Shown piece by piece: positions 1-64,000 of a stretch of DNA of 64,000 nucleotides. Origin of the DNA: a bacterium (GTDB lineage Bacteria > Electryoneota > JAOADG01). Location: assembly GCA_026417415.1 (NCBI GenBank), contig JAOADG010000024.1:25081-89080 (forward strand). Reading direction: 5' to 3'. Within the stretch, counting starts at the first letter, position 1; every line of letters starts with the position of its first letter. The position numbers and the translations under genes were made by a program. The notes below the pieces were generated by a model. The model was not told where the DNA came from, ran no database searches, and saw only the letters and a list, made by a program, of their open reading frames with translations.

Positions 1-1438
1 CCAATAGTTCAGCTGCTTTTTTCTTATTTCCTTCGCAATCTTTCAACACTTTTAACACATGTTGTTTGGTGATATGACGAAGTGTTTGATCAGGATCTGT
101 TTCAAAGTGAGGTGAAATCAAATCTTCAGGTTCAATTTGCGAAGTACTTGATAATACATAAGCTCGTTCAATGGTATTTTCTAATTCACGAATGTTACCC
201 GGCCAGTGATAACTTTGAAGTTGTCGCAATGCTTCAGGTGATATTCGCTTGGGTGTAGGATCACCGTGTCGTTGTGCGTTTTTCTTAAGAAAATGATGCA
301 CCAAAAGAGGAATATCGGACTTACGTTCACGAAGTGGAGGTAGTGTAATCGTAACAACATTCAGACGATAATATAAATCTTCTCGAAAGCTTCCTTTTTC
401 AACTTCTTTTTTAAGTGATCGATTGGTTGCAGAAACAATACGAACATCCACTTTACGTTCTAAAGTGTCACCTACGCGCCGAATGACACCATCTTGTAAC
501 ACACGAAGCAATTTCGCTTGAATTGTTGGGCTAATATCAGCAATTTCATCTAAGAAGAAAGTACCGCCGTCAGCAATTTCAAGAAGTCCTTTTTTATCTT
601 GGTGCGCCCCGGTAAATGATCCACGTTTATGTCCGAACAATTCGGATTCAAGTAAATTTTCAGATAAATTTCCACAATACTGCGCGATAAATGGTTTACT
701 TCTACGTGTGGAAGAGTAATGCAAAGCACGTGCAACCAATTCCTTACCAGTACCACTTTCTCCTTCTATTAAAACAGATATATTGCTGTCTTTAATTTTC
801 TCAAGGAGTTTAAAAATTTCAATCATCTTTGGATGATTGCCAATAATTTCACTAAAAGCATAAGTCCGTTCTACTTCACTTTGTAGGCGAACCTTTTCAA
901 GTGCCAAGCCCTCAAAATATCTTGCATTTTGAATTGCAATCGCACTGATGTTGGCTAATATCTTCAGAAAATCCAAACTTTCATTGGTAAATTGGGTCCG
1001 ATTCTGTTTTGCATCCAGGTAAATTGCACCCTCGACGTGGTCCTTCACTACCAAAGGAACACAAATCACCGAGGTAATTTGTTTAATAATTACGGATTGT
1101 GCATCACTGAATCTTGGATCCGTTTGGGCATCATGAGTCAATATAGCAACATTATCTGTCATAGCTCTGCGAACGATTGAGCGAGAATAATCCACCAAAT
1201 CCTCTTCATCATTATGAATTGAACGTGCTACAGCAACACGAAAATCATCATTTTCTTTAATCACAAGTAAACCACGTTCAGCTTGCACCGGTGCTAAAGC
1301 AACATCCATAATTTTTGGAAGAAGCGTTGCTAAATCGTGGATGCTGTTTAGTAACGAACTAATTTCTACTAGTGATTGAACTTGTTCACTGCTGAAGGTA
1401 TTTGAAGGATTACTTTGATTCAAATCTTGAAACACCAT
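1..1438 (-). CDS. Sigma-54-dependent transcriptional activator with GAF domain, C-terminus cut by window edge
   Basis: Activates transcription from sigma-54 promoters by ATP-driven remodelling of the polymerase. Start is the ATG at 1438 (reads MVFQDLNQ); about 479 codons are visible and the frame is still open at base 1. Order: GAF sensor domain about residues 25-170, AAA+ domain about 195-420 with Walker A GESGTGKE near residue 223, the sigma-54 contact loop as GSFTGA near 273-278 (usual GAFTGA, A to S), Walker B-type GGTFFLDEI, then the beginning of a Fis-type helix-turn-helix (KKAAELL) at the edge. A GAF rather than a receiver domain implies a small-molecule or redox signal. It lies 28 bases downstream of the lipoprotein gene on the same strand, so the two are probably co-transcribed. 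I found no clear -24/-12 sigma-54 promoter in this window. Confidence 0.93.
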   Translation of the reverse strand, partial: MVFQDLNQSNPSNTFSSEQVQSLVEISSLLNSIHDLATLLPKIMDVALAPVQAERGLLVIKENDDFRVAVARSIHNDEEDLVDYSRSIVRRAMTDNVAILTHDAQTDPRFSDAQSVIIKQITSVICVPLVVKDHVEGAIYLDAKQNRTQFTNESLDFLKILANISAIAIQNARYFEGLALEKVRLQSEVERTYAFSEIIGNHPKMIEIFKLLEKIKDSNISVLIEGESGTGKELVARALHYSSTRRSKPFIAQYCGNLSENLLESELFGHKRGSFTGAHQDKKGLLEIADGGTFFLDEIADISPTIQAKLLRVLQDGVIRRVGDTLERKVDVRIVSATNRSLKKEVEKGSFREDLYYRLNVVTITLPPLRERKSDIPLLVHHFLKKNAQRHGDPTPKRISPEALRQLQSYHWPGNIRELENTIERAYVLSSTSQIEPEDLISPHFETDPDQTLRHITKQHVLKVLKDCEGNKKKAAELL

Positions 1439-1466
1439 AAAAAAACCTAACCGATAATCACGATTA

Positions 1467-2423
1467 CTATTTTGCTGAATTGATTAACTGAAATGCATTA
1501 CGATTGGAACGAGAAAAGTTTCCAAATGAATCTACTTCATGGACTTCAACAAAATAAAATCCAGGCGAAAGAGTATTGTATAAATTCAAACGATATTGAT
1601 TTTGTGGGATGCGGTCCACACGTAAAATTTCAGTTCCATTTGAAAAGTTAAAGATGATCACGCGGAAATGAAAAGAAAAATAATCATTCGAACTTGCAAA
1701 CCATTCAACATAAAATTCTGAAACAAGGTCGGTTGCATTATTTAGTGGTGCTAAGATAAATGGTGATCCATGAAAAATTCTTGCGAGTGTTCGAATTGTT
1801 TGGCTAATGCCACCATCATTATCAACAGCAACAAAATTTAATGGATGTCCTACAAGATTATGAAGGGATTGTCCATTGGGCAATGTATCAATACTGTACC
1901 GATAAGTCGAATCTGGAGAACTTGCTAAATGAATATTGCCGTACGGAGTAACGACGTAAACTGAATCCACATCATACCGTCCATCTAAATCGTAACATTT
2001 AGCATAAAAATGACAACGTGCATTATAAATTCCACTTGTTCGTAATTCACTAATCACCGACACACTGTCAAAAATTGGAAGACGATTCACTTGAAATTGT
2101 TGACGAACAATGGAAGATGGGGGAACAATAATGTTGATAGTATCACTTGCAATATCAATACCATAAATACAGATTTGGTATGTATCAGGCACAACTTCAT
2201 AAAATTCAACTATTCCTTCTTGATTGCTAACTTGTACAGTTTCGCCTAAACGAACGTGAACTGAACTTTTCGGTTGATTTTGAAAAGTGAGTATCTGAAG
2301 AATGACCGTTGAATGAACTCGATAAAAAAGACTTTTGGGATCAAGTGGGTTAGTGCGTTCAGGATCTTTACAGGATCCAAGGAGAATAAATATCCCGCAT
2401 AAAAACAATTTTAGTCGTTGCAT
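1467..2423 (-). CDS. Secreted lipoprotein with Ig/regulatory-like beta domains
   Basis: A 318-residue predicted lipoprotein of unknown function. The N-terminus has a short hydrophobic signal peptide and lipobox LGSC with the acylated Cys at residue 18, followed by the NPLDP motif common after the lipobox in FCB-group lipoproteins. Residues about 40-105 resemble a carboxypeptidase-regulatory-like / prealbumin-like beta fold, with QVSNQEGIVEF followed by VVPDTYQICIYG. The C-terminal third (VEVHEVDSFGNFSRS) resembles an Ig or fibronectin-like domain. No catalytic motif is visible. It sits between a beta-helix surface protein upstream and the sigma-54 activator downstream. A cell-surface adhesion or scaffold role is inference only. 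Confidence 0.75.
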   Translation of the reverse strand: MQRLKLFLCGIFILLGSCKDPERTNPLDPKSLFYRVHSTVILQILTFQNQPKSSVHVRLGETVQVSNQEGIVEFYEVVPDTYQICIYGIDIASDTINIIVPPSSIVRQQFQVNRLPIFDSVSVISELRTSGIYNARCHFYAKCYDLDGRYDVDSVYVVTPYGNIHLASSPDSTYRYSIDTLPNGQSLHNLVGHPLNFVAVDNDGGISQTIRTLARIFHGSPFILAPLNNATDLVSEFYVEWFASSNDYFSFHFRVIIFNFSNGTEILRVDRIPQNQYRLNLYNTLSPGFYFVEVHEVDSFGNFSRSNRNAFQLINSAK

Positions 2424-2469
2424 ACAAAAAAATACACCATTTCAACCAATTCTTCAACTTTAGTAAAAT

Positions 2470-2491
2470 GGGCGAACCACAGGGCTCGCCC
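2470..2491 (-). terminator. Probable intrinsic terminator after the beta-helix gene
   Basis: On the minus strand a 9-bp GC-rich stem (GGGCGAGCC with GGTTCGCCC, one G-U pair) and a CTGT loop are followed by ATTTTACT. It lies between the stop at 2519 and the start at 2423, so it would separate the beta-helix gene from the lipoprotein gene. The T-run is short, hence moderate confidence. Confidence 0.55.
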
Positions 2492-2518
2492 TTGTCATTC
2501 CAATGTAAAACCACACGA

Positions 2519-3937
2519 TCACTTTAAGTAAATTAGAGAGCGTCTAATGACAAAATCTTCGGAAGCTAATTCTACAATATAGATTCCCGATACTTTCAAA
2601 TGCGGAGTCCAGCTGGTAGAAACCATTTCATTGAATCGATTATAGGTTGCAGAAAATACTGATTGACCTATGGAATTATAGATAGTTAAATGAACAGGTT
2701 TTGTTGAGACATGAAAACGAAACTGTACACTTGAATTAAAAGGATTAGGATAACAATAAAAATCAAATCGTTCAGGATTGAATACATCTCTCGTTTCTAT
2801 TTTCGTAAAAGAGTAATAAAAAGCACCAATATCTGCAACGGTTCCATCTGGATCATATGGCAAAGTTGGATCACCAGCATTGATTACGGGTGAGTTAATT
2901 GTGGGATAATAGGTTTGCTCATCTAATAGGGGATCGCTATTTATATCATTCGGTCCCGCTGTCCCATTTAAATAATTTTCCGTGAACCCGTAAACAACAT
3001 TGTAATTCCAAAATACAACACCGCTCAGGATTTGTCTTCCTATACCCAATCCACGTCCCCAAAAAATGTTGTTGCGAAGATCTACATTCCTACAAGTATA
3101 GATCAGTACACCATTAAAAGAACTTCCGTTAATCATTGAGCGGAAAGTATTATGATGGATTTGCACATTGGCTGCTACATCAGAAAGTTCCAATCCACTA
3201 TTTTCTAATTGTGAATACAGTTTCACCAAATTCCGTTTAATTAAACCTACATTCTGATTTTGTAAAATGAACCCTGTTGCTGTAGAGGTCGCGTTAATGG
3301 TGATGATATTGAATTGTATGTTTGGTGAACCACTGTTAATCTGAAAACCAATGGCGTTTTGTGCAAAACCGGACGACTGCACATCTAAAACATTATTGTG
3401 AAAATAAACATCACTTTCTACACTATACATTCCAATACCATATGATCCACGAATTGTTATATTGCAAGAATTTATTTGAACAACAGAACGAACTAAGGTC
3501 AAACCAGTGCTCAGACCTTCAAACGATGAATTGGTAACCTGTAAAGTGGAAAGTTGAACAACTAATGGTGTGTTGGCATTTCTAACAATTACATAGTTTA
3601 GGAGATTCGATGTGAAATTTGAATTTTGAAATCTTAGGCCATCCCACGTACTTCCGTAATATCCAGAAAACTCAATGGTTTGTTGATACGTACCGTTCGC
3701 AATGAGAATTCCATAAACAGTCAAAGATGCACCAGCAGTAAACCGTACTTGAACACCGGCCTCAATGAAAAGCTGCCGATCAGCGGGTACGTATGATTCA
3801 CCAGTAACAATATAGGGGGATTGTGATAGTGTCCAGTGACCGAAGACAGCACCAGAAACTGCACCACCAAAAGCGAAGTTAACAGTGAAGATGAAAAGAA
3901 ATAAATTTGCGACTACTAATTGAATGCGTGAAAGCAT
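2519..3937 (-). CDS. Secreted right-handed beta-helix protein with type IX C-terminal sorting domain
   Basis: A 472-residue exported protein. A signal peptide of about 25 residues is followed by a long stretch of short beta-strand repeats of the parallel beta-helix type (repeated N/V/I-rich rungs such as NITIRGSYGIGMYS and LDLRNN-like turns), about residues 60-350. A type A C-terminal sorting domain covers the last ~85 residues (YPNPFNSSVQF ... SGIYIVELAS, ending RRSLIYLK). Such domains direct export through the T9SS, followed by surface anchoring or release. Beta-helix proteins of this kind often bind or cleave polysaccharides, but I see no lyase catalytic signature. The start has a good ribosome site (GGGAG about 10 bases before ATG). 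Confidence 0.85.
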   Translation of the reverse strand: MLSRIQLVVANLFLFIFTVNFAFGGAVSGAVFGHWTLSQSPYIVTGESYVPADRQLFIEAGVQVRFTAGASLTVYGILIANGTYQQTIEFSGYYGSTWDGLRFQNSNFTSNLLNYVIVRNANTPLVVQLSTLQVTNSSFEGLSTGLTLVRSVVQINSCNITIRGSYGIGMYSVESDVYFHNNVLDVQSSGFAQNAIGFQINSGSPNIQFNIITINATSTATGFILQNQNVGLIKRNLVKLYSQLENSGLELSDVAANVQIHHNTFRSMINGSSFNGVLIYTCRNVDLRNNIFWGRGLGIGRQILSGVVFWNYNVVYGFTENYLNGTAGPNDINSDPLLDEQTYYPTINSPVINAGDPTLPYDPDGTVADIGAFYYSFTKIETRDVFNPERFDFYCYPNPFNSSVQFRFHVSTKPVHLTIYNSIGQSVFSATYNRFNEMVSTSWTPHLKVSGIYIVELASEDFVIRRSLIYLK

Positions 3938-4148
3938 TCTATACTCCCTTTGAAATTGATAAAATTAGTAGAGTATCTTTGCGAGTCGCACTAAGTTTTC
4001 AATTCTGATATCTATTATACAAGATAAAGTCAATGAAATCAAGAATTAGTCGTTCATTCGTAAAATTTTTGTAATATTGTCCGATAACCAAATTGTATTC
4101 AAAGTAAATTATTCAAAATCCAATAAATCTTGATTTGAATCGTATTAA
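3938..4148. other. Intergenic region upstream of two divergent genes
   Basis: Between the start of the beta-helix gene (3937, minus) and the riboswitch promoter is about 210 bases of AT-rich DNA. It must hold the promoter of the minus-strand gene. I see no RNA gene, repeat or convincing operator in it. The rest of the 453-base gene-free stretch (to 4390) is the promoter, TPP riboswitch, terminator and leader listed separately. Confidence 0.5.
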
Positions 4149-4178
4149 TTGGAAATCGGTCAATTACGACCTTATATT
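4149..4178 (+). promoter_or_regulatory. Candidate promoter of the riboswitch-controlled TonB receptor
   Basis: TTGGAA (4149-4154) and TATATT (4173-4178) are separated by 18 bases, a reasonable sigma-70-like pair. Initiation would fall about 15-20 bases before the TPP aptamer, as expected for a riboswitch leader. Many FCB bacteria use a different consensus, so this is a candidate only. Confidence 0.35.
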
Positions 4179-4202
4179 AAAATGTTCTTTCTTTAGAAAT
4201 TT

Positions 4203-4286
4203 CGCGCTCAGGGGTGGTTCCATTGGAACCTGAGATTATACCCTCGGAACCTGATCCGGATAATACCGGCGTAGGAAGAAGGCGTG
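4203..4286 (+). promoter_or_regulatory. TPP (THI-box) riboswitch aptamer
   Basis: The conserved THI-box blocks occur in order: TCAGGGGTG near 4208, CTGAGATTATACCC near 4230, the GGAACCTGATCCGGATAATACCGGCGTAGGAA block around 4246-4276. These are hallmark elements of the thiamine-pyrophosphate aptamer. P1 can form between CGCGCT (4203-4208) and GGCGTG (4281-4286), including G-U pairs. A perfect terminator hairpin follows 25 bases later, so control is by transcription termination: TPP binding should shut off the downstream TonB receptor. Confidence 0.95.
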
Positions 4287-4310
4287 GATGCGTACCTCAC
4301 ACTTTTTCCT

Positions 4311-4338
4311 ATGCCTCGCTTTGCGAGGCATTTTTGTT
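4311..4338 (+). terminator. Riboswitch expression-platform terminator
   Basis: A perfect 9-bp stem, ATGCCTCGC (4311-4319) with GCGAGGCAT (4323-4331), loop TTT, is followed by TTTTG. The 5' arm (ATGCCT) is also complementary to AGGCGT at 4280-4285 in the 3' strand of aptamer P1, so an antiterminator can form when TPP is absent. Confidence 0.9.
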
Positions 4339-4390
4339 TCCGAGACCCTAGAGACAATTTGTTAACATTTGTCAATAGAAAGGGTTATCT

Positions 4391-6667
4391 ATGAAACATC
4401 GCTATTTTATCATCCTACTTTGTCTTTTGAATGGCATCGTATATCCAATTTTTGCTCGTGATGATTATGCAATGAAAGTTGAACACGATACTACCGAAGT
4501 GACTAAGTCCGTTTTAATGCCAGAAATTGTTGTTTCAGCGGGTCGTGTCGGACAAAGATCTTCGGTCACCTATACCAATATGGATGCGAATGAAATTTCC
4601 AAAAACCACACAGTAACCGATTTACCATTGGTTCTTAATACCATCCCTAATTTATTTAGTTATTCGGAAGCAGGTAGTTTGATGGGATACAGTTACTTGC
4701 GATTACGTGGTTTCGATCAGTCCAAAGTTGCAGTGTTGGTGAATGGAATGCCGCTGAATGATCCTGAATCTCATTTTGTGTATTGGGTGGATTTGCCTGA
4801 TATTGCAAGTTCAGCACAAGACATTCAAGTCCAAAGAGGGGCAGGACAAAGTGGTCTCGGTTTTTCTCCATTTGGTGGTGCAATCAATATCGCTACCCTT
4901 CAATCTTCCCCTTGGAATTTGAAATTAGAAATGGGTTATGGAAACTGGAACACACGAAAACGATCCATTCAATATTACAGTGGGTTAATCAACAATCAAT
5001 GGAGTTTTATCGGGCGGTATTCTAAACTTAATAGTGATGGGTATCGTGATGACAGTTGGTCAGAACTTTGGAGTGCTTATTTATCAATCATCAGAAAACA
5101 TTCAAAAGGTGAAGACCAATTCAACGTCATTCTTGGTAATGAAAGGTTACATCTGGCCTATTATGGAGTACCAATTGATAGTATTTATGCAAGATCAAAG
5201 TACAATCCACTTACTGCACCAATTCCACAAACTGACCAATTTTACCAACCTCATTACCAATGGGTCAATTCTTTCCAAATATCCGAAAACATCAAATATG
5301 AACACACATTTTATCTCTCTCAAGGAAAAGGCAGTTACGTGCAGTGGAAACCACAAACAAGGTTGTCGCGATATGGGTTAGGACCGTTTACGGTTCGTAG
5401 TTCAAGTGGAACCGATTCGACCATTTCAAAAGCAGATTTAATCACTGAAAAATGGGTTGCAATGGAACAAATAGGATATTTTCCATCGTTACACCTCAAA
5501 AACGAAATGGGGGATTGGATTGGTGATGTTGAAATTCGAAAAAATGTTGCAAGTCATTGGGGAGTGGTAAATTGGGCAAATCTTGTTCCACCTGATGCAG
5601 AACCAACACCCGAATGGTATAGATGGCGAAGTGTAAAAGAATATCTGGGGTTAGGGTTACGAGCCGATATCAAACTTACTGATCATTTGATGTTTAGTCC
5701 TTCAGTCACTTCACGTTATATCAGTTACTCCATTGATCAAAGAGTAGGACGAAATGTCCAACTTTATCCTGGCCACAATACACAAGCCAATTGGTTTTTC
5801 TTTTTACCGAAAATTGGGTTAACTTTTGAACGCCCAGAAGTGAACCTAATTTCACGGTTTAGTATTTCAAAGAGCGCACGTGAGCCCAATCAATCTCAAT
5901 TGTTTGAAGCAAGCGATGGCGTACCACCAAACTTTAAGAAAAACAATGGCCGTTATTGGGAAGACCCCATCGCGAAACCAGAAGAATTAACATCAATCGA
6001 GTTGGGTGTCAAATGGCTTCCAAATCCAAAAGTATTTCTAGATGTAGCGATATACCATCACTTATTCCAGAATGAAATTGTACCGATTGGTGGGTTAAAT
6101 GAATTGGGTGAACCCATTGTAGGGAATGCAAAATCTTCTTATCAAACTGGGATTGAAATCGAAGGAGCAGTTCAACTTAATCCGCAACTCGTCTGGAAAG
6201 GGAACATTAGCGCAGCACAAGCCAAGTTTTCTGATTTTACCGTGTATGATCAACAATTGGATGCGAACTGGGATCCAGTAAATACAGTAGCCACAAAATT
6301 AGATGGAAATGATGTTCCCTATGTTCCCAAGATGATTACCAATTCTACTTTTGAATACAACTTAAAACAGTTAACCATCTGGACTTCTACTCGATATGTA
6401 GGTAAGATACCTATGAACATGAGAGGGGATAAAAAACTTGTACAACCCCCTTATAGTACTACAGGGATTGGAGTACAATACAATGTAAATATCAGCAAAG
6501 AATTGCAACTAACATTTGATACAAGAGTAAACAATGTGTTTGATAGAAAATATGCCGCAGGAGGATATTTCTATGAGTATCCTTCACCTGACGGTGTTGT
6601 GCAGGTAGTTGATTACTTCCCCGGTACACCGAGGAATTATTGGTTAGGTGTTTCAATCAAACTTTAA
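4391..6667 (+). CDS. TonB-dependent outer-membrane receptor, probably for thiamine or a precursor
   Basis: A 758-residue TonB-dependent receptor: signal peptide about 1-22, plug domain about 45-175 (PEIVVSAGRVGQRSS, LRLRGFDQSKVAVLVNGMPLNDP, RGAGQSGLGFSPFGGAINI), then a 22-strand-type beta-barrel to a C-terminus ending in an amphipathic strand (YWLGVSIKL). Energy would come from TonB-ExbBD, not in this window. Substrate is inferred from the TPP riboswitch immediately upstream; in Bacteroidetes such receptors are known as thiamine-regulated outer-membrane receptors (omr1-type). No inner-membrane thiamine transporter (PnuT-like) follows; an intrinsic terminator closes the unit after this single gene. 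Family is certain, substrate is inference. Confidence 0.93.
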   Translation: MKHRYFIILLCLLNGIVYPIFARDDYAMKVEHDTTEVTKSVLMPEIVVSAGRVGQRSSVTYTNMDANEISKNHTVTDLPLVLNTIPNLFSYSEAGSLMGYSYLRLRGFDQSKVAVLVNGMPLNDPESHFVYWVDLPDIASSAQDIQVQRGAGQSGLGFSPFGGAINIATLQSSPWNLKLEMGYGNWNTRKRSIQYYSGLINNQWSFIGRYSKLNSDGYRDDSWSELWSAYLSIIRKHSKGEDQFNVILGNERLHLAYYGVPIDSIYARSKYNPLTAPIPQTDQFYQPHYQWVNSFQISENIKYEHTFYLSQGKGSYVQWKPQTRLSRYGLGPFTVRSSSGTDSTISKADLITEKWVAMEQIGYFPSLHLKNEMGDWIGDVEIRKNVASHWGVVNWANLVPPDAEPTPEWYRWRSVKEYLGLGLRADIKLTDHLMFSPSVTSRYISYSIDQRVGRNVQLYPGHNTQANWFFFLPKIGLTFERPEVNLISRFSISKSAREPNQSQLFEASDGVPPNFKKNNGRYWEDPIAKPEELTSIELGVKWLPNPKVFLDVAIYHHLFQNEIVPIGGLNELGEPIVGNAKSSYQTGIEIEGAVQLNPQLVWKGNISAAQAKFSDFTVYDQQLDANWDPVNTVATKLDGNDVPYVPKMITNSTFEYNLKQLTIWTSTRYVGKIPMNMRGDKKLVQPPYSTTGIGVQYNVNISKELQLTFDTRVNNVFDRKYAAGGYFYEYPSPDGVVQVVDYFPGTPRNYWLGVSIKL

Positions 6668-6686
6668 TGAACGTATGGTAAGGAGA

Positions 6687-6716
6687 AAAGGACGGTCAAA
6701 AAACCGTCCTTTTTGT
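6687..6716 (+). terminator. Intrinsic terminator after the TonB receptor
   Basis: Stem AAAAGGACGGT / ACCGTCCTTTT with loop CAAAAA, followed by T-rich TTGTTTG. It lies 20 bases after the receptor stop codon and ends the riboswitch transcript. Confidence 0.9.
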
Positions 6717-6783
6717 TTGTATAGTGGAATTCAAACAAAGAACAATTTAAATTACTACAAAATTGTAGCACAATGAGGCACAA

Positions 6784-9237
6784 ATGATAAACATCAAACA
6801 AGGACTTCTTTTGTTTGTTTACCTCCTATCCATTTCTTTTGCTTGGGCAACTATCAATGAAAAACTTCTTATCGGAACCAAAAGGTATCGCTTTTATGCA
6901 GATCATAAATTGATCCAACGTTTAGAACTAGATTACAAAGGTGTCATAGTTGATGAAGCCACTCGGTTCGGTGAAGCAGTGATCTGGGCAGATCCAATAT
7001 CCTATCAACAATTGACAGCAGCAGGTTTTGCTTTAGAGGAATATCCAGAAGAACCTTTGCCATTTGACTGGTGGACCGTTTATCCCACAATCCAACAAGT
7101 ATCTGATTCGTTAGTTGCATTAGCACAAAGACACCCGAATCGTGCCAGAGTAGATACCATTGGCATCTCCATACAAAATCGTCCTTTGGTTGCAATAACA
7201 CTTGGCGACAACATCAATCAACCGAATTTTCAAAACCGTCCTACCATCATGTTCATTGGTTGTATTCATGGGAATGAAAAACCAGGTGCTCCGTTGTTGT
7301 TGAATTATGCAGAGTTTTTACTGGATTCGTCAGAATATCATGCAACAGCAAATCGAATTATGGCTGAGTGTAGAACCTTAATTTTACCTGTTGCGAATCC
7401 TGATGGATACAATGCACATACTCGCGGTAACGCAGCAGGAAGTGACTTAAATCGAAATTTCCCTTGTAAAACCACAGCAGATAGTATCGATTCAGAAGAT
7501 GGAAGACAACCTGAAACCAGAGCATTGATGAGATGGAGTCATCAACAAAAACCTTTATTATCATTGAATTTTCACACTGGTGCACTGGTTGTCAACTGGC
7601 CTTATGATAGTGATATAGATGCTGGAGCGGCAGCATCTTATCCACCATTTCCAGATAAACCATGGTATCAAGCAGCAGCTGATAGTTATGCTTTTTATAA
7701 TCCACCCATGTGGGCAAACAACGGAAGTGGATTTCGGAATGGGACTGTGAACGGAGTGGCATGGTATCAAGCACCCGGAAGTTTACAAGATTATCATTGC
7801 CGTTATGTGAATACCAGACACATGACCATAGAACTTAACAGTACCTCAACACCACCGGCAACTTGGTTACCAACGATGTGGGAAACCAATCGGAACAGCA
7901 TTCTGGTATTCAGTTCACTTATCTGGCAAGGGATTGACTTGGTGGTACCTAACCTATCATTGCAAATGGATAATCTGTATTGTGATGTTGGGTTTGGAAC
8001 TGCACAATACTTGCGAATTGGCAATACCAATACCTTCCGCTTATTGTTGTTAGAAGGTTCGTATTTACCAAGACTTTACAGACCTTTGCGTTGGAGCACC
8101 GTATCTATTAATGAACTTAATCGTGTACAGGTGAATCGAAATCAATTGATGGTGATAACACGTAACTTGCAAGAAAGGAATCTCGCAAATTCTGGTTTAT
8201 TTCAAGTTTATTTACCCAATGGAGAACTATTCGGGTCAAGCAATTTTAATGAAAATCAATATTTATTATTTCAAGAAAACAATGCTACTTGGTCCACCTA
8301 TTCAATGCAAAACTTAGGATTAAATTTGGTTGACTCGGTTGGAAACATTGCAGAAAGAAGTTGGTTGTTAAGAGAAAATATTCCCAATGGAAGTTTAATT
8401 TGTATTCCAAATGCTACAGGAGATATTGGCAATAGCGGATATTTTAACGCTTTAATTGTTTCGCGATCCTTCAACGATACTGCTCGTTTTGGTTCAGGTG
8501 ATGCTTTACAAATCACTACCAATGGAAGACAGTCCAACGGATTGTCTGAATCTCCTGTTGGAAATTATGGTAACAATTGGAACAGAAGATTTTATTTTAA
8601 TCCCTTTATCGTACCCACATCAGCAAGTATAGGAATACCTAATACTTTAGCCGATTGTTTCGATACAATTCCGAAAGTAAGAGTATCCTTTCAATATCGT
8701 GGAAATATGGAAACCTATTTTGATTATTGGGTAGTGGTCTATACCATTAACAACGGACCAAACATAGTTGCAGATACCTTGACAGGAATTGTACCAAATT
8801 GGAAAACCTTTTACTTTGATATTCCTATTCAAGTTCCTTCACCAACCATACGTGTGGGTATTGTGGTTTCAACAGATGGATCTGTAACCAGAGATGGATT
8901 TACATTAGATGATTTTTCTGTTACAGCAATGTACACTTATACTACAGAAACAAGAGAATCGGATGAGTTATTACCCCATGAATTTTCAATCCAATGTTTT
9001 CCAAACCCATTTAACAATACAGCAAAAGTTCTTTTCACACTTCCTGTTTATGGAGAACTGAACATTCAGTTATACGATCCGCTGGGTAGAGTAGTAAGAA
9101 ATTTCAATAGTGGTTATCAAAATGCTGGGACTTATGGGTACCATCTGAACTCGGATGATTTGAGCAGTGGTGTCTATTTTTTACGAGCCCAGCACAATGA
9201 GAAAATAAAAGTCCAAAAAATTGCTATTCTTAAGTAA
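6784..9237 (+). CDS. Secreted M14 zinc carboxypeptidase with type IX sorting domain
   Basis: An exported metallocarboxypeptidase of 817 residues. A signal peptide (1-22) is followed by the M14 catalytic domain about 95-380. The zinc-site pattern H-x-x-E is at H162/E165 (GCIHGNE), the second His at H264 (LNFHTG), the general base at E350 (MTIELN), and the substrate Arg motif is DLNRNFP. The middle region (400-720) is beta-rich with a jelly-roll-like segment. The last ~80 residues are a type A T9SS sorting domain (CFPNPFNNTAKV ... SSGVYFLRA, ending QKIAILK). It probably degrades extracellular peptides. It is a single-gene unit between terminators. All catalytic residues are present. Confidence 0.92.
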   Translation: MINIKQGLLLFVYLLSISFAWATINEKLLIGTKRYRFYADHKLIQRLELDYKGVIVDEATRFGEAVIWADPISYQQLTAAGFALEEYPEEPLPFDWWTVYPTIQQVSDSLVALAQRHPNRARVDTIGISIQNRPLVAITLGDNINQPNFQNRPTIMFIGCIHGNEKPGAPLLLNYAEFLLDSSEYHATANRIMAECRTLILPVANPDGYNAHTRGNAAGSDLNRNFPCKTTADSIDSEDGRQPETRALMRWSHQQKPLLSLNFHTGALVVNWPYDSDIDAGAAASYPPFPDKPWYQAAADSYAFYNPPMWANNGSGFRNGTVNGVAWYQAPGSLQDYHCRYVNTRHMTIELNSTSTPPATWLPTMWETNRNSILVFSSLIWQGIDLVVPNLSLQMDNLYCDVGFGTAQYLRIGNTNTFRLLLLEGSYLPRLYRPLRWSTVSINELNRVQVNRNQLMVITRNLQERNLANSGLFQVYLPNGELFGSSNFNENQYLLFQENNATWSTYSMQNLGLNLVDSVGNIAERSWLLRENIPNGSLICIPNATGDIGNSGYFNALIVSRSFNDTARFGSGDALQITTNGRQSNGLSESPVGNYGNNWNRRFYFNPFIVPTSASIGIPNTLADCFDTIPKVRVSFQYRGNMETYFDYWVVVYTINNGPNIVADTLTGIVPNWKTFYFDIPIQVPSPTIRVGIVVSTDGSVTRDGFTLDDFSVTAMYTYTTETRESDELLPHEFSIQCFPNPFNNTAKVLFTLPVYGELNIQLYDPLGRVVRNFNSGYQNAGTYGYHLNSDDLSSGVYFLRAQHNEKIKVQKIAILK

Positions 9238-9283
9238 CGTAAACCATTTCTAAAAAAGAAAAAAACAAGTGAGATGAAATAAA

Positions 9284-9313
9284 AAAGCCGAATGGAACAC
9301 CATTCGGCTTTCT
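9284..9313. terminator. Bidirectional terminator between convergent genes
   Basis: A 12-bp stem AAAGCCGAATGG / CCATTCGGCTTT with loop AACA has an A-run on its 5' side and TTTCTGTTT on its 3' side, so it can stop transcripts from both the carboxypeptidase (plus) and the malic enzyme (minus). Confidence 0.9.
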
Positions 9314-9332
9314 GTTTCAAAAACTAAAAAAT

Positions 9333-11612
9333 TTACAACGTTGCGTCAACAGCCGCAAATGCAGCGATATTAACAATCTCGCTAACTTCGCAACTTCGTT
9401 GCAATACGTGAACACTTTTACCCATTCCCATTAAAATTGGACCAATGGGTTCTGCTCTTCCTAAGCGAATTAGTAACTTGTAAGCGATATTTCCACTGGT
9501 CATATCCGGGAAAATCAGAGTATTCGGTTCACTGCCATTTAAGAATGAAAACGGATAGGTTCTAGATAGTAGTTCTGGAGTGGTTGCGGTATCTGCTTGC
9601 ATTTCACCATCAATAACGATATCGGGACGACGTTCACGGACAATATTGACTGCAGTACGTACCATTTTCGCTTTCGGATGAACAACACTACCAAAGTTTG
9701 AAAAGCTTAGCATCGCCACTTTTGGTTCTATATTGAAATGCTTTTTCACAGTATCTGCAGCTAAAATTGCAATCTCTGCTAAATCTTCAGGTGTATTAAG
9801 GTCAATGTTTACAGTGGTATCTGCTAAAAAGAACGTTTTATCCTTAAACACCAAGGCATAGAGTCCTGAAACATTTTTCACTCCCTCTTTCTTGGGTAAT
9901 AATTGTAACGCTGGACGCAAGGTATCTGGATAATGTTGTGAGACACCAGCAACCATCGCATCAGCTTTTCCTAAACGAACCAAGATAGCAGCCAAATAGT
10001 TGGGATTTTCAAGGAGTCGTTTGGCTTCATAAAGCGTCACACCGCGACGTTGACGTTTTGCCCAAAGCTCGTGAACATATTGATCCAATTCTTCCTGTGG
10101 CAATTGCTTGTAATCAATGATGGTACAACCATTTAAATTGAGATTCATTTTTTCTTGTTTAGTTCGGATGATATCCGAGTCACCAATTAAAACTGGAATA
10201 CAAATTTTTTCATCAATCAATTGAGCAGCTGCTCTTAAGATTTTATCGTGTTCACCTTCTGGGAATACCACTTTTTTAAGGTGTAATTTCGCTCGATTGA
10301 CAAACATTCTTGTAATTTCGCGACTGTGTCCTAATAAGCTTTCCAAATGGTCGCGATACTTATCAAAATCTTCTATTGGTTTACGAGCAACTCCACTTTC
10401 ACAAGCTGCTTTTGCCACCGCTACTGCTTCCCATAGTAAGACACGATGATCCAACGGTTTTGGAATTAAATAATCTTTCCCAAAGGTCAATTTTTCAACA
10501 CCATATGCTGCACAAACATAATCCGGTACGTCTTGTTTCGCTAAAGCAGCCAGTGAATAGGTTGCTGCAATTTTCATCTCTTCGTTAATTTGAGAAGCAT
10601 GGCAATCCAAAGCACCACGGAAGATAAAAGGAAATCCTAATACATTGTTTACTTGATTGGGATAATCGCTACGTCCGGTGGCCATAATGACGTCGGATCG
10701 TGCGTCCAATGCATCTGGATAAGAAATTTCTGGATTTGGGTTAGCCATTGCCATGATGATTGGATCTTTAGCCATGGAACGAGCCATTTCTTTTGACACT
10801 ACATTGGCAACTGAACAACCACAAAATACATCCGAATCTTTCATAGCATCTGCTAAAGTCCTAGCATTGGTATCGTTGGCAAAATAGGCCTTGTATTTAT
10901 TGTACTTTGGATGAGAAGGATCCAAATCTTCGCGGCCTTTATACAAGACCCCTTTAGTATCACAAAGAATGATATTTTCTAATTTGACTCCTAATGCTTC
11001 ATACATTTTTGCACATGCAATTCCGGAAGCACCTGCACCATTAACGACCAACTTGATTTTGGTAATATCTTTTCCAACAAGTTCCAATCCATTGATTAAC
11101 GCTGCACCGGAAATGATTGCTGTTCCATGTTGATCATCATGAAAAACCGGAATCTTCATCGTTGCCTTAAGCGTTTCTTCTATATAAAAACAAGCAGGAG
11201 CAGCAATGTCTTCTAAATTAATTCCGCCAAAAGTGGGCTCTAACAATTGACAAACTTTAATCACTTCATCTGGATCGCGGCTATCAATTTCTATATCAAA
11301 CACATCTACATCCGCAAACCGCTTAAATAAAACCCCTTTCCCTTCCATAACCGGCTTACCGGCTAATGCTCCAATATCACCTAAACCCAATACTGCAGTT
11401 CCGTTTGAAACCACGGCAACTAAGTTTCCTTTTGCAGTATATAAATAAGCAAGTGAAGGGTCCTTTTCTATCCGTAAACACGGTTCTGCAACGCCAGGTG
11501 AATATGCCAAGGTGAGGTCACGTTGAGTCAAGCAAGGTTTCGTGGGAATGACTTCAATTTTGCCTTTTCTACCGCGGGCATGGTATTCTAATGCTTCTTG
11601 AAACAAATCCAT
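9333..11612 (-). CDS. maeB: NADP-type malic enzyme with C-terminal phosphotransacetylase-like domain
   Basis: Oxidative decarboxylation of malate to pyruvate in the cytoplasm. The 759 residues match the usual MaeB length. Order: malic N-terminal domain about 1-165 with [12 protein letters not shown](P)-binding domain about 170-420 with [15 protein letters not shown], then a phosphate acetyl/butyryl-transferase-like domain about 430-755 ([32 protein letters not shown]). In characterised MaeB proteins this third domain has lost transacetylase activity and acts in allosteric control by acetyl-CoA. It has its own ribosome site (GGAG before ATG) and stands alone between a terminator and the receiver-protein gene. 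Confidence 0.96.
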
Positions 11613-11740
11613 AAGATACTCCAGAGTAAATTTGTGAAACGTCCTTATAGAAGAATATTGAGAATCTAATCAGTGTGAAATTAAGTAGATAAAACAAAAT
11701 AGTGAATACTTACACAAACTCCAAAGCGAAAGAGTAGAAA

Positions 11741-12109
11741 TTATTGACGATGGCTATGTTCATACAAAAAATCGGCTAAATATTTAAGATCGATCGGTTT
11801 CGTGATATAATCGGTGGCACCAATTTTAATGGCATCTCTTGCTACACTTAGATCATGTAATGCAGTAATCATCAGAACAGTTACATGTGAATCAATCTCC
11901 CGAATTTCTCGAAGTGTCTCAAGTCCACTCATTTCAGGCATGATGATGTCAAGTAAGATATAATGAGGTGAAAATTCTTTGGTTATTTCAATAGCACTCT
12001 TTCCATTATAAGCCGTTTTTACCTCATAACCGTGTTCTTTTAGGAATCGACTTAAAATTTCACAAATATCAGGTTCATCGTCAACGACAAGAATGCGTTT
12101 AGTGTTCAT
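11741..12109 (-). CDS. Stand-alone receiver-domain response regulator (CheY-like)
   Basis: A 122-residue single receiver domain. The ATG at 12109 was chosen because the protein then begins MNTKRILVVDDEPD, the normal receiver start; an upstream in-frame start (12154) would add 15 residues unlike the family. The acidic pair DD is in VVDDE, the phosphoacceptor Asp in LLDIIMPE, Thr/Ser in MITAL and Lys in ITKPID. There is no output domain, so it must act through a partner. No histidine kinase is adjacent. It follows the GH9 gene on the same strand with a 95-base gap and no visible terminator, so it could be the distal member of that operon. Confidence 0.9.
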   Translation of the reverse strand: MNTKRILVVDDEPDICEILSRFLKEHGYEVKTAYNGKSAIEITKEFSPHYILLDIIMPEMSGLETLREIREIDSHVTVLMITALHDLSVARDAIKIGATDYITKPIDLKYLADFLYEHSHRQ

Positions 12110-12204
12110 AAAGAAACCCAATTGATTTGGACAATACAAAAACAAAATAAACAATTAGGTTTATAATGGCAAACAAATTTAACCCAAATACAATTTGAGT
12201 ACAT

Positions 12205-13851
12205 CTATTGTGAAGCCCACCATGCCATGATAAACAGACATTGTGCGTTGTTTCCAATCGTGGGTTCATTGGTCAAAAAGTCCTGATAATCATCATAATA
12301 AACAACGGTGTCATTTTGAAAAGCGGCAAATCTATCTTTACTCTCACGTACAATTTGAAAAGGCGCATAAGCACTTTTAGAAATAAACCCTCCCATAATC
12401 GCTGCAGGCAAAGAGATCTTTTTTAGGTAAGCAATTTGGTGGTGAGGATATTTTGGATATTCATTCCCTGAATTGGTAATGAAAGAAACACCTAAATGAT
12501 TACACCCTAAAATAAAATCGCGTTGTTTACTTGCCAAACCAAGAAATGATCGTTTTCCAGTGGCTTTGGCGTACAAGATAGATAGTAAAGCGACTCCTGT
12601 TTGTACAGAAGCAGAACCCCAAGGATAAACAGAAAGTGGGTAACCGAATGGATTCGAATTTGACATATTTAAAAACTCATTTAGTACATTTTCTACACGT
12701 TCTGCGCTCTTACTATCATATTCAGCAAACCGTGCATCAGCAAGCACAGTCAAATCCCCCCAAGAAAACCAAGTAATCATCGGCAAAGTATCTAAAATAG
12801 ATTTTGCTAAAGAAAAATACTCGCGGTTTTTCGTTGCACGATAGAGCTCCACTGCGGCCAATGCTAAATTGTCAGAAAAAGTATTATCCACATAAGCAGA
12901 ATCTGCTTCAGATGTATAATTCGGAATGTTGGTAGAACACATTTGAAACAAACTTTGAGCGCGTGAAAGATACTCCTTTGCGATTTGATCTTCACCCATT
13001 TGCCGAAAAACGCTGCTTGCAAGAGCAAACGTTGCAGAACTATAAGCACAATGAACTTTAGAAGGACGATTGTAACCAAATCTCGGGTGACTATCTTGTT
13101 CTGGTAAACGCCAATTTGTTCCTTTATCATTGGGATCACTAACTTGAGTGATGATTTGTAGATCTTGAAAGTGCGCTTTTTGTAACCATCGCAAGCCCAC
13201 CATTGCTTCATCTAGTATATCTGCACGATGGTTGCTATTTCCATCATAAAACACCCTCGGAAAATATTGATAACTAAGTAGTAACAAATATGTAGTATGA
13301 GCAATCGTTAAGGTAAATTTTCTATAATCTCCTGCATCATGCCAACCACCTGTTAAATCCAATTGAAGCGGATTGTTACTTGAACCTATTACGGAAGGTA
13401 CATCGGTAAGATGGCAGGGTTGGTGATAATTTGAGAGTTCCGTTCCACAACGTTGGACCTCAAAAAATTTAAGTAGAGAATCAACTAACGGAAGGTAAAG
13501 CGAATTTTCAATTCGAAACTCATTTGAACGAATGCGACCGATGCGGATATGAAAGACACCATCTGATTGAAAATTTGAAAAATCAATGTGGTAGTGATGT
13601 GGAAATCCTAAGTAAGATCCCAAATCGTTGCTCAACAATCCCTCATAAACCGTTTTACGTTGCTGAAAAATTTTGAATTCTGTGGTTCGTATTGGAGTAC
13701 GTGACATCAACACAGCAATTTTACTATCGTATGGTAAATAGCCAATTTGGTTGACCCGTATCCAAGCATCTTCTTTTGATACTACGGCACCACAACCATT
13801 GAGTAAGAAAAAGAAGATGAATAAAAAATTGAATGTATATTTCAATGACAT
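12205..13851 (-). CDS. Glycoside hydrolase family 9 lipoprotein (endoglucanase-like)
   Basis: A predicted surface or periplasmic lipoprotein, 548 residues from the ATG at 13851. This start gives a clean signal peptide with Cys at residue 20 (LNGC); the in-frame upstream GTG at 13890 would overlap the previous gene and spoil it. The N-terminal Ig-like domain (about 25-110, VNQIGYLPYDSKIAVL) is the CelD_N type, then the (alpha/alpha)6 catalytic domain with GGWHDAGDYRKF carrying the catalytic Asp pair. The C-terminal GH9 signature with acid Glu (E529) matches Y-x-D-x4-F-x3-E-x-T-x3-N-A exactly. Substrate is probably a beta-glucan; in this operon with methyltransferases it may act on self-made surface polysaccharide rather than cellulose. 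Confidence 0.9.
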   Translation of the reverse strand: MSLKYTFNFLFIFFFLLNGCGAVVSKEDAWIRVNQIGYLPYDSKIAVLMSRTPIRTTEFKIFQQRKTVYEGLLSNDLGSYLGFPHHYHIDFSNFQSDGVFHIRIGRIRSNEFRIENSLYLPLVDSLLKFFEVQRCGTELSNYHQPCHLTDVPSVIGSSNNPLQLDLTGGWHDAGDYRKFTLTIAHTTYLLLLSYQYFPRVFYDGNSNHRADILDEAMVGLRWLQKAHFQDLQIITQVSDPNDKGTNWRLPEQDSHPRFGYNRPSKVHCAYSSATFALASSVFRQMGEDQIAKEYLSRAQSLFQMCSTNIPNYTSEADSAYVDNTFSDNLALAAVELYRATKNREYFSLAKSILDTLPMITWFSWGDLTVLADARFAEYDSKSAERVENVLNEFLNMSNSNPFGYPLSVYPWGSASVQTGVALLSILYAKATGKRSFLGLASKQRDFILGCNHLGVSFITNSGNEYPKYPHHQIAYLKKISLPAAIMGGFISKSAYAPFQIVRESKDRFAAFQNDTVVYYDDYQDFLTNEPTIGNNAQCLFIMAWWASQ

Positions 13852-13858
13852 ACTGTTA

Positions 13859-14602
13859 TCACTTCTTGTTTGTTTGTTTAACGATGCCACCTAATTGATA
13901 AAGTGGATGATCAAATTCAGTCAAAACCATTTTTTCCCATCTAATGCGTTGGGGATATCCAGTATCTTTAGGAAATTCCCAACGTGATTCAAGCAATCTT
14001 GCCATTGGAGAGCGGATTTCAGTGGGCTCCTTGACAATTGCCACAGAATACCACAAAGAATCACATCGAGTAGTCGGATTGTACTCCCACAATGGAATGG
14101 GTCTCGTTTCTCGAAATGGATAGAAAAGTACGGATTTTCCCCATACAATTTCAATTCTAGGAAAAAAAGTAGAATCGCTAATAAAATGTTCTCCTGAAGC
14201 TAAAATGGGTTGCTCAATCCATCGTTGTATCGTATGCTGCTGGAAATACAATTTGAAACTATCTATCCAATGGAGTTGAGCTGTATTGGCCAATCGTTCC
14301 GACATTCGTATCCGATCGAAACAGATGGAATGCAATTGGGTAAGAATCTGAAAATACTCTTCTTGTTTATTTGTCAATTCCTTCTTGGTGAAAAAGCAAT
14401 TCCACTCTGCAATTTTACATTGCCAATAAGCAATTGCAATTCCTAAACGGTACATTTCTGCAACAAATTCTTTTTCAGACAGTTGCAAATCTTCCCAACG
14501 TAGAAAATCATTTGCTACTTGTTTTGGAGGTTTTTTAGAACAAGAAAAAAGCAGAATTGAAAGGATAAACCAACAAAGAATAGTTTTTTCTGATCGCTTC
14601 AT
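13859..14602 (-). CDS. Hypothetical lipoprotein in the methyltransferase-GH9 operon
   Basis: A 247-residue protein I do not recognise. The signal peptide ends in LLFSC with the candidate acylated Cys at residue 21, so it should be membrane-anchored outside the cytoplasm. The first half is helical and rich in W, Q and K (residues 30-125); the second half is beta-rich (IEIVWGKSVLFYPFRETRPIPLWEY). Its start overlaps the upstream methyltransferase stop by 4 bases and its stop is 7 bases before the GH9 start, so translation is probably coupled through all of them. A partner role for the GH9 enzyme is inference from position. Confidence 0.7.
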   Translation of the reverse strand: MKRSEKTILCWFILSILLFSCSKKPPKQVANDFLRWEDLQLSEKEFVAEMYRLGIAIAYWQCKIAEWNCFFTKKELTNKQEEYFQILTQLHSICFDRIRMSERLANTAQLHWIDSFKLYFQQHTIQRWIEQPILASGEHFISDSTFFPRIEIVWGKSVLFYPFRETRPIPLWEYNPTTRCDSLWYSVAIVKEPTEIRSPMARLLESRWEFPKDTGYPQRIRWEKMVLTEFDHPLYQLGGIVKQTNKK

Positions 14603-15336
14603 TTAGTTTTTGATAAGACAAGAAAATGGCTTATTGCAAGTAAAGGACAATGTGTATAGTCATTACGAAAAATCGTTTGACGTAAACATTTTTGAAGAAA
14701 CGTCCAACGAATTACATCCATTGTAGCGGTAACATAAACGTGTTGATCTACTTTTAATCCTACCGATTGTACCAATTGGATTATTCTTCTTTTTGAATAA
14801 ATTCTTGCATTTGCAACTTTTTCGTGAATCGAGGTAGGTAACCAACTAACTAAATACGGAATCCGATTCCATGGTACTTTCTTTAGCAAACCTTGGCTTT
14901 TACAACCGTGAGTTTCAAATATCCACCATTTATTGGGTACAGTAAGAATAATTTTTCCCTGATCTTTCAATACACGTTTCATTTCTAACATTGCTTTTTG
15001 ATCATTGGTCACATGTTCCAACACTTCAAAGCAAGTAATTAAATCAAAGGTTGAATCAGAGAAAGGGATTTTTTCTGCTGATCCATATTGCACGTCAACT
15101 GATGGAAGTAACTGCTTTGCAATTTGTATATTCTCTAAAGATAGATCAATCGCTGTTACAAAAGAGGATTGTTTTAATAAATACGCAGTTTGTGCGCCAT
15201 TCCCACACCCAACATCCAAAACACTTCCCCAATCTGTGTGGGGTAAAAAAAGACGCATTAAGTTCCATCGCCTCTCTAAAATAAACCATCCCCTATTTGC
15301 TGGTTGACCCAATGCAAATGTTGGTGAATATCTCAT
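14599..15336 (-). CDS. Class I SAM-dependent methyltransferase
   Basis: A 245-residue methyltransferase of the Methyltransf_11/UbiE-like fold. Motif I is VLDVGCGNGAQT, motif II acidic TAIDLS, post-II GSAEKIPFSDSTFDLITCFEVLEHV, and motif post-III LKDQGKIILTVPN. The VPN and WWIFETHGC segment after the core resembles enzymes that act on glycans or lipid-linked sugars, but the substrate cannot be read from sequence. It overlaps the second methyltransferase by 4 bases upstream (15333-15336) and the lipoprotein by 4 bases downstream, a tightly coupled operon. Confidence 0.88.
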   Translation of the reverse strand: MRYSPTFALGQPANRGWFILERRWNLMRLFLPHTDWGSVLDVGCGNGAQTAYLLKQSSFVTAIDLSLENIQIAKQLLPSVDVQYGSAEKIPFSDSTFDLITCFEVLEHVTNDQKAMLEMKRVLKDQGKIILTVPNKWWIFETHGCKSQGLLKKVPWNRIPYLVSWLPTSIHEKVANARIYSKRRIIQLVQSVGLKVDQHVYVTATMDVIRWTFLQKCLRQTIFRNDYTHCPLLAISHFLVLSKTK

Positions 15337-16139
15337 TCTTTTTTTGCGATGGCTAATATCCCTCGTCCTTCTTTTAGTGGAACATACAAATCACGTAACC
15401 ACAAAGGAATTCCAAGAGGATAAGCAAGAAGGAACCAAAACGGCAATAGGAAGAAACCAAACCATCCTAAGTTTGCAATATGTAAAGGTACGTATTGCCA
15501 CAAACGCCACAACCATTGTCCTGTAATCGGATGGTAAGTAGGGAATAGTTGAACTTTTTGAAAACCTGCTGTGAATAGTTTTTCTTCTAATTCCGGTGGA
15601 TAATACCCCGCTCGAACATGTTCTTCTACTTGGTATTTGGGGTTTACAGTAGTTATTCGCGAATCTTCTTTTGCACCGGGAGTGTGTACAACTAAATATC
15701 CACCCTTTTTCAAGGCATTATAGAAACGTTTGAATACATCAACATCATCTTCAATATGTTCCATAATATCTACCGCTAAAATACAATCATAAAGTTGCTT
15801 TTCTTCTAAGGTTAACAAATCTTTGGGTACAAACTTCAAATTTTGTAAACCTTTTTTACGTGCATGGAAATTGCCGCTATCTAAAAAATGTTGTTTGACA
15901 TCAGCACCGACAATATGGCTTTTCGGGAATTTTTTGGCTAACCAAAAAGAATACTGACCTAAACCACAGCCTGCATCTAAAAAATTTGATGTTTTAGGAA
16001 GAGAGAGTGATAAAAGATGGCGCTTTACGTGTGCTTCTCGTAAAAATAATTTTCCAATTACAAAGAACAGAGCATCACGTAGAATCGTGCTATCTTTAGT
16101 TAGTAAATAAAGTCGGTCTTTGATTGGATCGTATTCCAT
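15333..16139 (-). CDS. Class I SAM-dependent methyltransferase with C-terminal membrane segment
   Basis: A 268-residue methyltransferase, first gene of the minus-strand operon. Motif I is FLDAGCGLGQYS, acidic loop VGADVKQ, and YDCILAVDIMEHIEDD with LKKGGYLVVHTPG. After the Rossmann-like core there is a hydrophobic stretch (about 222-250: LGWFGFFLLPFWFLLAYPLG), consistent with membrane attachment and a lipid-linked substrate. It is divergent from the CapD/WbpM-like gene across a 120-base spacer, so both operons may share surface-polysaccharide regulation. Specific substrate unknown. Confidence 0.85.
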   Translation of the reverse strand: MEYDPIKDRLYLLTKDSTILRDALFFVIGKLFLREAHVKRHLLSLSLPKTSNFLDAGCGLGQYSFWLAKKFPKSHIVGADVKQHFLDSGNFHARKKGLQNLKFVPKDLLTLEEKQLYDCILAVDIMEHIEDDVDVFKRFYNALKKGGYLVVHTPGAKEDSRITTVNPKYQVEEHVRAGYYPPELEEKLFTAGFQKVQLFPTYHPITGQWLWRLWQYVPLHIANLGWFGFFLLPFWFLLAYPLGIPLWLRDLYVPLKEGRGILAIAKKE

Positions 16140-16200
16140 AGTAGAAAAAAGTTATAGGTTGATTTCAAATCTTGCAAACTTCACATTTGTAATCCCACAA

Positions 16201-16229
16201 TTCACATACTACTTTTAATCAAGTATCTA
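16201..16229 (+). promoter_or_regulatory. Candidate promoter of the CapD-to-TlpA operon
   Basis: TTCACA (16201-16206) and TATCTA (16224-16229) have exactly 17 bases between them, ending 31 bases before the ATG at 16261. It is a sigma-70-like pair in the divergent spacer and the best candidate I can see; not proven. Confidence 0.35.
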
Positions 16230-16260
16230 ATAATAGTTTGAAGTTAGAAATAACAGAAAT

Positions 16261-18117
16261 ATGTATAAAAAATTAAATTCAACGACGCGTTTAGCAATAA
16301 AATTGTTGATTGATGCGTTTCTATTTTTATTGGCGATCATTTTAAGTTATTTCCTCCGTTTTAATACTTGGGATGATTCGATCATTTGGTTAAAAAAAGT
16401 CATCCATTTTGTTCCATTATTTATTTTAATTCGTTTATGTTGTTTTTATTTCTTTCGCCTTTATTCCACAATGTGGCGTTATTCTGCTTTACATACCTTT
16501 TTCTCCATAGTTAAAGCAGATGCGCTGGGTACAGTGCTAATTATCTTAACCGACACATTTTACATAGAAACCAATTTACCAAGAGGGATCATCGTTTTGG
16601 ACTTTTTCTTGGTCTTGGTGTTTACGGGAGGTATAAGATTATTTGTTCGTTGGTTAAATACTGTTGAAATTTCAAAATCAAAAGAACATAAAGAAACTAA
16701 ACGTGTCCTAATTTACGGCGCAGGTGATGCTGGGGAACAATTGTTAAGAAGCATATTAAGCACGAAAGATGCAGGATTGCATGTGGTTGGTTTTGTGGAC
16801 GATGATAAAACAAAATTAGGTCAATACATCCATAGTAAAAAGGTTTTAGGAACACGGTCGGATATTGGAAATATTGTAAAAAATCATAATGTAGATGCAA
16901 TTTATTTTTGTGTACCATCCTTATCCGGTGCAGAAACAAGAGGAATTTTATCTTCCATAAAACAACAGATTAATGAAAACATTGAAGTAAAAACCATACC
17001 GGGGCTATCCGATATTGTTACCAATGAAATTACCATCAGCCATTTAAGAAAGTTTGAAATCAAAGATTTATTAAGACGGAAGCAAATTCATCTTGATACG
17101 ACCCCTGTGAGACAAATGATTCAAACTAAAAATGTATTGGTAGTCGGTGGTGGTGGAAGTATAGGATTAGAACTTTGTCGGCAAATTGCATCCTTTCAAC
17201 CCAATGTATTAATCGTTTCAGATTCCAGCGAATACAATGTGTATCGAGCAGAATTGGAGTTAAAACAGCAGTATCCAAAAATTGAAATTATTCCGATGGT
17301 AGCAGATGCTTGTAATGAAACTTTGATGCAGACCATCTTCCGAAAATTCAATCCAGAACTGGTTTTCCACGCTGCTGCCTATAAGCATGTTCCTTTGATG
17401 GAAATGAACCCTTGGGCTGCCATTTATAACAATGTAAAAAGCACGTTAGTATTAACAGATTTAGCTAACCAATTCGAGGTAAAACGGTTCATTTTAATTT
17501 CTTCCGATAAAGCAGTAAACCCAACCAGCATTATGGGTGCAACCAAGCGAATGTGTGAAATTATTTGCCTTTTAAAACAAAACGCAGGGAATACAGATTT
17601 CATTTCGGTGCGATTTGGAAATGTATTAGGAAGTTCTGGAAGTGTGATTCCTTTGTTTAAAGAACAAATTGAAAAAGGCGGTCCTGTTACCGTTACGCAT
17701 CCTGATATTACACGGTTCTTTATGCTTATTTCAGAAGCAGTAGAATTGGTTTTACAAGCAGGTGCTATTGGCGAGCGTGGAAAAATTTATGTTCTTGATA
17801 TGGGAGAACCCATTCGGATTGCAGATTTGGCGGAATATATGATCACGTTATCTGGATTAAGACCTAATGTGGACATACAAATTGTTTATACGGGGCTACG
17901 TCCCGGTGAAAAAATGTACGAAGATTTGTATTTGGGTGGGAATGAAGTTCCAACCAAAATACCCAATGTTTTTGTGATCCATCCATCTTTAAACTTCCAT
18001 TTGACCTACCTTGAAGAAGTAGAAAAATTATTGCAAAATCAGTATTCATTAAGCATTGATCAACTCAAGCAAGAAATAAAAAAGTTTGTACCCGAGTACC
18101 AGCTGAAAACCGCTTAA
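16261..18117 (+). CDS. Membrane-bound nucleotide-sugar 4,6-dehydratase, CapD/WbpM family
   Basis: Makes 4-keto-6-deoxy UDP-sugars for surface polysaccharide at the cytoplasmic membrane. The 618 residues are full length for WbpM/PglF proteins. Four hydrophobic segments occupy about 12-125, then a first Rossmann (CoA-binding-like) domain with LIYGAGDAGEQLL near 150, and a second SDR domain from about 290 with VGGGGSIGLELCRQI. The catalytic tyrosine position holds Met (M425) with K429 in MGATK, as in WbpM relatives that use the Met-Lys variant. It heads a long plus-strand operon and is divergent to the methyltransferase operon. Exact product (epimer) is not determinable. Confidence 0.93.
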   Translation: MYKKLNSTTRLAIKLLIDAFLFLLAIILSYFLRFNTWDDSIIWLKKVIHFVPLFILIRLCCFYFFRLYSTMWRYSALHTFFSIVKADALGTVLIILTDTFYIETNLPRGIIVLDFFLVLVFTGGIRLFVRWLNTVEISKSKEHKETKRVLIYGAGDAGEQLLRSILSTKDAGLHVVGFVDDDKTKLGQYIHSKKVLGTRSDIGNIVKNHNVDAIYFCVPSLSGAETRGILSSIKQQINENIEVKTIPGLSDIVTNEITISHLRKFEIKDLLRRKQIHLDTTPVRQMIQTKNVLVVGGGGSIGLELCRQIASFQPNVLIVSDSSEYNVYRAELELKQQYPKIEIIPMVADACNETLMQTIFRKFNPELVFHAAAYKHVPLMEMNPWAAIYNNVKSTLVLTDLANQFEVKRFILISSDKAVNPTSIMGATKRMCEIICLLKQNAGNTDFISVRFGNVLGSSGSVIPLFKEQIEKGGPVTVTHPDITRFFMLISEAVELVLQAGAIGERGKIYVLDMGEPIRIADLAEYMITLSGLRPNVDIQIVYTGLRPGEKMYEDLYLGGNEVPTKIPNVFVIHPSLNFHLTYLEEVEKLLQNQYSLSIDQLKQEIKKFVPEYQLKTA

Positions 18118-18136
18118 ACTGCTATATTAATCAAAG

Positions 18137-20269
18137 ATGGAAAAAATAACACGCGCATTATTTAAAGAGAAACTTCCGTTCTTTTTACTCTTTGTATTAA
18201 TAGCTTTGTTCGTACTCATCGTGATGTGGATTGGGAACTATGGTATCCAATCGGGTGATGGCGCTGAACTTGGGACTGTAGCAAGGTTTTATGGAATCCC
18301 TCATCCAACTGGTTATCCACTGTTTATATCCATCGTGCGATTGTTCTTTTTATTTTGCCAAGATGGACAAATGGCAGTAGCCATTTTTTCGCGCTTGTGT
18401 TGGATCGTGGGGTTACTTGTTTTAACACTACCCAATTCAATTCGGACGTTAGATATAACGAAAGTATTCTTTCATCTAAGCATTTTAATTCTTTTGTACA
18501 CTTGGACATCCAAATCAATGAGTGCAGAGACCGCAGAAGTGTATTCATTTCTGTTTTTGTTCCTTGCAATCATTTTAAGAATCTATTCTCAAAATCCTTT
18601 ATTAACCTCATACATTACCGGATTAGCCATTTCACATCATTGGTTAGCATTGGGAATCATTCCAATTTGGCTTTCCAGTTTGTATAAAATACAAAAAGCT
18701 AGAACATTCAAATTGACTGTAGTTTACCTAACATTTTTTATTTTGGGTTTATCTACTTGGCTCATTCTATTTATTCGTGCAGACGCTGCGATTCCAGTGT
18801 CTTGGAATGCTGTTGAAGGAATGCAAAATGTGTGGGCTCATATTACAGGAAGATCTTACCTTACCACGATAGGTTGGTCTTTATCCAATCTAAAAACTCA
18901 ATCGTATTGGATACCACAAATATTTTTTCCCTTAGGAATTCTATTTTTTATTCTTTCAGTTGTCTATGGGTATTGGACTTATCGTAAGTATAAACATCAG
19001 AACGATGATCATCAACGAACTATAACCGTAATCGTTGAAGGGGGTTCATTGTTTGTCTTTTTGTTGCTAACATTGGGCTATCCAATACCGGATAAACAGG
19101 GATATTTTCTTGCTACTGCAGCATTCTTTGGATATTGGAGCCATCAAGCCGTTGAACTAATATCCGATAGATTGGAGCAAAAAAGATCGTTCCTTTTGAT
19201 TTCGATGATAGTACTTATTGTCTCAATTGTGTATTCATCAAGAGTGATACAAAACCAAGTAATGGATGCAAAGTTGAGCAATGATTTAAGAAACCAATAT
19301 ACCCAATCATTTTTGAATGCATTACCCAATGGAACGATTGTATTTGCAGGTGGGGATCATACCTCTTTCCCTTTGATAGCCGCTGAACTATCAAAAGGTG
19401 AAGGGAAGCCAATTACCATTCTTTCAGCAAAACTGAGAAAAAAAGAGTTAAACCGACTTCTTGAAAAGTACAACGGCGGAAGAGTTGATGTACCAGATGT
19501 ACGTCTCCAATTGGGATTGGTATATCCCAGACCAGTGGTAATCGTTATTGATCCATTTTCAAGTCAACACGATGCAGTGCACCTTGCGTTTCGTGTAGCA
19601 CAGTTAAGGTTGAATCACCCAGACACATTGAGAAATATTGAACTGGTTCCAAGAGGAAGTGTCTATCAATTAAGACGGAACAACGAACCTCTCATTCCTG
19701 AAGTTCAAATACCAAAATGGCAAAAGGAGATTCCAAATGATCCACTTTGGTCCATTGTTGAATGGTTAAACACACAAAAAACGGGTAAAATCAATGAAAC
19801 AGCCCAAAAAATTGTATCTAAGTTAATTGAACAAAAACGGTGGGATTTAGTTGCTGAATTTGGAATTCATTTACGTTCTTTACAATTTTGGGAACTGGCT
19901 GAATGGTGCTATCGTCTTGCTTTGCAACATTTTCCTACTGGAAGTAAAGAGCAAGAGAAATTATTAAAAGCCATCGCGAATATCTATCGCGATCGTGCGA
20001 ATTTAGCAATGGCAAAGAACAATGAAACATTGGCACTAACTTTGTTTGAAAAATCGTTACAATTGGATCCGTATCATCCTCAAACTTTGAAAACGGTGGG
20101 TTTGTTATACATCGGTAGAAATGATTATGAAAATGGGATTATCAAGTTGCGTAAGTACCTTGAACTTCAAGAAGATCCGATGATCCGAAGCTTGTTGGAT
20201 GAAGGGGGTAAAATTCGTGTGAAATTACCAAGCAAAGAAAATCAATTGAGTCAACCCAATGTTCATTGA
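18137..20269 (+). CDS. DUF2723 multi-pass membrane protein with C-terminal TPR repeats
   Basis: A 710-residue integral membrane protein. Residues about 15-385 hold 10-11 hydrophobic segments; the loop after the first one reads SGDGAELGTVARFYGIPHPTGYPLF, the diagnostic DUF2723 (TMEM260/PMT-like GT-C) motif with an acidic residue in the extracytoplasmic loop. Vertebrate TMEM260 is an O-mannosyltransferase, so a GT-C glycosyltransferase using a lipid-linked sugar is likely. A soluble region follows, and TPR-like repeats occupy about 590-690 (LALTLFEKSLQLDPYHPQTLKTVGLL). It follows the dehydratase by 19 bases and overlaps obg by 11 bases. Donor and acceptor unknown. Confidence 0.8.
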   Translation: MEKITRALFKEKLPFFLLFVLIALFVLIVMWIGNYGIQSGDGAELGTVARFYGIPHPTGYPLFISIVRLFFLFCQDGQMAVAIFSRLCWIVGLLVLTLPNSIRTLDITKVFFHLSILILLYTWTSKSMSAETAEVYSFLFLFLAIILRIYSQNPLLTSYITGLAISHHWLALGIIPIWLSSLYKIQKARTFKLTVVYLTFFILGLSTWLILFIRADAAIPVSWNAVEGMQNVWAHITGRSYLTTIGWSLSNLKTQSYWIPQIFFPLGILFFILSVVYGYWTYRKYKHQNDDHQRTITVIVEGGSLFVFLLLTLGYPIPDKQGYFLATAAFFGYWSHQAVELISDRLEQKRSFLLISMIVLIVSIVYSSRVIQNQVMDAKLSNDLRNQYTQSFLNALPNGTIVFAGGDHTSFPLIAAELSKGEGKPITILSAKLRKKELNRLLEKYNGGRVDVPDVRLQLGLVYPRPVVIVIDPFSSQHDAVHLAFRVAQLRLNHPDTLRNIELVPRGSVYQLRRNNEPLIPEVQIPKWQKEIPNDPLWSIVEWLNTQKTGKINETAQKIVSKLIEQKRWDLVAEFGIHLRSLQFWELAEWCYRLALQHFPTGSKEQEKLLKAIANIYRDRANLAMAKNNETLALTLFEKSLQLDPYHPQTLKTVGLLYIGRNDYENGIIKLRKYLELQEDPMIRSLLDEGGKIRVKLPSKENQLSQPNVH

Positions 20270-21281
20270 TTATGCTACTTTGACCATCAAAGCTGGACGT
20301 GGTGGAGATGGATGTGTAAGTTTTAGAAGAGAAAAATTTGTACCCAAAGGTGGTCCAGATGGTGGTGATGGCGGCAAAGGGGGAGATGTCATTTTTGTTG
20401 TTGATCCCAATCGTACAACTCTTTTAGATTTTCGCTATGTCCATCATTTTGAAGCAGAAAACGGGATGCATGGAAGTGGAAATAAAATGACGGGAAGAAA
20501 TGGAAAAGATTGTATCATTCCCGTTCCCCAAGGTACATTGGTGAAAGATAAAGAAACAGGTGAAATTTTAGCCGATCTAACAAGTATTGGACAAAAATGG
20601 ATTGCTGCAAAAGGCGGAAAAGGGGGAAAAGGAAATAGTAATTTTGCAACCTCTGTAAATCGTGCACCAAGAAAAGCAACCCCCGGAAAAGAAGGTGAAG
20701 AAAAGTCGCTTATTTTAGAACTTAAACTTATTGCAGATGTAGGATTGGTGGGAAAACCAAATGCAGGAAAGTCCACGTTATTGGCTACAGTTACTGCAGC
20801 AAGACCCAAGATTGCAGATTATCCTTTTACTACACTCGAACCAAACTTGGGAATTGTTCCACTCCCAGAATTTCGCTCGTTTGTCATGGCAGATATTCCC
20901 GGTTTAATTGAGGGTGCGAGCCAAGGAAAAGGATTAGGGTATCGGTTTTTAAGACACATTGAACGTACCAGATTGCTGCTCATTTTAATTCCAATGGATA
21001 GCGAAAACCCAAAAGAAGAATTGATGATGTTACTCAATGAGTTAAATCATTATTCAGAGGAATTGGTAAAGAAACCTAGATTGGTGGTCCGTTCAAAAAG
21101 TGATTTAATCTCGCAAAGTTCAATAGAATTAGAAGAAGCGATTTTATCTTTTTCAGCAGTTACACATCACAACATCAAAGAGTTAATTTATCGTATTGAC
21201 CAAGAACTAAAAACCATTCCCCAAACACGGTTTCCAATCACTACCTTTGAAAATGAATCGGGTCAAGAGTTGTATGGATGA
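20259..21281 (+). CDS. obg: GTPase Obg/CgtA
   Basis: Conserved GTPase linked to 50S ribosome assembly and stress response. The 340 residues comprise the Gly-rich Obg fold 1-158 (repeats of GRGGDGCVSFRREK, GGPDGGDGGKGG), then the G domain: G1 VGKPNAGKST at about 162-171, switch II DIPGLIEGA, G4-like SKSD. It ends soon after the G domain, lacking the extra C-terminal domain some Obg proteins have. Its start lies inside the end of the DUF2723 gene and its end overlaps dprA by 8 bases. Confidence 0.97.
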   Translation: MFIDYATLTIKAGRGGDGCVSFRREKFVPKGGPDGGDGGKGGDVIFVVDPNRTTLLDFRYVHHFEAENGMHGSGNKMTGRNGKDCIIPVPQGTLVKDKETGEILADLTSIGQKWIAAKGGKGGKGNSNFATSVNRAPRKATPGKEGEEKSLILELKLIADVGLVGKPNAGKSTLLATVTAARPKIADYPFTTLEPNLGIVPLPEFRSFVMADIPGLIEGASQGKGLGYRFLRHIERTRLLLILIPMDSENPKEELMMLLNELNHYSEELVKKPRLVVRSKSDLISQSSIELEEAILSFSAVTHHNIKELIYRIDQELKTIPQTRFPITTFENESGQELYG

Positions 21282-22371
21282 AAATCATTTCTATCTTATC
21301 GCATTGTTAAGTGCGGATGGAATTGGTCCAAAGAGAGCTAAAACGCTAATTGATTTTTTTGGAACGCCTCAGAAGGCATTGCAAGGTACATCAAAGGATT
21401 GGCTTCAAGTTACAGATATCGGAGAAAACATAGCCAAAGCGTTGTATCAAAAAGAAAAATTATTTCAAGAAGCAGAAAAGATTTTACAGTTTTGTGTGAA
21501 AAACAATATTCACATTTTAACTTTAGAGGATGCAGATTATCCAAATTTATTGAAAGAAATCCATGATCCTCCTCTTTTACTTTATCAAAAGGGCACATTG
21601 AAGCCGGTTTGGGAAAAATCCATTTCTATTGTGGGAACACGATTGGCTACAGAATACGGTAAAAAAGTAGCCAATCAATTTGCAAAAGAGTTATCCTGTA
21701 ATGGATGGACAGTTGTAAGTGGATTAGCAATTGGGATTGATGGAGCTGCTCATAAAGGTGCTTTAGCAGGAGGTGTCGGGTCAACAGTTGGAGTATTGGG
21801 TTGTGGAATCAACGTTTACTACCCTCCTCAACACAAGAACCTGACAGAAGCAATTGTTGAACAAGGATTATTGCTGTCGGAATACCCTCCTAACGTACAA
21901 CCTGATGCTAGATATTTTCCACAAAGAAATCGTATCATAAGTGGTTTAACCAAAGGGACGGTGGTGATAGAAGCAGGCGATCATTCTGGAGCATTAATTA
22001 CGAGCGAATTGGCTATTGAACAAAATCGCGATGTGTTTGCTGTACCCGGAATGATTACTTCACCTTATTCCAAAGGCACCAATCAATTAATTCAAAAGGG
22101 TGCAAAGTTAGTGACTTCGGTCAATGACATTCTCAATGAATATGAACCTTACAATCATTTACCAAAAGCAGATCCGAATCAATTAGAGAATTTATCTACC
22201 GAAGAGAAAAAACTGTTTGAAGAATTGGCATATGGACCTTTTAGTGCAGATATTTTAGCTGAAAAGTTAAATTGGGACATCGGAAACGTGCTTAGTGTCC
22301 TAACTACTTTACAGTTAAAAGGCCTATTGGTGAATATGGCAGGTGAATACCATAGAACGGTGAGGGATTAA
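21274..22371 (+). CDS. dprA: DNA-processing protein DprA
   Basis: Loads RecA onto incoming single-stranded DNA during natural transformation. Length is 365 residues from the ATG at 21274 (MDENHFYLI); an in-frame ATG at 21247 would overlap obg by 35 bases and is less likely. An N-terminal helix-hairpin-helix/SAM-like region (GIGPKRAKTLIDFFG) precedes the Rossmann core with IVGTR, GLAIGIDGAAHKGAL, GCGINVYYPPQH, FPQRNRIISGL and GALITSELAIEQNR, then a C-terminal winged-helix (about 300-365). All hallmark DprA motifs are intact. It is followed one base later by the S41 protease. The presence of dprA alone does not prove competence. Confidence 0.96.
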   Translation: MDENHFYLIALLSADGIGPKRAKTLIDFFGTPQKALQGTSKDWLQVTDIGENIAKALYQKEKLFQEAEKILQFCVKNNIHILTLEDADYPNLLKEIHDPPLLLYQKGTLKPVWEKSISIVGTRLATEYGKKVANQFAKELSCNGWTVVSGLAIGIDGAAHKGALAGGVGSTVGVLGCGINVYYPPQHKNLTEAIVEQGLLLSEYPPNVQPDARYFPQRNRIISGLTKGTVVIEAGDHSGALITSELAIEQNRDVFAVPGMITSPYSKGTNQLIQKGAKLVTSVNDILNEYEPYNHLPKADPNQLENLSTEEKKLFEELAYGPFSADILAEKLNWDIGNVLSVLTTLQLKGLLVNMAGEYHRTVRD

Positions 22372-22372
22372 A

Positions 22373-24004
22373 ATGAAAACTCATAATCAAAATCAAAATG
22401 TAAATGTAAAAAAGCTTGTGTGGTTTGGCTGTATCGCAATTGCGGTTTTACTGGCATTTTTTACAGGATACAAACTCGCTCATAGTCAAGTATCACAAGG
22501 AGAATCCTTAACCTTTCATTTGCAAAAATTTTCTGAAGTAATTGCTAACATTAGAAATTCTTACGTAGAAGTGCCGGATATGGCGGATGTAATTGAGGGC
22601 GCGATTGTAGGAGCTTTGGAACAGCTGGATCCTCATTCGGTGTATATCCCTCCAGAAGAGGAAGAAAGGATAGAAGAACAATTTTCTGGTTCGTTTGAAG
22701 GAATCGGTATCCAATTTATTATTTATGAAAAAGTGATCACTGTTGTTTCACCTATTCCCGGAACGCCAGCAGAAAGAATGGGATTAAGAACAGGCGATAA
22801 AATCACTCACATTGATGACAAAAGTGCTTATGGGATTAAAGAAGAAGAGGTATTTAAACGAATTAGAGGACCAAAAGGGACAAAGGTAAAATTAACAGTA
22901 CGAAGGGCAGGCATAGATGAACCTTTAATTTTTATCATAACCAGAGATAGAATTCCTATCTATTCTATTGAAACAGCATTAATGGTAGATAATCAAACTG
23001 GGTACATCTTACTTAATCAGTTCACTTCTACCACCAGCGATGAATTAGAGGCAGCAATCGACTCATTACAAAAAGTTGGAATGAAACGTTTAATTTTTGA
23101 TTTAAGAAACAACAGCGGTGGACTATTGACTCAAGCAGTTTTAGTTGCATCCAAGTTTATTCCCAGCGGAAAATTAATTGTTTACACAAAAGGCAGAATT
23201 CCCAATTCAAACTTGGAATACCGAAGTTTATCAAGCGGCAAACATAGAAATTTCCCTTTGATTATTCTGGTAAATAACGGTTCTGCTTCTGCTTCTGAAA
23301 TCGTGGCAGGTGCAATTCAAGATTTGGATCGGGGATTAGTCATTGGGACCACAACCTTTGGAAAAGGGTTGGTTCAATCTCAAATTCCATTAAAAGACGG
23401 ATCGGTTTTACGATTAACTACTGCGCGTTACTATACTCCTTCAGGTCGCTTAATACAAAGACCCTACAAATTAGGAGACCGAAGTGGGTATATTGATGAT
23501 ATCCTAATGGATGAAACTCAGGATACAACTGAGGTAGATACTGTAAAAAGAGAAAAATTCAAAACTTCAGCAGGTAGAATCGTGTACGGAGGTGGTGGAA
23601 TTACACCAGATGTGAAGATTCAACCCACAAAATTATCGCTATCTTCTGCAAGGTTGAGAAATTCTAGAGTGATGATTGACCTTGCGCAACAGAAGGCGCC
23701 AGAATTGATTAAAAAATATGGTTCAAATTTTGAACAGTTTCAAAAGGAAGTTACAATCACAGATGAGATGTTATTGGAATTGGTAAAAGAAGCAAGAAGA
23801 ATTGATCCAAAAATTGAGATTAAAGAAGAAGATGTATTAAAAGATCGAGAGTTCTTAGCATTGACCTATAAAGGCGAGTTGGCACAAGCAGTTTTCAATT
23901 CTCGACAATCAAGATATCAAGTGGTAGTCCCTGAAGATGAATTGGTTAAGCAAGCACTTCAATTGTTTCCAAAAGCAGAAGAGATTGCTTCACTGCCGCG
24001 CTAA
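22373..24004 (+). CDS. Carboxyl-terminal processing protease, S41 family
   Basis: A membrane-anchored periplasmic protease of 543 residues. There is one N-terminal membrane segment (15-35), a helical region, a PDZ domain about 105-190 (GSFEGIGIQF, GTPAERMGLRTGDKI), then the S41 core with nucleophile S306 in GSASASEI and general base K331 in TTFGKG, 25 residues apart as in E. coli Prc. It cleaves proteins near their C-termini; targets are often envelope or T9SS-related proteins. It starts one base after dprA and is likely co-translated. Confidence 0.94.
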   Translation: MKTHNQNQNVNVKKLVWFGCIAIAVLLAFFTGYKLAHSQVSQGESLTFHLQKFSEVIANIRNSYVEVPDMADVIEGAIVGALEQLDPHSVYIPPEEEERIEEQFSGSFEGIGIQFIIYEKVITVVSPIPGTPAERMGLRTGDKITHIDDKSAYGIKEEEVFKRIRGPKGTKVKLTVRRAGIDEPLIFIITRDRIPIYSIETALMVDNQTGYILLNQFTSTTSDELEAAIDSLQKVGMKRLIFDLRNNSGGLLTQAVLVASKFIPSGKLIVYTKGRIPNSNLEYRSLSSGKHRNFPLIILVNNGSASASEIVAGAIQDLDRGLVIGTTTFGKGLVQSQIPLKDGSVLRLTTARYYTPSGRLIQRPYKLGDRSGYIDDILMDETQDTTEVDTVKREKFKTSAGRIVYGGGGITPDVKIQPTKLSLSSARLRNSRVMIDLAQQKAPELIKKYGSNFEQFQKEVTITDEMLLELVKEARRIDPKIEIKEEDVLKDREFLALTYKGELAQAVFNSRQSRYQVVVPEDELVKQALQLFPKAEEIASLPR

Positions 24005-24040
24005 CTACATTATCAATTGAATTATTGATAATTAGACACA

Positions 24041-24799
24041 ATGTACAAACAAAGCGGCTGGATATTCTTTTGTTTGCTTGTACTCATAGTAGTTACAAAT
24101 GCGGCCGAGTATAGTAAAAAACAGAAACATCAACAGATTGTCGATTCGCTAAAAAAAAGAGAAGCGAAACTTCCAACAAAACCCGATCCAGTTTCTTATT
24201 TGGATGATGCTACTGCAGGCACCTTCAAACCTAACACACCACCGAAGGGATTAGATCAACCGTTGGATGAACATAAAACTTTAGTGTTGGGTTACAGAAT
24301 TTTAGTGTATCAGACCAACGATGAAACAGATGCCAAAAAGTGGTTCAACAAGTTTATACATATGTATCAGACAAAAGTTTCTTTACGCTTTGAAAATGAC
24401 TCTTATTCCATTTTACTTGGGAATTTTCAAGATTCTATCCAAGCCCAACAATTTCTAAAACAAAATAAAGAAATCCATTCTTACCATCCAAAAATCATTC
24501 CATCACGCATTCTTAAAAATGAAAGTACCCGTAAACAGAATCCTATACCTATCGGTGAAAAAATACGTTGGACGATTCAAGTAGCCGTTTTATCCGATTA
24601 CCAGAAAGCACAAGAGTTTAGAAACCAATTAGACAATCAACTTCCCTTTCCGGTATTTATAAAAACTCAAAGTGCACACAAATGGACAATCCACGTGGGA
24701 GAGTTTTCAAATTTACAAGAAGCAGAGAATGCCACACAGAAATTAAAAAACTTAGGTTACCAACAACTCTGGATCAAACAATCAAAGGAAGAATTATGA
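24041..24799 (+). CDS. Exported SPOR-domain protein
   Basis: A 252-residue protein with an N-terminal hydrophobic signal or anchor (5-22), a polar linker, and two repeated SPOR-like halves: about 85-155 (RILVYQTNDETDAKKWF) and a clearer SPOR domain about 175-248 (WTIQVAVLSDYQKAQEFRNQL ... WTIHVGEFSNLQEAENATQKL). SPOR domains bind denuded septal peptidoglycan, so it probably acts in the periplasm at the division site. Its stop overlaps the DsbD start by 4 bases. An AT-rich palindrome lies just before its start (see rejected). Confidence 0.82.
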   Translation: MYKQSGWIFFCLLVLIVVTNAAEYSKKQKHQQIVDSLKKREAKLPTKPDPVSYLDDATAGTFKPNTPPKGLDQPLDEHKTLVLGYRILVYQTNDETDAKKWFNKFIHMYQTKVSLRFENDSYSILLGNFQDSIQAQQFLKQNKEIHSYHPKIIPSRILKNESTRKQNPIPIGEKIRWTIQVAVLSDYQKAQEFRNQLDNQLPFPVFIKTQSAHKWTIHVGEFSNLQEAENATQKLKNLGYQQLWIKQSKEEL

Positions 24800-26679
24800 A
24801 AAGAATAATCTATTGTTTTCTACTTTCTTTTTCCATCATTTTTCCAATAGTTGCTTTTTCTGAACCAATTCCTATTGATCAATTTGATCCAGAAAAAGAT
24901 ATCTCTGTTTCTTTTCAACCAAAAAAGTTAGAAAACAAGCCAATAGATACATTGCTGATCCAAATCCATGTTCCCAAAGGATATCACATCACCAGTATAG
25001 ATAACGGGTTCTTTTTCGTTCAAGTAAAAGAACAAGATGGCTTTCACTTTCAAAATCCAATTTACCCAAATCCAGTTTCTTTTGAGGGTGAGAAAGTATT
25101 CCAAGGTTTAGTTAAGGTGAAAATCCCATTTCAACTACCGACCGAAATCAAAAAGAATAAATTCATTTTTGATGTAACGGTAGGGTATCAAATATGTGCG
25201 GAATTTGGTGCGAAAACTTGTTTTATGCCAGTTGAACGCGCTCTTAACTGGTCGGTTGAATTAATCAAAATAACCAATCTTCAAGTTCAAGAAAATAAAC
25301 ATGAAGAACCCACCAAACCAGACACAACGATCATCCAACAACCCCTTACCGAAAACACCATCCAAGCAACTCAAGTATCAAAAAACAACTCATCAACCTC
25401 TCAAAGTTCTTTAGAAAATAGGTTCGTTGATGCACTACAGAAAGGGAGTGTGATTGCGTTCTTACTTGTGTTTTTAGGTGGCATATTGGCTTCTTTAACT
25501 CCTTGTGTGTATCCCATCATTCCTATTACGATGGGCTATATTGGAAGTAAAAGTGGTGGGAAAAAACTAAGAGGGTTTACGCTCTCTTTGGCATTTGTAT
25601 TAGGACTGGCAATTATCTATTCTCTGCTTGGACTATTTGCTGCATCTACAGGTGCATTATTTGGTGCATTTACACAAACCCCTGTGTTCTTAGCAATCAT
25701 CGGTACCATCATTGCAGTGATGGGAATATCCATGTTAGGCGTGTTTGATATACCTATTCCCGGATTTGCTGCTGAAGCACAAGCAAATCCCAAAGGTGGA
25801 TATTGGGGTGCAATACTGATGGGAGGTTTAAGTGGATTGGTTGCTGCTCCATGTGTCGGTCCCATATTAGTAGCGTTGCTTGCTTGGGTAGCAAAAACAG
25901 GAAGTATGGTATTAGGTTTCTTTCTTTTATTTACCTTTTCAATGGGGATGGGACTGCTTTTTATTGTGATTGGAACGTTTAGCGGTTTGCTCCAATCGTT
26001 ACCAAAAGCAGGTGAATGGATGGTCGCTATTAAAAAAGCGTTTGGGATTGCAATGATTGCCGGGGCAGTGTTTATTGTACGATCCATTTTACCTGAAACA
26101 ATCTATCATCTGGCATGGGCTTTGATCTTAGCATTTACAGCCATTTTATTGTGGGGAAAACCGATTCAACCAGAAGATGAACTTTCCATTGGAATTGCAT
26201 TCAGACGAGCGCTTGCCTTGATAGCAGCAGTACTAGCAATCTTATTTTTGACGTCTTCCTTTCCGATAGGAATAGCAAGTAAACAATTTTCAAATGAATT
26301 CAAAAACGCTGAATCCATCCCTTCCCCAAAATCAGAAATGGCATGGAAAATCAATCAAGAAGAACAAGTATTCAATTCTGCAAAACAAAACAATAAACGA
26401 ATATTGATAGATTTTTATGCCGATTGGTGTGCTGCATGTGTTGAACTGGATCACTACACATGGGTTGATCCTAAAGTCCAAAGTGCGGTAAGCGATTATG
26501 AATTGCTTAAATTTGATTTTACAAAACAGAGTCAACAAACCAAAGAACTTATGAAAAAATACAACATCTTGGGTTTGCCTACGGTGTTAGTTCTGGATCC
26601 GAATGGAAAAGAGTTAAGCCGTTTTACTGGATTCAAATCCGCAAATGAATTTTTAACTTGGTTAGAAAGCGTTCAGTAA
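24796..26679 (+). CDS. dsbD: Thiol:disulfide interchange protein DsbD
   Basis: Carries electrons from cytoplasmic thioredoxin to periplasmic thiol proteins. Start at 24796 (MKRIIYCFLL) is chosen because it gives a signal peptide, has AAAGGAAG upstream and overlaps the SPOR stop as ATGA; a longer frame from 24682 lacks these. The 627 residues hold all three modules: N-terminal domain with C134/C142, eight-segment membrane domain with C237 (LTPCVYP) and C353 (AAPCVGP), and C-terminal thioredoxin domain with C545-A-A-C548. All six redox cysteines are present. It is followed directly by thioredoxin and a TlpA-like protein, its likely donor and acceptor. Confidence 0.95.
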   Translation: MKRIIYCFLLSFSIIFPIVAFSEPIPIDQFDPEKDISVSFQPKKLENKPIDTLLIQIHVPKGYHITSIDNGFFFVQVKEQDGFHFQNPIYPNPVSFEGEKVFQGLVKVKIPFQLPTEIKKNKFIFDVTVGYQICAEFGAKTCFMPVERALNWSVELIKITNLQVQENKHEEPTKPDTTIIQQPLTENTIQATQVSKNNSSTSQSSLENRFVDALQKGSVIAFLLVFLGGILASLTPCVYPIIPITMGYIGSKSGGKKLRGFTLSLAFVLGLAIIYSLLGLFAASTGALFGAFTQTPVFLAIIGTIIAVMGISMLGVFDIPIPGFAAEAQANPKGGYWGAILMGGLSGLVAAPCVGPILVALLAWVAKTGSMVLGFFLLFTFSMGMGLLFIVIGTFSGLLQSLPKAGEWMVAIKKAFGIAMIAGAVFIVRSILPETIYHLAWALILAFTAILLWGKPIQPEDELSIGIAFRRALALIAAVLAILFLTSSFPIGIASKQFSNEFKNAESIPSPKSEMAWKINQEEQVFNSAKQNNKRILIDFYADWCAACVELDHYTWVDPKVQSAVSDYELLKFDFTKQSQQTKELMKKYNILGLPTVLVLDPNGKELSRFTGFKSANEFLTWLESVQ

Positions 26680-26717
26680 TCTATTCGTATCACTTAATTA
26701 GCAATTGAGGAATCAAT

Positions 26718-27038
26718 ATGGCACTACAACAATGGAATGACGAACAATTTGAACAAGGCATTCTATCGGAAATGTTGACGGTTGTTGATTTTAGCGCAAC
26801 ATGGTGTGGACCTTGTAAAAAACTTCATCCTATCATTGAAGAGTTAGCCAAAGAATATGAAGGAAAAATACAAGCAGTTGAAGTAGATGTTGGTATTGCA
26901 CAAAAAACAGCTGCGAAATATAACGTGTTTAGTGTTCCTCAAATTATATTTTTCCGTGCAGGCGAGCGTTTAGCAACGATGAATGGTTTGCAGTCAAAAG
27001 GAAAAATTGCTGAACAAATAGAGAGATTGTTGGTTTAA
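26718..27038 (+). CDS. trxA: Thioredoxin
   Basis: A cytoplasmic 106-residue thioredoxin with the canonical WCGPC site (C30/C33), the conserved cis-Pro in FSVPQ and no signal peptide. Located between dsbD and the TlpA-like gene in the same direction, it is the natural electron donor to DsbD, itself reduced by the thioredoxin reductase encoded at 35.2 kb. Other thioredoxins may exist elsewhere, so the symbol is by family. Confidence 0.94.
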   Translation: MALQQWNDEQFEQGILSEMLTVVDFSATWCGPCKKLHPIIEELAKEYEGKIQAVEVDVGIAQKTAAKYNVFSVPQIIFFRAGERLATMNGLQSKGKIAEQIERLLV

Positions 27039-27054
27039 TCATTAAGAGGATAAT

Positions 27055-27588
27055 ATGAAATATTTCAACCAATTCACTTATGTTTTGGGTACCCTATTGA
27101 TCATTTTATTACTGGTTATAGGGAATTTTAATTTTGCTTGTTCGTCAACTAAATCAAACGAGTTTCCTCATTTCAAAGTGACCACATTAGATGGTAAAGA
27201 ACTCGATTCGAAAAAGTTAACAGAAGGAAAAGTTGCAATTATCAATTTCTGGGCGACTTGGTGTCCACCTTGTAGAGAGGAAATTCCTCATTTTATTGAT
27301 TTGCAGAAAAAGTATGATGATAAAGTTCAATTTATTGGCATTTCTGTAGATCGTGATCCACCTGAGAAAGTGAAACAATGGACGGATAAAAACAAGGTCA
27401 ATTACCCAGTTGCAAGAGTAGAAATGAATTTTCAGCAACCCTATCAACAATTGCTGCCAAAAGAGATGAGAGGTGGCATCCCATATACTTTTATCCTTGA
27501 CAAAAATGGAAAAATTGTTGAGCGATTGGTTGGCTATCGAGATTATGAGTATTGGGAAAAAATGATCAAACGGTTATCTGCAAATTAG
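27055..27588 (+). CDS. TlpA/ResA-like membrane-anchored thiol-disulfide oxidoreductase
   Basis: A 177-residue thioredoxin-fold protein outside the cytoplasm. A hydrophobic N-terminus (8-24) ends in FNFAC (C29), a weak lipobox, so it is either a lipoprotein or uncleaved anchor. Active site WCPPC (C70/C73) in NFWATWCPPCREE, and cis-Pro in GGIPYTFI. Such proteins reduce apocytochrome c or other envelope thiols and receive electrons from DsbD. Last gene of the plus-strand operon; an intrinsic terminator begins 5 bases after its stop. Confidence 0.92.
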   Translation: MKYFNQFTYVLGTLLIILLLVIGNFNFACSSTKSNEFPHFKVTTLDGKELDSKKLTEGKVAIINFWATWCPPCREEIPHFIDLQKKYDDKVQFIGISVDRDPPEKVKQWTDKNKVNYPVARVEMNFQQPYQQLLPKEMRGGIPYTFILDKNGKIVERLVGYRDYEYWEKMIKRLSAN

Positions 27589-27592
27589 TTTT

Positions 27593-27620
27593 AATGGGTG
27601 GTGAAAGCCACCCATTCTTT
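27593..27620 (+). terminator. Intrinsic terminator at the end of the CapD-to-TlpA operon
   Basis: A perfect 9-bp stem, AATGGGTGG (27593-27601) with CCACCCATT (27608-27616), loop TGAAAG, is followed by CTTTTG. It ends 21 bases before the next gene's ATG. Confidence 0.85.
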
Positions 27621-27640
27621 TGAACCACTGGATTTCTCAA

Positions 27641-28354
27641 ATGTGGAAAAAGTTTTGGCTACTATTCAATAGACCACACAACCATCTTGAATTGGATATC
27701 CATCTATATCATTTTACACATCTTCGTATCAACCTATCCTCAATTTTAAAGGACCGATCTATTTTATCTTTTCAGAGGTTAACCGAACAATACGGTTATG
27801 AAAAAGCCATTACCTTTATGCATGATTTAAAACGATACGATTTTTATACGAGTGGTAAAAAATATGTCAATTGTGTGATAGGTCGTGCACCTGCCAATTA
27901 TTTGTATCGTTTAAGTGGAAAGAACTGGAAAAACGAATGGATAGCATTTGAGATTGATACCAAACTCTTACATTGGAAAACATTTATCATTGCACCAAGC
28001 GGTGCAGCATCACTTGATGCAACATGCATACACGTTCATCCAGAAAATTGGAAAAAAGATATTCAAGTGTGCTTTCAAAAAACAATCCAAAATATAGAAA
28101 GACCAGTTGTGGAATTTGATTATGCTAAAGAAAGAAAATTTCCAAACGATGTTCCTACTCATCCCAATTGTGAGTTGTTAATACCCAATGAAATTGAATC
28201 CACTTATTGGAAAAAAGTGATTACATATGATTATGCTGTCAGACAAACCGTACGTATTCTTTTTGAAAAGTGTGGTTGGAAAGAATTTCCCATCCAGGTA
28301 AACAAAGAAATTTTTCGTTTTCACCCCATAAAACTCGCAAAAGAAGTTGTATAG
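27641..28354 (+). CDS. DarT-like (DUF4433-type) putative ADP-ribosyltransferase fold protein
   Basis: A 237-residue protein with no signal peptide. ATG at 27641 is preferred; an in-frame TTG at 27620 would start on the terminator. Three blocks line up in order with the DarT/DUF4433 family: LYHFTHLRINLSSILKDRSILS near 22-43 (family 'YHITHxxNLxSIL'), WIAFEIDTKLL ... FIIAPSGAAS near 100-124 (family '...FTDGNAA'), and CELLIPNEI around E178 (family 'AEVLVP', where the catalytic Glu lies). DarT modifies thymidine in single-stranded DNA. No macrodomain DarG antitoxin is next to it; the 3' neighbour is a SIMPL protein 12 bases away. Homology is remote and rests on my memory of the family pattern, so the activity is not established. 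Confidence 0.45.
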   Translation: MWKKFWLLFNRPHNHLELDIHLYHFTHLRINLSSILKDRSILSFQRLTEQYGYEKAITFMHDLKRYDFYTSGKKYVNCVIGRAPANYLYRLSGKNWKNEWIAFEIDTKLLHWKTFIIAPSGAASLDATCIHVHPENWKKDIQVCFQKTIQNIERPVVEFDYAKERKFPNDVPTHPNCELLIPNEIESTYWKKVITYDYAVRQTVRILFEKCGWKEFPIQVNKEIFRFHPIKLAKEVV

Positions 28355-28366
28355 AGGAATCATTAC

Positions 28367-29092
28367 ATGAACGAAAAATCAAACAAAATAGGAATGCTTA
28401 TCCTAGGAATATCTTTTATCGTGAGTGCTATTATTATCGCAGGCGCGTTAAAAAATATCCGTGCAACTTCAGAGACCATTACTGTCACAGGTTCTGCAAG
28501 GAAACCAGTGATGTCAGATTTGATTGTTTGGAAAATGCAAGTCAATGTTTTTGCTTCTACCTTACCCAACGCTTATCAAGAGCTGCTTAGTGAACGAACG
28601 AAGGTAATGAACTTTTTAAGAGAGGCAGGCATTCCAGACACGAGCATTAACCTATCGCATCCTAACTCTTGGGTAGAGCGTCAATACTATGAAGGAAGAA
28701 ACGAAAGTAGAGTGATAGGATTTAGATATGTTCAAAACATTTCTGTGCAATCATACGATATAGACAAAATCGAAAAGATTATCCAATCAGCAGATAAATT
28801 GATCTTAAGTGGTGTCAGTATTGAAATGCAACAACCGGAATATTTAGTCACAAAGTTGTCTGAGTATCGGTTGTCTTTATTAGGTGAAGCCACAAAAGAT
28901 GCTCAAGAACGCGCACAGAAGATTGCATCCGGTATCGGCAGTAAAATTGGAGCAATTCGATCTGCAAGAGTCGGTGTGTTTCAAGTTAATGCCCCAAACT
29001 CAATGGAAATATCCGATTATGGAGTGTATGATACATCTACACGTAAAAAAGAAATTACTGCAGTCGTTTCAGTGAGTTTTGCTATTCAATAG
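28367..29092 (+). CDS. SIMPL-domain (DUF541) membrane-anchored protein
   Basis: A 241-residue protein with one N-terminal membrane segment (8-28) and a SIMPL domain outside the cytoplasm. The typical start of the domain is ITVTGSARKPVMSDLIVWKMQV, and the end LLGEATKDAQERAQKIASGIGSKIGAIRSARVGVFQ ... KEITAVVSVSFAI is diagnostic for the family. Function in bacteria is poorly known (oxidative stress and envelope roles reported for relatives). A GAGGAA ribosome site lies before the ATG. It follows the DarT-like gene by 12 bases and overlaps the convergent glycosyltransferase by 11 bases. Confidence 0.9.
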   Translation: MNEKSNKIGMLILGISFIVSAIIIAGALKNIRATSETITVTGSARKPVMSDLIVWKMQVNVFASTLPNAYQELLSERTKVMNFLREAGIPDTSINLSHPNSWVERQYYEGRNESRVIGFRYVQNISVQSYDIDKIEKIIQSADKLILSGVSIEMQQPEYLVTKLSEYRLSLLGEATKDAQERAQKIASGIGSKIGAIRSARVGVFQVNAPNSMEISDYGVYDTSTRKKEITAVVSVSFAIQ

Positions 29093-29948
29093 TCGCATCT
29101 TGGTCTTTATCGGCCAATCGTTTTTTAGCATCTTTTTCCGCTTGTAAAAAAAGTAGCCATAAAGCACGTAAAGAACGTTTCAAAATGCGAAATCGGTATC
29201 TCCAAACTACCCATTTAGAAAAGTGTTTTCTACTAAAGTAACTTTCACAGAAAAAGTACCAATAGTCCAAATAGGGCGTTTTTTGATGGGCTTCAACCCC
29301 CCCAGAGGTGGATCGCTTATGATAAACCAGGGCTTTAGGTTCAAACCAAATACATAATCCTGCACGGTAAGCACGATAACCAAAATCGCTATCTTCTCGT
29401 ATGGCTATTCCTTGAAAATTTTCATCAAACAGACCAATTTTTTCTATCGCTGCTCTTGACACAGAAAAATTGCAACCTGTTACAATGTTTGTCGGACCAG
29501 ACCTTTCAGAAGTATCACTACCACTAAACTTCAAAGTACGATGTAACCAAGATGGATTTTTGGCAATAGTTTTAGTATTCGGTTCAAGTACTCTACCTTG
29601 AACCAAATCTGCACCCAATTGATGGCGTGATACGTGATGATGGATGAAATCCGATGAAAAAGTTACATCATCATCAATAAATACTAAGATCTCTCCTTTT
29701 GATAGTTTTATTCCTAAATTTCTTGCTTTGGTCAATGAAGCAAATTCTGGTCGGTGGTATTGGATTTGATCAGCGTGCTGTTGAATAAATGCTAAGGTAT
29801 TAGGCGAATGATGTTGGGTTTGGTCAATCAAGATAATTTCAAGCGGTTTGTAGGTTTGACGGATAGCACATTGTAACGTTTCAATCAACTCTTGTTCTCG
29901 TTGATAAGTAGGAATAATTAAGCTAACCAAAAGAGAATTCGGTTCCAT
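29082..29948 (-). CDS. Family 2 glycosyltransferase
   Basis: A 288-residue GT2 enzyme. GT-A fold with SLIIPTYQREQEL at 9-21, donor-binding KARNLGIKLSKG, metal-binding DxD as FIDDDV, and acceptor region TGCNFSVSRAAIEKIGLFDENF followed by REDSDFGYRAYRAG, where ED is the likely base. The basic C-terminus has no long hydrophobic anchor. Probably transfers a sugar in cell-surface glycan assembly. It starts within the TrkH stop codon (1-base overlap TAATG), so it is translationally coupled to an ion transporter, an odd pairing. Confidence 0.92.
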   Translation of the reverse strand: MEPNSLLVSLIIPTYQREQELIETLQCAIRQTYKPLEIILIDQTQHHSPNTLAFIQQHADQIQYHRPEFASLTKARNLGIKLSKGEILVFIDDDVTFSSDFIHHHVSRHQLGADLVQGRVLEPNTKTIAKNPSWLHRTLKFSGSDTSERSGPTNIVTGCNFSVSRAAIEKIGLFDENFQGIAIREDSDFGYRAYRAGLCIWFEPKALVYHKRSTSGGVEAHQKTPYLDYWYFFCESYFSRKHFSKWVVWRYRFRILKRSLRALWLLFLQAEKDAKKRLADKDQDATIE

Positions 29949-31618
29949 TATGCAATCAACAATGGTGGGGGTTCTTGGGTTTGTTTTCTACGAGAAAGAT
30001 CTAACAAAGCCAATGGTCCAATGCGCCCAAGGAACATAAAAATCATTAACACAATCTGACTACTTCGTTCTAAGGTAGAAGTTACATTCATAGATAAACC
30101 AACTGTGGACAGTGCAGATACCGATTCAAAAAAGTAGGCAAAAGAAATTGAATTTTGAAAAAGGCAAATAAGAGAAAACCCGATAAATAGCGAAACAAAA
30201 TAAGCAAAAAACATTCCTAAGGCTCGTTCTTTCATTTTATTAACCCAATCTTTTGGGTAACCTACGATTAGTAAGAGTCCTATTGCAATACTGGTCACTT
30301 TGAGTCCACCTGCTGTTGATGAAGCTCCACCACCTATCATCATTAAAAAGACAGTCCATACTAATGGGACCGTGCCCAATTTTGAATAATCTAAGTCACT
30401 AAAACCAGCAGTCCTAGGAGTGATTGAACGAAAGATAGATCGAATTAAATGATCACCACTATCTGTTTGAATTGGAACAGAAAAATAAAAAAGGATGGTG
30501 CTCAGGATAATGATTATTAAAGTAGTGATGATAGTCACACGGGTATGAATATGACCACTGGACTGTCCTATGGACATTTTTGATACATCAAGGATAACAG
30601 GAAAACCAATTCCACCCACTAAAATTAATGCTGAAAAAACTATCAAAGTTCTCGGTGCAATGTTTGATACTGTAGCAAGGGAATCACCATAGAACCCTAA
30701 ACCTGCATTACAGAATGCACTGACAGAATGAAAAAGACAATTTCCTAACCGTTCAATAGGCAATAACGTTGGATCAGGCCAAATTTGAAAAAGCATATAT
30801 GTACCGGTACTTACCGTAATAATGGTAGATAACAGGACAGTTTTAAGCAGAGGAGCGACACGGACTTGAACATCTGCAAGGATATCTAAACCGATACTTT
30901 TTTGTTCATAGATCATGCGTTCACCGGATAATATGCGCATTAAACCGATAAACGTGACGGGTCCCCAACCACCTAATAGAATCAAAAATCCGATGATAGT
31001 TTTTCCGAATGGTGAAAACGTGATTCCGATATCAATCGTGGTTAAACCCGTTACAGCAGTCGCACTCACTGAAGTAAACAAGGCATCAAAAAAAGAAATT
31101 TGAGTAGTGGGAAGTACAGCACCAGGACTAGATAAAAGAAACGCACCGATAAAAATGACCAAAAGGTAGGTTAATGCAAAGGTAGCAGAAAATTTATTTT
31201 GTAAAGAAAACAACCAGGTGGCTAAAAAACGAGTTTCAGTAACGGCAAAAGCAATAGGAATAGAAATTAATAAATACAAGGACCATTTTAATAAAATAGA
31301 ACTGGTAGTAAGATCTAAACGTTCATCGCTTGCTGCAAGTACCAGTGAAATAGACCAAAATAGCACCAACCCAAATAAAGACAATTCAAGTTTTCGTGAT
31401 TTCAAATAACTACTTCTAAACGGTCCTAAAATTCCATACAAATGAGTAAGTAAAGTTAAAATGACGGATAACGTACAGACGACTTGAACCAAAAGTAAAC
31501 GAATGCCAAATTCAGGCCATCCTGTGTGGATTAAAGCAAGAATCAAAGAAAGAAATGAAATCACTCGAACAAATCGAAGATTGCTTTCGCTACGATTCAG
31601 AGTTGTGCTGTTCATCAC
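29948..31618 (-). CDS. TrkH/KtrB-type potassium (or sodium-coupled K+) uptake protein
   Basis: A 556-residue membrane transporter. About 11-12 hydrophobic segments; the four selectivity-filter repeats are visible as SATAVTGLTT, SAFCNAGLGF, TPRTAGFSD and SALSTVGLSM, each with the conserved Gly of the K+ pathway. N-terminal extension of about 120 residues with extra membrane spans beyond KtrB. The regulatory RCK subunit (TrkA/KtrA) is not in the window. The start overlaps the MscS-like gene by 29 bases and the stop overlaps the GT2 start by one. Confidence 0.93.
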   Translation of the reverse strand: MMNSTTLNRSESNLRFVRVISFLSLILALIHTGWPEFGIRLLLVQVVCTLSVILTLLTHLYGILGPFRSSYLKSRKLELSLFGLVLFWSISLVLAASDERLDLTTSSILLKWSLYLLISIPIAFAVTETRFLATWLFSLQNKFSATFALTYLLVIFIGAFLLSSPGAVLPTTQISFFDALFTSVSATAVTGLTTIDIGITFSPFGKTIIGFLILLGGWGPVTFIGLMRILSGERMIYEQKSIGLDILADVQVRVAPLLKTVLLSTIITVSTGTYMLFQIWPDPTLLPIERLGNCLFHSVSAFCNAGLGFYGDSLATVSNIAPRTLIVFSALILVGGIGFPVILDVSKMSIGQSSGHIHTRVTIITTLIIIILSTILFYFSVPIQTDSGDHLIRSIFRSITPRTAGFSDLDYSKLGTVPLVWTVFLMMIGGGASSTAGGLKVTSIAIGLLLIVGYPKDWVNKMKERALGMFFAYFVSLFIGFSLICLFQNSISFAYFFESVSALSTVGLSMNVTSTLERSSQIVLMIFMFLGRIGPLALLDLSRRKQTQEPPPLLIA

Positions 31619-32780
31619 TTACAGAATATTTCCGACTTACAATGTACAATGTTTCAGAATCGTTCAGAAACCAATGAAGTGGAATCATTGCTTCTTCGCC
31701 TTCGGAATTAATGATATGGGCGTTAATCCAGCGCAACTGATCCAATTTCCAATCTTTATCTTTCCAATGGATGACAATATCTTGGTGGGTAGGATCTAAA
31801 GGAAGAATGACACTTACAATCAAACTCCTAACAATAGGAAGCGCTGCAAAAGCAACCACTAAAAATGTAGCGATAGGTAAAGCCCAAGCAATTGGTTCCG
31901 GTAATCCAATACCCATGGGTAATGAAAGAATGATTGCTAAAATCAATCCTAAACGATAAAGTTTTGCAAAACGTTTATCTAAGATCTCGCGTTCAAACTC
32001 TGGAGTTAAACGAATCTTGATAAATCTCAAAAGTAAATAGATACCACCAAAAACAATTGCAAAATTTAAAATCCATTTTGCTAATGAACCAGTAACACTA
32101 ATTAAATTGCCAAATATTGGGAAAAAATAGTTTAAGAGTGCACGTGTAGTTGAAAAAAGGTACATCCATCCTAAAATTGCAAATAATATCAGAACCACTA
32201 CTCCTAAAGTGGTCAATATTTTCAAAGTAATTTCAATACTTTTTTTATTGTAATAACTTATTGATGTTTCAGAAAAACCTGAAGGGCTTTTGAAAATAAT
32301 TGCGTTTAAGTAACGCATAAAGCGTATCCAAGCGGCAGATAAAATCACAAGCCCTAATGGGATCACTACCAAAGCAAGCATTAATTTAGAAAGTGGATCA
32401 CGCGATTCTTTGACAGTTTCTTTGTTTAAAACGATTTCTCGCAAACGGAGTTCTGTTCGGTATGCTAACACCGAAGGATTATAGCCACTTTGTATTCCTT
32501 CGGAAGGTCCGAAAGCCCATAGAATCTGATCATCAGCCATAACAAAAGCCGAATCACCAAATTGACTTACATGAAGTGTTGGTCGTGGATCTTTTTTATA
32601 CCAATCATTAATACGCGCTTGAAACAATCGGGCGGATTCATCCAAACTTAAACCGGGTAAAGGTACAAAAATTGAACAGATGGTAGATGTTTCTAAGCGA
32701 ACAGGGATACCGACTGAAAACGCAACATTTTGAAACATTTGAAAAAAAACTACAACTAAAAAAAACCGAAGGAATTTCAT
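31590..32780 (-). CDS. MscS-like mechanosensitive-channel-type membrane protein
   Basis: 396 residues from the ATG at 32780, chosen for its signal peptide (MKFLRFFLVVVFFQMFQ) and GAGG ribosome site; the upstream ATG at 32840 lies inside a terminator stem. A periplasmic segment of about 100 residues (17-115) precedes five to six membrane segments. The last one (ALPIATFLVVAFAALPIVRSLIVSVIL) and the following soluble region (DIVIHWKDKDWKLDQLRWINAHIINSEGEEAMIPLHWFLND) resemble the MscS pore helix and beta domain. The pore-helix Gly/Ala pattern is weak and the C-terminal domain is short, so I call the family with moderate confidence. Co-transcribed with TrkH: both would be ion-flux proteins. Confidence 0.55.
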   Translation of the reverse strand: MKFLRFFLVVVFFQMFQNVAFSVGIPVRLETSTICSIFVPLPGLSLDESARLFQARINDWYKKDPRPTLHVSQFGDSAFVMADDQILWAFGPSEGIQSGYNPSVLAYRTELRLREIVLNKETVKESRDPLSKLMLALVVIPLGLVILSAAWIRFMRYLNAIIFKSPSGFSETSISYYNKKSIEITLKILTTLGVVVLILFAILGWMYLFSTTRALLNYFFPIFGNLISVTGSLAKWILNFAIVFGGIYLLLRFIKIRLTPEFEREILDKRFAKLYRLGLILAIILSLPMGIGLPEPIAWALPIATFLVVAFAALPIVRSLIVSVILPLDPTHQDIVIHWKDKDWKLDQLRWINAHIINSEGEEAMIPLHWFLNDSETLYIVSRKYSVSDEQHNSES

Positions 32781-32809
32781 AAATCGCCTCAGATAAAACG
32801 ATAAGAAGT

Positions 32810-32840
32810 AAAATGACCACTTACATGGGCAAGTGGTCAT
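32810..32840 (-). terminator. Intrinsic terminator downstream of leucyl aminopeptidase
   Basis: On the minus strand a perfect 10-bp stem ATGACCACTT / AAGTGGTCAT with an 8-base loop is followed by TTTTACTTC. It stands between pepA (stop 32868) and the MscS-like gene (start 32780), separating two transcription units. Confidence 0.75.
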
Positions 32841-32867
32841 CTATAAACCCAATATAGAAAATTAGAT

Positions 32868-34370
32868 CTATTCCCAATTCCTAAACATTTCAACTAACAG
32901 TCGAACGCCAAATCCTGTCCCTAATTCTTTCTGATAATAAGGACTATTTTTGACATCTGCCGCAACTCCAGCAATATCAAGATGTACCCAAGGTGTTTCA
33001 TCAACAAACTCTTTTAGGAACATAGCTGCAGTAATTGAACCTCCTTCTCGACCACCGCTATTTTTAATATCCGCTACAGTGCTCTTGATTTGTTCACGAT
33101 ACTCTGAATACATCGGCAGTTTCCAACAGCGTTCACCTGTTCTTTCTCCGAATTCAATAATTTTTTGTGCAAACTCATCATTGTTCGTGAACAACCCCGC
33201 AGCTTGACGTCCCAAAGCAATGGCAATCGCACCCGTTAAAGTAGCTAAATCTATTACTCCTTTGGGTTTAAAAGTTGAAATTGCATAATGTAAAGCATCA
33301 GCCAATACGATTCTACCTTCCGCATCTGTATTCACTACTTCAATGGTCTTACCGTTCATCATAGTAATCACATCATCTACATGGTAAGCCCCACCATCCG
33401 GCATATTTTCTACAGCAGGGACAATGCTGATTAAGTTGATTGGAAGTTTCAAAGCCGATACGGTCTTAATCACTGAAATAACTACCGCTGCACCTGACAT
33501 ATCATATTTCATAAAGCGCATATTTTCACTACTTTTCAAACTTAAACCACCACTATCAATACATAGTCCTTTTCCTATTAAACAAATGGGTGGATCTCCA
33601 CGTTTGCCACCTAAATATTCTAAAACCAATAAATAGGGTGGTTCGGAAGAACCAGCACCTACCGCCAAGATACCATTCGCATTCATTTTTTGTAAATCAT
33701 CTTTTCCAAATGCACGAAAATTCAATTTATACTCTCGCGCAATCCCTTCGCAGGTTTTCATTAAATAAGTTGGTGTTACAATGTTGGGAGGGCCATTTTG
33801 TAAATCTCTTGCAAAAACAATCCCGTCTAAAATTGTCTCGGCAATTTCACCACTTTCTTCTAACGGTTTACGGTCTTTTGCTTTTTCAACGTATAAGGTA
33901 ACTTCTTCAATATCTTTAATTTTATCCAAGTCCTGCGTTTTATACCGATTGAATTGATACAGTGCCATACCGGAACCAATCACAGCACCTTCTGTAAGTT
34001 CATTGGTACTGAGTTTATCTGCAGAACTTGGATCGATCAATATTGCAAATTTGCGTATCCCAGCATTTCGGGCATAAAGGGAAGCGCGTGCGACCTCTTT
34101 TCGCCAAATTTCAGGGGTTAAATTATCTTTTCCTAAACCCCACATCAAAAGTCGTTTGATTTTAGTGCCTCCGCGGCCGTAAACCATCATCCCTTCACCA
34201 CTTTTACCCACAAAGTCACCTGTAGTTAGGGCAGGTTGTAAAGTACCGCCAATTAAATCATCCAGTTGTAAAAATAACCCCTTTTTAGGATTAGTACCTT
34301 CTTTCGAAAATACAACCAATAATGGAGTGGCTAAATCTACTAATGCACCACACGCATAACGGTATTCCAT
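32868..34370 (-). CDS. pepA: Leucyl aminopeptidase (M17, PepA family)
   Basis: A cytosolic two-metal aminopeptidase, 500 residues as usual. N-terminal macro-like domain about 1-165; catalytic domain from 170. Metal and catalytic residues lie in LIGKGLCIDSGGLSLK (Lys, Asp, Lys), MKYDMSGAA (Asp) and the M17 signature NTDAEGRIVLADAL (Asp, Glu, Arg). GGGAG ribosome site before ATG. Single gene, closed by the terminator at 32810-32840. In some bacteria PepA also binds DNA; nothing here shows that. Confidence 0.96.
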   Translation of the reverse strand: MEYRYACGALVDLATPLLVVFSKEGTNPKKGLFLQLDDLIGGTLQPALTTGDFVGKSGEGMMVYGRGGTKIKRLLMWGLGKDNLTPEIWRKEVARASLYARNAGIRKFAILIDPSSADKLSTNELTEGAVIGSGMALYQFNRYKTQDLDKIKDIEEVTLYVEKAKDRKPLEESGEIAETILDGIVFARDLQNGPPNIVTPTYLMKTCEGIAREYKLNFRAFGKDDLQKMNANGILAVGAGSSEPPYLLVLEYLGGKRGDPPICLIGKGLCIDSGGLSLKSSENMRFMKYDMSGAAVVISVIKTVSALKLPINLISIVPAVENMPDGGAYHVDDVITMMNGKTIEVVNTDAEGRIVLADALHYAISTFKPKGVIDLATLTGAIAIALGRQAAGLFTNNDEFAQKIIEFGERTGERCWKLPMYSEYREQIKSTVADIKNSGGREGGSITAAMFLKEFVDETPWVHLDIAGVAADVKNSPYYQKELGTGFGVRLLVEMFRNWE

Positions 34371-34433
34371 TGTGTTCTCCCTATAAAAGAAGATGATGTT
34401 AAAAAGCGATAACTATCGCTTATTCAATGCTCC

Positions 34434-34895
34434 TCAACCAGGTTTGAAATCTAAAACACTTTCATTTGTTAAAAATAGATTTGAAATTGAGTAATTTTGG
34501 GCTAAAATTTCGTATTTTTTCTTATCAAAGGCCTCTATCCGATCATTAATTATTCCTCGATGGGTAAATGTGAAAATGGTAGGAACTACGCTTATGTTGT
34601 AAGCATTTGAATAGTGATATCCATCACTTTCATTGATGCTTGGAAAATTAAGCCGAAATTCGCGTTCAAAGGTAACCTTTTTCTCCAATTGCGGATTTTG
34701 ACAAATTCCTAATACAGGGACGCCATTGAGAAAAAAGCGATTGATGAATGGGGCTGCATATTGACAAGTGGGGCAACTTACTTTATAGAAAAAGATCAAT
34801 AGCCCTTTTTCAAGCTGTTCGGTACGATAGAACTTTTTTGATTTCTCAATGAGTTCTGAAAACAGTGGTCCTTCATCACCAATTTGTATATTCAT
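34434..34895 (-). CDS. Cytoplasmic thioredoxin-fold protein with CPTC motif
   Basis: A 153-residue protein with no signal peptide. The thioredoxin-like fold is suggested by LLIFFYKVSCPTC (C41/C44) at the end of the first strand, a middle segment VPVLGICQNPQLEKKVTFEREF resembling peroxiredoxin/TlpA insertions, and a cis-Pro in ISVVPTIF. It may be a thiol oxidoreductase or peroxiredoxin-like protein; Cys spacing CxxC favours oxidoreductase. It starts divergent from trxB across a 281-base spacer in which I see no RNA gene or clear operator. Confidence 0.75.
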   Translation of the reverse strand: MNIQIGDEGPLFSELIEKSKKFYRTEQLEKGLLIFFYKVSCPTCQYAAPFINRFFLNGVPVLGICQNPQLEKKVTFEREFRLNFPSINESDGYHYSNAYNISVVPTIFTFTHRGIINDRIEAFDKKKYEILAQNYSISNLFLTNESVLDFKPG

Positions 34896-35176
34896 AACGA
34901 CCTAAGTAAACTAAACTATACAGAATGATTATTTAACAAATAAATATACGATTTTTTCTAAAATAATGCAAAGAAAAACAGACAATACTATTCTTAAATT
35001 AGAAAACATTGTCACTTTAGATAAAACAGGAATTTGAAAAAAGCTTTCAGTTTTGTGGAATTCGTATTTTTCTATGTACCATTTTCCGTTAAGGTTGAAA
35101 TAACATTTTCAAATTTTCAATGGTTTAAACAATAGTTTCAAGAACAATCCATCTGCATAAAACCACGGAGTAAATC

Positions 35177-36130
35177 ATGTCAAAATCACTCAATGAACGT
35201 TACGTAGTCATTCTTGGTTCCGGTCCTGCAGGTTTGACTGCTGCATTGTACACTGCAAGAGCCAATTTAAAACCATTGGTTTTTGAGGGTCCACAACCGG
35301 GTGGTCAACTTACGATCACAACAGATGTTGAAAATTTTCCCGGTTTTGAGCATGGGATATTAGGACCTGAACTTATGGATACCATGCACAGACAAGCTGA
35401 ACGCTTTGGGGCTGAATTCATCATGGATGAAGTGATTGATCTGGATATTGAACACGGTTTCCCGTTTACTGTAAGGACAAGAGAATTTGAAGTGAAAACC
35501 CAATCTTTAATCATCGCTACTGGGGCATCTGCCAAATTACTTGGAATACCATCAGAAAAAGAGCTAATGGGGTATGGGGTTAGCGCCTGTGCAACCTGCG
35601 ACGGTTTTTTCTTTAGAGATAAAGAGATTGCTGTGGTCGGTGGGGGTGATACTGCGATGGAAGAAGCAATATTTTTAACCAAATTTGCCTCCAAAGTGAC
35701 GATAATTCATAGGCGAGAGGTTTTTCGTGCTTCAAAAGTAATGTTAGAGCGTGCCAGAAATAATCCTAAAATCCAATGGTTGCTCAATTATACCATTGAA
35801 GAAATTTTAGGTACTAAAGAAAAAGGGGTACACGGGGTGATTCTGAAGAATACTAAAGACCATTCTACTATAGAGTACCCAATTCAAGGGCTATTCATTG
35901 GAATAGGGCACCAGCCAAACACGTCATTATTCAATGGAAAACTACCGATGGACGAAAACGGTTATTTAAAAGTTCAACCGTTTAGTACCCGTACTGTTAT
36001 CCAAGGGGTATATGCTGCAGGAGATGTGGCGGATCACGTGTACCGTCAGGCGGTTACTGCTGCCGGGACTGGATGTATGGCTGCTATTGATTGTGAAAGA
36101 GATTTAGCAGCAAGAGGAATCCCTGAATAA
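35177..36130 (+). CDS. trxB: Thioredoxin reductase
   Basis: NADPH-dependent flavoprotein that reduces thioredoxin, 317 residues. FAD-binding GSGPAGLTAALYTARA near 14-29, redox pair C138-A-T-C141 in SACATCDG, NADPH-binding VVGGGDTAMEEA, and C-terminal FAD motif AAGDVADHVYRQAVTAAGTGCMAA. Ribosome site GGAG before ATG at 35177. It heads a three-gene operon with a Rieske protein (2 bases gap) and an O-methyltransferase, and should serve the thioredoxin/DsbD system at 24.8-27.6 kb. Confidence 0.97.
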   Translation: MSKSLNERYVVILGSGPAGLTAALYTARANLKPLVFEGPQPGGQLTITTDVENFPGFEHGILGPELMDTMHRQAERFGAEFIMDEVIDLDIEHGFPFTVRTREFEVKTQSLIIATGASAKLLGIPSEKELMGYGVSACATCDGFFFRDKEIAVVGGGDTAMEEAIFLTKFASKVTIIHRREVFRASKVMLERARNNPKIQWLLNYTIEEILGTKEKGVHGVILKNTKDHSTIEYPIQGLFIGIGHQPNTSLFNGKLPMDENGYLKVQPFSTRTVIQGVYAAGDVADHVYRQAVTAAGTGCMAAIDCERDLAARGIPE

Positions 36131-36132
36131 AA

Positions 36133-36693
36133 ATGATTTTGGAAAAACCTAACGAAGGTCATTCTGAATCTGTCCCTCGAAATTGGATTCAGGAACAATT
36201 TGATCAAGACCCTTTGATACAAGATGAAATTGAAATAGAAGGGGTTGCTAAAGATGAATATGAATCCATTGAAGATCCCTTTCATACGTTCGCCTTTGAA
36301 ACCAAAAGTATCGCTAAGGAAAGATTGGCTGAAGAACTTGCACCGTGGTTGACTCAGCCCATTCCTCAAGATGGCTATTTCCCGACCATTCCAATAGAAG
36401 AGATAAAAGAAAACGTACCTATTTCTTTGATGGTTTTCAATCGAAGGGTAGTGATTGTAAAATATGAACATTCAAAAATTGTTGTATTTGATGATGTTTG
36501 TCCTCATGCTGGTGCAATCTTAAGCAACGGTATCGTTGAAAAAAATACAATCACTTGTATATGGCACGGATGGGTATTTCAGTTAGATGACGGTTCAACA
36601 GAAAACCACAAAATCGCAAGATTAAAAATTTATCCTTACGAGATTAGAAACGGAATTTTGTTTATCGGACTTTTGCTAAATTCTCAAAGTTAA
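36133..36693 (+). CDS. Rieske [2Fe-2S] protein with acidic N-terminal extension
   Basis: A soluble 186-residue protein. The C-terminal half is a Rieske domain: C123-x-H125 (VCPHAGA), 16 residues, C142-x-x-H145 (CIWHGW), the exact cluster-binding spacing, followed by QLDDGST as in Rieske ferredoxins. Residues 1-90 are acidic, with no known domain. No signal peptide or membrane helix, so it is a ferredoxin-type electron carrier or scaffold rather than a bc1 subunit. Placed 2 bases after trxB, so it is likely co-translated; a redox link to thioredoxin reductase is inference. Confidence 0.9.
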   Translation: MILEKPNEGHSESVPRNWIQEQFDQDPLIQDEIEIEGVAKDEYESIEDPFHTFAFETKSIAKERLAEELAPWLTQPIPQDGYFPTIPIEEIKENVPISLMVFNRRVVIVKYEHSKIVVFDDVCPHAGAILSNGIVEKNTITCIWHGWVFQLDDGSTENHKIARLKIYPYEIRNGILFIGLLLNSQS

Positions 36694-36706
36694 AAGGGGG
36701 TTGTGA

Positions 36707-37342
36707 ATGAATATTCTTCATGAAAACATTGCAGAATACTTATTAAGTTTACATGAAAGCCAGTTTAGTAATCCAGTATTAAAAGAAATGGAGGACTTAG
36801 CAAAAGAAAAGAAATTTCCTATCATCGGACCGATCGTTGGAAATTTATTGTCTATCTGTGCCAAAATGGTCCAAGCCCGAAAAATTCTTGAATTGGGAAG
36901 CGGTTACGGTTATTCTGCTTTTTGGTTTGCTTTAGCCATTGGAAAAAATGGTGAAATCCTTTGTACGGATGGTGAAGAAAAAAATAAAGAACTGGCGTTT
37001 CATTTTTTTCAAAAGGGAAAAATTGAAACCAAAATTGAGTACCGAATTGGAGATGCACTAACAATTGCAAAAAACCTAAAAGAAAAATTTGATTTGATTT
37101 TTTGTGATATAGACAAACAAGAGTACCATCTTGTGATTGATCTCGCTAATGATTTACTTGATACTGGAGGGCTTTTAATATTTGATAATGCACTTTGGTC
37201 GGGAAAAGTGTTAGATGAATCGGCAAATGATGAGGCAACCCAAGGTGTAAAATTGCTCAATCAAACCATCTTTTCCGATACTCGTTTTCAATCTACCATT
37301 GTACCGATTCGAGATGGTGTACTGATCGCAAGAAAGAATTAA
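36707..37342 (+). CDS. SAM-dependent O-methyltransferase (COMT/CCoAOMT-like)
   Basis: A 211-residue methyltransferase of the Methyltransf_3 family. Motif I ILELGSGYGYSAFWFA, acidic end of strand 2 LCTDGEE, metal-binding Asp in FDLIFCDIDKQEY, and IFDNALWSGKV that supplies further metal and substrate residues. Acceptor probably a catechol or similar hydroxyl; not determinable here. AAAGGGGG ribosome site upstream. Ends in a 4-base TTAA overlap with the convergent YqgE gene. Confidence 0.88.
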   Translation: MNILHENIAEYLLSLHESQFSNPVLKEMEDLAKEKKFPIIGPIVGNLLSICAKMVQARKILELGSGYGYSAFWFALAIGKNGEILCTDGEEKNKELAFHFFQKGKIETKIEYRIGDALTIAKNLKEKFDLIFCDIDKQEYHLVIDLANDLLDTGGLLIFDNALWSGKVLDESANDEATQGVKLLNQTIFSDTRFQSTIVPIRDGVLIARKN

Positions 37343-37905
37343 TTCAATATCGGTGTGGGGGGATAGAAAGCCAAAGCGAAGTACTCACCTCCTAATGTTT
37401 TAAGTAATATCCGCCACAAATCTTCTGCAGGAAGATCAAACAATTGGGAAAGATTGCAACGGATAAGAATCCAACCTCCAACCTCAATCTCTTTCAACAA
37501 TTGTTTTTTACTCCAACCTGCATAACCTGCACAGAAGCGAATGTCATTTAGGGTCGCCTGCTGGGTTTGGAGGTATTCTGCAAATTCTTCCAATTCACCG
37601 CCCCAATACAATTTCTCTTTGACCAATTTGGATCCTGATATTTTTGGTCCTATCCGATGGAGGATATGTAAAGAATCTCGGCGTACAGGACCCCCTTCAT
37701 AGAGAATTCCTTCAATAGGTGTACCTTCTAAAACTTCAGATAACGTATGATCTAAAGGTCGGTTGAGAATTAATCCATATGCTCCTTCATCATTGAATTC
37801 GCAGAGCAACACCACTGTACGATAAAAATGAGGGTCTTCAATTATGGGATGTGCAATTAAAACACAACCATTTTCCGGATGTTCAATTTGTGTTACACGA
37901 ATCAT
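37339..37905 (-). CDS. YqgE/AlgH family protein
   Basis: A 188-residue protein of the UPF0301/DUF179 family. It shows the characteristic run GCVLIAHPIIEDPHFYRTVV, then GAYGLILNRPL, and YEGGPVRRDSLHILH, and the end FCAGYAGWSKKQLLKEIEVGGW. Biochemical function is not established; some relatives influence transcription of alginate or siderophore genes. Standing alone, transcribed towards the O-methyltransferase. Confidence 0.92.
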   Translation of the reverse strand: MIRVTQIEHPENGCVLIAHPIIEDPHFYRTVVLLCEFNDEGAYGLILNRPLDHTLSEVLEGTPIEGILYEGGPVRRDSLHILHRIGPKISGSKLVKEKLYWGGELEEFAEYLQTQQATLNDIRFCAGYAGWSKKQLLKEIEVGGWILIRCNLSQLFDLPAEDLWRILLKTLGGEYFALAFYPPTPILN

Positions 37906-37962
37906 ACTTGGCTAAGAACCTCAAAAAGAATAAATTGAAAAAACCAAGACGACGGTTCCCAG

Positions 37963-39831
37963 ATGCTACCTCATTCTTTTATACGAAATTTACAAAAAAC
38001 TTTTCATTTTTCCTTGTGTAGAAAAATAATCATCATTCTTTTAGCAAGTGCTGCTCCCTATCACATTTTTGCTCAAGGTGCTACCATTCCTATTTCTTCA
38101 TCAATCTATCCATTTTTAGAAAGATTAGAAACATTCCAAACTGCAAAAAAAACTCTACCATCTCACCGTCCTTTGACCCGAATAGAAGCAGCGCAATTTT
38201 TATTATCCGTGGATACCACTCAACTAACGCCAATTGATAAACAGAAGTTCGCTCAATTTCTCAATGAACTGCATTTTGAAGTGAACCAATCATTTTCCAA
38301 AAAACACAGTAAAAAAACAAGTTGGACAAAAAAGAAACTATTTTTTTGGTTGCCTAAAGGGATTTATGAATCGCACAATGATTTTTTTCACTTCAAAAAG
38401 CAAGAATTTGCTATAAGAATAAATCCGAGAATACGAATGGACTATACAAAAAGTCCGTCCAAAGATTGGAATCGTCAACAAAGGATAGGGTTAGGATGGT
38501 CGTTCCAAAGTCAATGGAACGAAATAGGTGTAAGCTTTCGTTACTTAGATCATATGGATAAGGTTCCCTCTAAAAATGCGATGACTTTTCGTGAATGGAG
38601 AATCTTCGGAAATTCAGATATAGCATTCCAAGGTGAATCAGAAAGTTATCTCACACGTAATCCACAAGATTGGACTAAAGAAAAAACAAGTGAAGAATAC
38701 ATAGTATCTACAGCATCTTTATCCTACACATGGAAAACACTCAATTTTTTAATAGGGCGAGAAACAGTAGGTTGGGGACCGGGTGTACGACAAAAATTGA
38801 TGTTAGGACAGCAAATTTCCCCTATTGACCAACTCCGTTTGGATTTTCAATTACTTGATAATCTGCGTTTTGTTTACTTACATGGTTGGTTGCTCAACGA
38901 TCCACCCGTTACCGATACAATGGACTTCCCTGAGGATGCAAAGCCGAGAGTACTTGATAGACAAAGATATGTGGCTGCACATCGCTTGGAATGGAGAATG
39001 AAGAAATGGATAACAATCGGATTATCCGAATCGGTAATCTATGGGGATCGCGCACCAGAATTACCTTATTTAATCCCAATAAACCTTTTCTATGCTACTG
39101 AGCATAATCGAAGAGATAACGATAACAAATCTTTAGCAGTAGATGTGAAATTTCAAGCCATTCCAAAACAATGGTTGTATGGTGGAATATGGATAGACGA
39201 TCTAACAACGGGAAAACTGGGTACGGGCTTTATTCAAAATAAATTCGGTTACCTTGTAGGTTCAATACTGTATGATCCACTAACCTTGAAAAATTCACGT
39301 TTTGTATTTGAATATGCACGGATGGATCCCTTTGCTGGGTCGCATTTTTATCAAATTAATCGTTATGAACATTGGGGGAAACCGCTTGGATTGGATTTGC
39401 TTCCTCATTCTGATCAATGGTCCCTTTTAGCAGAATGGGAACCTTTTTCAGATTGGAAAATCTATCTCGAATCGACAACAACCAGACACATTGATTCTAC
39501 AATACTAGGCGATCTAACCTTAGCATCTGGTAGTTTATTTTCACATTACCCACCGGCTGCATATCATAGTTCACTTCAATTCGGGAATGGTAGAGGGCGG
39601 AATGTTCACGATTTGCAAGCGACTATTTCGTACGAACTTTTTGAACATTGTTTCATAATGGTGAAATGGAGACAAAAAAGGATAGGCGTGTTCAATACAC
39701 AAAATAGCGGATCCATATCCAATCAAAAACACAATTCCTATTTACCCGGTCTATTTGATTGGTCAAATAAACACTATTCACAAACTTATAGTCAATGGGT
39801 CCTATCGTTCTTGTTCAATTTTGACCGTTGA
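37963..39831 (+). CDS. Outer-membrane barrel protein of the Wzi (capsule assembly) type
   Basis: A 622-residue exported protein. Signal region about 15-38 (IIIILLASAAPYHIFAQ) follows a basic N-terminus. Residues about 45-105 form a small helical domain (PLTRIEAAQFL). From 135 there are repeated amphipathic strands ending in an aromatic C-terminus (QWVLSFLFNF). GRETVGWGPGVRQKLMLGQQISPIDQLRLDF is the typical Wzi/Cap-assembly core. Wzi in E. coli anchors group 1 capsule at the cell surface. Fits the polysaccharide theme at 12-20 kb. It overlaps the convergent nth gene by 40 bases. Confidence 0.82.
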   Translation: MLPHSFIRNLQKTFHFSLCRKIIIILLASAAPYHIFAQGATIPISSSIYPFLERLETFQTAKKTLPSHRPLTRIEAAQFLLSVDTTQLTPIDKQKFAQFLNELHFEVNQSFSKKHSKKTSWTKKKLFFWLPKGIYESHNDFFHFKKQEFAIRINPRIRMDYTKSPSKDWNRQQRIGLGWSFQSQWNEIGVSFRYLDHMDKVPSKNAMTFREWRIFGNSDIAFQGESESYLTRNPQDWTKEKTSEEYIVSTASLSYTWKTLNFLIGRETVGWGPGVRQKLMLGQQISPIDQLRLDFQLLDNLRFVYLHGWLLNDPPVTDTMDFPEDAKPRVLDRQRYVAAHRLEWRMKKWITIGLSESVIYGDRAPELPYLIPINLFYATEHNRRDNDNKSLAVDVKFQAIPKQWLYGGIWIDDLTTGKLGTGFIQNKFGYLVGSILYDPLTLKNSRFVFEYARMDPFAGSHFYQINRYEHWGKPLGLDLLPHSDQWSLLAEWEPFSDWKIYLESTTTRHIDSTILGDLTLASGSLFSHYPPAAYHSSLQFGNGRGRNVHDLQATISYELFEHCFIMVKWRQKRIGVFNTQNSGSISNQKHNSYLPGLFDWSNKHYSQTYSQWVLSFLFNFDR

Positions 39832-40499
39832 GTTTGATTTGTGTCTGATTGATGAGCACTTGGACAATAATTAGAAAGAAAGCAACCTTTGCAATTAGGT
39901 TTTCTTGCAGTACAAACATTTCTTCCATGGTGTATCAATTGATGTGATAACGGTATCCAAAGTTCACGGGGAACCCAATTCATTAACTCTTTTTCAATTC
40001 GATCAGCGGTTTTAGAGGCTACGAATTGTAATCGTTGAGATAAACGACTCACATGGGTATCTACAACAATCCCTTCGGCTTTACCAAAAGCAGCCCCTAA
40101 AACTACAGATGCAGTTTTTCGGCCTACTCCACTTAAGGTTAATAATTCTTCCATACTAGATGGAACTTGACCATCAAATCGTTCAAGCAATTGTTGACTC
40201 ATTTGATGAATCATTTTCGCTTTGTTAACAAAAAAACCAGTCGGTTTGATGATGGTTTGTAAAGTTGGTAATGGCAATGATACCATCGCTTGAGGTGTTG
40301 GAGCGACTGCAAAAAGTTTTGGTGTTACTTTGTTGACCATTCCATCGGTACACTGGGCAGATAAAATGGTAGCGACCAACAACTGAAAAGCATTTTGATG
40401 ATACAATGCGCATTGAGCAGTGGGATAATTTTCTGATAGCAACCTTAAAATGGTATGACGGCGTTTTAATTCTTTTGTATATTTTGAAGAAGCAGTCAT
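39792..40499 (-). CDS. nth: Endonuclease III
   Basis: Base-excision-repair glycosylase and AP lyase, 235 residues from the ATG at 40499; longer reading upstream would run into the Usp gene and is not family-like. Helix-hairpin-helix LSGVGRKTASVVLG contains the catalytic Lys; catalytic Asp is in VVDTHVSR; the four [4Fe-4S] cysteines are spaced C-x6-C-x2-C-x5-C (CTARKPNCKGCFLSNYC). Its last 40 bases overlap the Wzi-like gene on the other strand, encoding a basic, probably dispensable tail. Confidence 0.95.
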   Translation of the reverse strand: MTASSKYTKELKRRHTILRLLSENYPTAQCALYHQNAFQLLVATILSAQCTDGMVNKVTPKLFAVAPTPQAMVSLPLPTLQTIIKPTGFFVNKAKMIHQMSQQLLERFDGQVPSSMEELLTLSGVGRKTASVVLGAAFGKAEGIVVDTHVSRLSQRLQFVASKTADRIEKELMNWVPRELWIPLSHQLIHHGRNVCTARKPNCKGCFLSNYCPSAHQSDTNQTQRSKLNKNDRTH

Positions 40500-40529
40500 T
40501 TTTTGTCTAACATTAAAATTGAGGTCGCG

Positions 40530-41423
40530 ATGTTCCGAACCATCCTTTTGCCTACAGATTTTTCTGAGCCATCGGCACGTGCTGCAAAATATGCTGCTGC
40601 CATTGCCATCAATGCAAGAGCAAATATACACGTGATTTCTATTGTAGAATCCAGAGCATTTGAAGAGGATCTAAAACCTTTACTCAAACAGTTCATCCAT
40701 GATGCTGTTGATGAAACGTTATCTATTTTAGGAATACGAGAAAAACCTCATATCCAATTTGAATATACTACAATGGTAAACCAGTCACCTGCAAATGCAA
40801 TTTTAGAAGCATCGCAAAAATATCAAGCGGATCTCATTGTAATGGGAACCCATAGTAGAACAGGAATACCTGCCTTGTTATTGGGTTCGGTAACAGAAAA
40901 AGTAATGCGTGGAACCACGGTTCCGTTAGTCGCTGTGGGAAGAGGTGAAAATCAACTTGAGAAATTTCATCAATTACCAAAAAAAATATTGGCCGCAATA
41001 GATTTTTCAGAAGCATCCAAATTGGCTTTACAACAAGCGGTCCTTTTATCTCGCTTGTGGAATAGTACATTGCATATTTTGCATGTAATTGAAATGACCA
41101 TTAGTGTCCCTTATCCACCTGTAAGCATAGGGCCGGTTATCTCCACTGAACCTGAAATCGTTGAAAATACTAGACAAGCATTGGAGGCATTGGTCAGGGA
41201 ATATGTTCCCGAAGGTATTCCCAATCAAGTCGTGATATTGGAAGGAGAACCTTGTCATCGCTTGTGTGTGTATTCTAAAGAAAAAGAAATTGAACTGATC
41301 GTCATTGGAACACAAGGGCATTCTAAATTAGAGCGATGGCTACTAGGTTCAACGTGTGAAAAGTTACTAAAAAATGTAGAAATCCCTATTTGGATACATC
41401 CTCATCCAAATCGAATCAAATAG
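40530..41423 (+). CDS. Tandem universal stress protein (two UspA domains)
   Basis: 297 residues from the ATG at 40530, preceded by GAGGT; an earlier in-frame start at 40503 lacks a ribosome site. Two Usp domains in tandem: about 1-150 with GTHSRTGIPALLLGSVTEKVM and 155-297 with GTQGHSKLERWLLGSTCEKLL, both showing the G-x2-G-x9-G-S ATP-binding pattern. Probably a cytosolic stress protein. Its start is only 30 bases from the divergent nth start. Confidence 0.95.
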   Translation: MFRTILLPTDFSEPSARAAKYAAAIAINARANIHVISIVESRAFEEDLKPLLKQFIHDAVDETLSILGIREKPHIQFEYTTMVNQSPANAILEASQKYQADLIVMGTHSRTGIPALLLGSVTEKVMRGTTVPLVAVGRGENQLEKFHQLPKKILAAIDFSEASKLALQQAVLLSRLWNSTLHILHVIEMTISVPYPPVSIGPVISTEPEIVENTRQALEALVREYVPEGIPNQVVILEGEPCHRLCVYSKEKEIELIVIGTQGHSKLERWLLGSTCEKLLKNVEIPIWIHPHPNRIK

Positions 41424-42132
41424 CCCACCCACCTGATAATATCAGATTTGTTCCTGTACAATAATGGGACTCATTTGAAAGTAAAAAACGTAAGGCACCT
41501 AATAGATCATCGGGAGTACCTTTTCTCTGTAAAGGTATCTGTTCTGTAAAAAGATCATTTTCTTCATAAGTAAAAATTCCTGGTGAGATCATATTGACTC
41601 GTACACCAAATTTTGCTTCGCTCCGAGCGAGAGTACGCATCAAGATCACCAATGCACTTTTAGAAGCGCTATACGGTAAAGTATGGATTTGACTATGAAA
41701 TTGTTCATTATGAGCAACACCAAAAAAAATGAGTGTACCTTGTGTTTGACGAAGAAATGGAAGTGTTACTTGTGAAAGGTAATAATTTGCATAAAAATTG
41801 GTGGCAAACATTAGTTCAATTTCTTGAGGTTGATAGGATAATGGCTCTTTTTGTAAAAAATCCCCTTGTAAAGCAACCACAGCATCCAATTGTTGAAAAG
41901 TTTGGATGCAGGTCTCTACTGCACTTTTAACTTCATTCAATTCAGTAACATCGGCTTGAAATTTTTTGGTTTCTAAACCAAGGGATTTGCACTTTTCAAG
42001 AAATGTGTCTGCTGCTTCAGAATTCTGTTTATAAATGACAAAAACATTTCCAAAATTCAAATCGCCTAAAATTTTATAAATTGTTCTTCCTAATCCACCA
42101 ATACCAACCAATAAAATTGTTTTACGTTTCAT
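41416..42132 (-). CDS. Short-chain dehydrogenase/reductase
   Basis: A 238-residue classical SDR. Cofactor motif GIGGLGRTIY near 10-20 (TGxxxGxG-like), VVALQGDF at the NNAG position is divergent, catalytic Y-x-x-x-K as YSASK, and MISPGIF after it. Resembles FabG-like oxidoreductases; substrate unknown. The NNAG motif reading ALQG is unusual. Overlaps the Usp stop by 8 bases on the opposite strand. Confidence 0.85.
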   Translation of the reverse strand: MKRKTILLVGIGGLGRTIYKILGDLNFGNVFVIYKQNSEAADTFLEKCKSLGLETKKFQADVTELNEVKSAVETCIQTFQQLDAVVALQGDFLQKEPLSYQPQEIELMFATNFYANYYLSQVTLPFLRQTQGTLIFFGVAHNEQFHSQIHTLPYSASKSALVILMRTLARSEAKFGVRVNMISPGIFTYEENDLFTEQIPLQRKGTPDDLLGALRFLLSNESHYCTGTNLILSGGWAI

Positions 42133-42140
42133 TGTTCAAA

Positions 42141-42755
42141 CTAACTGATAAAAAAATCTGTTGTTGGTTCGGTCCATAACAGTACTCTACGAAATCCATT
42201 TCGTTCTAAATAAACCGACTCGAGACGAAATGAATCCATGACTGTGAACAGGTGATTGCCATACCGCGCAGTTTTGCAAATGATTTTCCATTCTTCATGG
42301 GTAGGAAAAAGAGGATAACGAAGGGATGGATGACCATTTCTAAAAGTGATTCGTCCTTCATCAATAATGGTAGCTACACCTACTTGAAACTGGGATTTAC
42401 GTCGTAGTAATACTTCATAAGAACAATGATAAAAAATGGATTTCAATTCAGTCAAACGTAAGTGTGAAACCGACTGAAAATGACACTTAGGTAGAATCAG
42501 TTCACTGGCAAGCAAGTTGGCCTCTTCTTCCTCTTGATTGGAAGGAAACGAGTTTTCATCGTGGTTAAGTAAAATGTGGGAAAGTTCATGACAAAATGAC
42601 CAATTTAAACGTTCATCATGATAATGTGCAGGTAAATGAATCCAATTGCCTACCTTATGAGGGACGGTATAGGAAAACCGAATAGAAACATGAACATTGT
42701 ATTCGTTACACAATCTCCGAATAAACGGAGTAGCACGTTCATCTACATCAATCAT
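42141..42755 (-). CDS. ImmA/IrrE-family metallopeptidase
   Basis: 204 residues from the ATG at 42755 (MIDVDERATPF), which overlaps the upstream hydrolase stop by one base (TGATG); a longer frame from 42860 would lie inside that gene. Zinc motif H56-E57-L-S-H60 (CHELSHILL) with a Glu-rich helix NQEEEEANLLASELILP supplying the third ligand. Family members cleave phage or stress repressors (ImmA, IrrE/PprI). No helix-turn-helix partner is beside it, so its target is unknown. C-terminal 70 residues form an unrecognised beta-rich domain. Confidence 0.88.
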   Translation of the reverse strand: MIDVDERATPFIRRLCNEYNVHVSIRFSYTVPHKVGNWIHLPAHYHDERLNWSFCHELSHILLNHDENSFPSNQEEEEANLLASELILPKCHFQSVSHLRLTELKSIFYHCSYEVLLRRKSQFQVGVATIIDEGRITFRNGHPSLRYPLFPTHEEWKIICKTARYGNHLFTVMDSFRLESVYLERNGFRRVLLWTEPTTDFFIS

Positions 42756-43471
42756 CAAGTATATCCTAAAACTCTTCGAGTAAATTCTACAGCGGTAGGA
42801 ATAATTAGTGAAGAGCGAGTAGAATGAAGGTGATGACGAACTCCATTTAAAATTTGCCATTCACCACCGCTTAATGAATCTGCCAATTTTTCTACTTCCG
42901 ATGAGGTGATCCACTCATCTTGATCACCCGCTGTAACCAACACAGGAATTCGTACATCCAATAAATCGTCAACAGTTAAACCATTTTCTAAAACATCATC
43001 AAAAAAAACCGAATTCATATGTAAGATTTCTATCCAACGATCACCAAATTGTTTCATCATGAATTCTTTTCGTCTTGGGCTTATAGTATCTACGGAAAGC
43101 TCATTGCGGAACTTATTGACATCTTTTTCGTTCCAGAAAAACTTTGTAGCGTGCATCCAGATCCCTTCAATGAAACCGGGATTCGTTCGCTCTATTTCTA
43201 AAGCAACGTATCCACCTAAACCATAACCCCATAGAACGACACGTTCTAATCCCAATGATTCTAATCGTTGGTAGGTATGTTCCACTAAATTGTGCAAATG
43301 AAAAGAATCGGATTGAAAATCGCTACTTTGATACGGCCAATCAATCCCATTAGGTTGTAGTTGATAATGTTTAATGGACTCAAAGTGGGGTGACCATTCC
43401 CCTTCTATCGTCCCGAGCAAATCAGGTAAAAGAACGACTGAATCTTGTGCTCGGCGCGATCCTGTTGGCAT
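42755..43471 (-). CDS. Alpha/beta-hydrolase fold protein lacking the nucleophile serine
   Basis: A 238-residue protein. Strand-helix pattern VVLLPDLLG, nucleophile elbow VVLWGYGLGGYVALE, acid region VLVTAGDQDEW and His in NGVRHHLH are all in place for the fold, but the elbow reads G-Y-G84-L-G where the catalytic Ser is expected. The codon is GGT, so it is not a one-base ambiguity in the reading frame. It is therefore probably inactive as an esterase and may be a binding or regulatory protein. Strong AAGGAG ribosome site. Translationally coupled to the ImmA/IrrE protease. Confidence 0.85.
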   Translation of the reverse strand: MPTGSRRAQDSVVLLPDLLGTIEGEWSPHFESIKHYQLQPNGIDWPYQSSDFQSDSFHLHNLVEHTYQRLESLGLERVVLWGYGLGGYVALEIERTNPGFIEGIWMHATKFFWNEKDVNKFRNELSVDTISPRRKEFMMKQFGDRWIEILHMNSVFFDDVLENGLTVDDLLDVRIPVLVTAGDQDEWITSSEVEKLADSLSGGEWQILNGVRHHLHSTRSSLIIPTAVEFTRRVLGYT

Positions 43472-43598
43472 AAAAGAAATTCTCCTTCAAAATGGTGTTG
43501 TAAAATGAATTTAATCTTAGAAAATTACAAACAACATAGTATCTTCAATCGTCTAATTCTATTCGAATTGTATGGATTTTATAGAATGATATAACAGA

Positions 43599-44861
43599 AT
43601 GCAAGTATTTAGTGAATTAAACCTCTCGATTCTTATTACTGCCTATTTAGCTGCTGCATCAGCCAGTTTATTGGGTGTACTCTTGGTGCTTAGAAAACTA
43701 TCGCTTATCGGGGATGCGATTTCACATGCGATCTTACCGGGTATTGTGCTTGCATTTCTTTTTTCCCAATCTAAAAATCCACAAGTTATGTTAATAGGTG
43801 CAGGAACTGTGGGCTTAATCACAACTTTGTTGATTGAATGGATCACCAAAGCAAAAATCGCAGAGGATTCATCTATAGGGATCGTTTTTACGGTACTATT
43901 TGCGATTGGAGTAGTACTGATTTCTCTATTTAGCCGAAACATTGATTTAGATGCTGAATGTGTTTTATTTGGTGAATTATCATTAATTCCACTTCAAGAA
44001 GATTTCCCAGCAGGTTCAGGTATTCCAAGGTCCACTTTTACATTGAGCATTGTGTACTTGTTCAACATTCTACTCATTATACTTTTTTACAAAGAATGGA
44101 AAATTTCTACATTTGATTCAACTTTAGCTGCCACTTTAGGTTTTTCTACAAACCTTTTCCATTATCTTTTAATGTCCGCAGTGTCTTTGACAACAGTTGC
44201 TGGGTTTGAAGCGACAGGGGCAATACTTATCGTTTCAATGTTTATCGGTCCTGCCTTAATTGCTTTGATAGCATTTCATAAGTTATCCCATGTTTTCATC
44301 GCAAGTCAAATCATATCATTGTTTATTGCTTTATTCGGTTACATTTCTGCGAAATTGTTAGACAGCAGTATTGCAGGTGCAATGACCACCATTACTGGTT
44401 TAATGTTCGCAGGCGTCATCTTCTTGTCACCTCATTCTGGTTTATTGATACAATGGATTGAAAAAAGAAAACTGGAAAAACGAATTGCATTAGAAGATTT
44501 ACTGGGTTTGATGTACCGACTTGAAGAAAAAAATGCGTCCACATACGGCTTAGCATTAAATAAAAAGCTAATTAAGAGAGCATTATCTCAAAAGTTTATT
44601 ACTCCTTCTGAATACGGTTACCAATTATCCAAGAAAGGGCGACAAGTAGCCGCTAATGTAATACGATCTCACCGTTTATGGGAAAGTTATTTAGAACAAG
44701 AACTTCAATTGCCACCCGATCATACTCATCAATCAGCAGATATCGTGGAGCATTTTCTTAGTCCTCAGGAACGCGAAAACTTATCCAATGTATTAAAAGA
44801 TAGAAATCTAGATCCGCAAGGAAAACCAATTCCAAAGGAAGCTTCAGACCTTAACGGTTGA
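43599..44861 (+). CDS. Metal ABC-transporter permease fused to a DtxR/MntR-like domain
   Basis: 420 residues. Residues 1-290 are a ZnuB/MntB-family permease with about eight membrane spans (LRKLSLIGDAISHAILPGIVLAF is the family hallmark). Residues about 295-420 form a C-terminal winged-helix plus metal-binding domain of the DtxR family: LSKKGRQVAANVIRSHRLWESYLEQEL, and HQSADIVEHFLSP. This architecture matches chlamydial YtgCR, where the C-terminal repressor is released by cleavage. The partner ATPase and binding protein genes are not adjacent. Ends 18 bases past the convergent DUF2188 stop. Confidence 0.9.
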   Translation: MQVFSELNLSILITAYLAAASASLLGVLLVLRKLSLIGDAISHAILPGIVLAFLFSQSKNPQVMLIGAGTVGLITTLLIEWITKAKIAEDSSIGIVFTVLFAIGVVLISLFSRNIDLDAECVLFGELSLIPLQEDFPAGSGIPRSTFTLSIVYLFNILLIILFYKEWKISTFDSTLAATLGFSTNLFHYLLMSAVSLTTVAGFEATGAILIVSMFIGPALIALIAFHKLSHVFIASQIISLFIALFGYISAKLLDSSIAGAMTTITGLMFAGVIFLSPHSGLLIQWIEKRKLEKRIALEDLLGLMYRLEEKNASTYGLALNKKLIKRALSQKFITPSEYGYQLSKKGRQVAANVIRSHRLWESYLEQELQLPPDHTHQSADIVEHFLSPQERENLSNVLKDRNLDPQGKPIPKEASDLNG

Positions 44862-45041
44862 TGTTTTTCCATCGGATTGTTTTACAACAACTTTTTCAAA
44901 TCCTTTCTCTTTAGAAAGCGCAATGGCTTTAGCAATCGCTTCATCTTGTGTTTTACATTTTGCACTGGCACAGCGTGCCCCTTCTAATTTGACTACCCAT
45001 TCATTTGCTTTTTTAGCTTCTACCAAATAATAATCGGCCAT
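44844..45041 (-). CDS. Small DUF2188-like protein
   Basis: A 65-residue cytosolic protein. Pattern of an aromatic ligand start (YYLVEAK), EWVVKLEGARCASAKCKTQDEAIAKAIALSKEKG and a final VVKQSDGK is that of DUF2188, a small conserved fold of unknown function. GGAG ribosome site (GAATCTCC on the plus strand) before ATG. It lies 10 bases after the glutamine synthetase start region's upstream side on the same strand and overlaps the permease stop by 18 bases. Confidence 0.8.
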   Translation of the reverse strand: MADYYLVEAKKANEWVVKLEGARCASAKCKTQDEAIAKAIALSKEKGFEKVVVKQSDGKTSTVKV

Positions 45042-45050
45042 TTGAATCTC

Positions 45051-46484
45051 CTATGAATCAAGTTTATCTAATGAAACTGCAATAGCATCAATTAAATGGG
45101 AAGGAAATACCTCTCCTGCCTCTAAAATTGAGCGATGTTCTAAAAGCAATTGACTAACAGAATGAAATGATTGAGGAATTGGGATTGAATGGCTTTCATT
45201 GGTCTTAACTTCAGCAGAGGTTGTTGTTATCCAATGATCTAAATCAGAATTTTTTGAATTCCAACAAATACTTTGTGCAATCGCAGCAAGCAACAATTGT
45301 TGATGGCTTGAACCATCAGACAAACGGTATTCAATGGTCTCTTGCGTCACTGCTTTTCCTTCTGAATCATAAGCAACGATTGGAATCCGTACCAGTGCTT
45401 TTCTATTGTATTGACCCCATGTGACTGTATTCGGAGCTTCTTTTGCCTGTTGTAATCGTATGAAACTAGTACGATCACGATTTCCAAATGCCATTAAAAC
45501 ACTTCCCATTTGAACCAAACCGCCTATAATCCATTTCGATTCTTCAGTAAGATTCTTGTTTTGTCTAAACACAGGAAGATGTTGTCCATTTCTAACTGCA
45601 GACAAATGAAAATGCATTCCTGAACCCGCATGACCACGCTTGATTACAGGAGAAAAACTACACCACATCCCATAACGATGGGCTAAATTTCGCAAGACCC
45701 ACTGTGCTAATATAGCATCTTCAGCGGACTTTGAAATGGGTTGGAGTGCGAGTTCTACTTCGTGTTGTTCCCAAACTCGATCATCATGTTCATCAGCGGT
45801 AATGTATCCAACCTCACTATGACCATATTTTGTACACACACCCATTTCAGACAGGAGGAAAAGTGCTTCTCTACGTAAATTTTCGCCAAAGACAAAGGGA
45901 GAGGTAGAATGATAGCCACGTTCATTTCTACCATAATCATCATACTGTTCTGGTTTTTTGCCGAGGTAATACTCTAATTCTGCAAGTGAATACAATTGAA
46001 GACCTGTTTCACGATACAATCGCTCTTCTGCTTTTTGTAAAATGGTTGTTGGGGATTCGGGAAGCGGTTTTCCATCACGACCATAATGTGAACACATGAC
46101 ACAAAGTGTTGGAATGGGAGAGAAGGGATCTAGAAATGCGGTATCAATGCGTGGACGTAGGACTATATCCGATTGTCCTGCTTGTATTCCCATTCCTGTA
46201 AAAATGCTGGAACCATCTGCCCGTTCACCAGCAAGTAAAATATTTTCTAAATGGTGATGGTCACGTGGCGCAAAATCCAATGTTTTAAGCCACCCATCAC
46301 CGCCAATGTGCAATAAGGACACCAATCGTATTTTAGAATTCAGAAAAAAACGAATGATATCCTCAAGTGTCCAATCTTTACGATCTTTTTGAATGGTGCG
46401 AACCAAATCATCAGAAGGAAGACCGTTAATAAGGTTAGATTGGGTAGGATTCGTAGATATAGATATTTGTCCAATCTTAAACAT
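45051..46484 (-). CDS. Glutamine synthetase family protein
   Basis: A 477-residue GS-fold enzyme. The N-terminal beta-grasp domain with ERADGSSIFTG, metal ligand Glu pair in AELEYYLG, WEQHEVELA, GSGMHFHLS (metal-binding His), NRKALVRIP (ATP/phosphate Arg) and EYRLSDGSS (catalytic Arg) are present in the order expected of a type I GS. Ammonia assimilation is likely; the Asn/adenylylation loop (NLYDLPP-type) is not obvious, so adenylylation control cannot be claimed. It may instead be a GS-like gamma-glutamyl ligase. DUF2188 follows, 9 bases after its stop. Confidence 0.9.
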   Translation of the reverse strand: MFKIGQISISTNPTQSNLINGLPSDDLVRTIQKDRKDWTLEDIIRFFLNSKIRLVSLLHIGGDGWLKTLDFAPRDHHHLENILLAGERADGSSIFTGMGIQAGQSDIVLRPRIDTAFLDPFSPIPTLCVMCSHYGRDGKPLPESPTTILQKAEERLYRETGLQLYSLAELEYYLGKKPEQYDDYGRNERGYHSTSPFVFGENLRREALFLLSEMGVCTKYGHSEVGYITADEHDDRVWEQHEVELALQPISKSAEDAILAQWVLRNLAHRYGMWCSFSPVIKRGHAGSGMHFHLSAVRNGQHLPVFRQNKNLTEESKWIIGGLVQMGSVLMAFGNRDRTSFIRLQQAKEAPNTVTWGQYNRKALVRIPIVAYDSEGKAVTQETIEYRLSDGSSHQQLLLAAIAQSICWNSKNSDLDHWITTTSAEVKTNESHSIPIPQSFHSVSQLLLEHRSILEAGEVFPSHLIDAIAVSLDKLDS

Positions 46485-46627
46485 GAATTACCTCTGTACA
46501 TTAGAAAGGATGAAATAGAAGATAAAAATTGCGGTTTTGATCAAGTCCAATTTGTTTGTGAAAAATAATACATTTTTCTATAAAAGAAAAAAGGCGTATT
46601 ATTCTTAGGTTATAGGAAATCAATAGT

Positions 46628-47056
46628 ATGGGTTTATTTGATACCTTAAGAACTACAAGTCAGCATTCTCAAGATTTTACGCCTGAGGATTTGGCTTTAC
46701 TTGAGAAGTTAGCAGATAAAATTGTAAAACGTAGAATGAGCGTCCCAGCAATCATGTTTTTTGAATCCGTAAAACCGATGAATTTTGTTGGTGCGCAGGT
46801 CATGATTTTTTTACAACCGTTCGTCACAGCATTTTTTACGTTACCAGAATACGATCGTTTAAGAGAACTGTTAGAAAGAAGAGAAACCCTTTACAAATTC
46901 GTTGAAATTTTAGAAAAAAAGGAAGACGATTTTTTATCCATTGAAAAAGAAATGAAAAAGCAGAGAAAATTAGAAAAAGAAAAACAGAAATCAAAAAAAT
47001 CAAGTAAAAAGTGGTGGAAATGGTGGACTAAAAAAGATGATAACCAGGATAGTTGA
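46628..47056 (+). CDS. Conserved small protein with basic aromatic C-terminal tail
   Basis: A 142-residue protein whose family is found as hypothetical in FCB bacteria (pattern VPAIMFFESVKPMNF). Residues 1-30 are polar/acidic, 35-70 hydrophobic (PMNFVGAQVMIFLQPFVTAFF), and 75-142 charged. The tail is strongly basic with KKWWKWWTKK, suggesting membrane-surface contact. The stop overlaps the deaminase start by 20 bases (47037-47056), so they are translationally coupled. Function unknown. Confidence 0.8.
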   Translation: MGLFDTLRTTSQHSQDFTPEDLALLEKLADKIVKRRMSVPAIMFFESVKPMNFVGAQVMIFLQPFVTAFFTLPEYDRLRELLERRETLYKFVEILEKKEDDFLSIEKEMKKQRKLEKEKQKSKKSSKKWWKWWTKKDDNQDS

Positions 47057-48308
47057 TGCTACTATAGTTACTCAAAATAGCAAACGTGAAGTAATTCAGG
47101 GTGAACTCATATTTGAAAATGATCGCATTATCCAAATCATTCACTACAATCAACGAAATGAACCGCCTAAAGTTGAAATCAACGCTCCAGATGTACGAGT
47201 GATTTCTGCAAAAAATCAAATTTTGTTACCCGGTTTTATACAAACTCATGTACACTTATGTCAGACCTCATTAAGAAATTTGGCAGACGATTTAGAATTG
47301 CTGGATTGGTTAAGGAAGGTGGTTTTTATTGGTGAAGCAAATCATACTTATGAATCGCTTTACCATACTGCACTTTTATCTATCCAAGAATTGCTTCAAG
47401 GAGGTACTACTACAGTTTTAACCATTGAAACAGTTCAAAACACCGAAGCAATTATCAAAGCCGTTCAAGATAGCGGTATCCGTGCAATTGTTGGAAAAGC
47501 GCTTATGGATCGAGATATTGGTCAACCCAAAGCGTTGTTACAAACCACAGAAGAGGCACTATTAGAGGCAGATACTTTATTTAATAAATACCATGATGCA
47601 GACCATCAACGTATAAAAATATGTTATGCACCCCGATTTGTTCCCTCTTGTACTGAAAAATTGTTAGTGGGAGTAAGAGAGAGAGCAAAAGAGAGAAGAG
47701 CAATTGTTCACACTCACGCAAGTGAAAACAAAAACGAAGTTGCTTTAGTTCAAAAAATCACTGGTAAAGGGAACATAGAATACTTAGATACGATCCGTCT
47801 TCTCACACCAAATACTGCGGTCGCACATTGTGTTCATACAGATAAACAAGATTGGAACAGGTTGGCGGATAATGATGCAAAAGTACTTCATTGTCCTTCC
47901 TCCAACTTAAAATTAGGTTCTGGGTTTGCACCTATTTACGAAATGAAAGAAAGAGGGATCACCATAGGATTAGGAGCAGACGGTGCTCCTTGTAATAACA
48001 ATTTAGATGCTCTTTTAGAAGCACGATTGTATTCATTGCTACAAACTGGACGATTAGGAGTTGGAAAAATTACAGCTCAAGACGCACTTGATGCCATTAC
48101 CATTGAAGGTGCAAAAGTAATCGGTTTAGAAAACGATATTGGTTCCCTTGAAGTTGGAAAAAAAGCAGATCTTATCTTGATCTCGACGGATAAAGTGCAT
48201 TGTCAGGGTGGAGACAATCCAATCTCAAAAGTCATTTACTCGTGCCGTTCTTCGGATGTGGAAATGGTATGGGTGGATGGTAAACTATTGTTTAACAGAA
48301 GGAACTAA
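47037..48308 (+). CDS. Amidohydrolase, MTA/SAH-deaminase-like (ATZ/TRZ family)
   Basis: A 423-residue metal-dependent deaminase. Metal motif H-x-H in FIQTHVHL, further ligands in IVHTHASE (His, Glu), VAHCVHTD and GLGADGAPCNNN (Asp). The composite N- and C-terminal beta-sandwich domain is complete. The closest known functions are 5'-methylthioadenosine/S-adenosylhomocysteine deaminase and triazine hydrolases; which substrate is used cannot be decided by eye. Overlaps nadB by 4 bases at the stop. Confidence 0.92.
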   Translation: MITRIVDATIVTQNSKREVIQGELIFENDRIIQIIHYNQRNEPPKVEINAPDVRVISAKNQILLPGFIQTHVHLCQTSLRNLADDLELLDWLRKVVFIGEANHTYESLYHTALLSIQELLQGGTTTVLTIETVQNTEAIIKAVQDSGIRAIVGKALMDRDIGQPKALLQTTEEALLEADTLFNKYHDADHQRIKICYAPRFVPSCTEKLLVGVRERAKERRAIVHTHASENKNEVALVQKITGKGNIEYLDTIRLLTPNTAVAHCVHTDKQDWNRLADNDAKVLHCPSSNLKLGSGFAPIYEMKERGITIGLGADGAPCNNNLDALLEARLYSLLQTGRLGVGKITAQDALDAITIEGAKVIGLENDIGSLEVGKKADLILISTDKVHCQGGDNPISKVIYSCRSSDVEMVWVDGKLLFNRRN

Positions 48309-49918
48309 AACAAATTCATTGATCCGTTTACTAAAACAGTATCGTAAAGAAACGCTTCGGATGGTTCCGGATAATCCGTACGATAATGTAAACCTCTTGA
48401 TTCTTTTCTACGCTCTGCACATTCTACAACCAACATGGCTACCAAAGCAATATTCCGCAACTCCAAAAGTGGAAGTGTGACAGTTGTTCTACGCCAGAAT
48501 TCTTCAATCTCATTCCAAAGTAGCGATAATCTTCGCTTTGCTCTTTCTAATCGTAATCCACTGCGAACTATTCCAACATAATCAGCCATTAGATCACGGA
48601 TCTCATCGCGATCATGGGAAATTAAGACCCATTCTTCTGGATCCATAGTGCCTTGTGCATTCCATTCGGGTATATCATCACAAATTGAAAATGTTTTCAT
48701 CATTTCTGAGGAGTGAACTGCTGCAGTATGAGCAAAAACCAGTGCTTCAAGCAAACTATTTGAGGCCAGACGATTAGCACCATGTACACCTGTCATTGCA
48801 ACTTCACCAATTGCGTATAATCCATCAATGCTTGTTCTTCCTACCAAATCTGTTACAACACCACCACACATATAATGAGCAGCAGGTACTACAGGAATAC
48901 GATTTTTTGTAATGTCAAGGCCGTAGCGTAATAAGGTTTCGTAAATTTTCGGGAAACGTTCTCGTGTTTCTGGAGCAGGCATATGAGTGACATCCAACTC
49001 GACGTATGGATCGCCGCGTAATTTCATTTCTGCATCAATGGCACGTGCAACGACATCTCGAGTGGCTAATTCTGCATCAGGATGATACTTCAGCATAAAG
49101 CGTTCACCTGAAAGATTGTATAACTTAGCACCATAACCACGTAGTGCTTCAGATATTAGAAAAGGTGGGGCTAAATGGTGATGTAAGGTAGTTGGATGAA
49201 ATTGCATAAATTCTAAATTGGCTAATTTTGCACCGGCTCTTGCGGCTGAAGCCAAACCATCCCCGGTAGCAATGTCGGGGTTCGTTGTATGTCGCCAAAC
49301 TTGTCCACATCCTCCTGTAGCCAAAACTGTAATTCGCGATAAAAACCGTTGGACCGTATTGGTCGCAGTGTTCAAGATATATGCACCATAACAAACTTTT
49401 GAAGGTTCATGTCTATGTTCAAGGTGATGGTCAGTAATTAAATCAACCAATGCATGATGTTCATAAACATCAATGTATGGATTATTTCTAACACGATTCA
49501 CTAAGGTCTGTTCAATTTCTTGACCAGTAGAATCATAGTGATGAACGATACGATTGGTTCTATGACCGCCTTCTCGATGCAAAGATAAAACCAATTTGCC
49601 ATCTTGATAGGTAGTAGTAAAATGAACTCCCCATTCTCGTAACTGCTCAATTCTACCTGCACCTTCAAAAACCAACAGTTCAACCGCTTCACGATGGCAC
49701 AAACCCTGTCCTGCTTTTAATGTATCTTCTATATGCCATTCCAATCGATCGCGTGTTTGATCAACAACTGCTGCAATACCTCCTTGTGCATAATTGGTAT
49801 TCGATTCGGTATGGTTCTTTTTTGTTACGATTGCCACACTTCCATGTCTAGAAACTTCCAAAGCATAGGATAGTCCAGCAATACCGCTACCAATCACTAA
49901 AAAGTCGTAAATTTTCAA
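48305..49918 (-). CDS. nadB: L-aspartate oxidase
   Basis: FAD-dependent oxidation of aspartate to iminoaspartate, first step of bacterial NAD synthesis. 537 residues. FAD motif VIGSGIAGLSYALEV near 7-21, substrate-loop TESNTNYAQGGIAA, and MCGGVVTDLVGRTSIDGLYAIGEVAMTGVHGANRLASNSLLEALVF, the diagnostic NadB region. C-terminal helical domain is complete. nadA and nadC are not in this window. Tail-to-tail overlap with the deaminase: the shared CTAA gives both stops. Confidence 0.96.
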   Translation of the reverse strand: MKIYDFLVIGSGIAGLSYALEVSRHGSVAIVTKKNHTESNTNYAQGGIAAVVDQTRDRLEWHIEDTLKAGQGLCHREAVELLVFEGAGRIEQLREWGVHFTTTYQDGKLVLSLHREGGHRTNRIVHHYDSTGQEIEQTLVNRVRNNPYIDVYEHHALVDLITDHHLEHRHEPSKVCYGAYILNTATNTVQRFLSRITVLATGGCGQVWRHTTNPDIATGDGLASAARAGAKLANLEFMQFHPTTLHHHLAPPFLISEALRGYGAKLYNLSGERFMLKYHPDAELATRDVVARAIDAEMKLRGDPYVELDVTHMPAPETRERFPKIYETLLRYGLDITKNRIPVVPAAHYMCGGVVTDLVGRTSIDGLYAIGEVAMTGVHGANRLASNSLLEALVFAHTAAVHSSEMMKTFSICDDIPEWNAQGTMDPEEWVLISHDRDEIRDLMADYVGIVRSGLRLERAKRRLSLLWNEIEEFWRRTTVTLPLLELRNIALVAMLVVECAERRKESRGLHYRTDYPEPSEAFLYDTVLVNGSMNLF

Positions 49919-50020
49919 ATTGGTGTTACCTCGTGTGTTTTAAGAAAATACGGATTCTTAAAATACTAAAAATAGTTTAACAAAATGAATTCTTGTATAT
50001 TATTCTACAAACACAATTGA

Positions 50021-50872
50021 ATGATAGAAATGATTCAAAATACGTTTGTGCATATTCCCGGAATTTCTAAAGTTCGTGAAAATTTGATTTGGGAAAATCA
50101 AATCTATACTTGGAATCAGTTTAAGTGCAGCACGAAACAAATTTTAGGTCCTAAACTTACACAAGTGGTACATGGGTATCTTGCTGAATCATTTACCAGT
50201 TTTCAAGCAAATGATTTTTACTATTTTTATTCAAAATTGCCGTCAAATGAATCTTGGAGATTATTTCCTCATATCCAATCAAATGTTGCTTATATAGATA
50301 TTGAAACCACAGGACATCTCAACATCGGAAACCATATAACAACCATTTGCTTGTATGATGGAACCAATTTGTATTCTTATGTACGTGGTGAGAATCTTTA
50401 TCAATTTTGTAAAGACATTACCCACTATCAAACCATAGTTACTTACAATGGGAAGTCCTTTGATGTACCTTTTATTGAACATGAATTTCAAATGAAAATC
50501 AAGGCGATTCATCTGGATGTGATGCACTTTTTACGAGCACTTGGTATTCGTGGAGGACTTAAAAATTGTGAAAAGCAATTAGGCATTCATCGAGGGGATT
50601 TACTGGATGTTGATGGTTATGATGCAGTTTTATTATGGCATAAATATCAGTCAACAAAAAAACAGAAATTTTTAGAAACGCTCTTGGCATACAATGCATA
50701 TGATGCAATCCATCTTGAACAACTAATGATTGAAGTGTACAAACGATATACAAAAAATTTACCTTTTCAAGTTCCTACTGTCCAACTTCCCAAGCAAGAG
50801 TTGAAACTTCCATTTCAACCTCACTTATCAGCAATCTATGAAATCCGTGATTTACGAAACACGTGGTTCTAA
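50021..50872 (+). CDS. YprB-like ribonuclease H-fold 3'-5' exonuclease
   Basis: A 283-residue protein. DEDD-type nuclease motifs: YIDIETTG (Asp, Glu) near 91-98, TYNGKSFDVPFI (Asp) near 141-152, and YNAYDAIHLEQL (Asp) near 226-237, the arrangement of the YprB / RNase_H_2 family. Residues 1-80 resemble the linker preceding the nuclease in this family, with IPGISKVRE recalling a helix-hairpin-helix. Probably acts on RNA or DNA ends. Stand-alone gene followed by a 170-base spacer in which I see no further gene. Confidence 0.85.
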   Translation: MIEMIQNTFVHIPGISKVRENLIWENQIYTWNQFKCSTKQILGPKLTQVVHGYLAESFTSFQANDFYYFYSKLPSNESWRLFPHIQSNVAYIDIETTGHLNIGNHITTICLYDGTNLYSYVRGENLYQFCKDITHYQTIVTYNGKSFDVPFIEHEFQMKIKAIHLDVMHFLRALGIRGGLKNCEKQLGIHRGDLLDVDGYDAVLLWHKYQSTKKQKFLETLLAYNAYDAIHLEQLMIEVYKRYTKNLPFQVPTVQLPKQELKLPFQPHLSAIYEIRDLRNTWF

Positions 50873-51042
50873 CTAGAAAGAGTAAAACAGAAACGTTTGC
50901 TTTTATTTCGTTTTGCATAACCGAATGATGCGATGAGATGCGTTCTTTTCTATTAGATGAATTTCTGATTGGATAAAAAATCATTTTGAACCTTCGCAAT
51001 CATTTACGAAATTGATAGTAAACAAGTTCCTGAAGGTGTATC

Positions 51043-51708
51043 ATGTCTGATACGATCAGTTACAATCAATGGCCACCTGGTTCTGCTTTGGTTATACGGC
51101 GGCTCGCACATGATCTTATGGCACCACTTACAGTCCTTGCGGGAAATTTGCAATTGTTTGCTTTAAGAAATGATTTACCCGAAGGGATGCATCAAAAAAT
51201 TGATGAACTTTATGAACAAACCAATGTTTTAGTCAATCTTATCCGAAAGACATCTTCTTATGCTGGCGAAAAAGCTTGGACTAAAAACAGTGGTGAAATT
51301 TGGGAAAGGTTTCAAGAAGGAGGATATTTTGCTGGTTCTATATTAGCAAGAAATGGTGTACAATTAGAAATTATTGAACCTAAATGTACACTTTCTCTAA
51401 TCGGCGAAACACAGTTTTGGACGGAATGGTTTGCTTCACTTTTAGCAAGTATGGCTGCTTTTATGGAACCGCATAGTACAATTTCATTAAAGGATGCATT
51501 GAATGGATTTCAATTAATTGCATCCAATGTGAATGTAAGTATTCCACTTTTTGAGGATTGGAAAAGTTTAATCGTGAAACCTAATCTAATTCATCCCAAT
51601 CCAGCGGTAAGAGTGTACACATTAGGATTAATGATTGCGAACTTGAAATGTGAATTGGAAATACAAAATGATCAGTTAACGCTCATTTATGTTACGATCG
51701 CCGATTGA
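51043..51708 (+). CDS. Degenerate histidine-kinase-like protein (H-box present, ATPase weak)
   Basis: A 221-residue soluble protein. Residues 17-37 (IRRLAHDLMAPLTVLAGNLQL) match a histidine-kinase H-box with the phosphoacceptor candidate H23; the following 60 residues look like the second dimerisation helix. The rest lacks recognisable N, G1 and G2 boxes, though LGLMIANLKCELEIQNDQLTLIYV resembles the end of a HATPase fold. It may be a phosphotransfer protein of the ChpT sort or a non-ATP-binding kinase relic. It ends one base before the end of the convergent BTAD regulator. Confidence 0.6.
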   Translation: MSDTISYNQWPPGSALVIRRLAHDLMAPLTVLAGNLQLFALRNDLPEGMHQKIDELYEQTNVLVNLIRKTSSYAGEKAWTKNSGEIWERFQEGGYFAGSILARNGVQLEIIEPKCTLSLIGETQFWTEWFASLLASMAAFMEPHSTISLKDALNGFQLIASNVNVSIPLFEDWKSLIVKPNLIHPNPAVRVYTLGLMIANLKCELEIQNDQLTLIYVTIAD

Positions 51709-51709
51709 C

Positions 51710-54700
51710 TCAAGTAGGAAGAAGCTTATTCTTACGTAAGTGTTGTATTTTTTCTAAACCAAGGTCGTTATGACTCTCTTGGAATTCGTTTTCTGCTTTT
51801 TCCAAAAACTCTTTGGCTTGTTTCTTTTTATTGTTTGCCCATAACACTTGAGCATATTCTAAGTAAAAATCTCCTAAATTTGGAACTAAAGAACTCTGTA
51901 ATTCAATTAATTCAATTGCGCGGGAAAGATGTTGCTCTGCATTGGCTAAGTTTCCTTCGCGAAATGCTATAGAACCCAGCCGATAGTAACATTGTGCTTC
52001 GTTAAGTTCATCGCTTTCTTGATGACAATAGGTCTTGCATTTTTCTAAGGTGGATTTTGCTTTAACACTCTGCTGATTTTCAATATAAACATCTGCCAAC
52101 AGCAGCCAACTTTCAATCAGTTCCGAAGACAATCCTTCTTTAGATAACAAGTCAATTGAATTGTCTAACAGTTTGATTGCTTCCGTAGTTTTTCCTTCTT
52201 GGATTGAAACTTTCGCCTTTACTTGTAGAAACAATCCAGTTTCTCGGATTGTAGCAGGTGAATCAGGTAAATTATCCAAACTTTTTTCTACCTGTTGTAG
52301 CAAAGTTTTTGCCCCAACCAAATCATTTTGTAACAACTTGACATTGGCTAATGAACGTTTGGTAGATATGAGTAAGATAGGTGAAAACTCTATTTGTTTT
52401 TTGATCGTCCTATTTTTTAACAACCGTTTAAGTTCTTCACGTTTGGTGTCTAAACCAATTTCAGGGGACAGTGGTTTATGTGCTTCAATTTTTTCTATAA
52501 TGAGATTATATACACTAATCGCATCTTTTACTTTGTCAAGTTTCACCAATAAATCGCAATGAGATAGTATAATGGAAATCAATTCTTCTGGGTGTTGGGT
52601 AAGGTTTTCAATTGCTGCTTTGTATGCTAAAGAAGAGAATTGCATACACCGACTTTTATCTCCATAAGCATACCATTGTTTTGCGCTTTCCATTAAGTAA
52701 CGTGCCGCATTGATCTGATCACCTGCATGGTAATAATAATAAGACAAGGCCTCAATATTGATTTCACCATCCCATTGTTCAATCGCTGCCACGATATTCT
52801 TAAAAAGTCGTCTTCGTTCTAAAGAAGAAATGGTATCAGCAATAGCGATTTTAATCAGTTGATGGTTAAAAGCAAAAAGCAAATCATTGCCACGTTCAAT
52901 ATGATGAATGAAATTCCGTGATTCTAAATCCACAAAAATATCTTCAATTGTATCAACATCTAAGCCACTCAATAAACTTACAAATTCAATAGAAAATTCA
53001 CCGATCAACAAAGAGATGGATTTTAATAATTCTGAACTTTGATCCGATAGTTTGCTTAAACGAAGGTTGGTAATTTTTAAAAGCAAAGGTGGAATCAACT
53101 TGTCAAGTGAGGTGATGCTGAAATCTGGTCTATCTTCTAATAATGGACTATGGATAAAGTCCAAATTTTCTTCTAAAAGAAAATTTGCAAGTTCAACAGC
53201 AAATAAAGGAATGCCACAACTATAACGAGAAATTTTCACCAAATCTTTTCTATTGAGTTGTTCAGTTACACGAGTAGCACGTGAATTGATTAAAGCAATA
53301 GTTTCATCATCGCTTAAACTCTTTAGATCGATTTTGATTAACCGACCGGTTCTTGCTGTACTAATAAGGGAGGAGGCAATTACATCTTCGGTAGTTTCTT
53401 CAAAAGTACGAAAAATACCAATCAACAATATTGGATAGCGCTTTGTTTCTTGTGCAAGGGATGCAAAAAAGTTGAACACAATTTCGGTTGCCCAATGTAA
53501 ATCATCCATTGCAATGAGTACTGGATTGGTAGTAGATACAGAAAGAATCCACTTTTTCACTTCAGAGATAAAATGATTTTCTTCTGTGGGTTTGGTAATA
53601 GAAAGTGGATCCGTTTGAAGCAAAGATTCTAATTCGCTACGTTGTTTATTGGAAAGATGACGGTTCTTTAAAAACGATTGTAAAATTTGAAATACAGAAT
53701 TCAGAGGTTGAGAATTTGGAATTTCATCATTTTCACCTAATCCCACAATCATGGTTTCAGGAATTTCTTCCAAAAAGCGCTGAAAAAGACGTGTCTTTCC
53801 AATACCCATCTCACCGGAAATGATTACCACGTGGCCTAACTTTTCGTGAATTACAATTTCAGCTGCCTGCTGTAAGGTAAAGAGCTCTTCTTTTCTTCCA
53901 ATAAATACATCGTGACTTGAAGGGGATGTAAACGAAACTAAACTCTCATCTTCTTTTCTACTGACAGGCAATTCTTCTTTGAATGAGGGTTTTATCGTCA
54001 GTAGCTCTTCATAACTTGATAATGGTTCCTCTTTTGGTTCTTCTGTCTGAATGTTTTTTGTAGATATGCTTGTTGTTGATTCGAAGGAAACACCCGTTAA
54101 ATTGGGCGGTTCAAGTTCACGTACTTTACTATCATCACCTAAACGAATGGCTTCAGCCAATTGAAAAATGGACTGTTTTGGTGGTGCATGATACTCGCGA
54201 CGCATGATTTCAACATACGTCGCGTACTGCCTTAATGCTGCAGTATTTTTTCCTTGACTGGCATACGCTCGAATGATTCCTTCATGAGCTGCATCCAAGT
54301 CACTTTGAATGGAAAGTGCACGCATGAAATATTCTATGGCTTTTGAATACTGCTTCATTTGGCTATACGTGTTTCCAATCTCAATCATACAATCAAGCAC
54401 TTTTCTTTGAAGTTCTTCACGACGGTGAAACAACCATTCTTCCCAATCGTCTAAATTTCGTAAAGTAAACCCATCTAAAAATTTCCCGCGATAACGCTCA
54501 ACTGCACGAATCAATGCATTTAAACGTTCAGTTCCGATTGGGGTACTAAGATCTTGGAGAAAGAGTTCTACATCAGTAACAATAGGAAAATCGGGATCGA
54601 TTTGACAGTCAGTACGATTGGCTAAAATAGGTTCTAAACGATCGTCTAATTCCTTAAAAAGTTTGCGAATATTCCAAAGGGCGTAACGTAAATTATACCG

Positions 54701-54904
54701 TGCTTGATTTTCTGGTGATTCACCCCAAAACATGGTAATTAAACGGTCACGAGGAACAGCAAGATTACGATTATCAAGTAGATAACAAAAAAGCCCTAAT
54801 ACTTTTTGGGTAGCAAAGTCAGTAATTTTTTTACCTTGCCAAGTAAGTCGTACACCGCCAAAAAAACTTGCAAATACTTGATTTTTAATTGGTGATGGTA
54901 GCAT
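51710..54904 (-). CDS. BTAD/AfsR-like regulator: winged helix, BTAD, AAA ATPase, TPR
   Basis: A 1064-residue cytoplasmic regulator. N-terminal OmpR-type winged-helix about 10-100 (LAVPRDRLITMFWGE ... YALWNIRKLF), BTAD helical domain about 115-255 (RYRGKFLDGFTLRNLDDWEEW), an acidic linker, AAA/STAND ATPase about 330-600 with Walker A GEMGIGKTRL near 363 and Walker B-like VLIAMDDLHWA, then about ten TPR repeats 700-1060. Similar proteins (AfsR, SARP-like) couple signals to DNA binding; here no target operon is evident. It sits tail-to-tail with the kinase-like protein. Start is weak (AGGA two bases before ATG). Confidence 0.9.
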   Translation of the reverse strand: MLPSPIKNQVFASFFGGVRLTWQGKKITDFATQKVLGLFCYLLDNRNLAVPRDRLITMFWGESPENQARYNLRYALWNIRKLFKELDDRLEPILANRTDCQIDPDFPIVTDVELFLQDLSTPIGTERLNALIRAVERYRGKFLDGFTLRNLDDWEEWLFHRREELQRKVLDCMIEIGNTYSQMKQYSKAIEYFMRALSIQSDLDAAHEGIIRAYASQGKNTAALRQYATYVEIMRREYHAPPKQSIFQLAEAIRLGDDSKVRELEPPNLTGVSFESTTSISTKNIQTEEPKEEPLSSYEELLTIKPSFKEELPVSRKEDESLVSFTSPSSHDVFIGRKEELFTLQQAAEIVIHEKLGHVVIISGEMGIGKTRLFQRFLEEIPETMIVGLGENDEIPNSQPLNSVFQILQSFLKNRHLSNKQRSELESLLQTDPLSITKPTEENHFISEVKKWILSVSTTNPVLIAMDDLHWATEIVFNFFASLAQETKRYPILLIGIFRTFEETTEDVIASSLISTARTGRLIKIDLKSLSDDETIALINSRATRVTEQLNRKDLVKISRYSCGIPLFAVELANFLLEENLDFIHSPLLEDRPDFSITSLDKLIPPLLLKITNLRLSKLSDQSSELLKSISLLIGEFSIEFVSLLSGLDVDTIEDIFVDLESRNFIHHIERGNDLLFAFNHQLIKIAIADTISSLERRRLFKNIVAAIEQWDGEINIEALSYYYYHAGDQINAARYLMESAKQWYAYGDKSRCMQFSSLAYKAAIENLTQHPEELISIILSHCDLLVKLDKVKDAISVYNLIIEKIEAHKPLSPEIGLDTKREELKRLLKNRTIKKQIEFSPILLISTKRSLANVKLLQNDLVGAKTLLQQVEKSLDNLPDSPATIRETGLFLQVKAKVSIQEGKTTEAIKLLDNSIDLLSKEGLSSELIESWLLLADVYIENQQSVKAKSTLEKCKTYCHQESDELNEAQCYYRLGSIAFREGNLANAEQHLSRAIELIELQSSLVPNLGDFYLEYAQVLWANNKKKQAKEFLEKAENEFQESHNDLGLEKIQHLRKNKLLPT

Positions 54905-55102
54905 TTCCTAAGAAAAAATGGTTCATCAGATATTTTCATTTGACAATGTAAAGCAATTAACGGTATTCTTCAAGCAAACTCAGTGTAAAGAAATGAATCA
55001 AGTGTGTTGAAAGACATAAGAAAATTATTATTTGAACGTAAAAGTATTTAGGTCTCGTATTCTATCTTGATATATATTTTATTCACTTGATTGGAGTAAA
55101 CG

Positions 55103-55966
55103 ATGGCAACAGATCATTTGGGACCCTTTGATTTGGATATAGACGTGATTGAAGCCAACGTTGTTCGGACAGGACCCGGAAACTTTCGACTTGGCCATAA
55201 CGATATATGGGGACAGTTTAGTGTTCGGATGATTGGTCGCTCGGACGATGACATTAAAGCCGAATTAAGAAAACATGCATTGAAAAAGAAATATACCCGA
55301 TTCACCTTTGCACTTGCTGATACGATTAGACAGGCCTATGAAAGAATGTGCAAAGATTATCATAAATTCCGTGGAAACGGGTATTTAGACACTTTGAAAC
55401 ATCCATATGCACCTCATAAACACGACTACCCATGTCCAGTATGTAAAAAAGTTTATAGGCCACCGTCGGAAGAATTAAAAATGGATTTAAAAAATACAAG
55501 AAGGTTTTCTTCGGGTTCAAATTTGCATTTAGTGGTTGAAGATGAAGTTAAAATTGATCCAACTTTGAAACCCTGGGAAATTGATGATCAAGGGCAAAAA
55601 ATTCGGTATCGTCCCGGAGAAGAAAAACAAATCAAACCATGGGAATGGGATCATCCCGATTTAGTCCCATTAGATGAAGAAGAGTTGTTTACACAAAGCA
55701 AAAATGGTTCAGAAACAGAGAAAAAAGAAATTAAAGCTCCCATTGCAGAATGGTTGCTGACAAATGAAACGGATTTAGAACCAATAGAAAACCAAGAAAA
55801 GTCAAGTGAACCTAAAAAAGAAGAAATGCCTATCGCAGAATGGTTAATCGAAGAGGATGAAACTAAACCCACGAATGACCTTTCAAATCCAAAACAGGAT
55901 GATCAAGTACAAAAAAAAGATAAAAAGCCAAAGCAACCTTGGGAAGATGAAAGTGAATCTGAATGA
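55103..55966 (+). CDS. GIY-YIG-like protein with CPVC motif and repeated KPWE / PIAEWL segments
   Basis: A 287-residue acidic protein. Residues 24-110 follow the GIY-YIG layout: GPGNFRLG (GIY-like), FSVRMIGRSDDDIKAELRKHA (YIG and the helix-1 region), and AYERMCKDYHKF (catalytic-Glu helix), then CPVC at C111-C114. Where active enzymes have Arg in the first helix it has Glu (E54), so it may be inactive. The C-terminal half is low-complexity and acidic: KPWE at 156-159 and 178-181, QPWE at 278-281, and PIAEWLL at 213-219 repeated as PIAEWLI at 243-249. Such short repeats look like linear binding motifs. Its stop overlaps the next start by 4 bases. Confidence 0.6.
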   Translation: MATDHLGPFDLDIDVIEANVVRTGPGNFRLGHNDIWGQFSVRMIGRSDDDIKAELRKHALKKKYTRFTFALADTIRQAYERMCKDYHKFRGNGYLDTLKHPYAPHKHDYPCPVCKKVYRPPSEELKMDLKNTRRFSSGSNLHLVVEDEVKIDPTLKPWEIDDQGQKIRYRPGEEKQIKPWEWDHPDLVPLDEEELFTQSKNGSETEKKEIKAPIAEWLLTNETDLEPIENQEKSSEPKKEEMPIAEWLIEEDETKPTNDLSNPKQDDQVQKKDKKPKQPWEDESESE

Positions 55967-57195
55967 AGTGGTTTAAGACCATACTAATTTTTGCGATATT
56001 TACCATTACCTACAATCATGTATCAGCACAACCTGCCGATACTTTGCGTGTTCTGGTGTACAATATCTTAAATTATCCAAATTCCCAAGGTTCACAACGT
56101 AATCCATACTTTCGCAAAATCTTTCGTTACGTTAAACCGGATGTCATTTTACTAGGTGAAATGATATCTCAGGTTGGCATTGATTCAATGCTAACCAGAA
56201 ATCTCAATATTGCTGGAACGACCGACTGGTCAGCAGCACCTTTTATTGATGGACCTGATACGGATGGTGCTTTGTTGTATCGTACTACAAAGGTTCAATT
56301 TTTAGGACAAGACACCATTGGTACGGAATTAAGAAATATCAATGTGTATCGCATTAAACCCCTCAATGGCGATTCAACCACCATTACAACGTTTTTATTG
56401 ATGCACTTGAAAGCCAGTACTGGAAATAGCAATGTTCAACAAAGAGGAAGAGAGGCATCCCGTGCAAGACAGTATGCCAATAATTTGCCACCCAATTCTA
56501 AATTTGTCTATTGTGGAGATTTGAATTTATACACTTCCACAGAAGTTGCTTACAATGTCTTAACTTCAGATGGAACGAACATCAACGGCAAAGCATATGA
56601 TCCTTTAACAGCGGGAACTTGGACTGACAACGCTGCTTTTGCTTCGATTCATACACAATCTACAAGAACTACACAGTTGTCAGATGGAGGTGCTACGGGT
56701 GGTTTGGATGATCGTTTTGACTTTATCTTGCCATCTATGGCATTTTTAGACACCACTTCAGCGAAACTACTTAACAACACATACGTTGCATTAGGAAATG
56801 ATGGAAACCATTTTAATCAAGCAATAAACCAACTTCCAAATCTTGCAGTTCCTGATTCTATAGCAGAAGCATTGTATTTTGCTTCGGATCATTTACCCTT
56901 ATACGGTGATTTGATTTACTATAGACCCATCCAACTTCGACCCAGTACACCGCTCAATCTTACTGCACACAGAGAAGAAAACGCTATCCGTCTTCGCTGG
57001 AATCGGGTCAATACCGACACTTTGGGAAATCCAATCCTCATCCAGGGTTACAAAATCTATTCAAGCAATACAGGCTACGGGAATTGGACACTACACCAAA
57101 CCATTAATTCACCTTTAGATACAACCTATTTAGATACATCCATCCAACAACAAATCAATCGGTATTATCACGTCAAGGCATTCCGTAACCCATAA
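55963..57195 (+). CDS. Secreted endonuclease/exonuclease/phosphatase-fold protein with FN3 domain
   Basis: A 410-residue exported protein: signal peptide 1-22 (cleavage after VSA), EEP fold about 28-325 and a fibronectin-III domain about 330-407. EEP motifs are VYNILNYP (Asn ligand), LLGEM (metal Glu), VYCGDLNLY (Asp-x-Asn pair) and FASDHLPLYGDL (Asp-His base). No C-terminal sorting domain, so it may stay periplasmic or leave by another route. Possible extracellular nuclease or phosphodiesterase. It is coupled to the GIY-YIG-like gene and closed by a terminator 2 bases later. Confidence 0.88.
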   Translation: MKWFKTILIFAIFTITYNHVSAQPADTLRVLVYNILNYPNSQGSQRNPYFRKIFRYVKPDVILLGEMISQVGIDSMLTRNLNIAGTTDWSAAPFIDGPDTDGALLYRTTKVQFLGQDTIGTELRNINVYRIKPLNGDSTTITTFLLMHLKASTGNSNVQQRGREASRARQYANNLPPNSKFVYCGDLNLYTSTEVAYNVLTSDGTNINGKAYDPLTAGTWTDNAAFASIHTQSTRTTQLSDGGATGGLDDRFDFILPSMAFLDTTSAKLLNNTYVALGNDGNHFNQAINQLPNLAVPDSIAEALYFASDHLPLYGDLIYYRPIQLRPSTPLNLTAHREENAIRLRWNRVNTDTLGNPILIQGYKIYSSNTGYGNWTLHQTINSPLDTTYLDTSIQQQINRYYHVKAFRNP

Positions 57196-57196
57196 A

Positions 57197-57220
57197 AAAG
57201 CGGTGGTCTCCCACCGCTTT
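57197..57220. terminator. Bidirectional terminator between convergent genes
   Basis: A perfect 10-bp stem AAAGCGGTGG (57197-57206) / CCACCGCTTT (57211-57220) with loop TCTC, A-run before and T-run within, between the EEP gene end (57195) and the outer-membrane protein end (57247). Confidence 0.88.
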
Positions 57221-57246
57221 AATTGATGCAATTTCATTGATAAAAA

Positions 57247-58389
57247 CTACCATCCAACACTTGCTTGAAGTTGATGACGGTAGGAAGGTAACTGCCCTGG
57301 TGATCGTCCAAGTTCTTCGCCGTAATAAGCATAATTCAATTTCAGTACAAATACATCAATACCAACTCCAAAACCTAGATATCCACGATTTAGACCCATT
57401 CGAAAATTTAGACGTTCGTAAAATGAAGCTTCTGTTCCAAAGTGTGTCTTGTAAAATAGAGCTGTTCCTTCTGAATTAAAGAAATCTCTAAATTCCACAA
57501 AACCATCCCATCGTGAAACTAATTTTGAGTTAGATATAAATCTTTTTTTCAAATTATAGTTTCCGCCTAACACCACTGTTGGTTTAGTTACTTTTCCGTC
57601 ATATGAACTTATAAGATTGTGAATAACTAATGCACCTTCCCAATTTTCAGTCAGTTGAGAAATAGTTCCAACATCTATTCCGAATCCTGTTTTTGTATCT
57701 TTCAAATCTTCTGACACTTCATTGGCTATATCATTCCCACTAGAAATATCTGCGGCACTAACACGTTTTTGTGTCAATTGACGTCGGTTTAGATAATGTA
57801 CACCTATTCCATACTCAAACGTTCGGCTTTTACCGAAAAAACTTTGTGTCATTGAATTGCCATAACCAACATTAACTACTAAATCGGACTGTCCTTTCAC
57901 TACAACTGCAGGGTTGAATATTCCCCGATCGATTTTGATAGATGGTTGTGTTGAACTCGTAATTACCAAACCAAAATGTTTAAAAGTTAAACAAAACTGA
58001 GGACTAACACCTAAATCAAACCAGATATCATCGTAAGGTTCAATATCTTTAAAAAATTCTTGTTGCAATCGTTGATTTTCAACAGGATCACTCGAAAGAG
58101 AGTCAAAATTCATAAATTTATCTGAATTGTCGTTTACAAATTGAACAACTTTCAAAAATTTATTATCTAATTCTAGTCCCAGATTTACTAAATCAAAGTG
58201 AAATTTAGCGCGATTTAATAAAGCAGGATTATATACCATTGAATTTGTACTATATGAATAAAGAGAGCCAGTACCACCTAAGGAGTTCACTACAGCATCT
58301 CGGTAGTAACGTGGGAAAACAGCACTATACGAAACACTGTTTAGGAAAAAAATAATAAAGGAAACAATTAACTTGTGTAGCCAATTCAT
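57247..58389 (-). CDS. Outer-membrane beta-barrel protein of the PorV/FadL-like type
   Basis: 380 residues from the ATG at 58389; the very strong AAGGAGGA site 7 bases upstream fixes this start. Signal peptide 1-24, then NSLGGTGSLYSYSTNSMVYNPALLNRAKF, the 'NPA' N-terminal region of FadL/PorV/TraF-like barrels, followed by alternating strands to an aromatic-ended terminus (HQLQASVGW). It may be a porin-like or T9SS-associated barrel. Coupled by a 4-base overlap to the TPR lipoprotein. Confidence 0.75.
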   Translation of the reverse strand: MNWLHKLIVSFIIFFLNSVSYSAVFPRYYRDAVVNSLGGTGSLYSYSTNSMVYNPALLNRAKFHFDLVNLGLELDNKFLKVVQFVNDNSDKFMNFDSLSSDPVENQRLQQEFFKDIEPYDDIWFDLGVSPQFCLTFKHFGLVITSSTQPSIKIDRGIFNPAVVVKGQSDLVVNVGYGNSMTQSFFGKSRTFEYGIGVHYLNRRQLTQKRVSAADISSGNDIANEVSEDLKDTKTGFGIDVGTISQLTENWEGALVIHNLISSYDGKVTKPTVVLGGNYNLKKRFISNSKLVSRWDGFVEFRDFFNSEGTALFYKTHFGTEASFYERLNFRMGLNRGYLGFGVGIDVFVLKLNYAYYGEELGRSPGQLPSYRHQLQASVGW

Positions 58390-59378
58390 GGTATATTCCT
58401 CCTTAACGAATCTTTTTTGCTTTGAGATAAAGTAGCAAGCCATTCATTTGTCCAAGGACGTGGATTATCATTTATTGAACCGGCAGCATCATGGCCAAAA
58501 TTGTCATTTACATTACGTGAACGAATTTGATAATTCATGTTTAAATAAAATTCTACATTTTGAATACCAAGAACTACTTCATCAATTAAACCATCTCCAT
58601 CATTATCTTGGAGATCATTAATACGGTAAGAATTCATCGCTGTTCGAATTGAATCTACAGTAGCTCGTAAGTTTTCACTGTTAAAACCACTTGAAGGGGG
58701 TACAACAGTGTCTATGATATGAATTAAATTGGTTATAAAGTTACTTCCGTTGTTTAAAAGAGTGTTAACAGTTTGATAACCTTGCTGGTTGTAGAGGTCT
58801 ATAATTCCATTTAAGTTAAAACGACCATTAAGCCATATTAAAGAGACATCAACATCTGCGTTATTAATTATCATATCTCGGTTATTATCACGAAGTTGCA
58901 ATAGACCAAAAACAGTTTGAGAAACCCCATAATCTAAAGCAACATTATGTGCACTTATACTTCCAGTTGTTTGATTATTAAATATAGGAGCTAACATTTG
59001 TTGGATTTCGTCCAATGCAACATACAAATCAGTAGCACGTTCGTTAGGCCACAAAGTGTTATTGAAAAAAGAAATTGTTAAATTGTTACTAGAAAGGTCA
59101 AATTGTGATAAAGAAGAAAGCACATCTAAAGAATTTATACCAGTCACGTACAATCTTGCTTTCGCATAAGCATATCGAGCTTCTGAAGAATTCGGATTTT
59201 CATTGACTGCGTTTCGAAAATCTGATAACGCTCCTTGATAATCTCCTTGTGAAAGTTTTACTCTACCTGTGTTGAGATAATCAGTTGCACTTGTTGGATT
59301 AGCAGTCCATTCAAATACGTTACAACCTACTAATGTTAAGAGTATGAAGGAAACAAGATAAAGGGACAAATATTTCAT
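58386..59378 (-). CDS. TPR lipoprotein with Ca-binding-like DxDxDG loops
   Basis: 330 residues from the ATG at 59378 (GGTGAGGT upstream; the longer frame from 59390 begins with GTG inside that site). Lipobox LVGC with Cys19. A TPR pair at about 32-80 (DYLNTGRVKLSQGDYQGALSDFRNAV). Two acidic loops, D164-N-N-R-D168 and the cleaner D258-N-D-G-D-G-x-x-D266, look like EF-hand/dockerin-type calcium sites. Probable periplasmic partner of the outer-membrane protein encoded next. Function unknown. Confidence 0.8.
   Translation of the reverse strand: MKYLSLYLVSFILLTLVGCNVFEWTANPTSATDYLNTGRVKLSQGDYQGALSDFRNAVNENPNSSEARYAYAKARLYVTGINSLDVLSSLSQFDLSSNNLTISFFNNTLWPNERATDLYVALDEIQQMLAPIFNNQTTGSISAHNVALDYGVSQTVFGLLQLRDNNRDMIINNADVDVSLIWLNGRFNLNGIIDLYNQQGYQTVNTLLNNGSNFITNLIHIIDTVVPPSSGFNSENLRATVDSIRTAMNSYRINDLQDNDGDGLIDEVVLGIQNVEFYLNMNYQIRSRNVNDNFGHDAAGSINDNPRPWTNEWLATLSQSKKDSLRRNIP
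58397..58404 (-). promoter_or_regulatory. Strong ribosome-binding site deciding the outer-membrane protein start
   Basis: AAGGAGGA on the minus strand, 7 bases before the ATG at 58389, inside the end of the upstream lipoprotein gene. It is the best Shine-Dalgarno match I noticed in the window and rejects the longer in-frame start at 58443. Confidence 0.85.
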
Positions 59379-59441
59379 TGAATACCTCACCTTTTATGAT
59401 ATGATAAAAGTACTATTTTGAATACAAAAAGTCAATAGTAA

Positions 59442-60692
59442 ATGTTGATAAAACAAAAGTTACTTAAAATTTTTCCTTCTCTTGATTTAACAAAGTTATG
59501 GTTGGCTCAAGTTATCGGTCAAAGCGGTCAATCTATGTACCATATCGGGTTGTTATGGATAACTTTGGAATTGACCAATTCAGAGACCGCGACTGGATGG
59601 GTCGCAACGATTGCTTATTTGCCTTCTCTTGTTTTAGGTCTTTTTGCTGGGGTAGTTGCCGATAGGTATCACAGAAAGTTCATACTCATGGCTTCCGATC
59701 TTCTTGCTTGTGTGTCGGTCCTATTTATTCCAATATTTGCTACCTTTTATCAACTTACCCCCACTTTAATTGCGATCAATGCTTTTTTGGTAATGGCTGC
59801 CGGGGTCTTTTTTAATCCAGCAAGGGATGCACTTGTACCGCAAATCGTTCCAGAAAACCAACTCTTGCAAGCAAATACCTTTATTCAAACCTCCTGGCAG
59901 TTTTCATTACTTATAGGCCCAGCAATTGCAGGTTATATACTCGAAAAACTTGGTAAAATTCATTTATTTGGTGTAGTCAGCATATTCTACTTGGTATCCT
60001 TCGTCTTTGTTTGGAGGATTCAGTCGTCAAAACAGGAATCTACTATTTCATTACCTAAAGATTTAGGATTAAAAGATATTTTAGAGGGCTTAGTTTACAT
60101 TGCGAAAAGTCCTATTTTACTACCATTACTACTGATTACCATACTTGACAATTTATTTATTATGGGTCCTGCTATTGTAGGAACACCAGTGTTTATTCGT
60201 GAAGAATTGAAATTGTCCGCTGCTGCATATGCAACTACGGAATTTTGTTATGCTATTGGAATGATTGTGGGAAGTGCACTTTTATGGAAATACGGTCAAT
60301 TCTTTCCAAAAGGGAAAACGTTATTATTAGGAATGTTTTTAGATGGGATTACCTTTATTCCAATATTTATTGTACAAGATTTATTGACGCTTCAAATCAC
60401 CTTTATTATTCATTCATTTGCAATTCCATTTTTAATTATTCCTCGAGCCGCAATTATTCAAGAATTGGTTCCTCAAAAGTTAACGGGTAGAGTATTCTCT
60501 GTAGTCAACATCAGTGTAGTGGGAATGACGGCGGTTTCCTCTGCTTTAACCGGTTACTTATTGGACATTTATGGTGCAAGGTGGGTATTTCTCATGATTG
60601 GAATTGGTGGTGGAGTTTGTGGTGGAATAGGATGGATATTTGCAAAACAATTGCGAAATTATAACGGACCATTACAAAAAGGAGTAAAATGA
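59442..60692 (+). CDS. Major facilitator superfamily exporter (MFS_3 / EntS-like)
   Basis: 416 residues with 12 predicted membrane spans. LWLAQVIGQSGQSMYHIGLLWITLELT and the loop 2-3 motif GVVADRYHRKFILMASD (G-x3-D-R-x2-R/H-R) mark the MFS, and the NALVPQIVPENQLLQANTF-like segment (ARDALVPQIVPENQL) marks the DHA3/EntS group. Siderophore or drug efflux is typical; substrate unknown. It overlaps the next gene by 4 bases (ATGA). Confidence 0.92.
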   Translation: MLIKQKLLKIFPSLDLTKLWLAQVIGQSGQSMYHIGLLWITLELTNSETATGWVATIAYLPSLVLGLFAGVVADRYHRKFILMASDLLACVSVLFIPIFATFYQLTPTLIAINAFLVMAAGVFFNPARDALVPQIVPENQLLQANTFIQTSWQFSLLIGPAIAGYILEKLGKIHLFGVVSIFYLVSFVFVWRIQSSKQESTISLPKDLGLKDILEGLVYIAKSPILLPLLLITILDNLFIMGPAIVGTPVFIREELKLSAAAYATTEFCYAIGMIVGSALLWKYGQFFPKGKTLLLGMFLDGITFIPIFIVQDLLTLQITFIIHSFAIPFLIIPRAAIIQELVPQKLTGRVFSVVNISVVGMTAVSSALTGYLLDIYGARWVFLMIGIGGGVCGGIGWIFAKQLRNYNGPLQKGVK

Positions 60693-61237
60693 TGACCTAC
60701 GTAGAATGGGTTAAAAATTATCCCTTATGTTCAGCTGCAATTCAATTTGGTATTCTTGGGACGGTAGGCGAGTTGATCTCTTTTTGGATTAAAACAAAAT
60801 CCATTCAATTTCCCTTTTCAATTCTTAAACTTTTTTTGAAAATACTATCTTGGGCAATTTTAGGGATACTAATAAAATACGGTTTTGTAGCAATGCGAGG
60901 TGCGGTAGATGCATTATTAGAACATCAAATGTTGCCATCAATGTTTCAAATGGGAATTTGGAATGCACTAATTGTTTCAGTAATCACAAACATTTTCTTT
61001 GGTCCACAAATGATGTGGTTTCATCGAATCGAAGATAACTTAATTGAAAAGCAATGGAATATGAGTGGAATTGAAAAAGCTTGGATGACGCTGATTTGGT
61101 TTTGGATACCCGCACATACTATCACTTTTTCATTACCGAAAGAATACCAAATCGGTTTAGCAGCTTTATGGTCCATTGTCTTAGGAATCATATTAGGATT
61201 AAGTAACCTTACAACTCAAAAACGGGTGCAAGAGTAG
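60689..61237 (+). CDS. Small integral membrane protein, Mpv17-like
   Basis: 182 residues, four hydrophobic segments. The middle WNALIVSVITNIFFGPQMMWFHRIEDNLIEKQW and the following AWMTLIWFWIPAHTITFSLP are reminiscent of the Mpv17/PMP22 family (pattern GPxxHxWYRxLD), but I am not certain. It is translationally coupled to the MFS exporter and may be an accessory subunit. The stop codon lies in the loop of the terminator that follows. Confidence 0.6.
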   Translation: MMTYVEWVKNYPLCSAAIQFGILGTVGELISFWIKTKSIQFPFSILKLFLKILSWAILGILIKYGFVAMRGAVDALLEHQMLPSMFQMGIWNALIVSVITNIFFGPQMMWFHRIEDNLIEKQWNMSGIEKAWMTLIWFWIPAHTITFSLPKEYQIGLAALWSIVLGIILGLSNLTTQKRVQE

Positions 61238-61250
61238 CACCCGTTTTGAG
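61216..61250. terminator. Bidirectional terminator overlapping a stop codon
   Basis: Stem CTCAAAAACGGGTGC / GCACCCGTTTTGAG (one bulged A), loop AAGAGTA containing the TAG stop of the membrane-protein gene (61235-61237). A-rich on one side and T-rich on the other, it can also end nrdJ from the minus strand. Confidence 0.8.
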
Positions 61251-61273
61251 TATCAAGTCAATAAATCAACGTT

Positions 61274-64000
61274 TCAACTACATCCACCACAAGGGGTTCC
61301 ATCGTTTGGACAATAAAAGCAGCTTCCACGTCGCACCGATAAAGAACCACATAAGGGACAAGCAGGTCCTTTTTCACCTGAGAATTCATACAAATTCAAC
61401 TGCGAATCGTCGGTTTCTGGTTCCAGTTGAAATTGTATTCTTCCTGCATTAACGGTTGCTTTATCTTCATCTTGATTGGCTTGACTGCTTTCATGGTTGG
61501 TCATAAACTTCTTTTCTAACCAACGGAAGATATAATCAGTGATCGAAGAAGCAAATGGAATCTCTTTATTTCCGGTAGGACCCCAAGGTTCAAAACGCAT
61601 TTGTTGAAATTTTCGTGTGAGTACGGAAAGTGGGACTTGGTATTGAAGTGCTAAAGATATCGCCGTTGCAAATGCATCGCTCAGACCAGACACGATTGAT
61701 CCTTCCTTGGATATCTTCAGAAAAATCTCACCGGGAGTACCATCTTCATACATACCCACAGTTAAATAACCTTCATGGCCACTGATTTGGAATTTATGCG
61801 TGATTGAACGACGTTCATCCGGTAAACGACGGCGAATTGATTTTTGTATTTTGGTCTCTTTTTTCTCCAAAGAAGTGCTTAAAGGTTGCGTTCGTTTACT
61901 GTTTTCACGATAGATAGCAATGGACTTTAATCCTAATTTCCAAGCTTGCATGTACACATATTCAATGTCTTCTACAGTTGCATTCTCAGGCATATTGACT
62001 GTTTTTGAAATTGCCCCAGAAATAAAAGGTTGTGCAGCAGCCATCATTTTTATATGTGCCATATAGGGGATAAACCGTTGTCCTTTGCGTGGTTTAAAGG
62101 AACAGTCAAATACAGGCAGATCTTCATTTTTTAGATGGGGTGCACCTTCTATGGTATCATGGGTATCTATGTACTTTAAAATGTCTTCAATTTGTGGTTC
62201 TGAATATCCTAAGGTTCGCAAGGCACGGGGAACCGATTGGTTCACAATTTTTAATACACCACCATCAGAAAGTCGTTTGTATTTCACCAAACTAATATCT
62301 GGTTCTATACCAGTGGTATCGCAATCCATCATGAATGCAATTGTGCCAGTGGGTGCAATGACAGTGACCTGAGCATTTCGGAATCCATATTCCGAACCTA
62401 AACGATAGGCGTCATCCCACACTTTTTGTGCAGCTTTGAGTAAAGGCCGATAAACTGTATGACGTGAAGGAATATCATCCACAGCCGCTTCATGCTTTCT
62501 AATGATACGTAAAAAAGGTTCACGATTCTTTTCAAAACCTTCAAAAGGGCCTATATCTCGTGCGATTTCTGCAGAAAAGCGATAGGCCTCACCCGTCATA
62601 AGAGCCGTAATTGCACCAGCGGTCGCACGACCTTCTGAACTGTCGTATGGTAATCCATAACTCATCAATAAAGCACCAAGATTAGCATATCCCAAACCTA
62701 AAGGGCGATACTCATGTGAGTTTTTGGTAATCTTTTCAGTTGGATAACTCGAATGATCTACAATGATTTCTTGAGCTAAAATTAGGATTTGAACCGTATG
62801 ACGAAAACGCATCACGTCAAAGCCACGATCCTCTAAACCAAACTTTAGCAAATTGATAGATGCAAGATTGCAAGCGGAATTATCAAGGAACATATATTCA
62901 CTACAAGGATTGGAAGCATAAATACGATCGGTGTTAGGACAAGTATGCCAATCATTGATAGTAGTATCAAATTGTAATCCCGGATCGCCACAAATCCATG
63001 CTGCTTCAGCAATTTTACGGAAAATCGTTTTTGCTTCAAAAGTGTCAATAACGTAGTTTCCTTTGACTGCTCGTGTTTGCCAATAACCACCATCTTCCAC
63101 TGCTTGCATGAAACTATCGGGAACACGAACACTGTTATTGCTATTCTGAAAAAAAACCGAATTGTATGCTTCGCCCCCAAAACTTCCGTCGTAACCTGCC
63201 TCAATTAATGCCCATGCTTTTTTTTCTTCTTTCGCTTTACATTCAATGAATTCTATGATATCTGGATGAGAAACATTGAGAATGACCATTTTGGCAGCCC
63301 GACGGGTTTTACCACCCGATTTTATAACACCTGCAAATGCATCATAACCACGCATAAAACTGACAGGTCCACTGCAGTTTCCACCGCCAGAAAGTTTTTC
63401 ACGACTCGATCGTAAAGTAGAAAAATTTGTACCTGTTCCGCTGCCAAATTTAAATAACATCCCTTCTATTTTTGCTAAATTCAATATGGAATCCATCGTA
63501 TCTTCAACACTATTGATGAAGCAAGCACTACATTGTGGTTTCTCTTCTACCCCAACATTAAACCAAACAGGGCTATTGAAGGAAGCAATTTGGTGAAGCA
63601 TGATGTAGGTAAGTTCATCATAAAAAATCTCTGCACTTTCTTCATTTTGAAAGTATCCATCTTTTAGTCCCCAATCAGTTATGGTTCGGGTAACACGATG
63701 GATAAGTTGTTTTAAACTATGTTCTCGGTCAGGAGTATTGAATCCTCCTTTGAAATATTTTGAAACCACAACATTGGTTGCCAAAGCAGACCAACTCTTG
63801 GGCATTTCAACGTTTCTTTGTTCAAAGACAACTTCACCTCGATCGTTGAGAATCAGAGCATCACGGTGTTCCCATTCTACCGTATCAAAAACAGGCACAC
63901 CTTCACGGCTAAATACACGTTCAAATTTGAGCCCTTTGTGTTGAGGTCTAGATTGTGTTATAGATTGTGGATTTTTTCGGCGTTCAACAAAAATGGGTGT
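61274..64000 (-). CDS. nrdJ: Adenosylcobalamin-dependent (class II) ribonucleotide reductase, N-terminus beyond window
   Basis: Reduces ribonucleotides with coenzyme B12, independent of oxygen. The frame is open through base 64000, reading TPIFVERRKNPQ, so the start is outside; about 909 codons are visible. Hallmarks: GVPVFDTVEWEHRDALI, GGNCSGPVSFMRGYDAFAGVIKSGGKTRRAAKM, NPCSEYMFLDNSACNLASINL (active-site Cys/Glu), PTGTIAFMMDCDTTGIEPDISLV. C-terminal TSCPD domain about 100 residues before the end, and a terminal zinc-type cysteine cluster CPLCGSLSVRRGSCFYC ... CGGC. Class II implies B12 supply by uptake or synthesis; any cobalamin riboswitch would lie to the right of this window. Confidence 0.96.
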   Translation of the reverse strand, partial: TPIFVERRKNPQSITQSRPQHKGLKFERVFSREGVPVFDTVEWEHRDALILNDRGEVVFEQRNVEMPKSWSALATNVVVSKYFKGGFNTPDREHSLKQLIHRVTRTITDWGLKDGYFQNEESAEIFYDELTYIMLHQIASFNSPVWFNVGVEEKPQCSACFINSVEDTMDSILNLAKIEGMLFKFGSGTGTNFSTLRSSREKLSGGGNCSGPVSFMRGYDAFAGVIKSGGKTRRAAKMVILNVSHPDIIEFIECKAKEEKKAWALIEAGYDGSFGGEAYNSVFFQNSNNSVRVPDSFMQAVEDGGYWQTRAVKGNYVIDTFEAKTIFRKIAEAAWICGDPGLQFDTTINDWHTCPNTDRIYASNPCSEYMFLDNSACNLASINLLKFGLEDRGFDVMRFRHTVQILILAQEIIVDHSSYPTEKITKNSHEYRPLGLGYANLGALLMSYGLPYDSSEGRATAGAITALMTGEAYRFSAEIARDIGPFEGFEKNREPFLRIIRKHEAAVDDIPSRHTVYRPLLKAAQKVWDDAYRLGSEYGFRNAQVTVIAPTGTIAFMMDCDTTGIEPDISLVKYKRLSDGGVLKIVNQSVPRALRTLGYSEPQIEDILKYIDTHDTIEGAPHLKNEDLPVFDCSFKPRKGQRFIPYMAHIKMMAAAQPFISGAISKTVNMPENATVEDIEYVYMQAWKLGLKSIAIYRENSKRTQPLSTSLEKKETKIQKSIRRRLPDERRSITHKFQISGHEGYLTVGMYEDGTPGEIFLKISKEGSIVSGLSDAFATAISLALQYQVPLSVLTRKFQQMRFEPWGPTGNKEIPFASSITDYIFRWLEKKFMTNHESSQANQDEDKATVNAGRIQFQLEPETDDSQLNLYEFSGEKGPACPLCGSLSVRRGSCFYCPNDGTPCGGCS

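Follow-up and report, generated by a model that had tools for sequence, protein, structure and literature searches.

The hallmarks of the GIY-YIG superfamily are its two name-giving motifs, GIY and YIG, an Arg in the centre and a Glu towards the C-terminus; the UvrC+ lineage adds an Asn (PMC1564403). In human ANKLE1, the substitutions E551A and N565D each abolish activity, and no activity is detectable once Y453 has lost its phenolic oxygen (PMC10287932). A second described system concerns short docking peptides: (R/K)PWE is the PEX7-binding motif of the eukaryotic proteins PEX39 and PEX13, and the Trp is its most critical residue for the binding of PEX7 by PEX39 (PMC12339391). We analyzed a bacterial gene that brings these two elements together, since its product joins a head related to GIY-YIG domains to an acidic tail with repeated tryptophan motifs. 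The comparisons presented below suggest that this protein probably serves as an adaptor for binding and not as a nuclease. Coordinates refer to the window, i.e., the whole stretch of 64,000 nucleotides that was analyzed.

The gene and its relatives

The open reading frame at 55103-55966 starts with ATG, is preceded by GGAG at a distance of six bases and has no internal stop; it encodes 287 residues, and its coordinates agree with those given by an earlier sequence-only reading. The gene and its main parts are the following:

55103-55966, + strand: whole gene, 287 aa, divergent GIY-YIG head and acidic motif tail (open reading frame; orthologue P0002)
55093-55096, + strand: GGAG ribosome-binding-like site 5' of the ATG (sequence)
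55103-55450, + strand: head, residues 1-116, divergent and catalytically degenerate GIY-YIG domain (homology, alignment)

The same reading had assigned a GIY-YIG layout to the head. Direct searches of the protein against Pfam, NCBIfam and PDB returned no match, but the assignment holds when intermediate sequences are used. A whole-genome search identified one full-length orthologue (P0002, 253 aa, in genome G001 of the same family; E=1.6e-83, 57% identity overall) and a relative of 121 aa in a KSB1 MAG (JADHWK010000031; E=5.2e-13). Short relatives were also found on plasmids of Salinigranum rubrum (33% identity) and Nocardiopsis flavescens (30% identity). The Nocardiopsis protein (QKW32549.1) is annotated as a member of the GIY-YIG nuclease family. 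Its Salinigranum counterpart has a PF01541 match just short of the curated cut-off (E=8e-4).

Profiles of these sequences were then compared with the GIY-YIG domains of the phylum, which are of the URI type and UvrC, using hhalign. The profile of the three short relatives aligned to them in the canonical register with a probability of 95% (E=2.6e-8), and the five-sequence profile reached 87.5% against the same domains (E=3.6e-6). None of 100 column-shuffled profiles attained the observed score, and the probabilities fell to 0.4% and 0.1%, respectively, when the profiles were reversed. Among PDB entries, UvrC (1yd6) was the one that the family profile matched best, in register but weakly (E=0.15). 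The profile built from the window protein and its orthologue did not match the GIY-YIG domains (probability <1%): the head has diverged too far to be recognized directly. Judging from these alignments, the head is a divergent GIY-YIG homologue that is linked to the superfamily through its short relatives.

The combination of head and tail is very rare and was found in two of the 39 genomes of the phylum. The head was present in three of the 386 genomes of a broad sample and in none of the 101 genomes of another phylum, a search run without a positive control. No relatives were found in viral contigs or in phages, and a collection of genome contigs yielded only the KSB1 protein. Likewise, the protein had no convincing match among the phage and defence families of PHROGs and PADLOC. 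On the plasmids, the Salinigranum homologue (NZ_CP026312; L006, 2965-3312) is unannotated in the gene table used, and at the Nocardiopsis locus (L005, 2498-3333) the short GIY-YIG gene overlaps one for a hypothetical protein and precedes one for an ATP-binding protein, an arrangement that may be an operon.

Genomic neighbourhood

Two genes flank the head-tail gene in the window:

51710-54904, - strand: BTAD-AAA_16-TPR regulator, 1064 aa, divergent neighbour (near the gene in both genomes)
55963-57195, + strand: downstream gene with a weak Exo_endo_phos match and a signal-peptide-like start, overlapping the stop codon by ATGA (not adjacent to the orthologue)

The regulators of the window and G001 loci are 44% identical, and both head-bearing genomes have the regulator close to the head-tail gene and in divergent orientation, a placement that suggests a common regulatory setting. 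One could therefore propose that the head is a protein-protein module only and that the protein acts with the regulator in transcriptional control, as its co-regulator or partner. Peptide tails of acidic or hydrophobic character are common ligands of TPR domains, which would suit such a role. The regulator, however, is found in eight of the 39 genomes of the phylum, against two for the head-tail protein; six of the eight are devoid of the head gene, which makes the link to the regulator suggestive only. In addition, the two genes are separated by a third one in G001, and neither a conserved intergenic motif nor a shared promoter motif was found between the two loci. We regard this partnership as unlikely.

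Several other genes were noted around the two loci. The intervening gene of G001 (L013, 3270-3887) is thioredoxin-like and absent at the window locus. In the window, positions 51043-51708 encode an orphan protein in which Pfam detected a HisKA-like helix (E=2e-5) but no ATPase domain; it adjoins a protein of the RNase H superfamily (RNase_H_2) at 50021-50872. The protein encoded at 55963-57195 is secreted-looking and resembles endonucleases/exonucleases/phosphatases.

Catalytic residues and a putative zinc site

The positions of the head that correspond to the catalytic core of GIY-YIG domains were located from the alignments:

55178-55186, + strand: GIY box, reads G-N-F, with the Tyr replaced by F28 (alignment)
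55229-55237, + strand: YIG box, reads M-I-G, with the Tyr replaced by M43 (alignment)
55262-55264, + strand: E54 at the conserved helix Arg position (alignment)
55346-55348, + strand: M82 at the metal-binding Glu position (alignment)
55391-55393, + strand: T97 at the C-terminal Asn position (alignment)
55361-55444, + strand: H87, H100, C111 and C114, putative zinc site (invariant in 5/5 homologues; zinc inferred)

The presence of E54 at the Arg position of the first helix, as originally pointed out, was confirmed in the hhalign and MAFFT registers. This is one replacement among five, and the other four lost core positions had been missed. The orthologue presents F, L, E, C and N at these positions, such that four of the five losses are common to both proteins. 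The KSB1 protein presents F, Y, A, E and N, and all five positions are intact in the Nocardiopsis and Salinigranum relatives. Because every core catalytic position is replaced, a nuclease function of the head is unsupported, and we infer from the sequence that the protein has no cleavage activity of the GIY-YIG type.

Alternatively, the protein might be an active nuclease with a rebuilt GIY-YIG site, formed by other residues (H58, E54, the conserved D48-D50 or E80), which the tail would bring to its substrate. An active site that is unusual for the superfamily has been reported for R.Hpy188I (PMC2630997), and the strongly conserved head does contain H58 as well as acidic residues in the vicinity of the YIG box. 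Against this, all five core positions are replaced, and ANKLE1 is inactivated by losing either the Glu or the Asn (PMC10287932). Moreover, H58 is replaced by Gln in the orthologue and by Trp in two relatives. A rebuilt nuclease appears quite improbable on these grounds.

Between the window protein and the orthologue, the dN of the head is 0.19 with saturated dS, which indicates that strong purifying selection constrains the domain even though it is catalytically empty. The head also carries an H..H..CxxC set at residues 87-114, overlooked previously, whose four residues are invariant in all five homologues. This suggests a structural zinc site at H87, H100, C111 and C114.

The acidic tail and its tryptophan motifs

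The tail (residues 123-287) is acidic, as had been described, with a net charge of -20, and 76% of its residues are disorder-promoting. The short motifs previously listed are all present, with PWE at residues 157, 179 and 279 and the PIAEWLL and PIAEWLI copies exactly 30 residues apart:

55568-55579, + strand: KPWE copy 1, residues 156-159 (orthologue: KPWE)
55634-55645, + strand: KPWE copy 2, residues 178-181 (orthologue: KPWM)
55739-55759, + strand: PIAEWLL copy 1, residues 213-219 (orthologue: gap)
55829-55849, + strand: PIAEWLI copy 2, residues 243-249 (orthologue: IPEWL)
55934-55945, + strand: QPWE copy 3, residues 278-281, near the C-terminus (orthologue: KPWE)

Identity to the orthologue is 73% in the head and 42% in the tail. 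Within the tail, an ungapped module of 49 residues (LKPWEIDDQGQKIR...IKPWEWDHPDLVPLDEEEL in the window protein, LKPWEMDEEGKKIR...SKPWMFDDPNTIPLDVEHL in the orthologue) shows 23 identities and includes KPW motifs, and both proteins have the third [KQ]PWE close to their C-terminal end. In the MAFFT alignment, a method that tends to align Trp, the orthologue retains W158, W180, W247 and W280, W182 is replaced by Phe and W217 falls in a gap. By this pattern, KPW is the element that has been conserved, whereas the duplicated PIAEWL is found in the window protein only. Since just two proteins with a tail are known and they belong to one family, the conservation of the motifs is that of a single comparison. 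The earlier proposal of a partner-binding tail is strengthened by the retention of all three KPW motifs in the sole full-length orthologue; its PIAEWL part did not stand, since the orthologue has a single IPEWL in place of the duplication.

One could also take the motifs for remnants of biased composition or of duplication, in a tail that is a solubility or linker extension only. The loss of the PIAEWL pair in the orthologue is compatible with this idea, as is the frequency with which any repeated 6-mer arose in simple, composition-preserving shuffles of the tail (96/20,000). Repeated 6-mers containing Trp were less common (10/20,000), however, and at least three PWE were observed in only one of the 20,000 shuffles. 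The four Trp retained by the orthologue also argue against leftovers, as do synonymous codons that have drifted while the peptides remained unchanged: the PIAEWL copies use CCC ATT .. TTG and CCT ATC .. TTA, and the Pro codons of the PWE copies are CCC, CCA and CCT. Identity between the PIAEWL copies at the DNA level is 16/21 bases inside the motif and 13/39 in the flanks. These codon differences and the drop in identity just outside the motif indicate that the repeat is not a fresh DNA duplication. A tail that is an extension only seems quite improbable.

The tail was absent from every other gene of the 39 genomes of the phylum. We also considered whether the motifs constitute a genome-wide docking code. 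In the host genome, which was read as stretches, the other occurrences of I[AP]EWL or KPWE were not in comparable tails and this idea was rejected. By sequence reading, the corresponding open reading frames encode a glycosyltransferase, a protein kinase, a glycyl-tRNA-synthetase-like protein, a short product and a membrane-anchored protein.

Structure prediction

The head was folded from a two-sequence alignment of the window protein and its orthologue, which gave a model of low quality (pLDDT 60). The model contains strands at residues 15-24, 27-32 and 35-40, a helix at 48-61, a strand at 66-72 and a helix at 75-90, an order that is compatible with GIY-YIG. Its best matches were to unrelated folds and were not significant (Foldseek E 0.88, VIA-align Z 4.0), with no GIY-YIG structure among the matches; given the low quality of the model, this outcome counts neither for nor against a GIY-YIG fold. 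The full-length protein folded from its sequence alone reached a pLDDT of 40, and this model was discarded. Another fold that resembles GIY-YIG through short motifs would account for these structural searches and for the missing matches of the protein and of its two-sequence profile, but it is very improbable given the significant pairwise homology of the head to short relatives that match GIY-YIG in register, with shuffle controls.

A proposed GIY-YIG-derived adaptor and its comparison with known systems

Taken together, our results moderately favor the interpretation of the protein as a GIY-YIG-derived pseudo-nuclease adaptor, with a non-catalytic binding head and a disordered tail for multivalent docking. 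The head would retain the GIY-YIG fold, with a zinc ion as a staple, and would bind nucleic acid or a protein surface without cutting. The tail would be disordered and would dock one partner through several weak Trp motifs of the form KPW-[EM]-hydrophobic-D, while I-[AP]-E-W-L would provide another motif or a short helix, and the protein would thereby recruit or cluster this partner. More tentatively, these proteins may represent a lineage-specific class of bacterial adaptors, in which an inactivated, zinc-stapled GIY-YIG nuclease is joined to a disordered tail with three copies of a new docking motif, KPW-[EM]-hydrophobic-D. Pseudo-enzymes are common elsewhere; in the literature searched, no GIY-YIG pseudo-nuclease was described. 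If this interpretation is true, the gene would offer a bacterial case of a GIY-YIG domain kept under purifying selection after catalytic loss and joined to a multivalent tail of Trp motifs. It would then be a compact model of how a nuclease fold turns into a binding scaffold.

The tail shares its tetrapeptide with PEX39 and PEX13 of peroxisomal import, with two KPWE and one QPWE in the window protein. Those proteins, in contrast, are eukaryotic and bind PEX7. A search for a PEX7-like WD40 partner found no PF00400 match in the genome (the identical search was positive in two of 14 controls). Since no WD40 protein was detected, the likeness is read as likely convergence. By analogy, the comparison shows only that a KPWE tetrapeptide can suffice as a docking motif.

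For the head, UvrC and the URI/YhbQ-type GIY-YIG domains (PF01541) are homologous in register by profile comparison via the short relatives. The window protein differs from them by the loss of both Tyr, the Arg, the Glu and the Asn, by its extra His/Cys set and by the absence of a Pfam match. The COG1833 GIY-YIG family differs in that the Asn is retained in the short relatives described here. The closest systems are these short GIY-YIG proteins themselves (Nocardiopsis QKW32549.1, the Salinigranum NZ_CP026312 open reading frame and KSB1 JADHWK010000031), which present the same head, the same order of motifs and the same H87/H100/C111/C114 set. Unlike the window protein, they are tailless, measure 115-122 aa and retain most or all of the core catalytic residues, the KSB1 protein being without the GIY Tyr and the Arg.
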